64,000 bases of DNA from Actinoallomurus purpureus (GTDB taxonomy: Bacteria > Actinomycetota > Actinomycetes > Streptosporangiales > Streptosporangiaceae), in assembly GCF_024055795.1 (NCBI RefSeq), contig NZ_JAMXMY010000023.1, positions 62,001-126,000 of the forward strand, read 5' to 3'. Position 1 is the first letter of the stretch; each line of letters begins with the position of its first letter. The position numbers and the translations under genes were made by a program. The notes under the pieces were generated by a model. That model worked only from the letters and a program-made list of their open reading frames with translations. It was not told where the DNA came from and searched no databases. Positions 1 through 64,000 of this stretch are shown here, piece after piece.

Positions 1-227
1 GTGCGGTGCTGGAACCACGTCATGGAGCGGCGTTCGCCTGACTCGTCCACGAACGTCATGACGTCCGTCAGATCCGCACGGTGGTGCAGGTCATAGAACT
101 CCGCGATGCGCTGGGCGTAGGCCCGGGTCTTGGGGTGCGTCGCCACGTTGTCGACGAGCTCGTCACCCACCCATACCTTGCGACCGTCGTTGAGCGACTC
201 CAGATAGTCCTTGCCGGTGCGCAGCAT
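1..227 (-). CDS. 4-hydroxyphenylacetate 3-monooxygenase-like oxygenase (HpaB/PvcC family), 5' part only
   Basis: Only the first 75 codons are in the window; the gene runs off the left edge. The protein begins MLRTGKDYLESLNDGR and continues through GDELVDNVATHP and FYDLHHRADL, the N-terminal signature of the HpaB/PvcC flavin-dependent hydroxylases. Known members take FADH2 from a small separate reductase (HpaC) and ortho-hydroxylate phenols such as 4-hydroxyphenylacetate. The ATG at 227 has GGAGG 8 bases upstream, so this start is secure. The substrate cannot be told from this piece, because relatives act on tyrosine, chlorophenols or biosynthetic intermediates. No reductase gene is visible on this side. 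The family call is firm; the exact reaction is inference. Confidence 0.85.
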   Translation of the reverse strand, partial: MLRTGKDYLESLNDGRKVWVGDELVDNVATHPKTRAYAQRIAEFYDLHHRADLTDVMTFVDESGERRSMTWFQHR

Positions 228-356
228 GCCGTGCGCCTCCCTCCCGTACGTCCGAACACGACGAGGTCAGGATCGCCTCCGACAGGGTGAACCGGACGTG
301 TCGCCTGCGATATCACCCGGGGTGAAACGCCGTCGCCGGCCGTCCCGCCCGGCCCG

Positions 357-380
357 TGGCCGTGGACGGACGACACCGAG
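357..380 (+). repeat. 24-bp exact duplicate of part of the downstream ADP-ribosylglycohydrolase gene
   Basis: This non-coding stretch is identical over 24 bases to 574..597, which encodes the conserved metal-binding segment (WTDDTE) of the next gene. The bases just before each copy are also similarly GC-rich (CGCCGGC). It looks like a small remnant of a duplicated 5' gene segment. Confidence 0.6.
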
Positions 381-392
381 GCGGGAACGCCC

Positions 393-432
393 GCAGACCG
401 TGACAGCGGTCGCCTGCAGACCGTGACGGCGG
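393..432 (+). repeat. Two-copy tandem repeat upstream of the ADP-ribosylglycohydrolase gene
   Basis: GCAGACCGTGACAGCGG at 393..409 recurs with one change (GCAGACCGTGACGGCGG) at 416..432, a period of 23 bases. It lies 25 to 64 bases before the ATG at 457 and may overlap its promoter. Apart from this and the 24-bp duplicate, 228..456 shows no gene. Confidence 0.55.
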
Positions 433-456
433 CAACGTCCGGTACCGTTGCGGGCG

Positions 457-1329
457 ATGACCGCTCTGGACTCCCTTGCCGGGCTCTCCGTCGGTGACGC
501 GTTCGGCGCCCAGTTCTTCGCCGCCGAGAACAGACGGCTGCTCCTCGACGAGACGGCGGTGCCGCCGGCTCCCTGGCCGTGGACGGACGACACCGAGATG
601 GCCTGCAACCTCGTCGATGTCCTGCAGCGGCACGGGGAGGTGGACCGCGACGCCCTCGCCGCCGCGTTCGCGGATCGTTACGACCCCTACCGCGGGTACG
701 GACCGGGCACGGTCGTCCTGCTGCGCGCCCTCCGCGACGGGGCGTCCTGGCGGACGGTCTCCCCCGCGCAGTTCGGCGGCCACGGTTCGATGGGCAACGG
801 GGCCGCCATGCGCGCCGCCCCACTGGGCGCCTATTACCCCGGTGACCTCGAACGGGTCGCACTGGAGGCCGCCGCTTCCGCCGTCGTCACGCACGCGCAC
901 CCGGAGGGCATCGCCGGTGCCGTCGCGGTGGCGATCGCGGCCTCGTATGTCGCGCGCGGTGACGCGGACGGGCTGATGGACGCCGTCCTCGCGCACACCC
1001 CGCCCGGCGCCGTGCACGACGGCGTCCGCAGAGCGGCCGGTCTACTCGACCGGACGCGTGAGGAGGCGGCGTACGAACTCGGCAACGGTTCGCGCGTCCT
1101 CGCGCACGACACCGTGCCGTTCTGCCTGTGGGTCGCCGCCCGCCATCTCACCGACTACGAGCGGGCGGTGCGCACCTGCGTGGCCGTCGGCGGGGACATC
1201 GACACGACGGCGGCCATCACCGGCGGCATCGTCGCCGCCCACACCGGCGCCGGCGGCATCCCCGAACCCTGGCTGGCGGCCCGCGAGCCCCTGCCCGGCT
1301 GGATCGCGGAGTCCAAGGCGCGTCGATGA
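457..1329 (+). CDS. ADP-ribosylglycohydrolase family protein (DraG-like)
   Basis: A 290-aa, all-helical DraG/ARH-type hydrolase that would remove ADP-ribose from proteins or small molecules in the cytoplasm, using two Mg ions. Metal-site motifs are in the usual order: GLSVGDAFGAQF near residue 10, WTDDTEM near residue 46, the SMGNGAAMRAAP loop near 110, THAHPEGIAG near 148, and GGDIDTTAAITGG near 248, whose Asp-Asp-Thr ligands are intact. Length is normal for the family. An in-frame TTG at 448 exists, but the ATG at 457 is chosen; neither has a strong ribosome site. The gene stands alone between an HpaB-like gene and a small secreted protein gene, so context gives no substrate. The family is firm, the target unknown. 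Confidence 0.88.
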   Translation: MTALDSLAGLSVGDAFGAQFFAAENRRLLLDETAVPPAPWPWTDDTEMACNLVDVLQRHGEVDRDALAAAFADRYDPYRGYGPGTVVLLRALRDGASWRTVSPAQFGGHGSMGNGAAMRAAPLGAYYPGDLERVALEAAASAVVTHAHPEGIAGAVAVAIAASYVARGDADGLMDAVLAHTPPGAVHDGVRRAAGLLDRTREEAAYELGNGSRVLAHDTVPFCLWVAARHLTDYERAVRTCVAVGGDIDTTAAITGGIVAAHTGAGGIPEPWLAAREPLPGWIAESKARR

Positions 1330-1388
1330 ACCGCCATGGCCGCCACCACCCTGCGCGGCCCATGCCTTCCTCGCCCGGGGCGGCGCGA

Positions 1389-1416
1389 CGACGGCGGAGG
1401 CCGCCCGCCGCCGTCG
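1389..1416. terminator. Hairpin between convergent genes
   Basis: A perfect 9-bp inverted repeat (CGACGGCGG / CCGCCGTCG) with a 10-base loop lies between the stop of the ADP-ribosylglycohydrolase gene and the end of the convergent small secreted protein gene. There is no U-tract, as is common for high-GC actinomycete terminators. Confidence 0.5.
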
Positions 1417-1460
1417 GGTGCCCCGCGCGGCACCGCCGTTCGGGCCACGCCCTCTCGGCC

Positions 1461-1775
1461 TCAGGGGGTGCAGGTGTACGTCGTCCAGTTCTTCGTGGAC
1501 TTCGCCTTAATGATCCAGGCGATCGTCTGCCCGTGCTTCACATAATGGCACTTGCCACCGATCTTCAGGGTCTTGTTGTTGACCGGCTCTTTTCCGATCT
1601 TCCACTTATCGCAGTTGTGGTAATGCATGGAGATCTTGCCATGGCCGAGGTTGGCCGTCGACGTGCCACAGCGCCAATGGGGATCGGCGTGTGCGGCAGG
1701 AGAAACGGTGGCCAGCAGTCCGGCCGTCATCGCCAGACTCGCGAGCGCCGTGCGGGTGATACGGCGATTCTTCAT
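1461..1775 (-). CDS. Small secreted cysteine-containing protein of unknown function
   Basis: A 104-aa protein with a Sec signal peptide: MKNRRITR, then a hydrophobic stretch, then an AHA-DP cleavage site near residue 30. The mature part is about 74 aa, basic and polar, with four cysteines (C36, C55, C76, C102) that could form two disulfides, and many Lys, His and Trp. The ATG at 1775 is chosen over upstream starts because GGAAGG sits 6 bases before it and the signal peptide begins there. Such small exported proteins are common in actinomycetes and are usually unannotated; I do not recognise a family. It is monocistronic, converging on the ADP-ribosylglycohydrolase gene. Confidence 0.75.
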   Translation of the reverse strand: MKNRRITRTALASLAMTAGLLATVSPAAHADPHWRCGTSTANLGHGKISMHYHNCDKWKIGKEPVNNKTLKIGGKCHYVKHGQTIAWIIKAKSTKNWTTYTCTP

Positions 1776-2127
1776 CCGATTCCTTCCACGAGGCAGGACT
1801 CCTCCATCGAGCCCTCCTCCGTCGGCGGGATGGTCCCGGGCCACCGGCGCTGCGGGATACGACGCCGGGCCAGTGCACCCGCTGATCACTTTCTCGCGTC
1901 GGAAAGAACCGATGCCAGAGCCTGCAGCCCCAATCTCAGCGCTCCGCACTGAGCCCACAGCCCCAGCGTTCCTAAGACAGGGGCAGAGACGCCCTACAAC
2001 CGCCGCTCGGCGCGCCGTTCGTCTCCGGCCGGCGCGGTCCAGGCGGCCAGAAGCTCAAGCCCGGCCGCGAGGCGCCTGGCGCCGCCGGCCTGGCGATCCA
2101 CGTGCATGCGGACGGGTCGTGAGAGAG

Positions 2128-2176
2128 ACGCCGAGGTCACCCGGCGCTCCCACACCGTTCGTGGCGACCTCGGCGT
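2128..2176. repeat. Hairpin repeat, copy 1
   Basis: An 11-bp perfect inverted repeat (ACGCCGAGGTC / GACCTCGGCGT) encloses a 27-base loop containing CGGCGCTCCCA. The same stem-loop plan and loop sequence recur at 2247..2294, so this is a small repeat family, not a chance hairpin. Confidence 0.55.
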
Positions 2177-2246
2177 TCCACCCCTTCCGTCGTCCGGGAG
2201 CGCCGGAAGGTTGCCGTCCTTCCGCGGAATTTCCGGTACGGCAGAA

Positions 2247-2294
2247 GGGCGCCGGGGTCACGGCGCTCCCACCGTTGGGTCGACCCCGGCGCCC
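2247..2294. repeat. Hairpin repeat, copy 2
   Basis: A 13-bp perfect inverted repeat (GGGCGCCGGGGTC / GACCCCGGCGCCC) with a 22-base loop, again containing CGGCGCTCCCA followed by CCGTT. It lies 71 bases from copy 1. Stem bases differ between the copies but pairing is kept, suggesting selection for structure. Confidence 0.6.
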
Positions 2295-2304
2295 CGTCTG
2301 TCGG

Positions 2305-2343
2305 TCGCCTCCCGGGAGGGCGCTGTCCCGTCCCGGGAGGCGA
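2305..2343. terminator. Terminator hairpin after the cellulase operon
   Basis: A 13-bp perfect inverted repeat, TCGCCTCCCGGGA at 2305..2317 and its complement at 2331..2343, with a 13-base loop. It starts 15 bases past the stop of the GH5 gene on the minus strand, the expected place for the operon terminator. Confidence 0.65.
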
Positions 2344-2358
2344 GCCCCCGGCCTCCGG

Positions 2359-3681
<1,323 letters not shown>

Positions 3682-5367
3682 CTACTGCACCGGCGGGTAG
3701 GCGTTGGTCAGGAGCTGGTGGAACATCGCGGAGAACCAGTGACCGGACAGCGGGGCGTTCGCCAGGGCACCGGTCGGGCTGTTGCCGTTACGGGCGTTGC
3801 CGCCGTAGGTCGGGTCGCACATCCGGTCGAAGCCCTTGCCCTCGTCATTGGGGATGCTGGTGCTCGACCCGTCGGACTCGCCCGGCGGCTTGACCCAGAC
3901 GTAGGCGTCGATCCCGGCGGCCGGGGCCGCGGTGGGACGCTCGCCGAGACCGGAGCCGGACTGGTTGCACCAGTCTCCCGCGTGCGGGCGGCGGTCGACG
4001 CGCGACTCGTTGATGAAGGTGTTGATGTCGGTCGACGTGCTCGCCTTGGTGGGCCGGTTCGGGCCGCCCCAGCCGTTGCGGGACGTGTCGATCAGCATGC
4101 CGATGCCCGAGTTGAACCCGTCGGAGATCAGCTGGTTACGGAACGCCGTCGCGAAGGACGACTCGTCGACGTACCGGTTCCAGTCGATCCACTTGGACGG
4201 GCGGGTCTGGTCGGTGACGGTGATGAACGGCTCCTTCAGCGCCGAGTAGTTCGCGGTGTTGACGATGAAGCCGTCGACGCTGGAGACGCCGGCCGTGGCG
4301 CCCTTGGCGACGTTGGCGAACAGCGTGGCGGCGGGGCCGAAGTTGCTGTCCCAGCCGAGCCATGCGTGGTGCCCGGCGTCGATGTAGTTGTAGACGTTGG
4401 AGATCGCGTGCAGCTTGTTCAGGGCGTACTGGACGCCCTTCACGTAGTTGCCGTTCTGGTTCATCGTGTCGCACTCGGCGGTGGCGCCGGGCGTGCCGTT
4501 CGTATTGGTGACCAGGTTCGGCAATGAGTCCGGCTCGATCACGTTGATGATCTTCAGGTTGGCGTACTTGGAGTCGGCCATGATCGCGGCGATCGGGTCG
4601 ATGTACTGGTGTTCGTACTTGTCGAGGTCCGTCGGGCCGAGCTCGCCGTTGGACGCCAGCGCGGCGCAGTCGCGGCCGGGCAGGTCGTAGATGACGAACT
4701 GGGCGTACGACGCGCCCTGGGACAGCGCCGCGTCGAGGTGGGCGCGCAGGCCCATCGCGCCGCTCACGCCGTTGATCGCCGCGATGCGGTCCAGCCACAC
4801 GGCGGTCGGCTGGCCGGCGATCGCGCTGCCTCCGTCGGCCCTGGCCTCGGCGGCCCACTCGGAGTTCACATAACCCTTGCCGCCGGCATACGGGTTGTCG
4901 GCGTGTGATCCGGGCGGTGTGGGCGTCGGGGTCGGGGTGGGCGTCGGGGTGCCGGGCGACCCGTTGCAGGTGGTGCCGTTGAGGGTGAAGGACGTCGGGG
5001 CGTCGTTCGTCCCGGAGAAGGAGGCGTTGAAGCCCAGCGACGTCGACGCGTTGGTGGCCAGGCTGCCGTTGTAGGACAGGCTCTTCACCGTGACGTGCTT
5101 GCCGGACTGGGAGAAGGTGCCGCTCCAGCCCTGGCTGACCTGCTGGTTCCCGGCGAAGTCCCACTCCAGGGTCCAGGAGCTCACCGCGTCGCCGAGGTTG
5201 GTGATCCCGAGGTTGGCGGTGAAGCCGTTGCTCCACTGGTTCACCGAATAGGTCACCGTGCAGGCGACCGCGGCGCGGGCCTGCGTGACCGCGACCATGA
5301 TCAGACCGAGGCCGAGCAGTAGTGCGCTGAGCACCACCGTGGCCCGGTTCAGAGGACGTGCTCTCAT
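3682..5367 (-). CDS. Secreted GH6 cellobiohydrolase with N-terminal CBM2
   Basis: A 561-aa exocellulase that releases cellobiose from non-reducing ends. Domain order: signal peptide (to about 32), CBM2 cellulose-binding domain (about 33-134, with SNGFTANLGITN and the closing Cys), a Pro-Thr linker (about 140-152), then GH6. The two GH6 signatures are present: YDLPGRDC (about 227) and IEPDSLPNLV (about 277), which carry active-site Asp residues. Extra loop inserts and length resemble Thermobifida Cel6B-type exocellulases rather than the short endoglucanases. An in-frame GTG at 5385 overlaps the stop of the GH48 gene, but the ATG at 5367 is preferred because GGAGA precedes it. With the GH48 stop only 14 bases away, the two are translated from one message. 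Confidence 0.94.
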   Translation of the reverse strand: MRARPLNRATVVLSALLLGLGLIMVAVTQARAAVACTVTYSVNQWSNGFTANLGITNLGDAVSSWTLEWDFAGNQQVSQGWSGTFSQSGKHVTVKSLSYNGSLATNASTSLGFNASFSGTNDAPTSFTLNGTTCNGSPGTPTPTPTPTPTPPGSHADNPYAGGKGYVNSEWAAEARADGGSAIAGQPTAVWLDRIAAINGVSGAMGLRAHLDAALSQGASYAQFVIYDLPGRDCAALASNGELGPTDLDKYEHQYIDPIAAIMADSKYANLKIINVIEPDSLPNLVTNTNGTPGATAECDTMNQNGNYVKGVQYALNKLHAISNVYNYIDAGHHAWLGWDSNFGPAATLFANVAKGATAGVSSVDGFIVNTANYSALKEPFITVTDQTRPSKWIDWNRYVDESSFATAFRNQLISDGFNSGIGMLIDTSRNGWGGPNRPTKASTSTDINTFINESRVDRRPHAGDWCNQSGSGLGERPTAAPAAGIDAYVWVKPPGESDGSSTSIPNDEGKGFDRMCDPTYGGNARNGNSPTGALANAPLSGHWFSAMFHQLLTNAYPPVQ

Positions 5368-5381
5368 CGAGGGGGTTCTCC

Positions 5382-8303
5382 TCACTGGTTGAACAGCTGG
5401 CCGTAGGTCGCCATCGCCATCGCGATGTCCGCCTGCGCCCAGAACCGGTGGTAGTTGAAGACCGGGGCCGCTCCGCCGTTCAGGTACGTCTGCACCTTCG
5501 ACCAGCCGGGGTCCTGCTTGTACCAGGAGCGGATGGACAGGAACGTCGCGTTCGAATCGATCGTGTCGCCGTTCGGCATCGTGCCGGTCCAGCCGGAGGG
5601 CACGTAGACGCCGTCATGGTTGGGGGTGGAGGTGCTGTAGGCCTGGGTGAACCGGTTGTAGTCCGTACGGGTCTCCGGCACCGAGATGCCGATCCCGTCC
5701 TGGTTCTTGGTCCACATGTCGTCGAGCAGCGTCTGCGCGGTCGACCGGGCCGTCGTGCTCCCGGACTTGGCCGCGTAGTAGGCCAGGGTCTTGGCGTACG
5801 CCGCGGTCACGCCGACGTCGTTGGTGTAGTCGGCGATGGTCACGTGCAGGCTCGCGTTGGAGCCGGGGCTGGAGGCGTTCCAGGTGTCGGGCTGGCCACT
5901 CCAGTGCAGGGTGGAGGGGATCTGGTAGGTGCCGTCGGCGTTCAGCTTGGTGTTGGCCGTGGCCCAGGTCACCCACTTGTCCAGCAGCGTCTTGGCGGTG
6001 CTGTCACCGGTGACGTAGTAGTACTCGGCGACCCGCTCCATCGACCACGCCTGGAAGCCGAACCACTGGTTGCTCGGCGGGTCGTGGTAGACCGGCTGCC
6101 AGTCGTAGGCCATGCCGTAGAAGGTGGAGTCGCCGGACGGCGGCGTGCCGTACGCCCCGCCCCAGCTGTTGGTCGCCCCGCCGGCGATGGCGCCTTCGGA
6201 GGACTGCAGCCAGCGGTAGAACTCCAGCTGCCGCTGCAGGCTCTTCTTCCAGTCGTCGGTGCCCGTCGCGGACTTCGGCTGCATCGCCGTGTCGTTGGTG
6301 AGGGCGTAGGCCGCCATGGGGTTCTGGTAGCCGGAGTGGGAGGCGCCGTCGCCGATCCGCCAGGCCCAGCCGGCGCTGGAGTCGGTCGCGCCGCCCCAGG
6401 CGTAGTACCACGACAGGAGGTAGTGCGCGCTGTCCTTGCCGGTGCCGGCCGGGCAGCTCGGGCTGGTGCAGTTACCGATCTTCTTGAAGTACTTGTCGAA
6501 GAAGGAGTACCGCAGGTAGTCGCCCATCTTGCCGGCCTTGGCGACCGTGGCGGACACGTCCGAGCTCTTGCCCTGTTCCTTGGCCCACGTGTCGGCCCAG
6601 TACGCGGCCTGAATGGCGCGCGCGTCGGCGTCCGGGGCGTCGGTGTACTTCCACTGCTTGGCGTAGCTCGAGTCCTTGATGAACAGGTCCAGGTAGCCGT
6701 TCTTGCCGCCGTAGGCGAACTTGTCGCAGGTCGGCTGCGGGATCGTCTCCCACACCGACTCCTGCGGGCCGCGCTGGTAGCTGTTGATGTAGGACGGCGC
6801 CTTGGTACTCGGGCCCTCCTCGCAGCCGCCGCCGGGGGTGTCGCCGTAGCCGTAGGTGTTGTCGACGTCCTGCAGCCAGTGCATGCCGTAGACGTCGTCG
6901 GTGCCGTACGCGGACTTCAGCTCCGCGGCGATCGGGTCCTGGCCGACGGAGACGCTGGAGTCGATCTGGGAGGGGTACTGCTCCGGCAGGTCGTGCTCGG
7001 CCGCGTACGTCGCCGGCTTGCTCGCGTTGTAGAAGCTGTTGGTCGGCTGGTCGGCGTGGGTCGGGATCATGTACTTCTCCATGAGCGCCCACGCGTTGTT
7101 GAACTTGCTCCAGTCGCCGGTGACCTTCCCGTAGACCGCCTGCATCCAGATCAGGTAGCTGTAGGCCTCGGAGGTGGTCTCGTGCCCCTGGTCGGGCGCC
7201 TCGACCATCAGCGTCTCCACCGAGTGGTACGGGATGCCCTCCTTGCTGAAGTAGCCGTTGGCCGGGTCGGTGATCTTGTTGTAGAGGGTAAGGAAGCGGT
7301 CCTCGTACGCGCCGTTCGACTTGGTCTCGGTGACGGTGACGCTCGCCGTGTCGTACCCGGTCGCCTTGGCGGTGAAGGTGGCCGCGCCCGTGCCGGCGGC
7401 GTCCGCGCTGATCGTGACGTTCTGCGCGGTCGACCAGTTCGACGAGGTGAAGGTGAGCGTTCCGCCCGCGGAGACCGACAGGCCCGTGTTCCCGCTGGCC
7501 CGCGCGACCGTGACGGTCACGCCGGCGGACGGCTGGCTCGACAGCTTCACGCCGAACGTCCCGGTCTTGCCCTGCTGGACGGTCAGGGCGGTCGGGCTCG
7601 CCACGACGGCGGGACCGCTGGCGACGTGCACGCCGACCGGCGTGGACTCGGCCGTGGCGCCCTGGCTGTCGTACGCCTTGGCGTACAGCGAGTAGTCCCC
7701 GGCCGGCACGCTCGCCCAGTCGAAGGAGTACGGCGAGGAGGTGTCGGTGCCGAGCAGCGTGGTGTCGTTGTAGAACTCGACCTTGCTGATCGTCGCGCCG
7801 TCGTTCGCGCTCGCCGTGGCGGCGAGCGGGATGGTCGCGCCCGAGCTGTACGTCGAGCCGGCCGCCGGGCTGGTCAGCGCCACGGTCGGCGCCTTGTGCG
7901 CGCCGGTGCAGGTCGTCCCGTTGAGGGAGAACGACGCCGGCTTGGCGTTCGTACCGCTGTAGCTGAAGTTGCCGCCGATGCTGAGGCTGCCGTTGGTGGC
8001 GATCGCGCCGTTGTAGCTCAGGCTCGTGACGGTGACGTCCTTGCCGGACTGCGACCAGGTGCCGCTCCAGCCCTGCGTCAGGGTCTGGTTTCCGGTGTAG
8101 GAGTACTTCAGCGTCCAGCCGTTGATCGCGGGTCCGAGATTGGTGATCGTGATGTTGGCGGTGAAGCCCGAGCCCCAGTCGTTGACCGAGTAGTCGACCT
8201 TGCACTGCACGTCGGCGGCGCGCGCTCCGGGACCGGCGACCAGCACGCCGGCCAGGAGCGACAGGACGACCATGAGCGGTCGCCACCTCTGCCGTCTCTT
8301 CAT
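5382..8303 (-). CDS. Secreted GH48 processive cellulase with CBM2 and two Ig-like domains
   Basis: A 973-aa reducing-end cellobiohydrolase, the hallmark enzyme of true cellulolytic bacteria. Order: signal peptide ending near [10 protein letters not shown]2 (about 30-134), a bacterial Ig-like domain (about 138-228, [15 protein letters not shown]), a second beta-rich domain (about 230-328, [17 protein letters not shown]), then a full GH48 domain to the end. The GH48 catalytic acid is the Glu of TTSEA near residue 379. The ATG at 8303 is chosen because AGGAGG lies 9 bases upstream; an upstream GTG at 8333 would extend the signal peptide unnaturally. It is the first structural gene after celR, 79 bases downstream of it. 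Confidence 0.95.
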
Positions 8304-8382
8304 TGGCGGTTTCCTCCTGACGGGGATCACCACCGGCCCGCCGGGGCCGGCTGCTGAGGGGGTACGGCCGTACGAGGCCGGG

Positions 8383-9411
8383 CTACGCGGAGTCGCGGAT
8401 GATCAACTTGGTGTTGAGCACGACGCCCTGGCCGGAGGACGCGTCCCCGGCGATGCGGCCGAGCAGCTCCCGTGCCATCCGGACGCCCATGTCCTCGATC
8501 GGCTGGCGTACGGTCGTCAGCCTCGGACGGACCCGGCCGGCGATCGGCGAGTCGTCGAAGCCGACGACGGCCACGTCCTCGGGGACCCGGCGCCCGGTGC
8601 GCCGCAGGGCGCGCAGCGCCCCGACGGCCATCTGGTCGGAGGCGGCCAGCACGGCGTCGATGTCGGGTCTGCGGTCCAGCAGGCGGTTCATCGCGTGCTC
8701 GCCGGACGCCTGATGCAGGTCGCCATAGGTGATCAGTCCGGAGGTGGGCAGGCCGGCGTCGCCGATGGCGGCGCGGTAGCCGGCCAGGCGGTCGACCCCC
8801 AAGGCCCGGTCGGGCGGCCCGGCGATCGTCCCGATCGTCTGGCGTCCGCACTGCAGCAGGTAGTCGACCGCCGTACGGGCTCCGCCGCGGTTGTCGGCGT
8901 CGACGTACGGCAGCGGCGTGGTCCAGAGCGGCCGGCCTGCCAGCAGGACGGGAACCCCGGTCTGGCGCAGGGCCATGGCCGGGGCGCCGTGCGCGCTGAT
9001 CAGCAGCACGCCGTCGGCGCGGCCGCCGCGCAGATACTCCGCGACGGTGCCCCAGCGGCCGGCCCGGCCAACAATCAGGACGACGAGCTCGCGTTCGTCG
9101 CCCAGCTCGCGCCGGACGCCGGAGAACAACCGGGCGAAGAAGTGATCGGTGAAGACGCGGGCGTCATCCTCGCAGACCACGGCCGCGATCGACCCGCTAC
9201 GGCGATCCGCGGGGGCGGCGCGGTGTCGCACGTAGCCGAGCCGTTGGACGGCCTCTTCGACGCGGGAACGGGCGCGGGGGCTGACCCGCGCGGTCCCGTT
9301 GATGACACGTGACGCGGTGGCGGGCGAGACTCCGGCGAGGGCGGCGACGTGGGCGAGCGTCGGCGTCTCGACGGCGGTACAGGAGGGTGCGGAGAGTTCC
9401 CTTCCGTTCAC
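8383..9411 (-). CDS. celR: LacI-family cellulase repressor (CelR-like)
   Basis: A 342-aa LacI/GalR regulator. Residues 18-60 form the HTH and hinge ([20 protein letters not shown], then [12 protein letters not shown]), followed by a periplasmic-binding-protein-like sugar sensor. The start is GTG at 9411, with GGGAG 8 bases upstream. It sits directly upstream of and co-directional with GH48-GH6-GH5, and its own promoter region carries TGGGAGCGCTCCCA, the operator bound by Thermobifida fusca CelR. In that organism cellobiose releases CelR from this site. By analogy this protein represses itself and the cellulase operon until cellobiose appears. The symbol rests on operator identity plus context. 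Confidence 0.88.
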
Positions 9412-9454
9412 GGAAATGACTCCCTTCGGGCGCTACGGCTCGAGTGGCGGGGTG

Positions 9455-9468
9455 TGGGAGCGCTCCCA
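9455..9468. promoter_or_regulatory. CelR operator, perfect 14-bp palindrome
   Basis: TGGGAGCGCTCCCA, identical to the known CelR box, lies 43 bases upstream of the celR start. I saw no second copy in the celR-GH48 gap (8304..8382) or between GH48 and GH6, so the whole operon probably answers to this one site. Confidence 0.85.
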
Positions 9469-9651
9469 CCATCCAAGGCGCGCGAAGAGGTTGTCAAGGG
9501 GAATGTATCAACCGTGTAAACGGGGAGTTTCGTGACGACGATCGCCGTGTGTCCGTCCCCGCACGCGAGCAGGCGGCTTTCCCGTCCGCCTCTCGGCGCG
9601 GCCCGGCGAAGGGCCTTGAAAGACCATGAAAGAGGAAGAAAGGCGTGGCGC

Positions 9652-10428
9652 TCAGGGCAGCCAGGACACGTGGCCGTGCAGCAGGGTGTACCCGACGAAC
9701 GTGACGGCGTCGATCAGCGTGTGCGCGACGATGAGCGGCGTGGCACGACCCCACCGCCGGTACAGCGCTCCGAACAGCAGGCCCATGATGACGTTCCCGG
9801 CGAAGCCGCCGAACCCCTGGTAGAGGTGGTACGACCCGCGCAGCACGGCACTCAGCGTCAGGGCCCGGCCCGGCGACCAGCCGAGCTGGGACAGCCGGTG
9901 CAGCAGGTAGCCCGCGACGATGACCTCCTCGAGGATCCCGTTCTGGGCGGCGGACAGCAGCAGCACCGGGATCCGCCACCAGACGGCCGGCAGGTGGGCC
10001 GGCACGACGGCGAGGTTGGCCCCGGAGTAGTACGCGGCGAGGTAGAACGCGAGGCCGGCGCCGCCGACCGCGGCGGCCAGGGCGGCTCCCCGCAGGGTGT
10101 CCCGCAGTGGTTCGCGCCGGTCCACGCCCAGAGTCGCCAGTGACTCTCCCGAGCGGGCCAGCAGGTAGGCGACGAGCGCCACCGGCGCGAGGGCGCTGGC
10201 GATGCCGAACAGCTGGAACATCAGGTCGATCCAGGGCCGGCCGGGCGCGTACGAACCGACGATCAGGGCCTTCTGGTGCGACAGCGCCTTCGGCGCGGTG
10301 AGCGAGGCGATGAGCTGCAGCAGCGCCTGGACCCCGCTTGCGCCGAGCGAGACGGCGAAGACCACCCAGATCTCGGCGGTGAGCAGCCGCCGGCTCACCG
10401 GCTCGGCGCGCAGGTCGGCCACGGTCAT
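9652..10428 (-). CDS. CPBP-family intramembrane protein (Abi/CAAX protease-like)
   Basis: A 258-aa membrane protein with about seven to eight hydrophobic segments. The CPBP family holds intramembrane metallo-endopeptidases related to Rce1 and bacteriocin-immunity proteins. The family glutamate pair is in EEVIVAGYLL, and the later His motifs are present (YHLYQGF and HTLIDA). The Arg that normally follows the Glu pair (EExxxR) is Ala here, so activity is uncertain. The ATG at 10428 overlaps the enoyl-CoA hydratase stop as ATGA, which argues for translational coupling; an upstream GTG at 10437 is less likely. No substrate is suggested by the neighbours. Confidence 0.8.
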   Translation of the reverse strand: MTVADLRAEPVSRRLLTAEIWVVFAVSLGASGVQALLQLIASLTAPKALSHQKALIVGSYAPGRPWIDLMFQLFGIASALAPVALVAYLLARSGESLATLGVDRREPLRDTLRGAALAAAVGGAGLAFYLAAYYSGANLAVVPAHLPAVWWRIPVLLLSAAQNGILEEVIVAGYLLHRLSQLGWSPGRALTLSAVLRGSYHLYQGFGGFAGNVIMGLLFGALYRRWGRATPLIVAHTLIDAVTFVGYTLLHGHVSWLP

Positions 10429-11177
10429 CGAATCCACCGCGGGTCGCGCTTGTCCAGGAACGCCGCGATGCCCTCCCGGGCCTCCTCGGAGGCGAACCGC
10501 TCCGCGGACAGCTCGGCCATCCGCGCGAAGTCCTCCTCCAGCGACGCGCCCGGCACGGTGCGCGGCAGTCGCTTGGCGAGGGCGAGGGCCTCCGGGGCTC
10601 CGCGCAGCAGCATGCCGGTGTAGTGGGCGACGGCCGTGTCGAGCTCCTCCGGAGTCACGACGCGGTTGATCAGCCCGATCTCCTGCGCCCGCCGGGCGTC
10701 GAAGACCTCGCCGGTCAGGAAGTACTCGGCCGCGGCACGCTGTTCCATGCGGCGCAGGCAGGTCACCGCGATCATGGCGGGCACCACGCCGAGCCGCACC
10801 TCGCTGAAGGCGAACGTCGCGGTGTCCGGCCCGACGGCGATGTCACACGCGGTGACCAGCCCGAGCCCGCCGGCCCGCGCGGGCCCGTTGAGCCGGGCGA
10901 CCACCGGCTTGGGGCTGTCCCAAATGAGCGTCAGCAGCCCGGGAACGTCCGGTGGGGGCTCGCCCGCCGCCTGCTCCTTCAGGTCCGCGCCCGCGCAGAA
11001 GACCGGGCCGGTGCCCGTGAGCACGACCACGCGCACGGCGTCGTCCGCGATGACGGCGATGAGCGTCTCGCGCAGCTCGGTGACGAGCCGGCGCGACAGC
11101 GCGTTGCGGTTCCCCGGCGAGTCGAGCGTGACGGTGGCGACGCCGCCCTCGGCGGCGAGACGGACGAGCGGTTCCAT
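10425..11177 (-). CDS. Enoyl-CoA hydratase/isomerase (crotonase family)
   Basis: A 250-aa crotonase that probably hydrates a 2-enoyl-CoA. Oxyanion-hole segments CAGADLKE (about 66) and ARAGGLGLVTACDIA (about 103) are present, and the first catalytic Glu lies in FSEVRLGVVPAM. The second Glu typical of enoyl-CoA hydratase 1 is not evident (CLRRMEQ in that region), as in several methylglutaconyl-CoA hydratases and side-branch members. The carboxylase genes just upstream on the same strand fit a leucine/isovalerate-type pathway, where methylglutaconyl-CoA hydratase follows methylcrotonyl-CoA carboxylase; that role is inference. The 244-base repeat-bearing gap to the carboxylase gene suggests it may have its own promoter. 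Confidence 0.85.
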   Translation of the reverse strand: MEPLVRLAAEGGVATVTLDSPGNRNALSRRLVTELRETLIAVIADDAVRVVVLTGTGPVFCAGADLKEQAAGEPPPDVPGLLTLIWDSPKPVVARLNGPARAGGLGLVTACDIAVGPDTATFAFSEVRLGVVPAMIAVTCLRRMEQRAAAEYFLTGEVFDARRAQEIGLINRVVTPEELDTAVAHYTGMLLRGAPEALALAKRLPRTVPGASLEEDFARMAELSAERFASEEAREGIAAFLDKRDPRWIR

Positions 11178-11249
11178 GGGTCACATCTTGGTGCATCGGG
11201 CGGGCCGGATGGATCACGGGGTACGCGGGCGTCAGAGTGCCCGCCGGGT

Positions 11250-11417
11250 CGGCCGCCGGCGAGGGTGCGGCGCGGTGCGGCCGTCCGCGGCGCGTTCCCA
11301 CCTCGGCGTCGGGTTCACCCCCGGCGTTCCTGCCGATCGGCCTCCGGCGAGGGAGCGGCCAAGTGCAGCGGTCCGCGGCGCCTTCCCACCTCGATCGCGG
11401 GTTCACGCGCGGCGTCC
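11250..11417. repeat. Two direct copies of an ~80-bp intergenic repeat (period 88)
   Basis: Copy 1 (11250..11330) and copy 2 (11338..11417) share blocks in the same order: CCGGCGAGGG, GTCCGCGGCGC, TTCCCACCTCG, CGGGTTCAC and CGGCGT. They fill the gap between the biotin carboxylase and enoyl-CoA hydratase genes. Neither copy encodes a protein. Confidence 0.65.
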
Positions 11418-11421
11418 GGAG

Positions 11422-13350
11422 TCAGCTCTCGGCGACGACGGCGAGGACGGCGCCGGTCTCGACCTGGCGGCCGACCTCGGCGTGCAGCGCCGTGACGACC
11501 CCGTCGGCCGGGGCGAGGATCTGGTGCTCCATCTTCATCGCCTCCAGCCACAGCACCGGCTGCCCGCGCTCGACGGAGTCGCCCTCGCGCACCGCGACCC
11601 GTACGACGGAGCCGGGCATCGGCGCGAGCAGCGTGCCGGGCGCGACCTGCTCGGCGGGGTCGGGCAGGCGCTCGACCGGGGTGAGCCGCACCGGGCCCAG
11701 AACGGACTCGACGTGCACGCTCCGGTCGTACCACGCCACGGCGAACCGGAGCCGTACGCCGCCGGTGTCGAGGACGACCTCGGCGGGCTCGGCGGACACC
11801 AGCGTGACGTCCGGATGGCCCTCGGCGACCAGGCCGCCGCGGGTGAGGCGGTAGGCGGCCTCCGCCTCCTCGAAGACGGTGCGCTGCGGCTGGGACGGGA
11901 CGTTGCGCCAGCCGCTCGGCAGGTCGCGCAGCACGGGGGCCGCCCGGCGGTCGGCGGCCGCGCGCGCCAGGGCGGCGGCGAGCGCCGACAGGCGTACGGC
12001 CTCCTCACCGGCGAGTGGCGCGGCCGTCGGGTGGCGGTCCAGGAAGCCGGTGTCGGTCGCGCCGGCGCGGAAGGCGTCGTGACGCAGCGTGGTGACGAGC
12101 TGCTCGCGGTTGGTGACGAGCCCGTGAATGCGGGCCCCTGCCAGGGCGGCGGACAGGCGGCGCACCGCCGCGGCCCGGGTGGGCGCGTAGGCGATGACCT
12201 TGGCCAGCATCGGGTCGTAGTGCGTGGAGACGACGCTGCCGGAGACGACGCCCGCGTCCAGCCGCAGCCCGTGACGTCCTGAGTGGACGGCGAACTCCAC
12301 GTCCACGCCCGGGATCGCGAAGGCGTGCAGCGGGCCGCTGTGCGGGCGGTACCCCTCGGCCGGATCCTCGGCGTAGAGCCGCGCCTCCACCGCGTGGCCG
12401 CGCGGGCGGGGCGGATCGCGCAGGACGGCGCCCTCGGCGACCTCGATCTGCAGCGCGACCAGGTCCACGCCGTACACGCACTCGGTGACCGGGTGCTCGA
12501 CCTGCAGCCGGGTGTTGACCTCGAGGAAGAAGAAGCCGCCGTCGGGGGCGAGCATGAACTCGACGGTGCCGGCACCGGTGTACCCGATCGCGCGGGCCGC
12601 CGCGGCCGCCGCGTCGGACAGGCGCCCGCGGAGCGCGGCGTCGACGGCCGGGGACGGGGCCTCCTCGATCACCTTCTGGTGGCGCCGCTGGATGGAGCAC
12701 TCCCGCTCCCCCAGGGTCCAGACCGTGCCGTGGGAGTCCGCGAGCACCTGCACCTCGATGTGGCGGGCGCCGGTCAGCAGCGGTTCGCAGAACACGGTCG
12801 GGTCGCCGAACGCCGATGCCGCCTCCCGCCGGGCCGACTCGACCGCGCCGGGCAGTTCCTCGGCGGTGCGGACGACGCGCATGCCCCGGCCGCCGCCGCC
12901 CGCCGACGCCTTGATCAGCACGGGGAAGTCGGTCACCGAATCCAGGGGCGGCTCCGGGAGGACGGGCACGCCCGCGTCCCTCATCAGCCGCTTCGCCTCG
13001 ATCTTGGAGCCCATGGCCACGATGGCCGCCGGGGGCGGCCCGATCCAGGTGAGCCCCGCGGCGATGACCGCCTCGGCGAACGCGGCGTTCTCCGACAGGA
13101 AGCCGTAGCCGGGGTGGACGGCGTCCACGCCGGACGCTCTGGCCGCCGCGATGATCGCCTTCTGGTCGAGATAGGTCTCGGTGGGGGTGGCGCCCGGCAG
13201 GCGCACGGCGAGGTCGGCCTCGCCGGCGTGCGGCAGGGCCGCGTCCGGGTCGGAGAAGACGGCGACCGTGGTGATGCCGAGATCGCGGCAGGTGCGGAAC
13301 ACCCGGCGGGCGATCTCGCCACGGTTCGCGACGAGCAGTCGTGAGATCAT
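11422..13350 (-). CDS. Acyl-CoA carboxylase alpha chain: biotin carboxylase plus biotin carrier domain
   Basis: A 642-aa cytoplasmic subunit that carboxylates its own biotin with ATP and bicarbonate. It has the biotin-carboxylase N-domain (LLVANRGEIARRV at the start, HPGYGFLSEN near 80), the ATP-grasp glycine loop (KASAGGGGRGMRVV near 150), the metal and bicarbonate site (EVNTRLQVEHPVTE near 275), and a C-terminal biotin carrier with EAMKMEH, the biotinyl-Lys near residue 606. Length and layout match methylcrotonyl-, propionyl- or geranyl-CoA carboxylase alpha chains. Its start lies 3 bases after the stop of the carboxyltransferase gene, so the two form one unit. Confidence 0.93.
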   Translation of the reverse strand: MISRLLVANRGEIARRVFRTCRDLGITTVAVFSDPDAALPHAGEADLAVRLPGATPTETYLDQKAIIAAARASGVDAVHPGYGFLSENAAFAEAVIAAGLTWIGPPPAAIVAMGSKIEAKRLMRDAGVPVLPEPPLDSVTDFPVLIKASAGGGGRGMRVVRTAEELPGAVESARREAASAFGDPTVFCEPLLTGARHIEVQVLADSHGTVWTLGERECSIQRRHQKVIEEAPSPAVDAALRGRLSDAAAAAARAIGYTGAGTVEFMLAPDGGFFFLEVNTRLQVEHPVTECVYGVDLVALQIEVAEGAVLRDPPRPRGHAVEARLYAEDPAEGYRPHSGPLHAFAIPGVDVEFAVHSGRHGLRLDAGVVSGSVVSTHYDPMLAKVIAYAPTRAAAVRRLSAALAGARIHGLVTNREQLVTTLRHDAFRAGATDTGFLDRHPTAAPLAGEEAVRLSALAAALARAAADRRAAPVLRDLPSGWRNVPSQPQRTVFEEAEAAYRLTRGGLVAEGHPDVTLVSAEPAEVVLDTGGVRLRFAVAWYDRSVHVESVLGPVRLTPVERLPDPAEQVAPGTLLAPMPGSVVRVAVREGDSVERGQPVLWLEAMKMEHQILAPADGVVTALHAEVGRQVETGAVLAVVAES

Positions 13351-13353
13351 CGC

Positions 13354-14952
13354 CTACATCCTGAAGACGCCGTAGCCCTGCGCGGGCTCGTCGGCGGGTG
13401 CACTGTTGATCGCGGACAGGCAGAGGCCGAGGACGGTGCGGGAGTCGCGCGGGTCGATGACGCCATCGTCGTACAGCCGCCCCGACAGGAAGAACGGCAG
13501 CGACTCGGCCTCGATCTGCCGCTCGACCATCTCCCGCATCCGCGCGTCCGCCTCCTCGTCGTAGTCCTGTCCGCGCGCCTGGGCGGCCTGGCGTCCGACG
13601 ATGGACAGCACGCCGGCGAGCTGGGCCGGGCCCATCACCGCGGACTTGGCGCTCGGCCAGGTGAACAGGAAGCGCGGGTCGTACGCGCGGCCGCACATGC
13701 CGTAGTTGCCCGCGCCGTACGACGCGCCCATGACCACGGTCAGGTGGGGCACCCGGCTGTTGGACACCGCGTTGATCATCATCGCGCCGTGCTTGATGAT
13801 GCCGCCCTGTTCGTACTCCGCGCCGACCATGTAGCCGGTGGTGTTCTGCAGGAACAGCAGCGGCGTGCCGGTCTGGTTCGCCAGCTGGATGAACTGCGCG
13901 GCCTTCTGCGCCTCGGCGCCGAACAGCACGCCGCGCGCGTTGGCGAGGATCCCGATCGGGTACCCGTGCAGCGTGGCCCAGCCGGTGACGAGGCTGTCGC
14001 CGTACAGCGGCTTGAACTCGTCGAAGTCGGAGCCATCGACGATCCGGGCGATCACCTCGCGCGGGTCGAAGGGGACCTTGAGGTCCTCGGGGACGATGCC
14101 GAGCAGCTCCTCCTCGTCGTACGCCGGGGGGCGTGCGGGGAGCGGCTCGCGGCCCTGCTTGCGCCAGTTCAGCCGGGCGACGATGCGGCGGCCGATCCGC
14201 AGCGCGTCGCGCTCGTCGGCGGCCATGTAGTCGGCCAGCCCGCTCGTGCGGGCGTGCATCTCGGCGCCGCCGAGGCTCTCGTCGTCGGACTCCTCACCGG
14301 TGGCCATCTTGACCAGCGGCGGGCCGCCGAGGAAGACCTTGGCGCGCTCCTTGACCATGACGACGTAGTCGCTCATGCCGGGCAGGTACGCGCCGCCTGC
14401 GGTCGAGTTGCCGAACACGAGCGCGATCGTGGGGATGCCGGCGGCCGACAGCCGGGTCAGGTCGCGGAACGTGCGGCCGCCGGGGATGAAGATCTCTTTC
14501 TGGGTCGGCAGGTCCGCGCCGCCGGACTCGACGAGATTGATCACCGGCAGGCGGTTGCGCAGCGCGATCTCGGAGGCCCGGAACGACTTGCGCATCGTCC
14601 ACGGATTGCTGGAGCCGCCGCGTACGGTCGGGTCGCTGGCGGCGATCACGCACTCGACGCCCTCGACCACGCCGATGCCGGTGACCACGCTCGCGCCGAC
14701 AGTGAAGTCGGTCCCCCAGGCGGCCAGCGGCGACAACTCCAGGAACGGCGAGTCCGGGTCGATCAGCAGCTCGATCCGCTCCCGGGCCAGCAGCTTGCCG
14801 CGCTTCCGGTGCCGTTCGACGTACTTCGGGCCGCCGCCCGCGACCGCCTTGGCGTGCTCGGCGTCCAGCTCCGCCAGCTTGGCCAGCATCGCCGCCCGCC
14901 GGGCCGCATAGGCCGGGCCGGCGGTGTCGAGCGCGCTGGTGAGAACCGTCAT
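13354..14952 (-). CDS. Acyl-CoA carboxylase beta chain (carboxyltransferase, methylcrotonyl-type)
   Basis: A 532-aa carboxyltransferase that moves CO2 from biotin to an acyl-CoA. Crotonase-fold halves are visible: GGGPKYVERHRKRGKL and RGGSSNPWTMRKSFRA in the N-terminal half, and GGAYLPGMSDYVVMV and the MGASYGAGNYGMCGRAY oxyanion region in the C-terminal half. The FLQNTTGYMVG and GAMMINAV segments look like methylcrotonyl- or geranyl-CoA carboxylases more than propionyl-CoA ones. It starts at ATG 14952 and is first in its operon with the alpha chain. The IS200/IS605 right end lies only about 45 bases upstream, so the native promoter is probably displaced or replaced. Confidence 0.92.
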   Translation of the reverse strand: MTVLTSALDTAGPAYAARRAAMLAKLAELDAEHAKAVAGGGPKYVERHRKRGKLLARERIELLIDPDSPFLELSPLAAWGTDFTVGASVVTGIGVVEGVECVIAASDPTVRGGSSNPWTMRKSFRASEIALRNRLPVINLVESGGADLPTQKEIFIPGGRTFRDLTRLSAAGIPTIALVFGNSTAGGAYLPGMSDYVVMVKERAKVFLGGPPLVKMATGEESDDESLGGAEMHARTSGLADYMAADERDALRIGRRIVARLNWRKQGREPLPARPPAYDEEELLGIVPEDLKVPFDPREVIARIVDGSDFDEFKPLYGDSLVTGWATLHGYPIGILANARGVLFGAEAQKAAQFIQLANQTGTPLLFLQNTTGYMVGAEYEQGGIIKHGAMMINAVSNSRVPHLTVVMGASYGAGNYGMCGRAYDPRFLFTWPSAKSAVMGPAQLAGVLSIVGRQAAQARGQDYDEEADARMREMVERQIEAESLPFFLSGRLYDDGVIDPRDSRTVLGLCLSAINSAPADEPAQGYGVFRM

Positions 14953-14995
14953 CCGTCCATCCCATCATCCCCATTCATCCATCCCCGTCCATCGA

Positions 14996-15150
14996 GTGTG
15001 ACTCCTCCCCCTGGATGAATCCGGGGGGCTTCTCCTGTCGGTGGCTCAGGCCACTTCGGGAAGGACCAGCCCGGCCCTGATGGCGACGTTGAGTGCGCCG
15101 ACCTGATCGGCGTTGGCGGTGTGTCCGCACTGGGTACACTCGAACTTCTC
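14996..15150 (-). ncRNA. Probable omega RNA scaffold at the IS right end
   Basis: TnpB proteins are RNA-guided nucleases whose guide RNA is made from the 3' end of tnpB and the right end of the IS; the guide is the flanking DNA. Here the 3' part of tnpB and the hairpin 15007..15028 supply the scaffold. The guide would begin just outside the element near 14995 and read into the carboxylase leader. This is inferred from family knowledge; the exact 5' limit is not visible. Confidence 0.4.
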
Positions 15151-16257
15151 TTGAGTGGTGCGGTTCTCACCGGACACGTGCCCGCAGGCGGGGCAGGTAC
15201 GGGAGGTGTTGCGAGGGTCCACCGGGATCAGTACGCGACCGGCGCTTTCAGCCTTGTACGCGAGGATGCCCAGGAACACCCCCCAACCCGCATCATGGAT
15301 GCTCTTGTTCAGCCCGGTCTTGGCGGCGGCACCGTTCGGGAAGAACGCCCCGGTGTTGTCAGGGTCAGGCTTTGGCTTGGGTGCGCGGACCATGTTCGCG
15401 ATGCTCAGCCGCTCGTGGGCGATCACGTCGTAGATACGGACCAAAGCGAGCGCGGTTTTGTGTGCGTGGTCGGTGCGCTGACGACGCACCGTGCGGTGCA
15501 GCGCGGCGACCTTCTCCACAGCCCGGCGGTGCTTGGCACTGCGGTTCTCCCGCTTACACCGGGGAAACTCCTTCAGGGCGCGCTGAGCCTCAGCGAGGGC
15601 GTCGGCGTTGCGCTTGCCGTGCCGGGGATTGGGCCGGTGCTCACCCTCGCTGGTGGTGAGGAAGTGAGCTATCCCCATGTCGATACCGGTCACGGCCCCG
15701 GTCGCGGACAGCGGCTCGACCGGTACCTCATCACAGGCGAGAATCACATACCACTGCTTGCCCTCACGCTTGACAGACACGGTCTTGACACGGCCCCTCA
15801 CGCGCCGGTGCTGGTGCACCCGAACGTGCCCGACACCTTGGAAGCGAACACGGGTGACAGGGTCGTGCGGGGTGGAATCCCAGCGGCAGCCATCGCCGTC
15901 CTTGGGAAAGTCCACGGTGTCGAACCAGTTCACGCCCCTGAAGCGGGGATAGCCGGGCTTCTCCCCCGCCTTCACCCGGCGAAAGAACGCCTGAAACGCC
16001 CTATCCAGACGACGCAACGTCGCCTGCTGAGAGGAAAAAGACCAGCGGCCTTGCCTCTCCGGGTCGAACGCCCGGATCTCCTTGAGCTGCGCGGACTGCT
16101 GCCCGTACTTGATACGCGTCTTCGACGGGTGGCGGTAGGCGTCACGGCGCTCCTGCAACGCGCCGTTGTAGAGAGAGCAGTGATCCCGCAGCATCTCATC
16201 GAGGGCCAGGCACTGGCGGACAGTGGGGCGCAGGAGGAACTTATACGCGCGGTGCAC
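15046..16257 (-). CDS. tnpB: TnpB, RNA-guided nuclease of an IS605-type element
   Basis: A 403-aa OrfB/TnpB protein of normal length. The RuvC-like catalytic residues are in place: D193 in GIDMGIAHFL, E282 in IAHERLSIANM and D384 in NADQVGALNVA. A four-Cys zinc ribbon lies between them (CPACGH at 355-358, CTQCGH at 374-377). The N-terminal basic helix-turn-helix part is complete. TnpB cuts DNA next to a transposon-associated motif under guidance of its omega RNA and helps keep the element in place. It overlaps the end of tnpA by 17 bases. All catalytic residues suggest it is active, even though its partner TnpA has an odd active site. Confidence 0.92.
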   Translation of the reverse strand: MHRAYKFLLRPTVRQCLALDEMLRDHCSLYNGALQERRDAYRHPSKTRIKYGQQSAQLKEIRAFDPERQGRWSFSSQQATLRRLDRAFQAFFRRVKAGEKPGYPRFRGVNWFDTVDFPKDGDGCRWDSTPHDPVTRVRFQGVGHVRVHQHRRVRGRVKTVSVKREGKQWYVILACDEVPVEPLSATGAVTGIDMGIAHFLTTSEGEHRPNPRHGKRNADALAEAQRALKEFPRCKRENRSAKHRRAVEKVAALHRTVRRQRTDHAHKTALALVRIYDVIAHERLSIANMVRAPKPKPDPDNTGAFFPNGAAAKTGLNKSIHDAGWGVFLGILAYKAESAGRVLIPVDPRNTSRTCPACGHVSGENRTTQEKFECTQCGHTANADQVGALNVAIRAGLVLPEVA

Positions 16258-16693
16258 GCTCGCCCTCCTCCTTCCGCTTCTTCATCCAGGGCCGTTCCCA
16301 CTGAGTGTTGATGTACTTCTCGACCGTGTCCGCGCCGACCACACCGACCGAGGCGACGAAGAACGATGACGACCACAGCGTGGGCATCCGCGACTTCAGG
16401 TGCGGGAACTCCTCCCGAAGCACGCGGGAGGTGAAACCCTTGAACTGGTTCGCCACATACGACGCCGACGCTTTCGGCTCATGCTTGACGAACAGGTGCA
16501 CCTGATCGGGCATCACCTCAAGGCCGACGATCTCCCACCCCTTCTCGGCCGCCTTCTGCTCGATCAGCTCACGCAGCCGGACCGCGACCCGGCCACCGAG
16601 CACCCGACGGCGGTACTTCGGGCACCACACCACGTGGAGCCCAAGGTCGTACACGCCACCGGAATACCGGCGAACCTTCCTGGCCACAGTCAC
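16241..16693 (-). CDS. tnpA: TnpA, Y1 HUH transposase of the IS200/IS605 family
   Basis: A 150-aa Y1 transposase that cuts and joins single-stranded ends. It has the usual VVWCPKYRRRVL start region, the metal-binding motif region MPDQVHLFVKHEPK, SYVANQFKGFTSRVLR, and the nucleophile Tyr in TVEKYINTQ. The first His of the HUH motif is Gln here (codon CAG), which should weaken metal binding. GTG at 16693 is chosen as start because AAGGAG lies 4 bases upstream; an upstream in-frame ATG at 16720 would place the ribosome site inside the gene. Confidence 0.85.
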   Translation of the reverse strand: MTVARKVRRYSGGVYDLGLHVVWCPKYRRRVLGGRVAVRLRELIEQKAAEKGWEIVGLEVMPDQVHLFVKHEPKASASYVANQFKGFTSRVLREEFPHLKSRMPTLWSSSFFVASVGVVGADTVEKYINTQWERPWMKKRKEEGERAPRV

Positions 16694-16820
16694 GAGACTC
16701 CTTATACACGAGGCATACATCTAGCCAAGGCCAAAAGTGCAGATCCGTGCCGCGCAGTTGAGGTCAGACCAGCCCAAAGAAGCGATTCCCCCCACACCTG
16801 AAGGCACAGGCGTCCCTTGC

Positions 16821-16848
16821 TGGCTGGCTGGCTGGCTGGCTGGCTGGC
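16821..16848. repeat. Tetranucleotide microsatellite, seven TGGC units
   Basis: Seven perfect tandem TGGC units lie immediately outside the inferred IS left end and before the MarR gene. The repeat is non-coding as far as can be seen. Confidence 0.85.
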
Positions 16849-16947
16849 CAACCGCACTGGCGCGACGGAAGATCACCGGCCTGGCGAATCGAATCTCAAT
16901 TGGTCCGATGGGCTCTCATTCGGTCGCCTGCCCGGCCCCACGAGATC

Positions 16948-17400
16948 TCACTCGGTCGTCTGCTCGGCGGCCCCCGCCTGGATGGCCTTGGCGAACCGGG
17001 TGAGGAGGGCGCGGAGGGCGTCACGCTCCTCGGGGGTGAACTCCCCGGAGATGCGGCGCTCGATCGCCGAGGCTCGCGCGTCCGCCTGCTCCAGCGCGGC
17101 CCGCCCCTTCTCCGTGAGCCGCGTCTCCAGGACGTTGCGATGCCAGGGGTGCGGGGTGCGCTCGACGAGGCCGCGCTCCTCGAGATTTTTCAGCACGCCG
17201 GTCATCGCCTGTGGCGTGACCACGCAGGCGCGAGCCAGGGCGGCGCCCGACATGCCGGGGTTGTCGGCGAGAACGTACAGCGCGGCGTACTGCGGGACGG
17301 TCAGCCCGGCGACCTTGACGGCGGCGTGCTTGGCCGCCATGAGCTCCTGCTCCACCCGCTTGAGGTCCATTCCGAGGCGTTCGTCCAGCGGCATGCCCAT
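16948..17400 (-). CDS. MarR-family transcriptional regulator
   Basis: A 150-aa winged-helix repressor. The recognition region is ALARACVVTPQAMTGVLKNL (about 54-73) and the wing is PWHRNVLETRLTEKG. MarR proteins act as dimers and let go of DNA when a small phenolic or oxidant ligand binds. The gene is divergent from a flavin-binding PPOX-type gene, and the 132-base gap holds an inverted repeat (ATCAAG-GT-CTTGAT) that is a good operator candidate. It probably represses itself and the divergent gene; the ligand is unknown. Confidence 0.87.
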   Translation of the reverse strand: MGMPLDERLGMDLKRVEQELMAAKHAAVKVAGLTVPQYAALYVLADNPGMSGAALARACVVTPQAMTGVLKNLEERGLVERTPHPWHRNVLETRLTEKGRAALEQADARASAIERRISGEFTPEERDALRALLTRFAKAIQAGAAEQTTE

Positions 17401-17435
17401 GCCCGGATCATACAGGCCCGTTCATCCATACCGAG

Positions 17436-17459
17436 CTTGACAGTCATCAAGGTCTTGAT
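17436..17459. promoter_or_regulatory. Probable MarR operator between divergent genes
   Basis: ATCAAG-GT-CTTGAT at 17446..17459 is a perfect 6-bp-arm palindrome. An overlapping CTTGA(N6)TCAAG lies at 17436..17451. TTGACA at 17437 could be a -35 box for the PPOX gene, so binding here would block transcription. Confidence 0.6.
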
Positions 17460-17532
17460 AAGTTGCGGGCCGTACCGAACCGATTCGCCTGGCGGCCGAC
17501 CGGCCCGCCCGAGACCCGACCGGAGACATCCG

Positions 17533-17931
17533 ATGACCACACAGACCCCCATCCCCGACAGCCACCGCGACCTGCTCGAGCGCCCGCTGTTCGCGCACCT
17601 GGCCACGGTCGGCCCCGGCGGCCGGCCGCAGGTGACCCCGGTGTGGGTGCTCTGGGACGGCGAGTTCCTCCGCTTCACCACGACGACCGACCGCCAGAAG
17701 TGCCGCAACGTCCGCCGCGAGCCGTCCGTCGCGATCTCCATCAACGACCCCGACCGGCCGTACCGCTATCTGGAGGTGCGCGGGCTGATCGAGCGCGTCG
17801 ACCCCGACCCCGAGGGCGCCTTCTTCGACGTCCTCGCCCGCCGCTACAGGTTGCCCTACGACCCGCCGGTCGGGGACGCGGACCGGCGCGTCGTCCTGGT
17901 GATGCGCCCGACTCACGTCACTTCCCAGTAG
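17533..17931 (+). CDS. PPOX-class F420- or FMN-dependent enzyme (pyridoxamine-phosphate-oxidase-like)
   Basis: A 132-aa split-barrel flavin-binding protein. Family features are LFAHLATVGPGGRPQVTPVWVLWDG, here visible as LFAHLATVG and QVTPVWVLWDG, then RFTTTTDRQKCRN, SVAISINDPDRPYRYLEVRG and a final HVTS. In actinobacteria these often use F420H2 to reduce substrates or bind F420 or FMN without known substrate. It is divergent from the MarR gene and likely under its control, which suggests a detoxification or redox role. The cofactor is inferred from family, not proven. Confidence 0.82.
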   Translation: MTTQTPIPDSHRDLLERPLFAHLATVGPGGRPQVTPVWVLWDGEFLRFTTTTDRQKCRNVRREPSVAISINDPDRPYRYLEVRGLIERVDPDPEGAFFDVLARRYRLPYDPPVGDADRRVVLVMRPTHVTSQ

Positions 17932-17934
17932 CGC

Positions 17935-17978
17935 GTCAACTTGGGTTGACAGCCGACTGGTTGTCAACCTATGTTGAC
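17935..17978. promoter_or_regulatory. Twin 16-bp palindromes upstream of the HTH/Clp-N operon
   Basis: GTCAACTTGGGTTGAC at 17935..17950 and GTCAACCTATGTTGAC at 17963..17978 share arms GTCAAC(N4)GTTGAC and are spaced 28 bases centre to centre. The second ends 3 bases before the ATG at 17982. TTGACA boxes lie inside the repeats, so a bound protein would cover both promoter and start. Confidence 0.75.
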
Positions 17979-17981
17979 GGC

Positions 17982-18215
17982 ATGAGCGACGGAGTCCAGC
18001 TCGCCCAGGAGGCGAGCAGCCGCGACCCGGCGATCGGGTTGCGGGCGGTGCGCGCGCTGCGCGAACTCGCCGAGCGCCTCGAGGGGCTGCAGGTCGAGAA
18101 CGCGCGCGACCAGGGATGGTCCTGGCAGGAGATCGCCGTCTGCCTCGGCGTCAGCCGGCAGGCGGTCCACAAGAAGTACGGCGCAGGCCGGCGGATTCTC
18201 GGGAAGGAGCGGTAG
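17982..18215 (+). CDS. Small helix-turn-helix DNA-binding protein
   Basis: A 77-aa protein: a helical N-terminal part (residues 1-45) followed by an HTH, WSWQEIAVCLGVSRQAVHKK (about 47-66), then a basic tail. It resembles the small HTH proteins that precede Clp N-domain proteins in actinomycetes. It starts 3 bases past a pair of perfect GTCAAC(N4)GTTGAC palindromes, its probable autoregulatory sites. The stop is 2 bases before the start of the Clp-N gene, so the two are coupled. The regulated process is unknown; protein-quality control is a fair guess from the partner. Confidence 0.8.
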   Translation: MSDGVQLAQEASSRDPAIGLRAVRALRELAERLEGLQVENARDQGWSWQEIAVCLGVSRQAVHKKYGAGRRILGKER

Positions 18216-18217
18216 GG

Positions 18218-18772
18218 ATGTTCGAACGGTTCTCCGAGGAGGCCCGCTCGGTGGTGCGACTCTCCCAGGAGGAGGCCCGGCGGCTGCACCACCCGTTCAT
18301 CGGCACCGAGCACCTACTGATGGCTCTCCTCGACGAGGGGCACGGCCCGGCGGCCCAGGCACTGATCGACCAGGGCCTCACGCTGACCGGCCTGCGCGAC
18401 CGGATCGTGCGCCTCACCGCGCCGTCCGCGAACGAACTCGACCCGGAGGCGCTCGCCACGATCGGCATCGACCTCGAGCAGGTGCGCCAGGTGACCGAGG
18501 CGAGCTTCGGCCCCGGCGCGCTCGACCCGAAGGCGCGCAAGGCCGCGAAGAAGGGACACATCCCCTTCAGCAAGCGCGCCAAGAAGGTCCTGGAGCTGTC
18601 GCTGCGCGAGTCACTGCGGCTGGGACACAACTACATCGGCACGGGTCACGTGCTCCTCGGCCTGATCCGTGAGGGAGACGGCCTGGCCGCCCGCACCCTC
18701 ACGGAGAGCGGCGTCGACCTGTCCGCCCTCCGCGACGACGTCATCCGGCGCATCCCCCCGAAGGCGGCCTGA
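18218..18772 (+). CDS. Clp N-terminal-domain protein without ATPase modules
   Basis: A 184-aa protein made of the double Clp-N repeat: MFERFSEEARSVVRLSQEEA, then HPFIGTEHLLMALL (about 26-39), and a second copy with SKRAKKVLELSLRESL and NYIGTGHVLLGLIREGDG (about 145-162). This is the substrate/adaptor-binding domain of ClpC, here free-standing with no Walker motifs. Such proteins may sequester or hand over ClpC adaptors or substrates. A long linker (about 65-105) separates the two repeats. It has a good ribosome site (GGAAGGAG) inside the end of the HTH gene. The operon ends at a strong hairpin. Confidence 0.85.
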   Translation: MFERFSEEARSVVRLSQEEARRLHHPFIGTEHLLMALLDEGHGPAAQALIDQGLTLTGLRDRIVRLTAPSANELDPEALATIGIDLEQVRQVTEASFGPGALDPKARKAAKKGHIPFSKRAKKVLELSLRESLRLGHNYIGTGHVLLGLIREGDGLAARTLTESGVDLSALRDDVIRRIPPKAA

Positions 18773-18788
18773 CGAAAGGGCGTCGAGC

Positions 18789-18819
18789 ACGAGGGTCCGG
18801 CGGCCGGCCGGACCCTCGT
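18789..18819. terminator. Bidirectional terminator between Clp-N and MFS genes
   Basis: A 13-bp perfect stem (ACGAGGGTCCGGC and its complement) with a 5-base loop lies between two convergent genes. Confidence 0.75.
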
Positions 18820-18845
18820 CCGCCGCCCGCGCGCCTCCGGTCGTT

Positions 18846-20375
18846 TCAGTCCAGGGCGAGCGGCTCGGCGCGCCGGGGCATCAGGGCCACCGCCGTCACT
18901 CCGAGGACCGCCAGCACGACGAGGGTGAGGAAGACGTTGTGGGTCGCGTGGGAGAGCGAGGCCCGGACGTACGCCGCGGTCGCCGCGTCCTTCGCGCCGC
19001 CCCGGCCGGCCGACACCAGGCTGGCGGCGTCGACGTTCTTGCCCAGCCGGCCGGCGAGCGCGGCCGGAGGATGGGCGAACCTGCTCGCGAGGGTCCCGTT
19101 GGCGATCGCGCCGAACACCGCCGCGCCGACCGCGCTGCCGAGCGACCGGCCGAACATGTTGGTCCCGGTGACGACGCCGCGGTGCTCCCACCCGACGACG
19201 GACTGCACGGCGACCAGGGTCGGGCTCGCGGTGAAGCCCAAGCCGATGCCGATCACGAAGCACGCGCCGCCGACCTGCCAGAGCTTCGCGTCTTCGCCGA
19301 GGGTGACGCACAGGAGCGTCCCGACCACCACCACGACACTGCCGATCAGCGCGGTGTCGCGGAATCCGATGCGCAGGTAGACGCGCCCGGCCTGTGAGCC
19401 GGAAATCGGCCAGCCCACCGTGAGCGCGGCGAGCGCGAACCCCGCAACCAGCGCGCTGGTGCCCAGCACTCCCTCGGCGTACGTCGGCACGTACGAGCTG
19501 AGCCCGATCAGGATCGCGCCGACGGCGACGGCCGTGAGATTCCCTCCGGTCAGGACGCGGTGGCGGAAGACCCACAGCGGCAGGATCGGCTCGGCCGCCC
19601 GCCGTTCCAGCAGGCAGAAGACCACGAGGGCGACCGCGCCGACCGCGAAGATCAGAAGGCTCGGCGCCGAGGCCCAGCCCCACGCCACCCCGCCTTCGAG
19701 CAGGCCCAGAATGATCAGGGAGCAGCCGGCCGTGAGCAGGACGGCGCCGGGGTAGTCGATGCGGTGCGAGCGCCGCTCGACGGCCTCATTGAACCGCCGC
19801 GCGAGCATGAACGCGGCCAGCGCCCCCAGCGGGAGGTTGACGAAGAAGATCCAGCGCCACGACAGGTAGTCGGAGAACACGCCGCCGAGCGTCGGCCCGA
19901 CGACCGAGGACACGCCCCAGACGCTGGCGATGTACCCCTGCACCCGGGCGCGTTCCTCGACGGTGTACATGTCGCCGATCATCGTCATGCTCATCGGCTG
20001 GACGGCGCCCGCGCCGATGCCCTGGACGGCGCGGAACACGATGAGGCTGAGCATGCTCCAGGCCGCCCCGCACAGCACCGACCCGAGAAGGAACACTCCG
20101 ATGCCGAAGAACATGATGGGCTTGCGGCCGAACACGTCGGCCAGCTTCCCGTACAGCGGCACGCTGACCGCCTGCGTCAGCAGATAGATCGAGAACAGCC
20201 AGGGGAACTGCGTGAAGCCGCCGAGGTCGTGGACCACGGACGGCACCGCCGTGGCGATGATCGTGCTGTCCAGGGCGACGAGTCCGGTGCAGAGCATCAG
20301 CGCGGCGAGCACCGGTCCGCGCTCCGATCGCAGGCCCACTCCCCCTGCCGTCGACGGGGGCCTTGTCGTCGTCAC
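18846..20375 (-). CDS. MFS drug exporter, DHA2 (14-TM) family
   Basis: A 509-aa proton-driven exporter with about 14 hydrophobic segments. DHA2 motifs: the start LCTGLVALDSTIIATAVPSV with the D1-type Asp, then the loop GKLADVFGRKPIMFFG and the FRAVQGIGAGAVQPM and GPTLGGVFSDYLSWRWIFFVN signatures. The start is GTG 20375 with AAGGGA upstream. Such pumps export antibiotics, dyes or quaternary ammonium compounds, but the substrate cannot be read from sequence. It faces away from the pectate lyase gene across a 345-base gap that contains no regulator. Confidence 0.88.
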   Translation of the reverse strand: MTTTRPPSTAGGVGLRSERGPVLAALMLCTGLVALDSTIIATAVPSVVHDLGGFTQFPWLFSIYLLTQAVSVPLYGKLADVFGRKPIMFFGIGVFLLGSVLCGAAWSMLSLIVFRAVQGIGAGAVQPMSMTMIGDMYTVEERARVQGYIASVWGVSSVVGPTLGGVFSDYLSWRWIFFVNLPLGALAAFMLARRFNEAVERRSHRIDYPGAVLLTAGCSLIILGLLEGGVAWGWASAPSLLIFAVGAVALVVFCLLERRAAEPILPLWVFRHRVLTGGNLTAVAVGAILIGLSSYVPTYAEGVLGTSALVAGFALAALTVGWPISGSQAGRVYLRIGFRDTALIGSVVVVVGTLLCVTLGEDAKLWQVGGACFVIGIGLGFTASPTLVAVQSVVGWEHRGVVTGTNMFGRSLGSAVGAAVFGAIANGTLASRFAHPPAALAGRLGKNVDAASLVSAGRGGAKDAATAAYVRASLSHATHNVFLTLVVLAVLGVTAVALMPRRAEPLALD

Positions 20376-20720
20376 GTCGGTGTCCCTTCTCCCCGGCAGC
20401 GCGAAACCGGTCCTCCCTCAGGGGAACGACCGGCCGTTAGCTCACGCAAGCGTTCCATACGCGGGCGCATTTCGGATGAACCGGGACGGTCTGCGCCGAT
20501 GAAACTTTCACGGGGACGGACCGCCGTGCGCCCCGGGCCTAACGGGTGTCCGGCCTGGTGGCCCGGTGCCCGCGATGCCGGCGTGACGATCGAGCCGACC
20601 GTGGCGCGGGGGTTCACGCGTCTTTCGTTGACGCAACCGGAACAGTGGCGTGACCCTGACCGTCAGGAAAAGCTTTTCCAACCGCTCCCACCGCACCACC
20701 ACCCCTGGAGGAGGGACATC
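20376..20720. other. Intergenic region between the MFS and pectate lyase genes
   Basis: 345 bases with no gene seen. It holds divergent promoters and the palindrome at 20666..20679. The stretch around 20540..20640 has no clear motif. Confidence 0.5.
20666..20679. promoter_or_regulatory. Operator-like palindrome before the pectate lyase gene
   Basis: GGAAAAGCTTTTCC is a perfect 14-bp palindrome 41 bases upstream of the GTG at 20721. A near match (GGAAAGCGTTTTCC) precedes the rhamnogalacturonan lyase gene, so both probably bind the same LacI-type repressor. Confidence 0.6.
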
Positions 20721-21731
20721 GTGGGGAACAGACAAGGCACGGCTCAGAGCCTGCGGCTTCCGCTGCGCACCTGGAGCGTGGTCGCGGCCATCGGTCTCGC
20801 GCTGGGCACCGGGGCGCTGACCGGCACGGGCGCGACCGCCACGACCGGCACGGCGGCCGCCGCGGCGTACGAGTCCAGCCCCGTCGGCTTCGCGAGCCTG
20901 AACGGCGGCACGACCGGCGGCACGGGCGGCACGACCGTCACCGTGACCACCGCGTCGCAGCTCACCGACTACGCGTCGCGCAGCGGCTCGTACATCATCC
21001 GGGTCAACGGGACGATCTCCCTGTCGTCGATGACGAAGGTCGCCTCCAACAAGACGATCACCGGAGTGGGCACCGCCGGGAAGATCACCGGCTACGGGCT
21101 GAACGTCGCCTCCGCGAAGAACGTGGTCATCCGGAACCTCACGTTCACCGGCTCGGCCGACGACGCGATCAACGTGCAGTACTCGACGAACGTGTGGCTC
21201 GACCACAACGACCTGTCGAGCGCCTATGACGGGCTCATCGACATCAAGCGTGCCTCCGACTACGTCACCGTGTCGTGGAACCACTTCCACAACCACGACA
21301 AGACGGCGCTCCTCGGCCACGACGACGGCAACGGATCCGAGGACATCGGCCACCTGCGGGTGACCTACGTGCACAACTGGTTCGACGGCACGACCCAGCG
21401 GCACCCGCGGGTCCGCTTCGGCAACCCGGTACACGTCTTCAACAACTACTACGGCGCCGTCACCAGCTACGGGGTCGCCTCCACCTGCAACGCGGGCGTG
21501 TTCGTCGAGAAGAACTACTTCGACAACGTCTCGCACCCGACCGTCACCCAGACCGGTGACTCGCCGGACGGCAACCTGAAGGCGGACGGCAACTACCTCG
21601 TGAGCTCGGGCAGCGTCGCCACCCGCAACGCCTCCAGCGTCGCGAGCATCCCCTACTCCTACTCCGCCGAATCCGCCTCGTCGGTGAAGTCGACCGTCAC
21701 CGCGGGCGCGGGCGTCGGCAAGGTCTCATAG
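20721..21731 (+). CDS. Secreted pectate lyase, PL1 family
   Basis: A 336-aa secreted lyase that cleaves homogalacturonan by beta-elimination with Ca2+. A long Ala/Thr-rich signal region precedes YESSPVGFASLNGG at about residue 50. The parallel beta-helix shows the PL1 pattern: NKTITGVGTAGKI, VVIRNLTFTGSADDAINVQY, VWLDHNDLSS, GLIDIKRASDYVTVSWN, HNWFDGTTQRHPRVRFG and VHVFNNYY. The Arg in RHPRVRFG is the catalytic base position; the Asp in DGLIDIK is a calcium ligand. GTG at 20721 is chosen because GGAGGAGGG lies 5 bases upstream. It faces the GH53 and PL11 genes across a shared terminator, forming a pectin-degradation cluster. Confidence 0.93.
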   Translation: MGNRQGTAQSLRLPLRTWSVVAAIGLALGTGALTGTGATATTGTAAAAAYESSPVGFASLNGGTTGGTGGTTVTVTTASQLTDYASRSGSYIIRVNGTISLSSMTKVASNKTITGVGTAGKITGYGLNVASAKNVVIRNLTFTGSADDAINVQYSTNVWLDHNDLSSAYDGLIDIKRASDYVTVSWNHFHNHDKTALLGHDDGNGSEDIGHLRVTYVHNWFDGTTQRHPRVRFGNPVHVFNNYYGAVTSYGVASTCNAGVFVEKNYFDNVSHPTVTQTGDSPDGNLKADGNYLVSSGSVATRNASSVASIPYSYSAESASSVKSTVTAGAGVGKVS

Positions 21732-21747
21732 GAACCGGGGGCGACCA

Positions 21748-21782
21748 GACGGCCGTGGCGGGCGAACCCCGCCACGGCCGTC
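21748..21782. terminator. Bidirectional terminator between pectate lyase and GH53 genes
   Basis: A perfect 15-bp stem (GACGGCCGTGGCGGG and complement) with a 5-base loop, 17 bases after the pectate lyase stop and 12 bases from the convergent GH53 stop. Confidence 0.85.
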
Positions 21783-21794
21783 GTCTTCGCCTGG

Positions 21795-22817
21795 TCAGGC
21801 GTTCAGGAAACCGTTCAGGGCCGTCGTCGGACGCCGGGTCGCGGGGTCCCACGCCCCCATCGCGTACGAGTTGAACGGGGAGTACACCTCCGGCTCCCAG
21901 TAGAAGAGGCCGAGTCCGCCGAAGCCCTTCAGCCCGGTGATGAAGGCCTGCAGGTCGGCGCGGGTCCGGTCCGCGCGGTCGTACCGCCCGCCGAACTCCA
22001 CCTGCATCACCGGCTTGCCGTACCTCGACTGGATCGCGGCCATGTTCGACAGGATCGGGGGGATGTTCGTCCCACTGGCGTACGAGGACAGACCCGTGAT
22101 GTCCCATCTGCCGCCATTGCCGCGATAGGCATCGAGGAAGCCGTAGATGCCGTCGAGGTTCTGCGGCTGGGCCAGGTGGACCAGGACCGGGGTGCTCGGG
22201 AAGACCTCTTTCACCATGTCGTAGGCGGCGCCCAGCAGCCCGGTCATCTGCGCGGGCCTGCTGAGACTGCCGACCGGATGGCAGATGCCGCCGTTGGTCT
22301 CGTTGCCGATCTGCACCCAGCCGGGCGTCACGCCGCCCGCCTTGATGACGTTCATCGAGTGATAGACGTAGTTGTACATCGCCTCGAGCATCTGGCTGTA
22401 GGACATCCCCGCCCAGGCGGCGGGCGGGTTCTGCACCCCTGCGGAGTTCCACGTGTCGCCGAAGTGGAAGTCGATGTCGACCGGCAGCCCGGCGCTCTTG
22501 CACCGCGTGGCCATGGCGGCGGTCTCCTCGATCGAGCAGTGGCCGTTGCTCGGGTCGCTCGAAGGGTTGACCCAGGTCCGCAGCCTGATCGCGTTGATTC
22601 CGTAGCCTTTGAGAATGGTGAGCAGGTCCCGCTGGACCCCGCCGGCGTCGTAGAACGTGTAGCCCTTCGCCTCCATCTGCGGCAGCCAGCTGACATCGGC
22701 TCCCTTGACGAACGTCGCCGCCGACGCGGGCCCGGCCGGCAGCAGCGCGGACGAGGCGAGCGCGCCCGCGCCCGCGCCGGCCGCCTTGAGAAGCGTCCTT
22801 CTGTCGATGCGATTCAC
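21795..22817 (-). CDS. Secreted GH53 endo-beta-1,4-galactanase
   Basis: A 340-aa galactanase that cuts the beta-1,4-galactan side chains of pectic rhamnogalacturonan I. It begins with a Tat-like signal (DRRTLLKAAGAG, ending PASAA). GH53 signatures follow: FVKGADVSWLPQME, RLRTWVNPSSDP, DFHFGDTWNSAG, the acid/base Glu in WVQIGNETNGG and the nucleophile in VMQVEFGGRYDR. The start is GTG 22817, 13 bases after the rhamnogalacturonan lyase stop, with AGGTGG upstream; the two are one operon. Side-chain removal would expose the backbone for the lyase. Confidence 0.93.
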   Translation of the reverse strand: MNRIDRRTLLKAAGAGAGALASSALLPAGPASAATFVKGADVSWLPQMEAKGYTFYDAGGVQRDLLTILKGYGINAIRLRTWVNPSSDPSNGHCSIEETAAMATRCKSAGLPVDIDFHFGDTWNSAGVQNPPAAWAGMSYSQMLEAMYNYVYHSMNVIKAGGVTPGWVQIGNETNGGICHPVGSLSRPAQMTGLLGAAYDMVKEVFPSTPVLVHLAQPQNLDGIYGFLDAYRGNGGRWDITGLSSYASGTNIPPILSNMAAIQSRYGKPVMQVEFGGRYDRADRTRADLQAFITGLKGFGGLGLFYWEPEVYSPFNSYAMGAWDPATRRPTTALNGFLNA

Positions 22818-22830
22818 CGTGCCACCTCGC

Positions 22831-24699
22831 TCAGCGGACGTAGATGTTCGGCAGGGCGGGCTGGGCCATCCCGTCACCGATGAAGAAGCTCGGGTGCGGC
22901 GGCTGGTTGTAGGCCGTGTTCTGCCACGCGATGGCGGTGCGGTACTGCGTGTCGTGCATCAGCGTCACGATGCGCCGGTCGGTGACCGCGGTCGTCGTGT
23001 AGATCCGCAGCGCCGTGCTGTCGGAGGTCCGCCAGACGACCTCCTCACGCCAGTCGCCCAGGATGTCGCCGGACAGCGCCGGCGTGGACTTCGTACTGTT
23101 GTTGGACGCCACTCCGGAGCCGGTGAGCAGCCGCGTGTCGGAGCTGGTCCCGTACTTGTCGATGTGCGTCCCGTCCAGCAGTTCCCGTACGGGGTCGGCG
23201 TCCCACCAGACGAGGAAGTTCGTCGAGGACGGCTTGCGGCCGATCACCGTGCCCTGGGTGTTGCGCAGGCCGTCGGCCGCCGCCGACCAGGACTCCGCGC
23301 CGGGGCTGCCCGCCCAGATGTCGCCGGAGACGCCGCGCCCGTTGTCGCCGTTCGGCGAGGTCTGCCAGAGGATCTGGCCCGTACGGGCGTCGGCGAACCA
23401 GGAGCTCGGCTTGGAAGAGTCCTCGTCGACCTTGAACTCCTCCAGGCCCGGACGGCTCGGGTCCAGGTCGCCGACGTGCATCGCGTCGCCGTGGCCGTTC
23501 TTGGTGGTCCACAGCCCGGCGCCGTTGTCGTCGACGCACATCGCGCCGTAGACGATCTCGTCCTTGCCGTCGCCGTCCACGTCGGCCACCGACAGCTGGT
23601 GGTTCCCCTGGCCGTCGTAGCCCTTGCCGGAGTTCGTCGAGCTGTTGGTGTCGAAGGTCCAGCGGCGGGTGAACGCGCCGTTCCGCCAGTCCCACGCGCT
23701 GATCACCGTACGGGTGTAGTAGCCGCGCGCCTCGATCAGGCTGGGCCGCTGCCCGTCGACGTACGCGGTGCCGGCCAGGAACCGGTCGACCCGGTTGCCG
23801 TAACTGTCGCCCCAGCTCGAGACGGTGCCGCGCGCGGGAACGTAGTCGACGGTCTGCATCGCCGCGCCGGTCTGCCCGTTGAACATCGTCAGGTACTCCG
23901 GGCCGGACAGGACGTACCCGCTGGAGTTGCGGTAGTCGGCGGAGGAACTGCCGATGACCGTGCCGGTGCCGTCCTTCGTGCCGTCGGCGGTCTTCATGGC
24001 GACCTCGGCCTTGCCGTCGCCGTCGTAGTCGTACACCTGGAACTGCGTGTAGTGCGCGCCCGCCCGGATGTTGCGCCCGAGGTCGATCCGCCACAGGCGG
24101 GTGCCGTTCAGCCGGTACGCGTCCACGTAGACGTCACCGGTGTAGCCGGACTGGGAGTTGTCCTTGGAGTTGGAAGGGTCCCACTTCAGGACGATCTCGT
24201 ACTGCCCGTCCCCGTCGAGGTCGCCGACGCTCGCGTCGTTGGCGCTGTAGGTGTAGGCGACGCCGTCGGGCGTCGTGCCCCCGGCGGGTGGGTTGATCGG
24301 CACGTCGAGGTATCCGTTGGCGAACTGCAGCGCCGACTCCGACGCCGCCTGCTCGGCACCGTTGACCACGGGGCGCACCGTGTAGGCGGCCCCGGCCGCC
24401 GCGCCGCCGTCGTAGTAGTTCGTCGAGTTCGTGACCGGGCTGGAGTTCACCTTGGTCGAGCCTCGGTAGAGGTTGAACGCCACGCCCGACGGGTCGGTGC
24501 CGAGCAGCCGCCAGCTGACGAAGTTGCCGCTGCCGGATCGGACGCTGACCAGGCCGCGGTTGAGCTTTTCCACCTGGCGGGCGGTCGCCGCCACCGCGTC
24601 GTGCCGGGGCAACTGCGCGCCACCGGCGATCACCGTCCCGGCGGCGAGCGCGATCGCGACCGCTCCGGTCCGCCGTGGGTTGGTTCTTGGGCGTCCCAT
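22831..24699 (-). CDS. Secreted rhamnogalacturonan lyase, PL11 family (YesW-like)
   Basis: A 622-aa secreted lyase that cleaves the rhamnose-galacturonate backbone of pectin. A signal peptide (AVAIALAAGTVIAGGAQ) is followed by EKLNRGLVSVRSGSGNFVSW, here seen as LNRGLVSV and NFVSWRLLGTDP, and an eight-bladed propeller with repeated calcium loops of DxDGDG type (GDLDGDGQYEI, YDYDGDGKAEVAMK, DVDGDGKDEIVYGA). Late motifs GDILGDWREEVVWR and the NIYVR end fit PL11. No extra CBM is present. ATG 24699 has AAGGAGG 5 bases upstream. It is the promoter-proximal gene of the PL11-GH53 operon, with an operator-like palindrome 30 bases upstream. Confidence 0.93.
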   Translation of the reverse strand: MGRPRTNPRRTGAVAIALAAGTVIAGGAQLPRHDAVAATARQVEKLNRGLVSVRSGSGNFVSWRLLGTDPSGVAFNLYRGSTKVNSSPVTNSTNYYDGGAAAGAAYTVRPVVNGAEQAASESALQFANGYLDVPINPPAGGTTPDGVAYTYSANDASVGDLDGDGQYEIVLKWDPSNSKDNSQSGYTGDVYVDAYRLNGTRLWRIDLGRNIRAGAHYTQFQVYDYDGDGKAEVAMKTADGTKDGTGTVIGSSSADYRNSSGYVLSGPEYLTMFNGQTGAAMQTVDYVPARGTVSSWGDSYGNRVDRFLAGTAYVDGQRPSLIEARGYYTRTVISAWDWRNGAFTRRWTFDTNSSTNSGKGYDGQGNHQLSVADVDGDGKDEIVYGAMCVDDNGAGLWTTKNGHGDAMHVGDLDPSRPGLEEFKVDEDSSKPSSWFADARTGQILWQTSPNGDNGRGVSGDIWAGSPGAESWSAAADGLRNTQGTVIGRKPSSTNFLVWWDADPVRELLDGTHIDKYGTSSDTRLLTGSGVASNNSTKSTPALSGDILGDWREEVVWRTSDSTALRIYTTTAVTDRRIVTLMHDTQYRTAIAWQNTAYNQPPHPSFFIGDGMAQPALPNIYVR

Positions 24700-24728
24700 C
24701 GGCGCCTCCTTCGTTGTACGAACAGCAC

Positions 24729-24742
24729 GGAAAGCGTTTTCC
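24729..24742. promoter_or_regulatory. Operator-like palindrome before the rhamnogalacturonan lyase gene
   Basis: GGAAAGCGTTTTCC is a near-perfect palindrome matching 12 of 14 positions of the site before the pectate lyase gene. Position and form suit a LacI-family operator; no such regulator lies in the cluster itself. Confidence 0.55.
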
Positions 24743-24818
24743 CGTGCGGTCGCCGAAGGCTAATCCGCCCGGCGGGACCGGCCAAGGCGCTTTCATCGCC
24801 CTTTCACGAGGCCCGGCG

Positions 24819-24950
24819 CTACAGCAGGACGACGCAGCCGCGGCCACGCAGCCGCTCGACCCAGCCGGGGATCCGGTCGAGCTTGGTCCAGCGCAGATCG
24901 AGCTTCTCCAGCCGGGGCAGGTCACCGAGACCGCCGGGCAGCTCCCGCAC
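24819..24950 (-). pseudogene. C-terminal remnant of a leucine-rich-repeat protein
   Basis: The last 43 codons read VRELPGGLGDLPRLEKLDL and then WTKLDRIPGWVERLRGRG before the stop, a typical closing leucine-rich repeat. The reading frame extends upstream to an ATG at 25145, but that part (Arg/Pro-rich, no repeats) does not look like protein and its start lies inside the 70-bp palindromic element. I infer that the repeats have been lost and only the tail survives. Confidence 0.6.
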
Positions 24951-25080
24951 GCCCCCTGCTCCGCCCTGCACGGCCGCCGGTACAAGGGGGGCGCCGCCCG
25001 CCGATGGGCGGCTGGGCCGATAGGGCGGGCGGGCCGATTCGCGGTTGCCCGCACCTTCGATGACCCGCCGGCTCACCCCA

Positions 25081-25150
25081 CTCCGTTGACTTTGGACTTG
25101 TGGCCCTTTCCAGAGCCGATGGAACGGCGCTTTTCCCAAAGTCAACGGAG
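25081..25150. repeat. 70-bp palindromic element with 15-bp perfect ends (MITE-like)
   Basis: CTCCGTTGACTTTGG at 25081..25095 is the exact complement of 25136..25150, with a 40-base spacer. The spacer contains further short complementary pieces. It encodes nothing and sits at the broken 5' edge of the LRR remnant. Confidence 0.6.
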
Positions 25151-25229
25151 CCGGGTCCCGCTACAACGGGCCCGGGCGGACCGGAAAGACGGTGTACGCG
25201 CGCTTCACCGGCTCGTACCGTTGTCCGGC

Positions 25230-25967
25230 GTGAGCGGATCCGTGGAGCTGGACGGTGCCTGCGGCCGGCTGTACGCGGCCTTCGCCCGCTACCCGCTGCC
25301 CGCTGCCCGCTGCCCGCTGCCCGCAACGACGGACTACTGCGACCACTGCGTGACCGCCGACGAGGTCGCGGCGACGCGGACAAGGCCGATGCGGCTGCTA
25401 ACCGCAGCCGAACTTCAACCCTTCGTGACGCGCACAGTCTCGACCTGGGGAGACATGGCGGAGCTCAAACATTTCCTGCCCCGCGTGCTGGAGCTCTTCG
25501 CGCACGAGGAGGTCGAGGACACCACGACGGTATGGCCGTTCATGAACAAGATCGGCGCGGCCTGGCACAACTGGCCTGATGACGAACGCTCCGCCATCCG
25601 CGCGTTCCTCGGCGCCTGGTGGCGGACGACCCTGGGCGAGTACCCGCGCCGACTGGACGTGATGGAGATGCTCGAGGTCGTCGGCGTGCTGGATGTTCCC
25701 GTTGGACCGTACCTCGCTCACTGGGAGACGCGCCGGGACGAGGCGGCGACGCGTCACCTGGCATGGCTCGTCCGGGACTTCACCTGTCATTCCGCGTCCG
25801 CCGATGAGTGGTACGCGGCGCTGGACCGCTGGATCGAAGGGCCGGTCGTGCGGTGTCTGCTGGAGGCGGTGTCCGCCGCGAGCGCTCAGAAGGTCGCCGC
25901 CGAGTTCAGGCACGCACGGGAGATCCTCGATCAGTTGGGAGGTCCTCCGGGACCGGGCCGGACCTGA
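25230..25967 (+). CDS. Conserved hypothetical actinobacterial protein with N-terminal CxxC
   Basis: A 245-aa cytoplasmic protein. It begins GRLYAAFARYPLP, then has DYCDHCVTADE, a possible metal- or redox-active CxxC, and continues RPMRLLTAAELQPFVTRTVSTWGD and KHFLPRVLELFAHE before a helical C-terminal half rich in Trp. I recall this as a recurring actinobacterial family of unknown function. The start is GTG 25230; another GTG at 25242 is possible. A 7-base repeat, (CCCGCTG) in four copies, lies inside codons 21-32 and lengthens the segment just before CxxC, where a change in copy number would shift the frame. No operon partner is obvious. Confidence 0.7.
   Translation: MSGSVELDGACGRLYAAFARYPLPAARCPLPATTDYCDHCVTADEVAATRTRPMRLLTAAELQPFVTRTVSTWGDMAELKHFLPRVLELFAHEEVEDTTTVWPFMNKIGAAWHNWPDDERSAIRAFLGAWWRTTLGEYPRRLDVMEMLEVVGVLDVPVGPYLAHWETRRDEAATRHLAWLVRDFTCHSASADEWYAALDRWIEGPVVRCLLEAVSAASAQKVAAEFRHAREILDQLGGPPGPGRT
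25292..25324 (+). repeat. Seven-base tandem repeat inside a coding region
   Basis: Four perfect copies of CCCGCTG followed by CCCGC lie within the first tenth of the 25230..25967 gene. The unit is not a multiple of three, so slippage of one unit would switch the gene off or on. Confidence 0.85.
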
Positions 25968-26109
25968 TCCTGCGCGTCTCCCCGGCGATGATCCAGGCCA
26001 CGAGCAGGTCGATGGCCAGGCCGGACAGCGCGGAGAACTGGTTGATGGTGAACGTGAAGACCTGTCCGGCGAGGATGTCGAGCAGCGTGGATTTCCGCGA
26101 TTCGTACGG
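25906..26109 (-). pseudogene. Possible membrane-protein gene fragment
   Basis: Between two stops, 67 codons read a protein-like sequence with LLDILAGQVFTFTINQFSAL and LAIDLLVAWIIAGETRR, two amphipathic to hydrophobic helices and a charged tail. No usable start codon is present and it overlaps the end of the gene on the other strand. It may be a decayed fragment or chance; I cannot name a family. Confidence 0.3.
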
Positions 26110-26178
26110 TCAATCGGTTTGTCGGAGCATTGGTGCCCGATGGAGCGGCGCTCCCCGTGTGCCGTACCGTTCTGCGTC

Positions 26179-26728
26179 ATGTCCGCCGCGCAGCCCGTAT
26201 GCCACTGCGTCATCTGCCACGACTACGGGGACCGCGACCGGCTCGACGCTGTCGACCCGGAACCTCATCGCGAACGTCCAGCGGCATGGCTGGGGCGTTC
26301 TCATGATCGCGGGCGACGACAAGGGGCCGGGCTGGGCGTTCACCGTTGGCCTGTGGCACACCCACCGGTCACCCGAACTGGCGATGTTCGGGCTCGACGT
26401 CGGCAACATGAAGACGTGTCTCAACGCGCTCGGCGGCCAGATCGCGGCCGGTGCGCACGCCGAGGCCGGCCAGGAATGCCAGGACGTGATCGAGGGCTAC
26501 CCCGTCGTCCTGAAGGCGGTCGACTACGGGTGGTACCGCGTCTTCTTCGGGACGGCCCTCGCCTTCTACCGGCGGCCGCCCCTGCCGTACCTGCAGGTCG
26601 TGTGGCCCGGCTCGGACGGCTCCTTCCCCTGGGATCCGCGGTATCCCGAGCATCATCGAGATCTACAGCCGCAGCTGTGGCTGGCCCCGGCCGATCACCC
26701 GCCAGGCGTGTGGACCCAGGACCTGTAG
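26179..26728 (+). pseudogene. DUF4262 protein with a single-base frameshift
   Basis: From ATG 26179 the frame reads PVCHCVICHDYGDRDRLDAVD, here noted as CHCVICHDYGDRD, the usual N-terminus of DUF4262 proteins. It then loses homology at a CCC run (26256..26258). From there the next frame continues NLIANVQRHGWGVLMI, GPGWAFTVGLWHTHRSPE, FYRRPPLPYLQVVWPG and PPGVWTQDL to the stop. Removing one C gives an uninterrupted 182-residue protein of normal length. So the gene carries a one-base insertion, or the sequence has a homopolymer error. DUF4262 function is unknown. Confidence 0.75.
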
Positions 26729-27227
26729 GCCGCCCCCTGCCCTGTCCGCTGGACCGAATGCTCGGCAAAGACGGTCTCGGAGGCGACGAACGCCTCAGGC
26801 CTCCGGCCGGAACACTCCTTTGCCGAGCATCGCGCACGCCGGTGCGGCCATCCGGGTGGGTGTCGCCCGGATCACTCCGAATCGCCGCATCGACACTCCG
26901 GTCCGCTCCGTCCCCGGGGTTCGGTCGCCTGACCGCGTCACCGCCCCGAGGCGGCCGGCCGACCTGTCTCCGGCGATCCACGTGAGGTCGGCCGCATTGC
27001 CGTGACCCCGTCTCGGGCATGCGGCCACCCTCACTCGCGCTCGCGGATCGATCGCCGTAGGGGCGCGGAGACGGCTGCTGCGGTGACGGTTCCCGCCGTC
27101 ACTGGTCTTCGCCTTTCCGCAGGAAGTGGCCGTGTCGCGGGCGGTCGCCGGTCCGTACGCTCTCGTTCCTGAGCCTGTCACCGGCTGCCGGTCCCGGCCG
27201 GCCGGCCGTACGTTCTGCGGGAGACAA
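26729..27227. other. Intergenic region with a 73-bp inverted repeat
   Basis: No convincing gene in about 500 bases. ATGCTCGGCAAAG at 26758..26770 is repeated inverted at 26818..26830 with a 47-base spacer. The size is close to that of the palindromic element at 25081..25150, though the sequence differs. Confidence 0.5.
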
Positions 27228-27674
27228 ATGATCAGCGTCCGTAAGCTCGTCCCCTCCGACAGAAGCGCCTGGGAGGAGCTGTTCCGCGGGTACATCGACT
27301 TCTACGAGCGCGTGGAACCGCCGGAGATGTACGAGCGGGCGTGGGGCGAGTTCCTCGCGGACACGCGCCTGCACGCCCTCGGCGCGACGCTCGACGGCCG
27401 GCTCGTCGGCATCGTGCACTTCCTCGTTCACGCCAGCACCTCGGCGCCCGACACCGACGTCTGCTATCTCCAGGACCTGTTCACCGCCCCAGACGTACGC
27501 GGCAAGGGCGTGGGCCGGACGCTGATCACCGCGGTGACCGCCTGGGCCAGGGCCCAGGGCTGCGGACGGGTGTACTGGCACACCCGCGAGTCGAACAGCG
27601 CGGCGCGACGCCTCTACGACCAGGTGGCCGAGAACCACGGTTTCATCCAGTACCGGATCGACCTGTCGAAGTAG
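27228..27674 (+). CDS. GNAT-family N-acetyltransferase
   Basis: A 148-aa acetyl-CoA-dependent acyltransferase. The acetyl-CoA site is [20 protein letters not shown] (about 78-97; the R-G-K-G-V-G loop) and the C-terminal part [27 protein letters not shown] fits motif B. The ATG at 27228 is preferred over an upstream in-frame ATG because the fold begins at [18 protein letters not shown] and GGGAG lies just upstream. The substrate is unknown; [16 protein letters not shown]-type members often acetylate small amines. An SMI1-like gene follows. Confidence 0.85.
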
Positions 27675-27713
27675 GGCATGATCGTCGTTCCCGCGAGCGC
27701 GAGAGGACCGGCC

Positions 27714-28154
27714 ATGTGGAGGGATCTGATCGAGCGGCTGTACGGCGACGCGGAGTTCGCCGCACCCGTGCCCGAGGAGGACATCGACCGGATCGAGCTA
27801 CGGCTCGGCCAGACGGTGCCGGACGAACTACGACGGCTGCTCCGGGAGACCGACGGTGTGCAGACCGATGACGGCTCCGGGCTGGTGTGGTCGGTACAGG
27901 AGATCATCGAGCAGAACACGGAGTTCCGGCAGAGCACCGACTTCGCCCGGCTCTACATGTCGTTCGACCAACTGATGTTCATCGGGGACAACGGCGGCGG
28001 GGACCAGTTCGCGTACGTCCGGGTCCCGGCGGGACGGCCGGACGATGTGTTCGTGTGGGATCACGAAACGGACGAACGCAAGTGGGTCGCCGGATCGCTC
28101 CGGGACTACCTGGAACGCCGGGCAGGCGCGCCGACTGGTACAAGTGACCGGTGA
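27714..28154 (+). CDS. SMI1/KNR4 (SUKH) family protein
   Basis: A 146-aa SUKH-superfamily protein: MWRDLIERLYGDAEF, then EEDIDRIELRLGQTVPDELR (about 20-39), LLRETDGVQ, FIGDNGGGDQFAYVR and VFVWDHETDERKWVA. SUKH proteins often serve as immunity proteins against polymorphic toxins, but many are orphans. ATG 27714 is chosen because the fold starts there and AGAGG precedes it; an ATG at 27678 would add 12 residues. No toxin gene is adjacent, so an immunity role is unproven. Confidence 0.82.
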   Translation: MWRDLIERLYGDAEFAAPVPEEDIDRIELRLGQTVPDELRRLLRETDGVQTDDGSGLVWSVQEIIEQNTEFRQSTDFARLYMSFDQLMFIGDNGGGDQFAYVRVPAGRPDDVFVWDHETDERKWVAGSLRDYLERRAGAPTGTSDR

Positions 28155-28290
28155 TCAGTTGCTGCCTGGCGTGATCGGCGGCTGATCGACGGGCGAGCGC
28201 CCCAGTCGGCCGACGGCACGGGCAACAGGTCTGCCGGCCATGCGGGCGAGGAACACCGCTCGCCTGTGGCTGTCGGTGAAGCACTGTTGA

Positions 28291-28746
28291 ATGTGGCTCA
28301 TGGAACTGGACACGAACAGACGCGGGCCGTTCTGGGACATGCTGGCGGGGCGCGTCCCACCGCCGCCTTCGGCGGCGCTTCTGGGCTGGGAGCTCATCGA
28401 GATCGATCCCGAGCACGGGACCATCGAGGTGGCGTTTCAGGCGACTCGTCAGTTCGCGAACCCTGTCGGTGTCGTTCAGGGCGGGTTCTTGGCCGCGATG
28501 CTCGACGACACCATGGGGCCGGCGCTGGTCGCGACGTTGCCGCAGGACCAGTTCGCGCCGACGCTGGACCTCCATGTCCAGTTCCTGCGCCCTGCCCGTC
28601 CCGGACGGTTGGTCGGGCGGGGACGAATCGTGCAGCGCGGCAAGGAGGTGTGCTTCCTCGCCGGCGAGCTCCTCGGCCCTGACGGCAGACCGGTCGCCAC
28701 GGCGACCGCGACCGCACGAATCCAGACCGTACGTTCGTCGGCGTAG
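28291..28746 (+). CDS. PaaI-type hotdog acyl-CoA thioesterase
   Basis: A 151-aa hotdog-fold protein that would hydrolyse an acyl- or aryl-CoA. The family core is visible: LLGWELIEIDPEHGTIEVAF, then FANPVGVVQGGFLAAMLDDTMGPAL (the helix with the catalytic Asp, here MLDDTMG), and TLDLHVQFLRPARPG. The N-terminal 20 residues are less conserved, and an ATG at 28300 is an alternative start. It lies just before the TPP riboswitch on the same strand but is not part of that regulon. Confidence 0.84.
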   Translation: MWLMELDTNRRGPFWDMLAGRVPPPPSAALLGWELIEIDPEHGTIEVAFQATRQFANPVGVVQGGFLAAMLDDTMGPALVATLPQDQFAPTLDLHVQFLRPARPGRLVGRGRIVQRGKEVCFLAGELLGPDGRPVATATATARIQTVRSSA

Positions 28747-28817
28747 GCGATCCGCGCCGGGTCGGCGCATGGGGCCACGGTGGGTGGTCAGGACCGACGG
28801 TTGTTGTTACGGTCGGC

Positions 28818-28903
28818 GGTGACGCGGGGTGCCCGGGAGCCTTCCGGGCTGAGAACAGACCCGTAGAACCTGATCTAGTTCGGACTAGCGAAGGGACGTC
28901 ACC
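28818..28903 (+). promoter_or_regulatory. TPP riboswitch (THI element)
   Basis: The aptamer consensus is clear: GGGGTGCC, a P3-like arm CCGGGAGCCTTCCGG, GCTGAGA, ACCCGTAGAACCTGATC, then CTAGCGAAGGGA. Stem P1 is GGTGACG (28818..28824) paired with CGTCACC (28897..28903). The AAGGGA at the 3' edge doubles as a ribosome-binding site for the ATG at 28905, so thiamine pyrophosphate binding should block translation. Downstream is tenA, consistent with thiamine salvage. Confidence 0.95.
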
Positions 28904-28904
28904 G

Positions 28905-28964
28905 ATGACCGGCTCTCTCCTGATGTCGTCGCCCGTCCGCGCCTGGCCGTCCGGTGACCACTGA
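28905..28964 (+). CDS. 19-codon leader ORF between riboswitch and tenA
   Basis: ATG 28905 begins 2 bases past stem P1 of the TPP riboswitch and is correctly spaced (8 bases) from AAGGGA in the aptamer. It encodes MTGSLLMSSPVRAWPSGDH and stops at 28964, 9 bases before the tenA ATG. It could couple riboswitch control to tenA by reinitiation, or be the scar of a lost thi gene. Whether a peptide accumulates is unknown. Confidence 0.5.
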   Translation: MTGSLLMSSPVRAWPSGDH

Positions 28965-28973
28965 GAGGCTCTG

Positions 28974-29654
28974 ATGTTCTGCGACGACGTGTGGAAGCGC
29001 TCGGCACAGCTGGTCCGCGCGATCCACGAGCACCCGTTCAACACCGCGCTCAGCGACGGCACGCTGGACCGTGAGCGGTTCGCCTTCTACATCGTGCAGG
29101 ACGCCCGCTACCTGGAGGCCTTCTCGAGGGCACTCGCGGTCGCGTCCGCACGGGCCACCGACACCGACGACGCCGTCTTCTTCGCCGAGAGCGCGCACGC
29201 CGCGCTGGCCGCGGAGCGCACGCTGCACGCCGGCTACATCGAGGAGTTCGGCCTGACCGCCGACGACCTGGCGGGCATCGACACCTCCCCCACCTGCCTC
29301 GGCTACTCGTCCTTCCTGCAGGCGACGGCCCTGGCCGACCCGTATCCGGTGCTCGCGGCGGCGGTGCTGCCCTGCTTCTGGGTCTATCAGGACGTCGGCA
29401 CGACCCTTCTCAAGAACACGGCAGGCGTCGAAGACCATCCGTACCGCGCCTGGATCGCGACCTACTCCGACCCAGCCTTCACAGCGTCGACCGCACGGGC
29501 CAAGGAGATCACCGACCGGCTCGCCGCCACCACCGACGTAGCCACCCGCGAGGCCATGGCCAAAGCGTTCTACCGGGCCACGGAGTACGAGTGGATGTTC
29601 TGGGACAGCGCGTGGCGCCGCGAGACCTGGCCCACCGCCGCGTGGCTCGCATGA
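28974..29654 (+). CDS. tenA: TenA family thiaminase II / aminopyrimidine aminohydrolase
   Basis: A 226-aa all-helical TenA protein. TenA salvages the pyrimidine part of thiamine by hydrolysing aminopyrimidine breakdown products. Family features: LVRAIHEHPFNTALSDGTLD, RFAFYIVQDARYLEAFSRAL, with Y and D of YIVQDARY in the active site; LLAAVLPCFWVYQDVG-like segment (here VLPCFWVYQDVGTTLL) and the C-terminal FYRATEYEWMFWDSAW with its catalytic Glu. In place of the usual reactive Cys segment there is SPTCLGYSSFLQ. The gene is controlled by the TPP riboswitch 70 bases upstream and has its own ribosome site GAGAGG. Confidence 0.93.
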   Translation: MFCDDVWKRSAQLVRAIHEHPFNTALSDGTLDRERFAFYIVQDARYLEAFSRALAVASARATDTDDAVFFAESAHAALAAERTLHAGYIEEFGLTADDLAGIDTSPTCLGYSSFLQATALADPYPVLAAAVLPCFWVYQDVGTTLLKNTAGVEDHPYRAWIATYSDPAFTASTARAKEITDRLAATTDVATREAMAKAFYRATEYEWMFWDSAWRRETWPTAAWLA

Positions 29655-29767
29655 GCGTGGACGCCGAACCACTGCGCTGCGTCGGCGCGCTGATCCTGGA
29701 CGACCCCGGCCGGATCCACGTCCATCTCTTCGCCGCCACCCAGCACCGGCCACCCTCCGCCATCTGA
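29651..29767 (+). pseudogene. Truncated Nudix hydrolase gene
   Basis: ATG 29651 overlaps the tenA stop (ATGA). The 38 codons begin SVDAEPLRCVGALILDDPGR, the opening strand of Nudix hydrolases, and then break off into unrelated sequence before the Nudix box. The following DNA changes abruptly to AT-richer sequence, so I read this as a gene cut by insertion or deletion at about 29720..29770. TenA-Nudix operons are found elsewhere, which supports the reading. Confidence 0.65.
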
Positions 29768-30131
29768 CCAAGCAAGACACGCCGTATGAGTTAAAGAAGC
29801 CACTCGCGAACAACACGCGATAAAGACTCTTTAAATACGGTGCACCAGACCACCTCGGGGCGGATCCCATCGCAGACGCCCACAGCCACACGAAGCATGC
29901 ATAGCCTGACATCTCATCATGATTGACAAGATCCACAACGCGTGGCAGTATCCGTGACGTGCCGCAATCCCACTAGACGAGATATCTTCTCACCAATCGG
30001 GGCAACACGTCGCTCGACGCCGACGAGCCGATACGGGCATGCACTAGTACCGCGCGCGCCCAGTGACCCGCCATTGGCGCTGTAGCGATCTCAACGAGGT
30101 CCATTCATCCTCTCTTGAGAAGGCTGGCGCT
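29768..30131. other. AT-richer intergenic region at the island edge
   Basis: About 360 bases without a gene, visibly richer in A and T than the flanks (for example TTAAAGAAGCC and TCTTTAAATAC). No integrase, tRNA or clear att repeat was seen. Confidence 0.5.
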
Positions 30132-30599
30132 ATGGCACGTATCCCCAGGATTGGCTCCCGGACGGCTCGCATCGCAGCAATCTGCACAATCATGGCCTCG
30201 TTAACCCTGATCGAGGCCGGTCCGGCCAGCGCAGCGAGCAACCGCCTGGCCAACGGAAAGAAGCTCACGGCGGGACACTGCATCGTCGATCGCGCCGGCA
30301 CGTCAAAAGAAGCCAAGTTCTGCGTCGGGAAGTACTACAACATCAACCTGTACTACAAGCGCAAGATCTGCTGGTCATGGCAGACCAAGGGCCACATCGC
30401 GGGCCCGTCCGCGTTCGTGCAGGTCGCAAAGAACGGCGATGTGGGGTTCTACCAGTATTCTGGCGGGCGACGCCTGTGGCACTCCAAAACCTCGAAGTTC
30501 CGAGGTGCGGCCCTCGTCGTCGGCTCACACCTGTACGGGAAGGCGATCCTTGCCGTGGACACCGGAAAAGCATTCTGGACGTTTAAGAGTTGCCATTGA
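30132..30599 (+). CDS. Secreted protein with bulb-lectin-like region
   Basis: A 155-aa exported protein: signal peptide with IAAICTIMASLTLIEAGPASA, then a mature domain of about 120 aa. AFVQVAKNGDVGFYQYSGGR followed by LWHSKT resembles the beta-prism repeats of bulb-type (mannose-binding) lectins, and NGKKLTAGHCIVD suggests the preceding repeat. Cys pairs occur (C50, C64 and others). The ATG at 30132 has GAAGG upstream. The gene has lower GC than most of the window and lies in the putative island. Sugar binding is inference from the fold; no ligand is known. Confidence 0.65.
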   Translation: MARIPRIGSRTARIAAICTIMASLTLIEAGPASAASNRLANGKKLTAGHCIVDRAGTSKEAKFCVGKYYNINLYYKRKICWSWQTKGHIAGPSAFVQVAKNGDVGFYQYSGGRRLWHSKTSKFRGAALVVGSHLYGKAILAVDTGKAFWTFKSCH

Positions 30600-30705
30600 C
30601 GGAAGCCGCCAGGTCGTCATAGGAATTGATCGTGCCGCCGTGCTCTTGGCCGCCGATTGCCAGCGCGTAGTGGAAAACCCTCAGTGCCTGAAGATCTACG
30701 ATGTT

Positions 30706-31200
30706 CTATCCAAGGACCTCACCCAAATCAGGCACCACCCATCCGCTATCGGCGCATCGCAGAAGAAAGCAGATCACCTTCCTTGAGTGGGGATCGCTTG
30801 CAGCGATCGACTCCAGAGCATCCTTCTTCGCCAGCACTTTGTCGATCAGCTGGGGAATGAGTTCTACCGTCGCGCCATCAGGTGCGACGAATACCTCAAA
30901 GGCTGGCTCCGGCTGAAACGTCCCCCACCAGTCCAACAGGACCCATACGGCCGCCAGACGTGGCGGCCCTTCTTTCTCCACAACGATGCCCAGTAGACGC
31001 TCCGTCGCGGCAACAGCAGCGGGGTAGAGAGTTCCCTGGTGGTCATTACCGACCACGCTGCGCACGAAACCCCCGCTGTCGCCGATACCGACTCCCACTC
31101 TTTCAATCGAGTGAAGCGCAGTCTCGACAAGAGATGCGTCATAATGATCTGGCCCAGGATAGTCGGACCAGCGAACCACTCCCACCACAGCCCCTAACAT
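30706..31200 (-). CDS. Hypothetical protein, helical-repeat-like
   Basis: A 164-aa protein that I do not recognise. It contains helical stretches (ASLVETALHSIERVGVG, AAVAATERLLGIVVE, LAAVWVLLDWWG) like HEAT/ARM repeats and a Cys pair in FLLRCADSGW. ATG 31200 is chosen over an ATG seven codons upstream; neither has a good ribosome site. Codon use is less GC-biased than in flanking core genes. The next gene upstream on the same strand also looks like a helical-repeat protein, suggesting a pair acquired together. Confidence 0.55.
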   Translation of the reverse strand: MLGAVVGVVRWSDYPGPDHYDASLVETALHSIERVGVGIGDSGGFVRSVVGNDHQGTLYPAAVAATERLLGIVVEKEGPPRLAAVWVLLDWWGTFQPEPAFEVFVAPDGATVELIPQLIDKVLAKKDALESIAASDPHSRKVICFLLRCADSGWVVPDLGEVLG

Positions 31201-31250
31201 CGATGTTCGATAACCAGCCAACGGCGTATGCGGTTATTTTTATTCGATCA

Positions 31251-32072
31251 CTACTCTGCGACGGATTCGATGAAGACGGGCAGACCCAGCCGCTTTCCTA
31301 CGGTTTGAGTGAACCAGGCGAAGAAATCATTGTCGGGATCGAACCCGGCCTGCGCCGCTTCGCTCCATTCGGCGCGTCGCAGTACGGCGAGGTATCGGTC
31401 GACCAGGCATTCTCGGTGGTCTGGAGTCATACTGAGCCGGTCAGGAGATGCCTGGGCGAGGTGGTCGGCGATGCGGGCGGCATCGAGATAGCGCTTCAGA
31501 TTTGGTGCCTGGCCGGCGAGGTGACCGACATAGGCCTCCAGAACGATACGGACCGGAGGGTAGCCCTCCCAGGTCATCCCCATCCCGCTGCAATCAGCCA
31601 TGATCCTCAGCAGGCGACCGGTGTGATCGATCAGCTCGTCGTCCGCGTCGGGAGCGATGATCGCTTCGTGGAGATGGGCCGCCGTCGCAATCTTCCCTGC
31701 GAAGTAGCCATTGAGGTAGTCACCGTCGCACGCCTGCCGCAACAGCCAGGACCGGGCTCCACTGCTTCCCGCCGCGCAGAGTGCCTCGACGAGGTAGACG
31801 CGTCCCCAGCCCGCTACTCGTTGCGCGAGCCAGAGCAGGGCACTCGTCCCACCCAGACGACGTTTCAGAGCATCGGCGGCGAGCGGAGCGAAGTTACCGG
31901 AGAGCAGGCCGATGATCCGGATAAGCTCGATATCGTCGTCCGCCCAGTCGGCGGTCAACAGCGCCAGTCCGATCAGGGCTGAGCAGCGATCGGGACTGTA
32001 GCGGACCAGCCATCGCCCCGTCTCCCGGACCCTCTCACGGTCGAGGGAGCGCCGCCGCGGCGATGTGCTCAT
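31251..32072 (-). CDS. Hypothetical HEAT-repeat-like protein
   Basis: A 273-aa, mostly helical protein with repeats of about 40 residues: CSALIGLALLTADWADDD, PLAADALKRRLGGTSALLWL, GRVYLVEALCAAGSSGARSW and DYLNGYFAGKIATAAHLHEA. This is reminiscent of the immunity or adaptor proteins found beside mobile toxin systems, but no toxin is seen. ATG 32072 is one of three possible starts (others at 32090 and 32096). It overlaps the end of the 32035..32352 gene, so the two may be co-translated. Confidence 0.6.
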   Translation of the reverse strand: MSTSPRRRSLDRERVRETGRWLVRYSPDRCSALIGLALLTADWADDDIELIRIIGLLSGNFAPLAADALKRRLGGTSALLWLAQRVAGWGRVYLVEALCAAGSSGARSWLLRQACDGDYLNGYFAGKIATAAHLHEAIIAPDADDELIDHTGRLLRIMADCSGMGMTWEGYPPVRIVLEAYVGHLAGQAPNLKRYLDAARIADHLAQASPDRLSMTPDHRECLVDRYLAVLRRAEWSEAAQAGFDPDNDFFAWFTQTVGKRLGLPVFIESVAE

Positions 32073-32352
32073 TACGGTGGATCGGAACATCCACATCGTG
32101 GAAGGCCCAGGTCAGTTCGCCGGGATGGGCCTCGCTCCGTGCGAAATGAGCATCCAGGAGGGCCGCGGCCTCCATGCCCCGCCGACGCTGGTCATCCGAG
32201 AAATGCGGCCTTCGTCGGTGCTGTTCGTCGTCGGGATACGGTTCGCCGTCGCGAGGTAGTGACGCGTCGGGATTCAGTCGATGGAGCCGTAAAGCATGGT
32301 CGTACAGGCTCAGCTGGTCTCCGAGCGGTCCACGCTCGGTCTTCTCGCTCAC
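32035..32352 (-). CDS. Hypothetical protein, GTG start
   Basis: A 105-aa hydrophilic protein: SEKTERGPLGDQLSLYDHAL, RLNPDASLPRDGEPYP, HFSDDQRRRGMEAAALLDAH and GELTWAFHDVDVPIHRNEHI. I do not recognise a family. The start is inferred as GTG 32352; no ribosome site is visible, and the frame stays open far upstream through remnants, so the true N-terminus may be lost. Its 3' end overlaps the next gene by 38 bases. Confidence 0.45.
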   Translation of the reverse strand: MSEKTERGPLGDQLSLYDHALRLHRLNPDASLPRDGEPYPDDEQHRRRPHFSDDQRRRGMEAAALLDAHFARSEAHPGELTWAFHDVDVPIHRNEHIAAAALPRP

Positions 32353-32559
32353 CGGCGAGCGGTGGACTCGATTCTCTCGATCATGTGGACAAGCATGCCA
32401 GAAGGAAACAAGTCCGCAACGTTTCTCCGGGGCGCCGCGAGCGTGCGGTTCGACTTCACGCAGCTCAGAAGCGGTCGGGACGACGATAGCGGGTGCAACA
32501 GGTGTGGTGCACGGAGCTCGGCGGAAGATTCGGGCGGAGTCACCTGGGGTGTGGCCCAG

Positions 32560-32750
32560 GTAAGGACATCGCTTTCGGGTCCGGACGGGTGTGCCATGGC
32601 GGGACCTACCCGGGCGGCACGGGTCGTGGCAGACGGTGTATGGGTTGTTCCGCCGCTGGCAGCGAGATGGGACATGGGCGCGGATCGTGACCGACCTGCA
32701 GGCACGAGCTGACGCTGAAGGCTTGATCACCTGGGACGTCTCGGTGATGC
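32560..32750 (+). pseudogene. IS5-family transposase fragment
   Basis: About 62 codons read [20 protein letters not shown] and [17 protein letters not shown], ending GLITWDVSV, the DUF4096-like N-terminal region of IS5-type transposases up to the start of the DDE domain. Both ends stop abruptly without matching sequence, and no terminal repeats are visible. It is a dead fragment. Confidence 0.8.
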
Positions 32751-32919
32751 CAACTGGCCATCGGCCTGGAAGCGCGGGCACCGGTGCGTCAGGGAGGTGC
32801 ATGTCGGCGGCGGCGGAGCGGGTGATCCAGCGGGGCCGGTTGTCGGTGACGTCCAGGTGCCGCGGGGTCAGCGCCGCGGCCAGGTCCGGGTCGAGGGTGG
32901 TGACGGTTGGGGGATGCGG

Positions 32920-33352
32920 TTACCGCCGTTTCTGGCGGGCGGAGTAGGCCGCGATGTGAGATCTCAGCGACTCAGATCGTTCGGCGATCTCTTGAAATGT
33001 CCGCAGCGGCAGTGCCAGGACGGTGGTGTTGGATACGGCTCTCACGGTGAAGGACCAGGTTCCGTCGGGTTCGAGCGGCACCTGTTCGCCGAAATAGTCG
33101 CCGTCTGTCAGGTTGCCGAGCATCCTCTCGCCGCTGTACTTGGTGAGCTTCCCGCGAGCGATCAGGAAGATGTGGTCGGCGGGAGCTCCCGCCTTGACCA
33201 ACGTGTCGCCTGCGGCGTATTCGCGCTGCACGAAGCCATCCGCGAGTGCTTCGAGTGCCGCTCCGTCATCAAAGCCGCGCAACAGTGGAAGCTCACCCAG
33301 CTCGCGGGGGAGTGCTGAACCGCACCTTGCCGTCGCCGACCTGCTCGCTCAT
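32920..33352 (-). pseudogene. cNMP-binding domain remnant of an EshA-like family 2B encapsulin
   Basis: From 33308 to the stop at 32920 the frame reads ELGELPLLRGFDDGAALEAL, FVQREYAAGDTLVKAGAPAD, HIFLIARGKLTKYSGERML, DGDYFGEQVPLEPDGTWSF and [19 protein letters not shown]. This is the cyclic-nucleotide-binding insert of family 2B encapsulin shell proteins (Streptomyces EshA type). The shell domain that should follow is missing. Upstream, ATG 33352 opens MSEQVGDGKVRFSTP in a different frame; one extra C in the run 33306..33310 separates the two. The remnant could still fold as a free cNMP-binding protein if translated from the internal frame. Confidence 0.65.
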
Positions 33353-33534
33353 TGACTCCGCCGTTCCTGTCGTTCCAGCACTGACATCACCCCCCGAAGC
33401 CTGCCCCGTTGATCATCGGCCGCAAACTCCGAGCCCACAGATGGTTCAGTGTGGGCCGTCAGCGCCGCGCGAGAGTATCCATATGGAAACTTCCCTTGCC
33501 CGCTTACCCTCGCGGCTCCGCGCACCGTGGCGCT

Positions 33535-33648
33535 TCACCGATCGTCGTCGTCAGCGTCCTCGGCGTTCTGATCGGCGGCCGACTGCGCGCGCCGGTCGAA
33601 CTCGTCCCGTGCCGTGTCGGACTCGGGGTGGCGCGCCGCGGCCGACAT
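33535..33648 (-). CDS. Small acidic hypothetical protein
   Basis: A 37-aa ORF, MSAAARHPESDTARDEFDRR then AQSAADQNAEDADDDDR, with a strongly acidic tail. An in-frame GTG at 33669 would add seven residues and has AGGA upstream. It follows the DUF1036-like gene on the same strand after a short gap. It has protein-like composition but no recognised family. Confidence 0.4.
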   Translation of the reverse strand: MSAAARHPESDTARDEFDRRAQSAADQNAEDADDDDR

Positions 33649-33712
33649 GATCCGGGCCTTTGTCCTCACCCGGGTCCTAGCCCTCTCACCGTGCCCGGCC
33701 GTCACGCAGCGG

Positions 33713-34309
33713 TCAGGAGTTCCTCAGTTCCACGTAGTGGTAGTTGACAAACAGCGGAATCTCGATCTTCCGGCCGCCCACCGCCCGGTCGCCCGGTACT
33801 CGGTCGCGCGCGCACCGGCGGAACGCCTCGCTGGTGACGAAGATCGTCGTATCGCTACCAGCCCAGGTGCCCGAGGCGTTGTAGGCGTACCAGTAGACGA
33901 CACGGTTGTCGGTGTCCGCGATCACGGCTTCGCCGCCCGGCGAGATGCGGATCCAGCCCCGCGATATCCAGCCGTTGGAGCTTGCACAGCCGCCCGCGAG
34001 GTATTTGGACACCGCCCACACGTCGCTAGAGGTCCGGTTACGGAGCCGCACCTGGCGCCCGAGCACCTCGGCGTCATTGGTGGCCCCGGCGACCTGGCCG
34101 ATCTCCCACGGCAGCGGCCCCTCCTCCAAATCCACGTCAGGGAACGGCGGCTGTGTCAGCAGACCCGGCCCGGTCTCGGCCGACGCCGCAGGCGGTGCCA
34201 TGCCCTGAGCCGCCTCCACCTCCTCGACGGCCTTGGGGTCCTCCACCGTCCCGAAGTTCACTAGCGGGGTCGTCGGCAGCTGCGGCAGGTCATTGTCGGT
34301 CGCGGTCAT
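33713..34309 (-). CDS. DUF1036-like protein
   Basis: A 198-aa protein without a signal peptide. The N-terminal 90 residues are Pro-rich and probably disordered. The C-terminal domain, RLRNRTSSDVWAVSKYLAGG, SRGWIRISPGGEAVIADTDN and VVYWYAYNASG, resembles DUF1036 domains, which usually sit in secreted or membrane proteins of unknown function. ATG 34309 is clear. It lies inside the remnant-rich region but its frame is intact, so it may be a live cargo gene. Confidence 0.6.
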   Translation of the reverse strand: MTATDNDLPQLPTTPLVNFGTVEDPKAVEEVEAAQGMAPPAASAETGPGLLTQPPFPDVDLEEGPLPWEIGQVAGATNDAEVLGRQVRLRNRTSSDVWAVSKYLAGGCASSNGWISRGWIRISPGGEAVIADTDNRVVYWYAYNASGTWAGSDTTIFVTSEAFRRCARDRVPGDRAVGGRKIEIPLFVNYHYVELRNS

Positions 34310-34672
34310 GTACTCACTCCTTCAGGCCGTGCCGCAGCCGAGTCCGGGCTTGCGGCGGATACGCTCGAAACGACGCCGTCATTCCTCCTGACTTTGCCCG
34401 GGTCAGTCCTGTCGAGAACCCATGTCGAGATTCAACGTCGGTAAACCCCGGACGACGCACTCTCGACAGCCGGACGCGGGGCCTTAGAGGTCTCGGGCCG
34501 GGTAAGAGCCGCCTGCCTCTGGGACATCCACGCAGGTCAGCACCATTGATCATTCTCGCCGTTACTGACTGTTCCTGGACTCCTCGACCCCGGAACCGGA
34601 GAGCTGACGACTTCAAGATCAACTACCTGGCGGCTTTTGTCCTTACCTGAGCCACACCCCTCATCAGCCCCG
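34310..34672. other. Intergenic region without a recognised gene
   Basis: About 360 bases. A short plus-strand tail, ADDFKINYLAAFVLT before a stop at about 34650, has a protein-like look but no start and no family. The rest shows nothing. Confidence 0.4.
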
Positions 34673-35190
34673 TCACCTGTTCAGGCGCTCGCGGATCGCT
34701 CGGCGCTCGGCTTGTTCACGGATGAGCGCCTGCCGATGGATTTGGGGGTCGCGGTGGGCCTCGATGGCCTGGCGCACGATCGCGGCCAGGATGTCGGGGG
34801 GTAGGGCCTCGGCCTGGGTGGTGGCGGCGCCGGAGAACGAGCGCCGGTCGGTCGTCTTGGGCGGAGCTGTGGGCAAGTTGTAGGTCACGACCTGCTCGGC
34901 GGTGACCGCGACGCGCTCGAACTTCACCTCGGCGCCCGCGGCGGCCGCGAACGCGATGACGTCCTCGGCCAGGGACGTGAAGAGGTGCTCACCGCTCGGG
35001 TCAAGGTCCCCGAGGTGGAGTATGAGGCTCTTCTGGCCCCCTTCCACCGCTCGCACGGCCGCGTCGTGCTTGCCGGCCAGGCCATCGAACCCGCCGCCGG
35101 AGAAGCAGGCGATGCCGAACTCCTCGCCGATCCGTACCAGTTGCGGAACCATGCCGGCTGTTATCCCGCCAGTACGTTGAAGCCGTCTCC
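34673..35190 (-). pseudogene. TOPRIM-domain protein remnant (topoisomerase VI A-like, mobile-element type)
   Basis: The readable part starts AGMVPQLVRIGEEFGIACFS and goes through GGFDGLAGKHDAAVRAVEGG, SLILHLGDLDPSGEHLFTSL (the TOPRIM DxDxxG-like site), RVAVTAEQVVTYNLPTAPPK and a charged helical tail RQALIREQAERRAIRERLNR. This matches TOPRIM proteins common on actinobacterial phages and integrative elements. The N-terminal half is missing: upstream of about 35190 the frame runs through antisense of another remnant. An ATG at 35152 could still give a 159-residue product. Confidence 0.6.
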
Positions 35191-35267
35191 TTCGCTCATG
35201 AGCTTCTGTCCCGCACGTCAGGCCGCTGAAGAGGTCACGCCGGCAGCAACAGTGGTGTTGCTCTTTG

Positions 35268-35518
35268 AATGCGGGGTTCGCAGGCTGGAGAAACGCCTGA
35301 GCGAAGTGCTGGGCGAGTAGGTCTGGCGCGAGTTCGGCATCGGCGGCCCGGACGACGCCGACCAGCAGCTCAAGGCCCGCATCACCACCCTCGAACAGCA
35401 GGTGACCGACCTCCAGCTCAAGTTCCAGGAACGCGACGACGACCTCTCCGCTGCCCGCGCCGCTAACCGTGAGCTCATGGCTCAACTTGACCGCTCCACA
35501 GGCTGGCCCGACGGCTGA
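35268..35518 (+). pseudogene. DUF6262 (recombinase-partner) C-terminal remnant with internal stop
   Basis: The frame reads VRRLEKRLSEVLGE, then TAG at 35318..35320, then VWREFGIGGPDDADQQLKAR, ITTLEQQVTDLQLKFQERDD and AANRELMAQLDRSTGWPDG to the stop. It is a coiled-coil tail typical of DUF6262 proteins encoded after tyrosine recombinases of Tn554-like elements. The stop replaces an expected Gln codon (CAG to TAG). No recombinase gene remains. Confidence 0.6.
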
Positions 35519-35680
35519 GCGCACACGCTGGTGACCACTGAAAACGACTGGATGCACCCGGCTCGCGCCGTCCCATGGCGGGAGCCGGTCCCACGTGGAA
35601 CGGGCGTCTTCCAGGGATCGGCTGGTTCCTGGGCAGGCTGGATCACTGGTGAATCGGACCTGCTGCTCAGTACCGGTTGG

Positions 35681-36226
35681 TCAGCGACGCAGGTTGGTGA
35701 GTCCCGTTGGGTTGTCTGCCGTGTCGAGTCCGAAGTGGATTCCCTCGCCGGGCTCGCGGATCGTCAGTGTGTCGGGAACGGCGTCGAACAGGCAGATCAG
35801 GACGTCGGGGGCTGGTCGATGGCGGCTGAGCTCGGTGACCGGGATGCCCGCGCGAGTTGCGGTGAGATCGAACTCTGTCCCGTCTTCAACGAGATGGGAA
35901 TGGACCAGGAGTGCCGCCCCCGCCTCCGGACGCTCGGCGGCGGTCTGGGCGCCGGCTGCGGGGGACAGAGGCGCCGCGGCCATGCCCTCGGTGACTCCGT
36001 CGCGGAGGGCGTCGATCCATCCTGGGTCGATCCGGAACAGGCGGGCGGAGTCGTCCGGGAGGAGATCGGGGTCGGGGAGGAGAAACGAGAGGGGGACGCT
36101 CTGGAGGGCGGAGAGGCCGTCCGGCTCTTGGGCGGGCGGGGTATCCAGGTCGACGTCCGGGGCACCCAGGGCAAGATCCGGGGTGCCCAAGGCGAGATTG
36201 CGCCCCAGGGTCCACGCAGCGGCATA
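35681..36226 (-). pseudogene. Fragment of a phage-tail/injection-system-associated protein (tentative)
   Basis: After an in-frame stop near 36227 the frame reads YAAAWTLGRNLALGTPDLAL, LSALQSVPLSFLLPDPDLLP, DDSARLFRIDPGWIDALRDG and later IHFGLDTADNPTGLTNLRR. The motif of a Pro/Asp-rich segment followed by SxRLFxxDPxWxxALxDG recurs in large proteins encoded beside phage-like contractile systems. No ATG or GTG start is available; TTG at 36190 would give 169 residues. I read it as a C-terminally and N-terminally trimmed fragment. Family assignment is from memory and weak. Confidence 0.4.
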
Positions 36227-36238
36227 CCCGGATCTTCA

Positions 36239-38473
36239 TCAGGAGGCCATATCGTTGATCTCGTTGTCGGTGAGGACACCCGTGAACGCCTGAACGTCAT
36301 CGATCGCACCAGGCCAGAATTCCGCAGCGGCGCCCTTCTCCTTCGCCGCCCCGATGTGGAATCCGCCGTCGGCATTCCACGGCGCCGCGATCGGGGTCTC
36401 CGCCTCTGAGACGCCGTCGACATACAGGCGGATCTTCTTCGCTGCCGGGTCGTAGACGCCGGCGAGGTGATGCCACTGTCCGTCGAGCACGACCGGGTTC
36501 ACGCTGTGCGCGTGGGTCAGGTCGGCGTCATCGGTGTCGGCCGCCGACATGGTGAACGCCCAGTAGCCGACGCCGTCGAACGCCCGGTAGCCGAGATAGA
36601 AGGCACTGTGGTGGGAACCGTCCTGGGCCAGCACCGTCGCGTTCCCGCTGGGGAGCTTGGCGAGCCGCACCCACGCCGTGACCGTGAAGGCGGTGTCCGT
36701 ACGCACGACCGGGGCGCCCGTCGTGGCATGGTCGTGATTCGCGTCGTCCAGATTGAGTGCACCACCGACATGGCCGCTCGTGGTCCAGGCGGTGGCGGAG
36801 CTGAGCGTGGCGTCGCGGCCTCGCCCGCTGGAGTCGGCCACGTTCGTCCCGGAACCGAGATCTCCGGCCCAGTGCCCCTCCTGGACGACCGGCCGATTCG
36901 CCAGATCCGCTATGCCACCGGTCGACCCCTCGATTCCGTCGGGCTCGGTGCCGTACACGACGCGGTCGTAGACGCGGACGTCGTCGAGGTCTCCTTCGAA
37001 GGGATCGCCGAAGACGCCATCAGCTTTAGCCCGACCGATCTGCAGGGGACCGGTGGCATCCCACGGCGTCGTGAGCGATGTTCTTCGGGACTGCAGGGCA
37101 CCGTTGACGTAGAAGCTCATCTGCCCGGTCGACGCGTCGTAGACACCGGCGAGATGCGTCCAGACGTCGAGCTGGGCGGGTGCGTCCGCGACCACGGGCA
37201 CATCGACCGCACCGTCGGCGTCGGCGGAGTGGCGGTTGAACACCCAGGTCTTGTACGACGGCGAGTAGGAGATCTGGAAGCCGCTGGACCTGCTGCCCGC
37301 CTGGCTCACCGCCGTCGAGGAGTGGCTCGCGTCGGTCAGCCGCGCCCAGACGGACACCGTGAAGTTCTTGTCCGTATGCACCACGGGTGATGCCGTGGCC
37401 GCATGGTCACCGTTGCCGGTGAGCCGCAGCGCCCGATCAATCCGGCCGGCCACTCCCGGGGTGCCGCCGACCAGCGTCGCGGTGTTCCCGCCCACCGAAT
37501 CGGCCAGGGCCGCACCACCGGACTCATCCAGCTTCCAACGACTCAGCGGACCGATCGGCGAGTGGAGGTAGAACTCGAAGACCCCTGGGTTGACACTGCG
37601 ATTGTTCGCGCTGTCGTAGCTGACGACATACAGCCGGAAGACGAAGTCCTGAGTGTAGGGAACCGTGAGTGTCACGCTCGCCGTGCCGTCGGCGCCGGCC
37701 GCCACGGATGGCGCGCCCGCCGCTCCCGCCACCGTGGCGTCCTCCCACGCGTATTGGTACTTGGTGACACCGGTGGCACCGTTCGGCGCGAACGTGAAGG
37801 TCGCTGTTCGCCCGATGGCGTCATTGAATTCTTGCGAGTCGACAGGCTTCAGGTCGGATGTGACGCTGGGTGCCGACTCCGGCGCGGTCCTGTCGACGCT
37901 GTAGTAACACCAGCCGCTCATGGTTCGGTGGTATGCCCTCGCCAGGGTGACCCGCCAGCGGAAGGTCTGCCCGTCGGCGAGCGCAGCGTCCGGCAAGGCC
38001 ATCGAAACCTGGGTACCGGGCTTCGGTCCCGTAATGGTCGTACCGGCGACCTTGTCTCCCCCGGTCGTCCCGCTCCACACTTCGAAGCCGACCTGCGGGC
38101 TCGTCGTATCCAGGATGGTCGCGACCAGTGAGGGCTTGGAATTGCCGACGGCGACCGGTGCCGTCAACGACCCGCAGCCGACCTTCGGGTTCGTCATCCC
38201 CAGCTCGGAGACGCCGTTGGACTCGGATCTCCGTTCCGATACCTCGACCGGTTGACCGGAGGAGCGGGGCTTCCGCAGTCCGGTGACACGAGCGGTTTCC
38301 GATGCCGCATTGGCTACCCGCCCGGAGCGAACCGCCGCGTCGGCGGATCCGCCGGTCACGATCGACAGCAGCGGCATCGCCAGAGCGATCCCGACGCCGC
38401 CCGCCGACCACTTCCGCCAGACGCGTCGACGCCCGGCGCATGCGAATACCCCACGACCCTGTCGGCCGACCAC
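36239..38473 (-). CDS. Secreted protein with two LamG (concanavalin A-like) domains
   Basis: A 744-aa exported protein. Signal peptide: VWRKWSAGGVGIALAMPLLS, ending near GGSADAAV. Residues about 90-320 hold beta-rich, Ig-like segments (SLVATILDTTSPQVGFEVW, QTFRWRVTLARAYHRTMSGW). Then come two LamG modules, each opening with a W-x-L/G-x-x-G pattern: one at about 328-515 (GRIDRALRLTGNGDHAATAS, FTVSVWARLTDASHSSTAVS) and one at about 545-740 (GHVGGALNLDDANHDHATTG, FTVTAWVRLAKLPSGNATVL). The start is GTG 38473 with GGGGGAG 5 bases upstream. Such proteins bind glycans or act as surface adhesins; no catalytic domain is visible. It is monocistronic and divergent from the propeller gene. Confidence 0.82.
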   Translation of the reverse strand: MVGRQGRGVFACAGRRRVWRKWSAGGVGIALAMPLLSIVTGGSADAAVRSGRVANAASETARVTGLRKPRSSGQPVEVSERRSESNGVSELGMTNPKVGCGSLTAPVAVGNSKPSLVATILDTTSPQVGFEVWSGTTGGDKVAGTTITGPKPGTQVSMALPDAALADGQTFRWRVTLARAYHRTMSGWCYYSVDRTAPESAPSVTSDLKPVDSQEFNDAIGRTATFTFAPNGATGVTKYQYAWEDATVAGAAGAPSVAAGADGTASVTLTVPYTQDFVFRLYVVSYDSANNRSVNPGVFEFYLHSPIGPLSRWKLDESGGAALADSVGGNTATLVGGTPGVAGRIDRALRLTGNGDHAATASPVVHTDKNFTVSVWARLTDASHSSTAVSQAGSRSSGFQISYSPSYKTWVFNRHSADADGAVDVPVVADAPAQLDVWTHLAGVYDASTGQMSFYVNGALQSRRTSLTTPWDATGPLQIGRAKADGVFGDPFEGDLDDVRVYDRVVYGTEPDGIEGSTGGIADLANRPVVQEGHWAGDLGSGTNVADSSGRGRDATLSSATAWTTSGHVGGALNLDDANHDHATTGAPVVRTDTAFTVTAWVRLAKLPSGNATVLAQDGSHHSAFYLGYRAFDGVGYWAFTMSAADTDDADLTHAHSVNPVVLDGQWHHLAGVYDPAAKKIRLYVDGVSEAETPIAAPWNADGGFHIGAAKEKGAAAEFWPGAIDDVQAFTGVLTDNEINDMAS

Positions 38474-38904
38474 GTCAGCTCCCCCGTACGTAAAGGATCT
38501 TTACTGTGCGCACGGACGGTAACATTTGAGGTGATGGATTCAACAGCGCCAGACAAGTGACGTAAATCACCTGTCAATCGGTAAACGGGACACGGCCTCC
38601 ACACTGACCTGCAATGACTCGACCCGATCCCCCAACTACATCCAGCAGCACGGCCGGATGCGGTCACGTTCGGTCCCACGCCAGTCCCGACACTTTTCGT
38701 CACTGTCCGTGATATTCGTCGGACGCGCTTCGCCGCGTTTCAACGGAGCGGAGGGCGACTCACAACTCGTCCGTACGTGATCCCGGGGCTTTTAGGGCAC
38801 CTGCGCCGCATGACCGCTTTGCCCCGATAAGATTTGCGCCACGACTCTCTGCACGGAGGGGCGGGTCGGGGTCGCCCTCGGGGCGATGGACGGGAAGGAT
38901 GCGC
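38474..38904. other. Divergent promoter region
   Basis: About 430 bases between the LamG and propeller genes with no ORF of note. It is A/T-richer near 38500..38600, where promoters for the LamG gene are likely. No clear regulator site is seen. Confidence 0.5.
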
Positions 38905-41877
38905 GTGGCCGGGCAGAACACGCCGGACGACGATCCGAACACGGAGCCTCCGTCCGACGATCAGTGGTCCCCTCCTCCCCCGCCGCCTCCGGCGCCCTGG
39001 GGGCCGAATCCGGCGCAGCCTCCGCTGCCGCCCTGGGCCACGCCTCCTCAGCCGCCGTACGGCGCCGCGCCACCGGGCCTGCCCGGTTCGCCGCCGTACG
39101 AGCCGGTGCCGGAAGGCTTCCCCGCCTCACCTCCCCAGGGGCAGCAGAGCCCCTCCGGTCCGCCGCCTGAGACGCCGGGCGAACCAGGCGACGGTGGATG
39201 GCAGGAGCCGCCGGAGACGCGGGAATGGGCGCCGGAACCTCCCGTCGACCCGTGGCGGATCCCGCCGCAGCCGGTATGGGACCCGGCGGTGGAGCCCCCC
39301 CTAACCTGGGCTCCGCCTCCCCAGGTTCCGTACGGCCCGGGCGGGCAGGAACCGCCCGCACCGCATTTCCCCGCCTATGACGCCGGTGGAGGCGACCAGC
39401 CGACCTCCCTGGACCTGCCACCGTCCGCGATGGTTCCGCGGTCCACACCGCGGCCCCCCGGTGATCCCGAGCGGGAGCCCCGGAGTACCGGAGAGAACCA
39501 GAGCGTCCGCTTCGACGAGCCGTGGCGCACGGAGACGCCCGGCCGCGCGGGCCGCCGGGTGCGCCTGCGGCCGATCCTCATCGGCGTCGCGGGTGTCCTG
39601 GTCGCCGGCCTGGTCGCCGGAGGCGTGTACATCCTGACGAGCGGCGGGAAGAAGGAACCGAAGACGCCGGCCGCCGTGCTTGCGGGCCGCATGTTCGCGG
39701 CGGATCCGGCGGCCAAGACCGATGGCCGCGACCAGGAGCTGCTGAACGTCGCGGCGTGGGGTTCGACGGTCGTTGCGATCGGCGGGGAGTTCGACACGGA
39801 TTACCGAGGGGAGTTCTTCGTCTCCACAGACGGCGGCCGCTCGTTCGGGCTGGCGGACGTCCACACCGCCGACGGGCAGGAGCCGCCGTACGGAGACGTC
39901 CCCCGGCGAATCGTCGGGGCGGCCGGTGCCTGGGTAGCTCTCGGCAATTCACCCACCGGCACCGTGGTGTGGACGAGCCACGATGGCAGGTCATGGACGC
40001 GCCAGCCCGACGATGCCGGCTCGTCGTTCAACCGACCGGACCGGGTCGGGCGGATAGTGCGGACGAGCACTGGATTCGTGGCAGTGGGCGACACTTCGGC
40101 GAGGGGCGACTACAGCGACGCGTCGCCGATCGTCTGGCTGTCGCCGGACGGTCGCCGTTGGGACCGTCAGCCCGCGGATCAACTGGGCATCTCTGCCAAG
40201 GAGGGTGCCCTGTCCCTCGTCGATGCGGCGGCCGTTGGGAACACGGTCATCGCGCACGGCTGGAACACCGTCGGCAAATCCTCCCCCTCGGACCTGACGT
40301 GGCGCTCCGCCGACGGCGGGCGAACGTGGGAGCAGGTATCGATCCCGCAGCCGAAGGATGCGAGTGGCCTGGGCATCACCGCCACACCGTCGGGATTCGT
40401 CGCCGCGCGCAACGTCTCCGGGACGACCGGCAAGGGGGACAAGAAGAAACCGGAGTTCTCAGGTGTGGTGCTGTCGTCTCCTGACGCCAAGCAGTGGACG
40501 CAGACGGGGAGCATTCACGTACCCGGCTACTACGGGCTGCAGCGGATCGCCGGGTCCGACCGGGGCCTGGCCGCTCTGGTCGACACCGGAAAGAAGCTCG
40601 CGGTGGTCCGCAGCACGGACGGCAGATCCTGGAACGCCGCCGGCGAGGTGCCCATCGTCAAGGGGCAGGACGTTCAGGGCGTCGCGGCGACCGCCGGCAC
40701 GACGATCGTCGTCGGCCGGGTCTCGGCGGAGGACGGGAACGACGCCCTGCTTCAGGTCCGGGACACGCAGGGACAGAATGTCCCGGTCAATCTCTTCGGC
40801 GTCTCGGGCGGGAACCAACCGGATCGGTCCGTGAGCGCGCTGGCATCCGGCCAAGGGACCACGCTGGCCGTCGGCAGCGTGAACGGCGACGGCGCAATCT
40901 GGCGGTCCCGCGACGGCCGTACGTGGGAGCGGGCGAGCGCGACGGGGCAGGTGCTCGCGCGCCCCGGCCGACAGCGATTGCTCGGAGCCGCTCAGGGCGG
41001 CGCAGGCTGGCTGGCGGTCGGCTACCACGGTCTCAGTCCCAAGCGCCCACTCGTGGTCACGTCCGCCGACGGAGCGACATGGCAGGCCGCGGACGGGAAC
41101 GGTGTCTTCAAGCCGTCCGGTGACGCGCAACTGCTGACCTCGGCGACCGCAGTCGGCAAGGCAGGGTACGTGGTCGTCGGCGCGGATGGCCCGTCAGCAG
41201 CGACGTGGTCCTCCGCCGATCTCAAGTCCTGGTCCCGGGGCAGCGGTTCGGGCAAGGGCGACCTGGACGGCAAGCCGGAGGCGCCCCGGTGGATGGCCGA
41301 TGTCACCGCCGGCTCGTTCGGATACGTCGCCGTGGGCGGTCTGAACGACCCGACCGCCGGGACCGCCGCGAACGGGCGCCCGGTCGTCTGGACGTCATCG
41401 GACGGCAAGACGTGGCGCCTGCAGCAGCTCCCCGTCCCCGGTGGAACGCTTGAGGCCACGTTCGCGCACGTCGCCACCGCGAACGGACAGTTGCTGGCGG
41501 CGGGGACGGCTCGGACGTCGTCGGCCTCGACAGTGTTCGCCTACACGTCATCCGACGGCGGGAAGTCGTGGCAGCAGCTTCGGCTGCCCGGGGCCGATGG
41601 CTCGACCGGCATGGCGTTGACCACGCTGACCGCCACCCTGAAGGGCTTCGTCGTCGCGGCCGGTGCCGGCCGTGGAGGACGCAGTGACGTCTATCTGTGG
41701 ACGATGACGGGCGGCAAGGCCTGGCAGCTGGACAAGCCGCAAGGCCTCGGGTTGTCCGGACGCGGGGATCAATGGCTCACCGGCCTCACGACCAGTGGTC
41801 CCGACCTCCTCGCCGTGGGCGTAACTGCCGACCATCGCGGGGAGCAGCCGATCCTCTGGCGGAGACCCTTGCCGTGA
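38905..41877 (+). CDS. Membrane-anchored Asp-box beta-propeller protein with Pro-rich cytoplasmic tail
   Basis: A 990-aa single-pass protein. Residues 1-210 are extremely Pro/Gly-rich and would be cytoplasmic. A basic stretch (GRAGRRVRLRP) precedes one membrane helix at about 221-243. The outside part (about 250-990) has at least ten Asp-box-like S-x-D-G-x-x-W motifs, such as SHDGRSW, SPDGRRW, SADGGRTW, STDGRSW, SRDGRTW, SADGATW and SSDGKTW, spaced 60-80 residues, which build one or two beta-propellers like those of sialidases and photosystem assembly factors. No sialidase catalytic set is seen. GTG 38905 is preferred to ATG 38899 because GGAAGG lies 6 bases before it. Its stop overlaps the start of the SGNH gene (GTGA), so they work together, probably at the cell surface. 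Confidence 0.8.
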   Translation: MAGQNTPDDDPNTEPPSDDQWSPPPPPPPAPWGPNPAQPPLPPWATPPQPPYGAAPPGLPGSPPYEPVPEGFPASPPQGQQSPSGPPPETPGEPGDGGWQEPPETREWAPEPPVDPWRIPPQPVWDPAVEPPLTWAPPPQVPYGPGGQEPPAPHFPAYDAGGGDQPTSLDLPPSAMVPRSTPRPPGDPEREPRSTGENQSVRFDEPWRTETPGRAGRRVRLRPILIGVAGVLVAGLVAGGVYILTSGGKKEPKTPAAVLAGRMFAADPAAKTDGRDQELLNVAAWGSTVVAIGGEFDTDYRGEFFVSTDGGRSFGLADVHTADGQEPPYGDVPRRIVGAAGAWVALGNSPTGTVVWTSHDGRSWTRQPDDAGSSFNRPDRVGRIVRTSTGFVAVGDTSARGDYSDASPIVWLSPDGRRWDRQPADQLGISAKEGALSLVDAAAVGNTVIAHGWNTVGKSSPSDLTWRSADGGRTWEQVSIPQPKDASGLGITATPSGFVAARNVSGTTGKGDKKKPEFSGVVLSSPDAKQWTQTGSIHVPGYYGLQRIAGSDRGLAALVDTGKKLAVVRSTDGRSWNAAGEVPIVKGQDVQGVAATAGTTIVVGRVSAEDGNDALLQVRDTQGQNVPVNLFGVSGGNQPDRSVSALASGQGTTLAVGSVNGDGAIWRSRDGRTWERASATGQVLARPGRQRLLGAAQGGAGWLAVGYHGLSPKRPLVVTSADGATWQAADGNGVFKPSGDAQLLTSATAVGKAGYVVVGADGPSAATWSSADLKSWSRGSGSGKGDLDGKPEAPRWMADVTAGSFGYVAVGGLNDPTAGTAANGRPVVWTSSDGKTWRLQQLPVPGGTLEATFAHVATANGQLLAAGTARTSSASTVFAYTSSDGGKSWQQLRLPGADGSTGMALTTLTATLKGFVVAAGAGRGGRSDVYLWTMTGGKAWQLDKPQGLGLSGRGDQWLTGLTTSGPDLLAVGVTADHRGEQPILWRRPLP

Positions 41878-43031
41878 CGTTCGCAGGCGCCTCGGCGCAT
41901 GCGTGGGCCACCACCGGTACCGTCCGGTGGTGGCTCGTCCGGCTATGCGGAACGATGCTGCTCCTGGCCATGACGGCGTGCGGCTCGGCGGCATCGCAGA
42001 CGCGGCCGAGCAAGAGCCCGGCTCGCTCGTTCGCCGCCTCCCCACAGAGGACCGTGCGCGTGATGCCGCTGGGCGACTCGATCACCGCGGGGGTCAACGT
42101 CAAGGGCGGTTACCGCAGTGATCTGTGGCAGCTCATGTCCACGGGCGGGCAGAGCGTCGAGTTCGTCGGGTCATTGTCGGCCGGCCCGGTGCAGCTTCCC
42201 GAACGGCGGCACGAAGGGCATCCCGGCTGGGAGATCGGGCAGCTCGACGCTCACGTCGACGCCTGGCTGAGGAGTTACCGGCCCGATGTCGTCCTCCTTC
42301 ACATCGGTACGAATGACGTCCTGCGCAACCGTGACGTGGAACACGCAGCGGACCGGCTCGCGGTGCTGATCGATCACATCACCGGGGCGCTGCCGAACGC
42401 CCAGGTGTACGTCGCGACGATCGCCCCGCTGGCGCGGGCCGGCCTGGACGCGCGAGCGGAGCGGTACAACACCGAGCTGGCGGACGTCGTCCGGACACGA
42501 GCCCTCCAGCGCAGACGCGTCTACCTGGTCGACATGCACGCGGCGTTGACGCGAAGAGACCTTGCGGCGGACGGCATCCATCCGACCAACGGCGGCTACT
42601 CGAAGATGGCGGCGTGCTGGTACGCCGCGCTGCGTTCGGCGCCGATGACACGCTGGGAGGCGGAGGCGGTCGGACGTACCTCGGTCAACGACGGCGAACG
42701 ACTGACCGACCAGAGCGCGTCCGGGAGTGGCAAGGTCGGCTATCTCAACTACGCGGACAGCCATGTGGACTTCTCCATCCAGACGCCGACCACCGGATGG
42801 CATCGGATCTACGTGCGTGCGGCCAACGGGATGAAGGGCACCTGCACTCAGGCGCTTACCGTGAACGGGCGTCCCCAGGGCCGGGTCGACTATCCGAGTT
42901 ACGGCTGGGACCACTGGACGATCACCGCGGTGAGCGCCTGGCTGACCGCCGGCCGCGACGTGCTGCGGTTCTCACACCTGACGTGCGCCGCCGAGATCGA
43001 CTCGATCGACGTGTCGCCTGCCGTCCGCTGA
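41874..43031 (+). CDS. SGNH-hydrolase lipoprotein with C-terminal CBM35-like domain
   Basis: A 385-aa exported esterase. The N-terminus has a membrane stretch ending in a lipobox-like MTAC at about residue 37, so it is probably lipid-anchored. The GDSL/SGNH blocks are complete: MPLGDSITAG (nucleophile Ser), the Gly of block II, HIGTNDVL (Asn) and ADGIHPTNGGYS (Asp and His). The last 120 residues (RWEAEAVGRTSVNDGERLTD to AAEIDSIDVS) look like a CBM35/CBM6 beta-sandwich. Substrates of such pairs are acetylated polysaccharides. It is translationally coupled to the propeller gene by a GTGA overlap, and converges with 4 bases between stops on an acyltransferase gene, which invites an acetylation/deacetylation pairing on the wall glycan. 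Confidence 0.87.
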   Translation: MTFAGASAHAWATTGTVRWWLVRLCGTMLLLAMTACGSAASQTRPSKSPARSFAASPQRTVRVMPLGDSITAGVNVKGGYRSDLWQLMSTGGQSVEFVGSLSAGPVQLPERRHEGHPGWEIGQLDAHVDAWLRSYRPDVVLLHIGTNDVLRNRDVEHAADRLAVLIDHITGALPNAQVYVATIAPLARAGLDARAERYNTELADVVRTRALQRRRVYLVDMHAALTRRDLAADGIHPTNGGYSKMAACWYAALRSAPMTRWEAEAVGRTSVNDGERLTDQSASGSGKVGYLNYADSHVDFSIQTPTTGWHRIYVRAANGMKGTCTQALTVNGRPQGRVDYPSYGWDHWTITAVSAWLTAGRDVLRFSHLTCAAEIDSIDVSPAVR

Positions 43032-43035
43032 CGCC

Positions 43036-44256
43036 CTATCGGTGGGTAGCCGTCTCGGCGGGGCGATCGTCCGGCCGTTCGGAACGCGTGGCGTCGCCTT
43101 CCGCCGTCCGGCGGATCTGTTCGGCCGCCCTCTTGAGCGCTCTGCGGAATCGCCGCTGCACCGGGCGTTCGACCAGCCGGTGGACCAGGTAGGCCGACGT
43201 GAGGGTGGCCGCGACGGCGATGGCCAGCACCGCCCGCGGGTCCATCCTCCAGTCGAGCTGTTTGATCACTACCCGCGAGACCGTCTCGTGCAGCAGATAC
43301 AGCGGATAGGTAAGCGCTCCGGCCAGGGTGAGGCGCTTCCACCGCAACCAGGACAGCCGGTGCGCCGCCACGAGCGCCATGACGACGAAGATGCCGGTAA
43401 TGACTGCGGGAAAGACATACTCGTGCACGCCGGGCCATGCCTGCCACGGAAGGACTTTCCGCAGTGAGTAGTAGACCGCCAGCGCCCAACTGCAGGCGAC
43501 GAACAGCCAGAGCACGATGTTCGAGCCGTACCGGTAGATGAGGAAGAAGGCCATTCCAGCGATGAAGTACGGCGCCCAGTCGGGGATCAGCACCGCCTTG
43601 AGGAGCGCCGAGTTCGCCTCTTCGGCGACGATCCCGGCGAGGAGCCAAACGGCCATGAACGCCACCGACCGACCGTACGTCACCCCCCACCAGACGAAGA
43701 GCGCGATGAGCAGATAGAAGTGGAGTTCGACCCAGAGCGTCCAGTACGGGACCTCAAGATCACCGGCGCCGATTCCCTCCTGGAACATCGTCAGGTTGGG
43801 CAGGAGACGCGTTCGCGTCCCCGGCGGTGTTCCCACCAGACCCGGGATCATGAATAGCGCGAAGGACAGGACGACACTGAACCAGTACGCGGGAAAGAGC
43901 CGGACCAGCCGCGAGATGGCGAATTCCCCCGGGGTCCTCCCCCACACGCTCATCAGGATGACGAAGCCGCTGATCACGAAGAACAGGTTCACGCCGAGAT
44001 GACCGAAGCGCGCGGCCATCGACAGGCTCGGGAAAATGATCCTGGGATCGCCGTTCCACGACCCCTGGGGAACGCCGGTGAAATGGTGCAGCATGACCGC
44101 CACGGCGGCCACGAAACGCAGGAGGTCGAGTTCGCGGAGCCGTCCTCCCTGCCGCTTCGGCTCAGGGGCCGCCTCGGTGCTCTTGGGCACGACGCCGTTG
44201 TCGGAGCCCTCAGCACCCTGTGCGTCGTCCTTCGAGGAGGCGTTCGTCGATGGCAT
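43036..44256 (-). CDS. Acyltransferase 3 (OafA/YrhL-type) membrane O-acyltransferase
   Basis: A 406-aa integral membrane protein with about ten hydrophobic segments. The AT3 signatures are LRELDLLRFVAAVAVMLHHF with the conserved Arg and His, GHLGVNLFFVISGFVI, and FAISRLVRLFPAYWF. Such enzymes add acetyl or succinyl groups to envelope polysaccharides from cytoplasmic acyl-CoA. It is the last gene of the galactan export locus, so the galactan is the likely target. Residues 1-38 and the tail are charged and cytoplasmic. The gene converges closely on the SGNH esterase. Confidence 0.88.
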   Translation of the reverse strand: MPSTNASSKDDAQGAEGSDNGVVPKSTEAAPEPKRQGGRLRELDLLRFVAAVAVMLHHFTGVPQGSWNGDPRIIFPSLSMAARFGHLGVNLFFVISGFVILMSVWGRTPGEFAISRLVRLFPAYWFSVVLSFALFMIPGLVGTPPGTRTRLLPNLTMFQEGIGAGDLEVPYWTLWVELHFYLLIALFVWWGVTYGRSVAFMAVWLLAGIVAEEANSALLKAVLIPDWAPYFIAGMAFFLIYRYGSNIVLWLFVACSWALAVYYSLRKVLPWQAWPGVHEYVFPAVITGIFVVMALVAAHRLSWLRWKRLTLAGALTYPLYLLHETVSRVVIKQLDWRMDPRAVLAIAVAATLTSAYLVHRLVERPVQRRFRRALKRAAEQIRRTAEGDATRSERPDDRPAETATHR

Positions 44257-44262
44257 GGCGGG

Positions 44263-44385
44263 TCAGTCCGTCGCGGTCGCGAAGTAGGGACTGCAGACCT
44301 TTCCGGCCTTGGCGGTGAAGGCGACGACGTACGTGGCGGCGCCCACCGCCGCGTAGACCGGAATCCGGCGCATCGTCTTCTCCAT
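44263..44385 (-). CDS. 40-aa single-span membrane miniprotein
   Basis: ATG 44385, 7 bases after the stop of the ATPase-methyltransferase gene, opens EKTMRRIPVYAAVGAATYVV, then AFTAKAGKVCSPYFATATD, stopping 6 bases before the acyltransferase start. It has a basic N-terminus, one hydrophobic helix and a single Cys. The tight fit between two genes and a GGAA ribosome-site remnant support expression. It could be a small subunit of the exporter or acyltransferase; no family is known to me. Confidence 0.55.
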   Translation of the reverse strand: MEKTMRRIPVYAAVGAATYVVAFTAKAGKVCSPYFATATD

Positions 44386-44391
44386 GGGGCT

Positions 44392-45783
44392 CTATTCCGT
44401 TATCCGCACGATGGCCTGCTCGTTGTCGCGCGTGTAGCCCTCGTAGGTGAACCGCAGGCCGGTCCGCTCGACGTACTCCGTCCATGCGCGGTATTCGTGG
44501 TCCCGCCAGCCGGGGTAGCCGAAGAACTCGTCGAAGACGATGACGCTGCCGGGGCGCAGGCGCGGCCCGGCGTGGTGCAGGACGGTCCGTGCCGAGGAGT
44601 ACAGGTCGGCGTCGACGTGCAGGAAGGCGACCGGCTCGGGGTGCTCCTCGAGGAAACCGGGGAGGGTGTCGTCGAACAGCCCGACGACGAGCTCGGCGCC
44701 GAGCACCTCCGGCGGCTCGTCGACGGCGAAAGTGCCGACGGGGAAGCCCTCCCGCCAGTCCTCCGGGAGTCCCTCGAAGGAGTCGAAGCCGAAGACGTTC
44801 TTGCCGTCGCGGGCGGCGGTGATGGTCCGCAGCGTACGGCCGGAGAAGACGCCGAACTCCAGGGCCATGCCCTCCTGGCCCTCGGCGAGGGACAGGGCGT
44901 GCTCGAGCGTCGCCTGCGGGTCGGCGAACGCCGGGGCGTCGGGCATGATCTCTTCGATCAGCGTGGCCGTCTCGGTGGCAGCGGCCTTCTCCTCCTTGAG
45001 CGTGGCGGCGGCCAGCTTCGCCTCCTCGCGGCCGCGCTGGCGCCGTGCGGCGTCGAGGGGACTGTCCGGCGGGGCGAGGAAGTCGACGGCGTCGGCGATG
45101 TCGCCCTCGAACGCGACCCGGCCCTCCCGCAGGACGACGCCCCGTCCGCAGACCTTCTCCAGGGTGCCCATGTCGTGGGAGACGATGACGAGCGTGCGTC
45201 CCTCGTCGTGGAGTTCCTCGATGCGGTCGAGGCACTTCTTCTGGAAGGGCGGGTCACCGACGGCCAGGACCTCGTCGACGAGGAAGATGTCCGGGTCGGT
45301 GTGGACGGCGACGGCGAAGCCGAGCCGCATGAACATCCCGGAGGAGTAGAACTTCACCTGGGTGTCGAGGAACTTCTCGATCTCGGAGAACGCGACGATC
45401 TCGTCGTACTTCGCCTCGGTCTCCGCCTTGCTCATCCCGAGGATCGCGGCGTTGAGGAAGATGTTCTCCCGGCCGGTCAGGTCCGGGTGCAGGCCCGCAC
45501 CGACCTCGATCAGGCCCGCGACCCTGCCGCGGACGCCGACCGAGCCGCCGTCGGGCTGCATGACGCCGGAGATCAGCTTGAGGAGGGTGCTCTTGCCCGA
45601 TCCGTTGAGGCCCATGAGGGCGAGCGACTCGCCCTGCTCGACGGTCACGGACACCTCGTCGAGCGCCGTGAACCGCTCGGACAGGCTCTGGCGCCGCGCG
45701 GCGCGCACGGTCATCTCCTTGATGGAGTGCGCGTGGCGCAGCGTGAAGCGCTTGGTCACACCGTCGACGACGATTGATTCCAT
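44392..45783 (-). CDS. Polysaccharide ABC-exporter ATPase fused to a TylF-like O-methyltransferase
   Basis: A 463-aa fusion. Residues 1-250 are a Wzt/TagH-type ATPase: Walker A GLNGSGKST (58-66), signature YSSGMFMRLGF, Walker B DIFLVDEVLAVGD and the H-loop IVSHDMGTL. A charged linker (about 258-285) leads to a class I methyltransferase of the TylF/MycF family, with SAM-binding EFGVFSGRTL, GFDSFEGLPEDW, the metal site HVDADLYSSA and IVFDEFFGYPGW. Normal Wzt ATPases either end here or carry a carbohydrate-binding domain. A methyltransferase in that place suggests it methylates the end of the glycan while it is exported. The permease gene ends 3 bases upstream of its ATG. Family calls are firm; the chain-capping role is inference. 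Confidence 0.9.
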   Translation of the reverse strand: MESIVVDGVTKRFTLRHAHSIKEMTVRAARRQSLSERFTALDEVSVTVEQGESLALMGLNGSGKSTLLKLISGVMQPDGGSVGVRGRVAGLIEVGAGLHPDLTGRENIFLNAAILGMSKAETEAKYDEIVAFSEIEKFLDTQVKFYSSGMFMRLGFAVAVHTDPDIFLVDEVLAVGDPPFQKKCLDRIEELHDEGRTLVIVSHDMGTLEKVCGRGVVLREGRVAFEGDIADAVDFLAPPDSPLDAARRQRGREEAKLAAATLKEEKAAATETATLIEEIMPDAPAFADPQATLEHALSLAEGQEGMALEFGVFSGRTLRTITAARDGKNVFGFDSFEGLPEDWREGFPVGTFAVDEPPEVLGAELVVGLFDDTLPGFLEEHPEPVAFLHVDADLYSSARTVLHHAGPRLRPGSVIVFDEFFGYPGWRDHEYRAWTEYVERTGLRFTYEGYTRDNEQAIVRITE

Positions 45784-45785
45784 CT

Positions 45786-46678
45786 CTAGAGCTCCTGGGC
45801 GAACCGCCGCTGAAGGCGGAAGAAGACCATCTGCGCGAGCCCGAGCAGCACGACGGCGGCCAGCAGGCTCGCCAGCCCCCGTACGGTCAGGTGGTCGGGG
45901 AACGCGTGCCTGCCGTCGGGGAACGTCGGGGTGCCGTCCGGCAGCTCGGCCTTGTGCGGATTGGCGGGCCACCAGAACGCCCGCTGGAACAGCAGCGTCG
46001 CCGTCGCGAGGGGGTTGGCGAGGTAGATCTGCAGGCCGAGGCCGTTCCCGGTGGCCTCCTGCACGGCCGTCCACGGGTAGATCATCGGGACGGTCCACGG
46101 GATGACGATGTTGAGGATGTCGACGACCTGCCCGAAGTCACGGAAGAACACGTTGATCGCGGCGAACAGCAGGCCGAACGCCAGTCCGAGAACGGCGACG
46201 ATCGCGAAGCCGAGCGCCATCGACCCGAAACCGAGCGCGGAGGGCGTCCATCCCCCGACCAGTGCGCCGATCCACAGGATGGCCAGCCCGGGCAGCATGT
46301 GCACCGCCGACACCAGAGCGGACGAGGCCGGGAACATCTCGCGGGGCAGATAGATCTTCTGGACGAGCGGCGCGTTCCCGATGACGGACCAGGTGCTGGT
46401 GATCAGCGTCTCGGTGAAGAAGCTGATCACCACCATGCCGGAGAACAGGAACACCGGGTAGCCGGGGATCGCCTTACTCATCTTGAGGAAGACGCCGACG
46501 ACGAAGAAGTAGACCGCGAAGCTGACGGCGGGGCGGACGTACGACCAGCCGAGACCGAGCAGGGACCCCTGGTAGCGGCTGCGCAGCTCCCGGCGGACGA
46601 GCAGACGCAGCAGGTAACGCCGCCGGGCCACCTCCAGCAGGCCGCCGCCGCGGCCGGGGGCGGTCAGCGGCGGTACCG

Positions 46679-46682
<4 letters not shown>
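45786..46682 (-). CDS. Polysaccharide ABC-exporter permease (Wzm/TagG-like)
   Basis: A 298-aa ABC-2 type permease with about six hydrophobic helices. The family features are YLLRLLVRRELRSRYQGSLL near the start, LGWSYVRPAVSFAVYFFVVG, and the later NIVIPWTVPMIYPW. It would work with the fused ATPase to move a lipid-linked glycan across the membrane. Start GTG 46682 overlaps the GlfT2 stop (GTGA), showing translational coupling with galactan synthesis. Confidence 0.9.
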
Positions 46683-50779
<4,097 letters not shown>

Positions 50780-50892
50780 GCGTCCGTCCTGTTTGCCACC
50801 CCCGTGGCTTCGCCCCACCACCCCCCGGTACGGAGGGGGAAGCGATGAGGCCAGTGGGGCGAAATGCATCTTATGCTACTTTTGCGGGCTTC

Positions 50893-51837
50893 ATGCGCGC
50901 GTCTTACTCCCACCGACTCGGCGATAACGTGAGGTGTCAGCTGAAAGACGCCCAAATCGCCGCCGTGGTTGTCACGCACGACCGGCGCGATCTTCTGACC
51001 GAGGCGCTGACCGCCCTCCTCTACGGCCAGACACGGCCGCCCGACACGATCGTGGTCGTCGACAACGCCTCCTCCGACGGAACCCCCCACCTGGTCCGTG
51101 AACGCTTCCCGGCCGTCCGTCTGCTGGAACTCCCCCGCAACACCGGCGGGGCGGGTGGGTTCGCCGCGGGCATCGCCCACGCCCTCGACCTGGGCGCGGA
51201 CGCGCTGTGGCTGATGGACGACGACACGGTGCCCGAGCCGCATGCCCTGGCCGCCCTGCTGGCGGCGCGCGACCGGGGACGGGACGAGCGCGGGCGGCCG
51301 CCCGCGCTCGTCGCCAGCCGAGTCGTCTGGACCGACGGCCGCGACCACCCGATGAACACCCCCCGTTCCCGGCCGTCGGCCGTCCCCGGGTGCGCCCGGA
51401 TCCGCTCGGCGTCGTTCGTGTCGGTGCTGGTCGACGCCGAGGCCGTACGGGAACGAGGGCTGCCGATCGCCGACTACTTCCTGTGGAACGACGACTTCGA
51501 GTTCACGCTGCGGCTGCTTCGGGGGCGCGCCGGCCTCCTGTGCCGGGACAGCGTCGTCGTGCACCGGACCGCCTCCCCCGCCTTCGACCCGGGGCGGCGG
51601 TTCTTCTACGAGGTGCGCAACAAGGTGTGGCTGTTCACCCGCAGCCGCTGTCTCCGCCCCGGCGAACGCCTGCTCTACGCCGGCGCGACGGCGCGCCGCT
51701 GGGCCCGTACGCTCGCCGGCTCGGCCGACCGGGCGGCCCTGCTGCGCGCGCTGGGCCGGGGACTCTGGGCGGGCCTGCGCTCCGGTCCCCGGCCCAACGA
51801 GGCCGTGCTCACTTACAGGGGTTCTGCGTCGCGTTGA
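50893..51837 (+). CDS. GlfT1-like initiating galactofuranosyltransferase (GT2)
   Basis: A 314-aa GT2 protein that resembles mycobacterial GlfT1, which adds the first galactofuranoses to the linker. Shared features are AAVVVTHDRRDLL, QTRPPDTIVVVDNAS, RNTGGAGGFAAGIAHAL, ADALWLMDDDTVPEP, NDDFEFTLRLL and RRFFYEVRNKVWLF. The ATG at 50893 gives a very short leader after a TATGCT -10-like box at 50873; GTG 50929 is an alternative start. Its 3' end overlaps the convergent LCP gene by 29 bases. Confidence 0.8.
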   Translation: MRASYSHRLGDNVRCQLKDAQIAAVVVTHDRRDLLTEALTALLYGQTRPPDTIVVVDNASSDGTPHLVRERFPAVRLLELPRNTGGAGGFAAGIAHALDLGADALWLMDDDTVPEPHALAALLAARDRGRDERGRPPALVASRVVWTDGRDHPMNTPRSRPSAVPGCARIRSASFVSVLVDAEAVRERGLPIADYFLWNDDFEFTLRLLRGRAGLLCRDSVVVHRTASPAFDPGRRFFYEVRNKVWLFTRSRCLRPGERLLYAGATARRWARTLAGSADRAALLRALGRGLWAGLRSGPRPNEAVLTYRGSASR

Positions 51838-53383
51838 TCTCCCCGTCGACCTTGGGGATGTCCGGGGACTTCACCTGCACGCCCTCGGGACCGGCCACCA
51901 GCGAGACGGTGCCCGGCGCGACGGACTTGTCGGCGGCGATGACGACGCCCGGGACGGCGACCGCGAGGGCGTCGGCGAAGCGCTCGGCGCCCGTCCCGTA
52001 GAGGATCCTGGTCTGCCGCTGCGCGGGGCCCTTCGCCGCCGTGACGTGGAAGCCCTGGGCCTTCAGGTCCTTCACGGCCTTCTTCGGCGCGTTCACCGCG
52101 GTGACCCTGACCTCGTCCGGCTTCGGCGCCGCCGGCTTGGACGGCTCCGGCTTGGGCGCGGGCAGGTCGTCGTCCTTGCGGATGGCCTCGAACAGCGGGC
52201 CGGCCTGGGACATGTCCCACTGGACCCGGTTGGGGTCCTTGGGGTACGTCTGCGTCGGCACGGTGACGAACCGGACGGTGCCCGCGCTCATCCCCTTCAG
52301 GCTCGTCGCGAGCTTCTTCATCGCGGACACGCTGAACTCGTCGTCGGTGGCGATCGACTTGGTCACGGCGTTCAGGAACTTGTAGGCGCGGGTCGGGTCG
52401 GTCAGCATGTCCTGGCTCGTGGCCTTCTTGACCACGGAGGCCATGAACTTCTGCTGCCGCTGGATGCGCTCCAGGTCCGAGCCGTCGCCGAGGCCGTAGC
52501 GGGTGCGGACGTACCCCAGCGCGTCGTTCCCCTTGACGACCTGGCGGCCCGCCTTCAGGGACAGGTTTGCGCGCGGGTCGTTGACCGCCTGCGGCACGCA
52601 GATCTCCACGCCGCCCAGCGCGTCGACGACCCGCTTGAACCCGGCGAAGTCGATCTTGACGTAGTGGTCGATGTGGATGTCCGTGTTCGACTCGATCATC
52701 TTCCAGGTGCACGTCGCCCCGGCGTAGGCGAACGCCGCGTTGAGCATGCCGAAGAAGGCGGGGACCGTACCGCCGCGCTTCTTCCTGCACTCCGGCACGT
52801 GGACCATGGAGTCGCGGGGGAAGCTGACCGCGACCGCGCGGTCCCGGTTCGGGGACAGGTGCAGCAGGATCGTCGTGTCCGAACGCTCCCCGCTGATGTC
52901 CGGCGACCAGTACTGCTTGTTCTCCCCGTCCCGGGAGTCGGAGCCGAGCAGCAGGATGTTCATCGACTTGTTCAGCTTCGCCGGGCGGCTGGTGCCCAGC
53001 TGCTGCTGGTCGACGTGCTCCTTGTGGATGTTGCCCTGCAGCTTCTCGTACAGGCCGAACGCCGTGCCGCCCGCCACGACGAGCGCCACCGCGACCCCGG
53101 CGGCGACCCAGCGCACGGTGCGCCGGCCGCGGCGGCGCGCGGCCTCCGGCGCGGGCGTGCCCTCGGCCGACCCCGGAGAGCCCCCCGGCGCGGACGCGTC
53201 CTCGACCGGCCCCGGGGAGTCCCCCGGCGCGGGCGCGTCCTCACCGCCGGCCTCACCGGCCTGTTCTTCCTTCTCGCCCCGTCGCGTCTCCGGGGCCGGC
53301 GCGTCGTCCGCCGGGCCGTCGGAGTCCGGCGCCTTCGGCGACGCGTTCTCCGGCGTCACGTCGTCAGCGTCGTTGTCGGCCAT
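51809..53383 (-). CDS. LytR-CpsA-Psr (LCP) glycopolymer ligase with LytR_C domain
   Basis: A 524-aa membrane-anchored ligase that moves finished glycopolymers from their lipid carrier to peptidoglycan. An acidic, Pro-rich cytoplasmic tail (1-88) precedes one helix (about 92-112). The LCP domain (about 140-310) has LLLGSDSRDGENK, SDTTILLHLSPNRDRA, VSFPRDSMVHVP and RTRYGLGDGSDLERIQRQQK, the Arg/Asp residues that bind pyrophosphate. LytR_C follows at about 425-505. It would attach the galactan made by this locus. The gene converges on the GlfT1-like gene with 29 bases of overlap. Confidence 0.92.
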   Translation of the reverse strand: MADNDADDVTPENASPKAPDSDGPADDAPAPETRRGEKEEQAGEAGGEDAPAPGDSPGPVEDASAPGGSPGSAEGTPAPEAARRRGRRTVRWVAAGVAVALVVAGGTAFGLYEKLQGNIHKEHVDQQQLGTSRPAKLNKSMNILLLGSDSRDGENKQYWSPDISGERSDTTILLHLSPNRDRAVAVSFPRDSMVHVPECRKKRGGTVPAFFGMLNAAFAYAGATCTWKMIESNTDIHIDHYVKIDFAGFKRVVDALGGVEICVPQAVNDPRANLSLKAGRQVVKGNDALGYVRTRYGLGDGSDLERIQRQQKFMASVVKKATSQDMLTDPTRAYKFLNAVTKSIATDDEFSVSAMKKLATSLKGMSAGTVRFVTVPTQTYPKDPNRVQWDMSQAGPLFEAIRKDDDLPAPKPEPSKPAAPKPDEVRVTAVNAPKKAVKDLKAQGFHVTAAKGPAQRQTRILYGTGAERFADALAVAVPGVVIAADKSVAPGTVSLVAGPEGVQVKSPDIPKVDGEINATQNPCK

Positions 53384-53649
53384 TCCACCTCATCGATCGG
53401 TCGCGCGGGCGTGCCGCGCGAGTCTCTGCCCCCTTAGACGCACGCCGAAGTGCATCGGATGACAATCACGGCTTTTAACCCACCAAGTCAACTATCGACG
53501 CGACGTTTCCCGCGTCCACCCGTCTACCAGGGCGTTTACCGCGAATCGCCACAGGCGTAGACTTTGATCATCAACAAGACGCCGCGGGGACGGGGTCTTG
53601 CCACCGCCCGGGGCGCCAAGCGAGGCACATCCGCTTGGGGGGATCAGTC

Positions 53650-54867
53650 GTGGCTGACAACAATCGAGGCGTCGTCTACGCCGGACCGGGCCGGGTCACG
53701 GTAGAGGACCTGGGTTTCCCGACGCTCGTCCTGGAAGAGCAGAACAACCGCAGGCTCCAGCACGGAGCCATCCTCAAGGTACTGGCCACCAACATCTGCG
53801 GCTCCGACCAGCACATGGTGCGCGGCCGCACCACCGCTCCGGCCGGGCTCACCCTTGGCCACGAGATCACCGGCGAGGTGATCGAGACCGGCGATGACGT
53901 CGAGTTCGTCAAGGTGGGCGACATCGTCAGCGTGCCGTTCAACATCGCCTGCGGCCGCTGCCGCAACTGCAAGGAGGGCCATACCGGCGTCTGTGAGAAC
54001 GTCAACCCCGCTCGGGCCGGCGCGGCGTACGGCTACGTCGACATGGGCGGCTGGCACGGCGGCCAGGCGAAGTACGTCGGCGTTCCGTACGCCGACTGGA
54101 ACCTGCTGAAGATCCCGGCGGACCGGGACACCACGATGGCCAAGCTGCTGGACCTGGCCATGCTGTCGGACATCTTCCCCACCGGCTACCACGGCGCGTA
54201 CACGGCCGGCGTCACCACCGGATCGTCGGTGTACGTCGCCGGCGCGGGCCCGGTCGGGCTGGCCTGCGCCACGTCCTGCTTCCTGCTGGGCGCCGCCGTC
54301 GTGATCGTCGGGGACATGAACAAGGACCGGCTCGCCCAGGCGAGCAGCTTCGGCTGCGAGATCGTCGACCTGTCGGCCCACGGCGACCTGGCCGAGGAGA
54401 TCGAGCACGTGCTCGGCGTGCCGGAGGTCGACGCCGCGGTCGACTGCGTCGGCTTCGAAGCGCGCGGCCACGGGCCGGAGGGCTCGACCAGCGAACAGCC
54501 CGCCACGGTCCTGAACTCCCTCATGGAGATCACCCGTGCCGCCGGCCGGCTCGGCATCCCGGGACTGTACGTCACCGGCGACCCGGGAGCGGCCGACGAG
54601 AAGGCCAAGGAAGGCACCCTCGGGATCCGCGTCGGCCTGGGCTGGGCCAAGTCGCACGTCTTCACGACGGGCCAGTGCCCGGTCATGCGGTACAACCGGC
54701 AGCTGATGATGGCGATCCTGCACGACCGCGTGCAGATCGCACGCAACGTCAACGCCACCGTCATCCCGCTGGACCAGGCGCCACGCGGCTACGAGGAGTT
54801 CGACAAGGGAGCGGCCCACAAGTACGTCCTCGACCCGCACGGCGAGCTGGCGGGAAGCCGCTTCTAG
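53650..54867 (+). CDS. fdhA: Glutathione-independent formaldehyde dehydrogenase
   Basis: A 405-aa zinc-dependent alcohol dehydrogenase-fold enzyme with tightly bound NAD that oxidises formaldehyde without glutathione (or dismutates aldehydes). Catalytic zinc ligands are in NICGSDQHMVRGR and GHEITGEV, the structural zinc four-Cys set in CGRCRNCKEGHTGVC, and the NAD site in VYVAGAGPVGLACA. The C-terminal insert RVGLGWAKSHVFTTGQCPVM is typical of the Pseudomonas putida-type enzyme. GTG 53650 is chosen: GGGGGGA lies 6 bases upstream. It is monocistronic and converges on a DMT permease gene. Confidence 0.93.
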   Translation: MADNNRGVVYAGPGRVTVEDLGFPTLVLEEQNNRRLQHGAILKVLATNICGSDQHMVRGRTTAPAGLTLGHEITGEVIETGDDVEFVKVGDIVSVPFNIACGRCRNCKEGHTGVCENVNPARAGAAYGYVDMGGWHGGQAKYVGVPYADWNLLKIPADRDTTMAKLLDLAMLSDIFPTGYHGAYTAGVTTGSSVYVAGAGPVGLACATSCFLLGAAVVIVGDMNKDRLAQASSFGCEIVDLSAHGDLAEEIEHVLGVPEVDAAVDCVGFEARGHGPEGSTSEQPATVLNSLMEITRAAGRLGIPGLYVTGDPGAADEKAKEGTLGIRVGLGWAKSHVFTTGQCPVMRYNRQLMMAILHDRVQIARNVNATVIPLDQAPRGYEEFDKGAAHKYVLDPHGELAGSRF

Positions 54868-54869
54868 TT

Positions 54870-55799
54870 CTAGGCGCGCTCGCGCGCGGGTGTGGTCAGC
54901 GCGGCGCCGACACGCTCCTCCACTGCCTCGTGCCGGGGGAACAGCACCAGCGCCGCGCCGGCCAGGACGAACGCCCCGATCCGCAGGGCGAGCAGCAGGC
55001 GGTCGGACGGCCACGGCTCCTTGTAGAGCAGCACGCCGAGGATCACCAGCTGGGTCTTGGCGGTCACGGTCAGCACGGACACGACGATCGACATGCGGCA
55101 GCGCTGCAGGCCGATCTGCAGCTGCGCCAGGCCGAGCGCCGCCATTCCGACCGCGACGTACGGGTACGGCGAGCCGTAGGTCGCGGCCGCGAGCCCGTGC
55201 GCGTTGTAGACGGCGGCCACGCCCTTGAGCGAGAGTTCGGAGACGCCGAGGCTGACGCCGCACCCGATGCCGTACGCGATGCCGGCCAGGGGCCGTGCGT
55301 GCCGGCCGAACGTGCGGATGTCACCGCCGACGAGGACGGCCACGCCCACCAGGACGCCGGGGACGACGACGGCGGCCAGGACCGGCGCCCCGGCGACGCT
55401 GCTGGTCATCACCTCGTGCCGGCCGTTCGACGCCCCGACCATCACGGTCGCCAGGCCGAACAGGCCGACGCAGGCCCACTCCCGGCCGGTGAGCCGCTCG
55501 CCGAAGAAGACGCCGGCGTAGAACAGGACGAAGAGGAGGCTGGCGGCGAAGATCGGCTGGGCGAGGCTCAGCGGGAGCATCGTCAGCGCCTTGACCTGGG
55601 TGGCCACACCGGCGAGCACGATCATCAGGCCGGAGAGCCACAGCCAGTCCGTGTAGGTGTACTGGATGAGGCGGAGGGGCCGGGTGCCGCGGAGTTCGGG
55701 CATGCGGCCCGCGGCCACCCGGAAGACGATGAAGCCCAGGTAGTAGATGATGGTCGCCATCAGCGCCAGGATGGCGCCTCTGACGTCTGATCCGCCCAT
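54870..55799 (-). CDS. EamA/DMT-superfamily permease
   Basis: A 309-aa membrane protein with about ten helices in two repeats, each of the drug/metabolite transporter type (LMATIIYYLGFIVFRVAAGR; LFVLFYAGVFFGERLTGREW; second half LGVLLYKEPWPSDRLLLALR). ATG 55799 is chosen because the first helix follows it and AAAGG precedes. Substrate is unknown; its stop is 2 bases from the convergent formaldehyde dehydrogenase stop, which does not imply a functional link. Confidence 0.82.
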   Translation of the reverse strand: MGGSDVRGAILALMATIIYYLGFIVFRVAAGRMPELRGTRPLRLIQYTYTDWLWLSGLMIVLAGVATQVKALTMLPLSLAQPIFAASLLFVLFYAGVFFGERLTGREWACVGLFGLATVMVGASNGRHEVMTSSVAGAPVLAAVVVPGVLVGVAVLVGGDIRTFGRHARPLAGIAYGIGCGVSLGVSELSLKGVAAVYNAHGLAAATYGSPYPYVAVGMAALGLAQLQIGLQRCRMSIVVSVLTVTAKTQLVILGVLLYKEPWPSDRLLLALRIGAFVLAGAALVLFPRHEAVEERVGAALTTPARERA

Positions 55800-55936
55800 A
55801 CACCGAGCCTTTCGTCCCGCTTCATGACATTCGTCCATCGCTCCGAGTGCCACGACTGTCGCGGATAGCGATCATCGCGTCAAGCCATAGTCGCCGATAT
55901 ACGGGGATCTTGTGCTCCGTTTCGACCAATACCGAG

Positions 55937-56875
55937 TCAAGTCCAGTCAAGGGCGGCGCGGCGTCTCCAGTACTCGTCGGGTGGCGTCGCGAGCCCGCCC
56001 AGCACGGCAAGGTCGTCCTCGCTCAGCACGGCGCTCACCGCCGCGAGGTTGGACGCCAGCTGTCCGGCGTCGACCGCGCCGCTCAGCACCGTGCCCGCCC
56101 AGGGCCGGGCGAGCACGGCCGCCAGCGCGACCGCGTCCGGCCCGACCCCGTACGGCGCCGCGAGGTCCCGCAGCACCGCGGGCGGCTCGACCGCCAGCCG
56201 GCCGTTGGCCAGCCCCTCCTTGACCAGGACGTGGAGGCCGCGGGCATGGGCCTCGGCGAGCGCGTCACCCGCCGAGGGCTCCAGGACGTTCCAGGTCGAC
56301 TGCACCACCGTGAACACCGGCCGCCCGTCCACCTCCAGGTCGAGCGCGCGCCGGATGGTCTCGGCCTGGGCCGGGCCGGACGTGGAGAAGCCGACCCGCA
56401 CGCCCTCGGCGGCCAGACCGGCGAGCGCCCGCACCAGCCCCTCGTCGGTGAACAGCGGGCCGTACGCCATGAGGGAGTGCACCTGGTACACCGCCAGGCG
56501 GTCGCCGAGCAGCCGCTGGGTCTGCGCCAACTGCTCCCGGAACCTCGGCAGAGAGTGCTCCTTGACCTCGTGCACGTCCGCGTCCACGCGCCACTCGCCG
56601 ACGTAGGCGTATCCCCACTTGCTGGAGACGGTGACGTCGCGGTGCCCGCGGTCGTCCAGCCATCCGGCCAGGAACTCCTCGGCCAGACCGTACGAGCGGG
56701 CCGCGTCGACCCAGCGGATCCCCTCGGCGTACGCCGCGTCCAGCACCCGCCAGGCGGCCGCCCGCATCGCCTCGACCGTCCGCTCGGCGGGCAGCGCGCC
56801 GTCACGGCCGAGGTTGATGTACGCCGGCCGCCCGAGCGCGGCCAGGCCCAGCCCGATCCTCCCGATCACCGTCAT
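55937..56875 (-). CDS. Aldo/keto reductase
   Basis: A 312-aa NADPH-dependent reductase with the AKR barrel: IGLGLAALGRPAYINLG, RVLDAAYAEGIRWVDAARSY (with the catalytic Asp and Tyr), SSKWGYAYVGEW (Lys), VYQVHSLMAYGP (His) and the NADP-binding ARPWAGTVLSGAVDAGQLAS. The frame is open far upstream into a decayed short-chain dehydrogenase, so ATG 56875, where the barrel begins, is the likely start. Substrate is not predictable. Confidence 0.88.
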   Translation of the reverse strand: MTVIGRIGLGLAALGRPAYINLGRDGALPAERTVEAMRAAAWRVLDAAYAEGIRWVDAARSYGLAEEFLAGWLDDRGHRDVTVSSKWGYAYVGEWRVDADVHEVKEHSLPRFREQLAQTQRLLGDRLAVYQVHSLMAYGPLFTDEGLVRALAGLAAEGVRVGFSTSGPAQAETIRRALDLEVDGRPVFTVVQSTWNVLEPSAGDALAEAHARGLHVLVKEGLANGRLAVEPPAVLRDLAAPYGVGPDAVALAAVLARPWAGTVLSGAVDAGQLASNLAAVSAVLSEDDLAVLGGLATPPDEYWRRRAALDWT

Positions 56876-56984
56876 GCCCCCCACGGTGCCACGAGGCCGC
56901 CGGCCCCGTGACGGCCGGTATCCGGCGAGGCGGCCCGGGAGCCGGTGCCCCCGGCTGAAGCATTGGCCTCCGGGCCGCAGCGCC

Positions 56985-57112
56985 GCGGAAACCGGGTCGC
57001 GGGCGAGGACCGACCGGCCGCCGTCGACCGGCACGGTCACGCCGTCGATGAACGCCGCGTCGCCGGACAGGAGGCGGACGACGTTTTCGCCCGTGCGGGC
57101 GGCATCCGTCAC
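56985..57112 (-). pseudogene. C-terminal remnant of a short-chain dehydrogenase
   Basis: In the same frame as the aldo/keto reductase, upstream codons read ENVVRLLSGDAAFIDGVTVP then VDGGRSVLARDP, the standard C-terminal motif of SDR enzymes that closes the NAD(P) domain. Nothing upstream of 57112 continues it, because the cyclase leader begins there. It is a deletion scar. Confidence 0.75.
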
Positions 57113-57149
57113 ACTGATGCTTCACGAACGCGAGGACGGAGGTGGGCGG

Positions 57150-58748
57150 GTGGCCGCGAGAACCCAGGTGAAGGGGCTCCGCGGTTGGCTGGACGGACCG
57201 CCCGGCGCCTCCCGCGCCGTCCTCGAACGCCGGACGCGATGGCTCCTCATCGTGGCGGTCGGCGGTGCCAACCTCGCCGGCGCGCTGTTCGTCGTGATCT
57301 TCTCGACGTTCGTGATGCCGGACCCGCCGGGGATCGCCGACCCCGCCCACGTCCGGCTGGTCAACCTGATCGTCTTCTGCGCCTATCTGGGGCTCGGCGC
57401 GCCGATCGGCGTGGTCTGGGGGATGTGGCTGTTCCGCCCGGTGCGCACGCTCGCCGGCCACGAGCACGATCCCAGCGAGAAGGAACGCCGTGCCGTGCTG
57501 CGCGGGCCCCTGCGGCTGATGGCGATGCAGGGCACGCTGTGGGGCTTGGGCGCGGCCGGCTGGGCCGTCATCGACGTCTCGTACTCCGGGCTGCTCGCCC
57601 TGAAGGTCAGCATGATCACCGTGCTCGGCGGAGTCACCACCTGCGCGATCGTCTACCTGCTCACCGAGCGCCTGCTGCGGCCCATCGCGGCCGTCGTGAT
57701 GGCGACGGGCCCGGCGGCGTACGACGGATGGTTCGGCATCACGCCGCGCGCCATGCTCGCGTGGGCGCTCGGCAGCGCGGTGCCGCTCCTCGGCCTCATC
57801 TCCGCCGCGGTGGCGGCGCTGGTCGTCGACGGCATGTCCCCCACCCAGCTGGCCGTCACCATCCTGGCGCTCGGCGGGGTGGCCCTGTTCGTGGGGTTCC
57901 AGGTGACCTACATCGCCACCCGCGCGATCGCCGACCCGGTCCGGTCCGTACGGGAGGGGCTCGCGCGGGTCGAGCGCGGCGACCTGCGGGCGTCGGTCCC
58001 GGTCTATGACGCCAGCGAGCTCGGCCGATTGCAGGCCGGGTTCAACCACATGGCGGCGGGGCTGCGGGAGAACGAACGGCTGCGCGACCTGTTCGGCCGG
58101 CACGTGGGCGAGGACGTCGCCCGGCACGCGCTGGAGCACGGCGTCGTGCTGGGCGGTGAGACCTGCGAGGCCGCCGTCCTCTTCGTCGATCTCAAGGGCT
58201 CGACGCACCTGGCCGCGACCAAGCCGCCCGGCGAGGTCGTCGCGCTGCTCAACGCGTACTTCGGAATCGTCGTCGAGGTGGTCTCCCGGCACGGCGGCCT
58301 GATCAACAAGTTCCAGGGCGACGCCGCCCTGGCGATCTTCGGTGCGCCCGAGCCGCTCGACGACCCGGCGGGCCAGGCGCTGGCCGCCGCCCGTGAGCTG
58401 TCCCGGCGCCTGCGCGCGGAACTCCCCCAGCTGATCGCCGGAATCGGTGTGTCGGCCGGTCAGGTCGTCGCCGGGCACATCGGCGCGGAGCAGCGCCTGG
58501 AGTACACCGTGATCGGGGACCCGGTCAACGAGGCCGCACGGCTCAGCGACCTCGCCAAGACGGCGCCCGACCTGCTGCTCGCCTCGGCCACGGTGGTCTC
58601 GGCCGCCGACCCGGCCGAGGCTGCGCACTGGCGGCTCGGCAGCGCCGTGACGCTTCGCGGCCGCACCAGCCGGACGCGTCTCGCCGCGCCGTTCCGCCGG
58701 CCGCCGCCCACCGGCATCGACCGGGTGATCAACCGCATCCGCCGCTGA
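57150..58748 (+). CDS. Class III adenylate/guanylate cyclase with membrane domain and HAMP
   Basis: A 532-aa membrane cyclase. About six hydrophobic helices (residues 35-265) lead to a HAMP linker (ATRAIADPVRSVREGLARVE) and the cyclase domain. Metal-binding Asp residues are in VLFVDLKGSTHLA and NKFQGDAALAIFG, and the transition-state and base-recognition segment is EYTVIGDPVNEAARLSDLA. Residues suggest ATP rather than GTP, but this is not certain. GTG 57150 is chosen because GGAGG lies 7 bases upstream; ATG 57117 would add 11 residues. The layout matches mycobacterial Rv1318c-type cyclases. Its promoter lies over the SDR remnant. Confidence 0.9.
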   Translation: MAARTQVKGLRGWLDGPPGASRAVLERRTRWLLIVAVGGANLAGALFVVIFSTFVMPDPPGIADPAHVRLVNLIVFCAYLGLGAPIGVVWGMWLFRPVRTLAGHEHDPSEKERRAVLRGPLRLMAMQGTLWGLGAAGWAVIDVSYSGLLALKVSMITVLGGVTTCAIVYLLTERLLRPIAAVVMATGPAAYDGWFGITPRAMLAWALGSAVPLLGLISAAVAALVVDGMSPTQLAVTILALGGVALFVGFQVTYIATRAIADPVRSVREGLARVERGDLRASVPVYDASELGRLQAGFNHMAAGLRENERLRDLFGRHVGEDVARHALEHGVVLGGETCEAAVLFVDLKGSTHLAATKPPGEVVALLNAYFGIVVEVVSRHGGLINKFQGDAALAIFGAPEPLDDPAGQALAAARELSRRLRAELPQLIAGIGVSAGQVVAGHIGAEQRLEYTVIGDPVNEAARLSDLAKTAPDLLLASATVVSAADPAEAAHWRLGSAVTLRGRTSRTRLAAPFRRPPPTGIDRVINRIRR

Positions 58749-58886
58749 CGAGCGCGCGATCGTCCGTGCCGGCAGACCTCCCGGGGCACGCGTCGCCCGT
58801 CCGGTCACCGGGGCGACAGCGGCGGATCACACTCCGGGCGCATCCCGGCTGCGCAACGGTCATGGCGATGAGGGATATTGGGGCGC

Positions 58887-59690
58887 ATGAGCGAGCGTAA
58901 GCCGATCGACTGCTGGTTGACGGACATGGACGGGGTGCTGGTGCACGAGGGCCAGCCCGTGCCTGGGGCCGAGGATTTCCTCGGCCGGTTGAAACAGGCC
59001 GGCAAGCCGTTCCTGGTGCTCACCAACAACTCGATCTACACGCCGAGGGACCTGCACATGCGGCTGCGGGCGGCCGGGCTCGACATACCGATCGAGTCGA
59101 TCTACACGTCCGCGCTGGCCACCGCGCAGTTCCTCGACAACCAGCGCCCGCACGGCTCGGCGTACGTCCTGGGCGAGGCCGGGCTGACGACCGCCCTGCA
59201 CGAGATCGGGTACATCCTGACCGACCTCGACCCCGACTACGTCGTCCTGGGCGAGACCCGGACCTACAGCTTCACCGCGATCACCCGGGCGATCCGCCTC
59301 ATCAACAACGGGGCGCGGTTCATCGCCACCAACCCCGACCCGATCGGCCCGTCCATCGAGGGCGCGCTGCCGGCCACCGGCTCGGTGGCCGCGCTGATCA
59401 CCAAGGCCACCGGCGTGGACCCGTACTTCGTCGGCAAGCCGAACCCCCTGATGATGCGCAACGCCCTCAACACCGTCGGCGGGCACAGCGAGAGCACCGC
59501 GATGATCGGCGACCGCATGGACACCGACGTGGTGTCCGGCATGGAGGCCGGTCTCTACACGATCCTGGTGCTGACCGGAGTGACCACCGAGGCCGAGATC
59601 GAGCGCTATCCGTTCCGGCCGCAGCGGGTGGCCGCCTCCATCGCCGACCTGGTCGACATGGTGGACCTGCCGGACCTGGCGGAGGGCTGA
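58887..59690 (+). CDS. HAD-superfamily IIA phosphatase (NagD-like)
   Basis: A 267-aa phosphatase with the HAD nucleophile motif WLTDMDGVLVHEG (Asp), motif II FLVLTNNSIYT, a C2-type cap (about 85-185), and motif IV GDRMDTDVVSGMEAGLYTIL. NagD-like enzymes dephosphorylate nucleotides or sugar phosphates such as UMP. It is monocistronic. The last 85 bases overlap the convergent apbE gene. Confidence 0.9.
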   Translation: MSERKPIDCWLTDMDGVLVHEGQPVPGAEDFLGRLKQAGKPFLVLTNNSIYTPRDLHMRLRAAGLDIPIESIYTSALATAQFLDNQRPHGSAYVLGEAGLTTALHEIGYILTDLDPDYVVLGETRTYSFTAITRAIRLINNGARFIATNPDPIGPSIEGALPATGSVAALITKATGVDPYFVGKPNPLMMRNALNTVGGHSESTAMIGDRMDTDVVSGMEAGLYTILVLTGVTTEAEIERYPFRPQRVAASIADLVDMVDLPDLAEG

Positions 59691-60436
59691 CCGGGGTCGT
59701 CGGAACGCAGGCCGGCGGTGGCCCAGGTCCGCCCGTCGAGCTCGATGCCGTACGCCTCGTACCCCGGAAGGGCGTCGATCCAGTCGCGGGCGTCCTCCCC
59801 CATGACGAACGCGGCGGTCGCGTAGGCGTCGGCGAGGGTGAGGCTCGGCCCGACGACGGTGACGCCGGCGAGGCCGTCCGCCGGCCGGCCGGTGCGCGGG
59901 TCGATGATGTGCGCTCCGCGTTCGGCGGTCCCGGAGGTCGCCACGGCCATGTCGCGCCCGGCGACGACGGTGGCAACCGTGCCGGGACGCAGGGGATGGG
60001 CGATTCCCACGCGCCAGGGGCGGCCCGGCTCGGGGCCGCCGGCCAGCTGGATGTCGCCGCCCCCGTTGACGTGGTGGTTCAGGGAGCCGGCGGCTCGGAG
60101 CATCCCGCCGGCCCGTTCGATCGCCCAGCCCTTGACCACGCCGGACGGGTCGAGTGTCCCGTCCGCGTAGGCGCTGAAGCAGCCGCGGGTGGCGTCGCCG
60201 AGCCGCTCGCACAGGGCGAGGACCTCTCCCACCTCCGGCGCGCAGTCGCCGACGTCCACCTCGCCGCGCGCGAGCCGGCTGACGTCGCTGTCCGGCCGGT
60301 ACGTCGAGAAGGTGGCGTCGACCCAGTGCAGCCAGGCGATGACCTCGTCCAGCACGCCGGCCCGGGGATACGGTTCACGCAGGTCGAAGGAGAAGACCGT
60401 CCCCATGCAGGGCTCGGCGTGCCGCTGCGCCGTCAC
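59606..60436 (-). CDS. apbE: FAD:protein FMN transferase (ApbE)
   Basis: A 276-aa enzyme that uses FAD to attach FMN covalently to Thr or Ser of extracytoplasmic proteins. Family motifs are AEPCMGTVFSFDL at the start, DPSGVVKGWAIERA (about 96), LNHHVNGGGDIQ, DPRTGRPADGL and LTLADAYATAAFVMG (about 208) with the metal Asp and Thr. The C-terminal 35 residues after TWATAGLRSDDPG are low-complexity and antisense to the phosphatase gene, probably an extension caused by a lost stop. The GTG start overlaps the FMN-binding protein stop (GTGA). No signal peptide is present, so FMN transfer would happen inside or the enzyme is exported otherwise. Confidence 0.9.
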   Translation of the reverse strand: MTAQRHAEPCMGTVFSFDLREPYPRAGVLDEVIAWLHWVDATFSTYRPDSDVSRLARGEVDVGDCAPEVGEVLALCERLGDATRGCFSAYADGTLDPSGVVKGWAIERAGGMLRAAGSLNHHVNGGGDIQLAGGPEPGRPWRVGIAHPLRPGTVATVVAGRDMAVATSGTAERGAHIIDPRTGRPADGLAGVTVVGPSLTLADAYATAAFVMGEDARDWIDALPGYEAYGIELDGRTWATAGLRSDDPGQPSARSGRSTMSTRSAMEAATRCGRNG

Positions 60437-60897
60437 TTGCCCGCCTTGTCGAGCGCGCTCTGCAGCGACTGGATGTATCCCTCACTGGTGTAGGTCGCGC
60501 CGGAGACCGTGTCGATCTGCGCGCTCTGCGCGGACAGCGTCTCCTGGTTCAGCTGTGGTACGGCGAAGGTGTTGATCTCCCGGTCCCGGGGATTCCCGTC
60601 CGGCACCTGGACCGTCTCGACCTTGGTGATCTTGCCGCTCTTCAGCGTGACCCGCACCTGGACCGGTCCCCACCGGGTGTCGATGGTGCTCCCGGTCACG
60701 GTCCGGGTCGTGGACGTGGCGGTCTTGCCGGTACCGGTCGTACCGGCGCTCGGCGCCGGGGCGGCCGAGTCGCCGCCCGAACCCGTCGTTCCGGTACCCG
60801 CGGCGGTGCCGCTGCTGGACGCCGAGTGCGTCTTGAAGCTCAGCAGCAGGACCAGCCCTGCGACGGTACCGACGATGGCGAGGATGGCCCTCTTCAT
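60433..60897 (-). CDS. FMN-binding domain protein, membrane-anchored
   Basis: A 154-aa exported electron carrier: an N-terminal helix (AILAIVGTVAGLVLLLS), a Ser/Thr/Gly-rich linker of about 45 residues, and an FMN_bind domain with VSGATYTSEGY. T135 in that SGAT motif is the FMN attachment site used by ApbE. The next gene is apbE and the preceding one a membrane flavocytochrome, so this protein is the flavinylated shuttle of the set. Confidence 0.92.
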   Translation of the reverse strand: MKRAILAIVGTVAGLVLLLSFKTHSASSSGTAAGTGTTGSGGDSAAPAPSAGTTGTGKTATSTTRTVTGSTIDTRWGPVQVRVTLKSGKITKVETVQVPDGNPRDREINTFAVPQLNQETLSAQSAQIDTVSGATYTSEGYIQSLQSALDKAGK

Positions 60898-60912
60898 CAG
60901 ATGCTCTCTTTC

Positions 60913-62283
60913 TCAGAACTCGAATGACTCGTCGTGGACGCGGCGGCGGGGCACGCCCGCCTGACGCAGGGCCGCCTTGGCGGCCCGCACCATGCCCTCC
61001 GGTCCGCAGACGTAGACGTCGTGGGTGCTCAGGTCCGGCAGGATCCTCGTGAGGACCGCCGGGGACAGCGGGTCTCCGCCGAGGTCCCGGCGCGAGCCGA
61101 CGAGGTAGTGCAGCGCCGCGCCCCGGGCCGCCGCGATCCGGCCGAGCTCCTCCTGGAAGACGACGTCGGACCAGTCGGTCGCCCGGTACACCAGGGTCAG
61201 GTCGCCGGGAGCGGCCGGGAGGGTCTCGAACAGCGCGCGGACCGGGGTGATGCCGACCCCGCCGGCCAGCAGCAGCACCTTCCGCTGCCGGCGCCGCCCC
61301 TCGGTGAACGCACCGTACGGGCCCTCGGCGAAGACGCGGGTGCCGGGCCGCAGCCGGGACAGCGCGCCACTGTGCTCACCGAAGGTCTTGACCGTGATGC
61401 GGAGCATGTCCGGCCGAGGCGGCGCCGACAGCGAGTACGGGTTGGAGGCCCACCACAGGTCACGGGTGAGGAACCGCCAGCGGAAGAACTGGCCCGCCTC
61501 GGCGCGCAACTCGTCCAGGTGCCGTCCCTGGACCCACACCGACACGACGCCGGGAGCCTCCCGGTACACGCCCTCGACGCGCATCCGGTACCGGAGGGCG
61601 CCGCGCACCGGCATCACGCACCGGTACCAGACGAGCAGGGCGCCGACCGTGATGTACAACGCGGCCCACAGGGCGCGGGCAGGCAGGCTGGTCATGAAGT
61701 CCGCGCCGGTCGCGAACTGGTGGCTGAACGCCAGCGCGATCGCCAGGTAGGTGTAGAGGTGCAGGTAGTACCACGTCTCGTAGCGCATCCTGCGGCGCGC
61801 GGCGCGGGCGGACACGATGCCCACGCCGACGAAGAGCAGGCCCGCGACGCTCGCCATCAGCACGTCCGGATAGCTCACCAGGAGCGTCGTGGTCTGGTGG
61901 ACGACGTCGGTGTGCGCCGTGACGGCGTATCCCCAGATGATCAGCAGCGCGTGCGCCACGACGAGGGAGACCATGTACCGGCCGCCCATGGCGTGCCATC
62001 GGGCGAGCCGGTCGGTGCCGACGCCGCGCTCGAGCGCCGGGATCCGGGCCATGAGGGCGACGAGGACGACGGTCGCGTAGCCGGCGAGCAGGCCGGTGAT
62101 GCGTCCCGCGTTGGTGAGCCAGTCCCCGAATCCCGTGATGGACGGAGTGTCGTGCCACCACAGTGCGATCACCGCGGCCACGCCCAGGCCGACCGGGACC
62201 AGCACGTGCTCGGGCCGGGCGCGCACCGGCCGCCGGCCGGTCCGTGGCCGGTGCACCGCGGTCCGTTCGTCGAGAGTCGTCAC
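60913..62283 (-). CDS. Ferric-reductase-like membrane flavocytochrome
   Basis: A 456-aa protein: about six helices with heme-binding His pairs (MGGRYMVSLVVAHALLI, YYLHLYTYLAIALAFSHQFA), a ferredoxin-reductase-type FAD domain (FRWRFLTRDLWWASNPYSLS) and an NAD(P) domain (VLLLAGGVGITPVRALFETL, VYVCGPEGMVRAAK, ending DESFEF). It would carry electrons from cytoplasmic NAD(P)H through hemes to the outside. The FMN-binding protein gene begins 15 bases downstream. Start GTG 62283 has GGGGAG upstream. Confidence 0.92.
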   Translation of the reverse strand: MTTLDERTAVHRPRTGRRPVRARPEHVLVPVGLGVAAVIALWWHDTPSITGFGDWLTNAGRITGLLAGYATVVLVALMARIPALERGVGTDRLARWHAMGGRYMVSLVVAHALLIIWGYAVTAHTDVVHQTTTLLVSYPDVLMASVAGLLFVGVGIVSARAARRRMRYETWYYLHLYTYLAIALAFSHQFATGADFMTSLPARALWAALYITVGALLVWYRCVMPVRGALRYRMRVEGVYREAPGVVSVWVQGRHLDELRAEAGQFFRWRFLTRDLWWASNPYSLSAPPRPDMLRITVKTFGEHSGALSRLRPGTRVFAEGPYGAFTEGRRRQRKVLLLAGGVGITPVRALFETLPAAPGDLTLVYRATDWSDVVFQEELGRIAAARGAALHYLVGSRRDLGGDPLSPAVLTRILPDLSTHDVYVCGPEGMVRAAKAALRQAGVPRRRVHDESFEF

Positions 62284-62405
62284 AGTGGTCTCCCCGTATG
62301 CTTTGGTCGTTCGGTTGCCAACTTTCGGTCCCGAACCTGAAAGTTCCTTCTGAACCGCTTGTGCGCCCCCGCTGAGACCGCTGTGACCTGCGCTGATGTG
62401 AACAC

Positions 62406-62424
62406 TCAGAGGGATTTCTCAGAG
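62406..62424. promoter_or_regulatory. Direct repeat in the divergent promoter region
   Basis: TCAGAG recurs at 62406..62411 and 62419..62424, 13 bases apart, between the flavocytochrome and the response regulator gene. Direct hexamer repeats are the usual target of OmpR-type regulators, so this could be the binding site of the adjacent regulator. The rest of 62284..62468 shows only promoters. Confidence 0.35.
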
Positions 62425-62468
62425 AATTCAAAGCCTGACCAGAACTGCGACGAGCAGCGTAGGTGACG

Positions 62469-63224
62469 ATGAACGACCCTCGACCCCCCGATTCGCCGGC
62501 CGCCCGGCACCCCCTGATGACCCGTCCCGACGGCTCTCCCGTGCGCGTGCTGGTGGTCGACGACGAAGCGAGCCTCGCGGAGGTCCTCGCCAGCGTCCTG
62601 CGCTTCGAGGGCTGGGAGGTCATGACCGCCGGCGGCGGCGCGGACGCGGTGAAGGCGGGCCGGGAGTTCCGGCCCGACGCGGTCCTGCTCGACGTGATGC
62701 TCCCGGACTTCGACGGGCTGGAGGTGCTCCGCAGGCTGCGGGCGGACAACCCGGACGTGTGCGTGCTGTTCCTGACCGCGCGCGACGCCGTCGAGGACCG
62801 CATCGCGGGCATCACCGCCGGCGGCGACGACTACGTCACCAAGCCGTTCAGCCTCGAGGAGGTGATGGCCCGCCTGCGCGGCCTGCTCCGACGCTCAGGG
62901 CGGGCCCGCGCGCAGAGCGGTGAGGTCCTCGCCGTCGGGGACCTCACCATGGACGAGGGCGCCCGGGAGGTGCACCGGGGCGGCGACCTGATCGAGCTGA
63001 CGGCCACCGAGTTCGAGCTGCTGCGCTACTTCATGCGCAACCCCCGCCGGGTGCTGTCCAAGCCCCAGATCCTCGACCGGGTCTGGAACTACGACTTCGG
63101 GGGGCAGGCCCACGTCGTCGAGCTGTACGTCAGCTACCTCCGCAAGAAGATCGACGCGGGACGCGAGCCCCTGATCCACACCGTGCGCGGCGTCGGTTAC
63201 GTCCTGCGGCCGCCCGCCTCATGA
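62469..63224 (+). CDS. OmpR/PhoB-family response regulator
   Basis: A 251-aa two-component regulator. The receiver domain (about 26-138) has the phosphorylation set: DD in VRVLVVDDEASL, the phosphoacceptor Asp in AVLLDVMLPDFDG, Thr in FLTARDAVED and Lys in DYVTKPFSLEE. The winged-helix domain (about 155-250) ends GVGYVLRPPAS, with the recognition helix near LSKPQILDRVWNYDF. ATG 62469 is a reasonable start; GTG 62463 is also possible. It overlaps the kinase gene (ATGA) and is divergent from the flavin/heme operon, so it may control that module. Confidence 0.92.
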   Translation: MNDPRPPDSPAARHPLMTRPDGSPVRVLVVDDEASLAEVLASVLRFEGWEVMTAGGGADAVKAGREFRPDAVLLDVMLPDFDGLEVLRRLRADNPDVCVLFLTARDAVEDRIAGITAGGDDYVTKPFSLEEVMARLRGLLRRSGRARAQSGEVLAVGDLTMDEGAREVHRGGDLIELTATEFELLRYFMRNPRRVLSKPQILDRVWNYDFGGQAHVVELYVSYLRKKIDAGREPLIHTVRGVGYVLRPPAS

Positions 63225-64000
63225 CCCGGCATCGCGTCCTCCGGCGGCGGATCCGCGTGCCGCTGGGACGGCTCCGCGTCCGCACGCTGCGCGGCAGGCT
63301 GATCGTGGGATCGCTCCTGCTGTTCACGCTCGCCTGCGGCATCGTGAGCGTCGTCACGGCCCTGTCCCTGCGGGGCTTCCTCATCGGCCGGCTCGACCAG
63401 CAGCTGCAGGACGCCAAGGGCCGGTACGCCATCGGCCTCGAGCACGCCGTGGAACGCGAGCACTTCGACAAGGTAAACGGTCAGTCCGTCGGCACGTTCG
63501 GCGCCCGCCTGGCCGACGGTCGGATCACGCAGTGCGGCGTCGTCCGGGACCCCCGGGACCCCGGCGGGGAGCTCACCCTGGCCGCGGCGGACCGGACGCG
63601 GCTGAAGACGCTGCCCGCCGACGGCCGGGCACGGACCGTCGTGCTGGAGGCCCTCGGCAAGTACCGGATCACCGCGAACCCGGGAGAGGACCACGACGTC
63701 CTGGTCACCGGGCTCCCCATGCACGGCGTCGACGAGGTGGTCGGCCGGCTCGAGATGGTCGAGGTCGCGGTGTTCGGCGTGGTCCTCGTCGGTGGCGGGG
63801 TCGCCGGCGCCACCTTCATCCGGCTCTCCCTGCGCCCGCTGCGACGCGTCGCCGCGACCGCCATGCACGTCTCCGAGCTGCCCCTGGCCAGCGGAGAGGT
63901 CGTGCTGCCCGCCCGGGTGCCGGACACCGAGACCGGCACCGAGGTCGGGCAGGTGAGCACCGCGTTCAACCACATGCTCGAACACGTCGAGTCGGCGCTC
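63221..64000 (+). CDS. Sensor histidine kinase, 5' part
   Basis: 260 codons of a sensor kinase that runs off the right edge. A basic N-terminus precedes helix 1 (GRLIVGSLLLFTLACGIVSV), an extracellular sensor of about 115 residues (DQQLQDAKGRYAIGLEH to GLPMHGVDEVV), helix 2 (MVEVAVFGVVLVGGGVAGAT) and a HAMP domain (LRPLRRVAATAMHVSELPLA, ending TGTEVGQVSTAFNHMLEHVE). The His box and ATPase lie outside the window. It overlaps the regulator gene by 4 bases, an ordinary TCS pair. Confidence 0.9.
   Translation, partial: MTRHRVLRRRIRVPLGRLRVRTLRGRLIVGSLLLFTLACGIVSVVTALSLRGFLIGRLDQQLQDAKGRYAIGLEHAVEREHFDKVNGQSVGTFGARLADGRITQCGVVRDPRDPGGELTLAAADRTRLKTLPADGRARTVVLEALGKYRITANPGEDHDVLVTGLPMHGVDEVVGRLEMVEVAVFGVVLVGGGVAGATFIRLSLRPLRRVAATAMHVSELPLASGEVVLPARVPDTETGTEVGQVSTAFNHMLEHVESAL

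Follow-up and report, generated by a model that had tools for sequence, protein, structure and literature searches.

A predicted exporter ATPase of Actinoallomurus carrying a C-terminal TylF-type O-methyltransferase domain in a putative galactofuranan locus

The window analyzed here is a 64,000-nucleotide stretch of the Actinoallomurus purpureus genome (contig NZ_JAMXMY010000023.1, positions 62,001 to 126,000), and it contains a run of overlapping or touching genes that encode, in order, a UDP-galactopyranose mutase (Glf), a GlfT2-like protein, an ABC-2 permease and, as the last gene, a fusion of a predicted exporter ATPase to a predicted O-methyltransferase (MT). A membrane acyltransferase gene lies downstream of the fusion gene, and genes for two family 2 glycosyltransferases and a LytR-CpsA-Psr (LCP) transferase lie upstream. 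The features are:

43036–44256, minus strand: membrane acyltransferase (Pfam Acyl_transf_3, 89.5 bits, cut-off 31), a separate gene in the window.
44392–45783, minus strand: fusion coding sequence, ATG to TAA, 463 aa, comprising an exporter ATPase, a linker and a TylF-type O-methyltransferase.
44395–44934, minus strand: O-methyltransferase region of the fusion, residues 284-463 (Pfam Methyltransf_24 and TylF).
44935–45078, minus strand: linker of the fusion, residues 236-283, rich in Ala, Glu, Arg and Lys, and the least conserved part by dN/dS and identity.
45079–45783, minus strand: ATPase domain of the fusion, residues 1-235 (Pfam ABC_tran; best NCBIfam models of TagH/Wzt type).
45786–46682, minus strand: ABC-2 permease, in the Wzm role (Pfam ABC2_membrane, 28.6 bits, cut-off 26.9).
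46679–48787, minus strand: GlfT2-like galactofuranan polymerase (Pfam GlfT2_domain3 and Glft2_N).
48784–49962, minus strand: UDP-galactopyranose mutase Glf (TIGR00031, 328 bits, cut-off 303.75).
49910–50869, minus strand: family 2 glycosyltransferase (Pfam Glycos_transf_2), given as the longest open reading frame with a true start perhaps later; its place is kept in relatives.
50845–51837, plus strand: divergent family 2 glycosyltransferase (Pfam Glycos_transf_2), kept in relatives.
51809–53383, minus strand: LCP glycopolymer transferase (TIGR00350, 157 bits, above the cut-off, and Pfam), kept in relatives.

The fusion gene (44392-45783, minus strand) has no internal stop codon and translates to 463 residues. 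The first-pass annotation had proposed that a single frame at exactly these coordinates joins a Wzt-like ATPase to a TylF-like methyltransferase, and both the translation and the Pfam matches bear this out. ABC_tran matches residues 41-172 (74.6 bits, cut-off 25), and the region contains segments that we take to be the Walker A (GLNGSGKS, residues 58-65), signature (YSSGM), Walker B (IFLVDE) and H-loop (SHD) motifs; with these and an ABC-2 permease partner in the same gene run, the N-terminal part has the properties of a Wzt/TagH-type exporter ATPase. It scores below the equivalog cut-offs both of the NCBIfam galactan_ABC_ATP model for the mycobacterial-type Wzt (159.1 bits, cut-off 400) and of the TagH model for the teichoic acid exporter (163.8 bits, cut-off 320). 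In the C-terminal part Methyltransf_24 matches residues 308-419 (44.7 bits, cut-off 26.3) and TylF matches residues 365-428 (36.7 bits, cut-off 23), which makes it a member of the TylF family, and an EFGV loop and HVDADLY and VFDE motifs are present. A Pfam search of the fusion protein at a threshold of 0.001 gave no match to the carbohydrate-binding domain Wzt_C (PF14524), and no kinase family is among its five matches. Charged tails are found also on the ATPases of related loci that have no MT.

The permease gene, which is kept in relatives, ends two bases before the fusion start, and the GlfT2-like gene overlaps the permease start by 4 bases. The GlfT2-like protein matches the solved galactofuranosyltransferase 9dtp at 472 bits and GlfT2 4fix at 455 bits, and the NCBIfam, Pfam and structure-database matches confirm that a UDP-galactopyranose mutase and a GlfT2 homologue adjoin the fusion. 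The LCP enzyme is likely to be the ligase of the polymer to peptidoglycan, and the locus as a whole appears to provide for the synthesis, export and anchoring of a galactofuranan. The genome has one GlfT2-type match. It has no match to the PF04602 arabinosyltransferase, for which the same search was positive in one of 14 control genomes (Corynebacterium glutamicum), and the polymer is therefore probably not an arabinogalactan of the mycobacterial type.

The full-length fusion is present in six of eight Actinoallomurus genomes, our own included, with 80-91% identity in five of the seven others; in the same search G007 is matched over the ATPase only, and G004 has no match to the fusion at 1e-60. 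With a full-length copy in five of the seven other Actinoallomurus genomes, the fusion is very unlikely to be a product of chance or of faulty assembly. Comparison of the window with these five genomes gives dN/dS values of 0.10-0.15 for the ATPase (residues 1-235), 0.25-0.38 for the MT (284-463) and 0.35-0.80 for the linker (236-283; 50-81% identity), values consistent with maintenance of both domains and a less constrained linker. A tree built on four genes of the locus in 11 genomes places those with the fusion together (88/92, which is not strong) with G007 as their sister, and a single gain by fusion would fit best, with a loss in G007 possible. The locus occurs without the MT in G007, G055, G008 and G095, and since relatives carry it in this form, methylation would be no general requirement for this exporter.

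The fused genomes differ in how the MT meets the acyltransferase. The two genes are apart in the window and in G003, and in G002 and G005 a stop codon 6-9 bases past the MT immediately precedes the acyltransferase. In G001 and G006 no stop codon separates the two, and the frame extends to 869 and 879 residues. These two genomes group together on the four-gene locus tree (100/99), and one triple-fusion event therefore suffices; it is possible that their acyltransferase has an internal start, but the protein upstream would even then lack a stop codon ahead of the acyltransferase.

Outside the genus, no match among 200 genomes of the family contains both domains; the match in G069 spans residues 13-370 of the fusion, yet there is no MT match at its locus. 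The MT alone yields 19 matches at 1e-15 in 297 family genomes, six of them in the genus of the window (74-100% identity) and the other 13 at 37-43%. Among the matches listed from 396 genomes of the phylum, only the window has both domains, with no second independent ATPase-MT fusion. The related actinobacterial ATPase of G564 (locus L166; match 6-395) matches Wzt_C weakly, at 22.1 bits with a cut-off of 30.4, in the C-terminal position that the MT takes in Actinoallomurus, and G488, which matches residues 3-317 of the fusion, has no MT match in its locus. None of 149 matching plasmid records has one place covering 80% of the fusion query.

The first-pass annotation had suggested a search for the same domain pair beside GlfT2 or Glf genes in other actinobacteria; no fusion was found outside the genus in these searches, and most of the best stand-alone relatives of the MT lie near galactan genes. 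Seven aligned MT domains, used to scan a collection of species genomes, matched 451 stretches and gave 295 relatives, and we tallied the best 80 of these; four are the fused forms of Actinoallomurus and 76 are from outside the genus, mainly from Pseudonocardiaceae, Rhodococcus and Prescottella, and Geodermatophilaceae. None of these 76 stand-alone loci has an ATPase match in the frame of the MT. Within flanks of up to 10 kb, some of them cut by contig ends, and with genes labelled by their best tblastn reference, 59 of the 76 loci (best 80 of 295) have one or more of Wzm, Wzt, GlfT1, GlfT2, a GlfT2 paralogue and Glf. Wzm, Wzt and GlfT1, the mycobacterial-type exporter set, occur together at 48 of the 76, the GlfT2 paralogue also at 48, all four of these at 37, and GlfT2 and Glf at 13 each. 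The remaining 17 loci have no galactan gene in the flank; 11 of these are from Pseudonocardia, and in one annotated Pseudonocardia locus (L101) the MT lies among the housekeeping genes uvrC, whiA, gap, pgk and rbpA.

Counts from the 76 loci are not independent, since the loci are related to each other; nonetheless, several different gene arrangements seem to point the same way. The order is MT-Wzm-Wzt-GlfT1 in Saccharothrix and Wzm-Wzt-GlfT1-MT in Rhodococcus, and in several Blastococcus and in Saccharopolyspora the MT is beside the GlfT2 paralogue without an exporter. NCBIfam scores at one Saccharothrix locus pass the cut-offs for Wzm (436.8 bits, cut-off 380), Wzt (461.6, cut-off 400) and GlfT1 (505.6, cut-off 330); at one Rhodococcoides fascians locus GlfT1 passes (514.2, cut-off 330) and Wzt scores 388.9, under the cut-off of 400, probably through a late start call. 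The GlfT2 paralogues of three MT loci have both Pfam GlfT2 domains. The exporter ATPases of the stand-alone MT loci are 31-39% identical to the window ATPase (matches above 70 bits, which may include unrelated ATPases). The near relatives of the MT thus appear to be tied to one exporter lineage and the fused MT to another, with galactofuranan enzymes as the common factor. Because the MT goes with two exporter lineages that share these enzymes, it would be expected to act on the galactan or its precursor, and we regard this as the strongest argument for such a substrate.

A separate sample comes from the f4 family, where 37 of 151 genomes have a stand-alone MT and 31 of these 37 have a match to the GlfT2 paralogue within 3 kb of it; in the other six the paralogue match is absent (four genomes), on another contig (one) or far away (one). 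The paralogue query matched 147 of the 151 genomes, a figure that includes true GlfT2. Dependence of the MT on the paralogue was considered and rejected, with the paralogue not within 3 kb in 6 of the 37 f4 genomes and our own genome having a single GlfT2-type match. Neither the paralogue nor a PF04602 enzyme is needed beside the MT, because our genome has neither.

In an even sample of the phylum (396 genomes), six genomes besides our own have an MT match at 1e-28, and only one of these (G574) has galactan genes around it. Four of the other five MTs are 41-47% identical to that of the window; the fifth, in G435, is 62% identical and lies elsewhere in a genome that does have a GlfT2-permease-ATPase locus. 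The link between MT and galactan genes thus appears to be strong among near relatives and is not seen among distant ones.

The MT profile matches the structurally determined CalS11, MycF and NovP, of which CalS11, deposited as a TDP-rhamnose 3'-O-methyltransferase, is the closest solved relative, and D-x-D-L-Y and F-D-E motifs are common to CalS11 and the fused MT. Residues D391, D393, D418 and E419 of the fusion are invariant in 35 aligned MT rows (of 81 available) and are presumably the conserved acidic catalytic or metal-binding residues of the TylF family. An active sugar O-methyltransferase is thus expected from the sequence. In an MT tree of 89 rows the six fused forms are a single clade (100/98); the backbone around this clade lacks resolution, and many of the rows close to it are from Pseudonocardiaceae. 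The MT probably came to Actinoallomurus from elsewhere, and the simplest reading would be transfer of a stand-alone MT into the genus followed by fusion.

The stand-alone MTs have a charged N-terminal arm of 30-79 residues between two motifs (54 of 79 arms scored by pattern), with 99 Pro or Gly among the 3263 residues of the 54 scored arms; in the MT domain these two residues make up a mean fraction of 0.157. A coiled-coil ruler in these arms was considered, but the heptad test is mostly negative, with periodicity above that of shuffled sequences (p<0.05) in 6 of the 54 scored arms (25 of the 79 being unscored by the pattern), and a coiled coil is not claimed. In the fusion the ATPase and the linker of about 48 residues stand where the arm is in stand-alone MTs, and positioning of the MT may for this reason have passed to the exporter.

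Taken together, these comparisons make it probable that the window encodes a galactofuranan-exporter ATPase that gained a galactan-associated O-methyltransferase as its C-terminal domain, probably once within Actinoallomurus. We regard the conserved domain architecture as real, and the near members of the MT family as linked to actinobacterial galactan loci. Action of the MT on the galactan, as the first-pass annotation supposed, finds indirect support in the loci of its near relatives and in its fusion to an exporter ATPase, though not in the even phylum sample, with galactan genes around one MT of six; because 59 of the 76 best outside-genus relatives (best 80 of 295) are near galactan genes and the MT is joined to the ATPase of an exporter, it probably acts on the galactan or its lipid-linked precursor. 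Glf would make UDP-Galf, from which GlfT2 would polymerise a lipid-linked galactofuranan at the inner face of the membrane; the MT, carried by the exporter, would methylate chain hydroxyls on arrival of the chain at the transporter or during its stay there, and the permease-ATPase pair would export the chain. Acylation by the acyltransferase is possible, and attachment of the polymer to peptidoglycan would fall to the LCP enzyme. We infer galactan as the substrate, the exporter on the cytoplasmic side as the place of methylation, and the wall as the place of anchoring, and we know of no methyl groups on this galactan. With the MT on the same chain as the exporter ATPase, galactan methylation and export may be coupled.

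As to the role of the methyl groups, a plausible reading, to which we give somewhat less than an even chance, is that they decorate internal or side positions of the galactan and alter surface properties, with the fusion merely keeping the MT near its substrate. The patchy occurrence of the MT fits this reading, both in the f4 family (37 of 151 genomes) and in the 297 genomes of the window's family, where the only six MT matches above 43% identity are all in one genus, as does the occurrence of the exporter locus without it; the adjoining acyltransferase, which is in the MT frame in two genomes, suggests a decoration module. The MT is joined to the ATPase and not to the polymerase, however, which favours a role at the export step.

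Such a role would be most direct if the methyl group were a non-reducing-end cap that stops GlfT2, with the fused ATPase both writing and reading the cap and so setting length and export, but we consider this unlikely. Precedents for chain-ending methyl caps and for recognition of chain ends by Wzt are described in the available parts of three reports (PMC11231755, PMC2943079, PMC10629545), the MT is fused directly to the ATPase, and the portion available of PMC10951656 puts forward, as a proposal without demonstration, that an interaction of GlfT2 with the exporter controls mycobacterial galactan size. Against this, the fusion has no Pfam match to Wzt_C or another sugar-binding domain, the same exporter locus lacks an MT in relatives, and in Vibrio cholerae O1 the terminal methyl group is dispensable for export by a transporter without a binding module (available part of PMC10629545). 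An extended form of the idea, which we hold to be rather doubtful, makes the ATPase writer and reader in one: the MT would bind the growing end, methylate it, stay bound and hand the chain on for transport, so taking the place of the separate terminator and the binding module known from Gram-negative systems. In the two genomes where the acyltransferase is joined to it, a single polypeptide would serve modification, export and acylation, and galactan methylation would occur, so far unrecognised, also in Rhodococcus, Pseudonocardiaceae and Geodermatophilaceae.

It is improbable that the MT acts on a lipid-linked primer, a linker sugar or a nucleotide sugar in place of galactan residues. A nucleotide sugar or another glycan could be the substrate, since the solved relatives of the MT act on small sugars (TDP-rhamnose for CalS11, the closest of them), and five of the six relatives in the even phylum sample lie apart from galactan genes; the nearer relatives, though, sit with two exporter lineages whose common neighbours are Galf enzymes. 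That the fusion is a functionless accident, tolerated since the ATPase still works, is very improbable despite the fast evolution of the linker and the two genomes of the genus without an MT, for the MT has dN/dS values of 0.25-0.38 in five comparisons, its acidic motif residues are invariant and it is kept in six genomes. Madurose, which is 3-O-methylgalactose, was considered as the product and set aside as a guess, the open-access literature having nothing usable on madurose or wall sugars of Actinoallomurus; a source available in part reports Thermomonospora curvata to be without madurose.

The TylF, MycF, NovP and CalS11 enzymes are of the same family as the fused MT, which shares its D-x-D-L-Y and F-D-E motifs with CalS11, and to our knowledge the characterized ones have antibiotic or nucleotide sugars as substrates, and none of them is fused to a transporter. 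Among polysaccharide systems, WbdD and Wzm-Wzt of Escherichia coli O9a, with a terminal methyl-phosphate, are a case where an MT and an ABC exporter likewise serve one lipid-linked polysaccharide and end modification goes with export (PMC11231755, PMC10629545 and PMC3482155, in part); there the MT is on a separate protein with a kinase and the ATPase has a binding module, whereas here the MT is on the ATPase and no binding domain was found. In the precedents, as far as the parts available go (PMC11231755, PMC2943079, PMC10629545), it is a separate terminator together with a binding module that ties end modification to export, and the Pfam search of the fusion protein gave neither of these. WsaE of Geobacillus stearothermophilus (PMC2943079, in part) similarly has a sugar O-methyltransferase within a multidomain assembly protein, in that case fused to two glycosyltransferases and not to an exporter ATPase, and Wzt is predicted there to bind the methylated chain. 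The mycobacterial-type Wzm-Wzt, with GlfT1 and GlfT2, exports a lipid-linked galactofuranan made by GlfT2 (PMC10951656, in part), as proposed here; the window ATPase is of another lineage (159 bits against a cut-off of 400) and our genome has no PF04602 match.

How actinobacteria control the length of the cell-wall galactan is unsettled, with the interaction of GlfT2 and exporter only proposed for mycobacteria in the available part of PMC10951656, and a natural fusion of exporter ATPase and MT offers a direct handle on this question. An enzyme that is fused in Actinoallomurus is a separate gene beside galactan genes in many other actinobacteria. The fusion points to a possible uncharacterised modification of galactan, and the triple fusion suggests that a single machine can serve both modification and export. 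Natural O-methyl groups are hidden by methylation analysis with plain methyl iodide, and this may be one reason why galactan methylation could have been overlooked. In the open-access literature searched, with subscription journals mostly outside the search, we found no report of a methylated actinobacterial galactan and no description of a galactan methyltransferase or of an ATPase-MT fusion in a polysaccharide exporter, which does not prove the architecture to be novel.

Several minor observations were made in and around these loci. The mobilizable-type Rhodococcus plasmid pDF02 (L038) has a stand-alone MT, 60% identical to the fused domain, adjoining a GlfT2-like gene and two GT87 genes, and a plasmid of this kind is a conceivable vehicle for MT transfer. 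The GlfT2 paralogue at L143:10610-12499, with PF17994 and PF19320 both present, is distinct from GlfT2 and widespread among f4 genomes, so that there may be a third galactofuranosyltransferase; in genus g71 only one GlfT2-type match was counted in nine sampled genomes. In the window, a 40-codon open reading frame with a hydrophobic stretch (44263-44385, minus strand) lies between the fusion and the acyltransferase, and may be a small membrane peptide or noise. The MT-less locus of G007 (L058) also has no match to the acyltransferase and GDSL genes that are found there in L059-L066. Past the locus, on the opposite strand, are genes for a large BNR-repeat protein and a GDSL lipase (38899-43031, plus strand), kept in relatives both with and without the MT, and near it a gene (36239-38473, minus strand) encodes a protein with two Laminin_G_3 (concanavalin-like) stretches.
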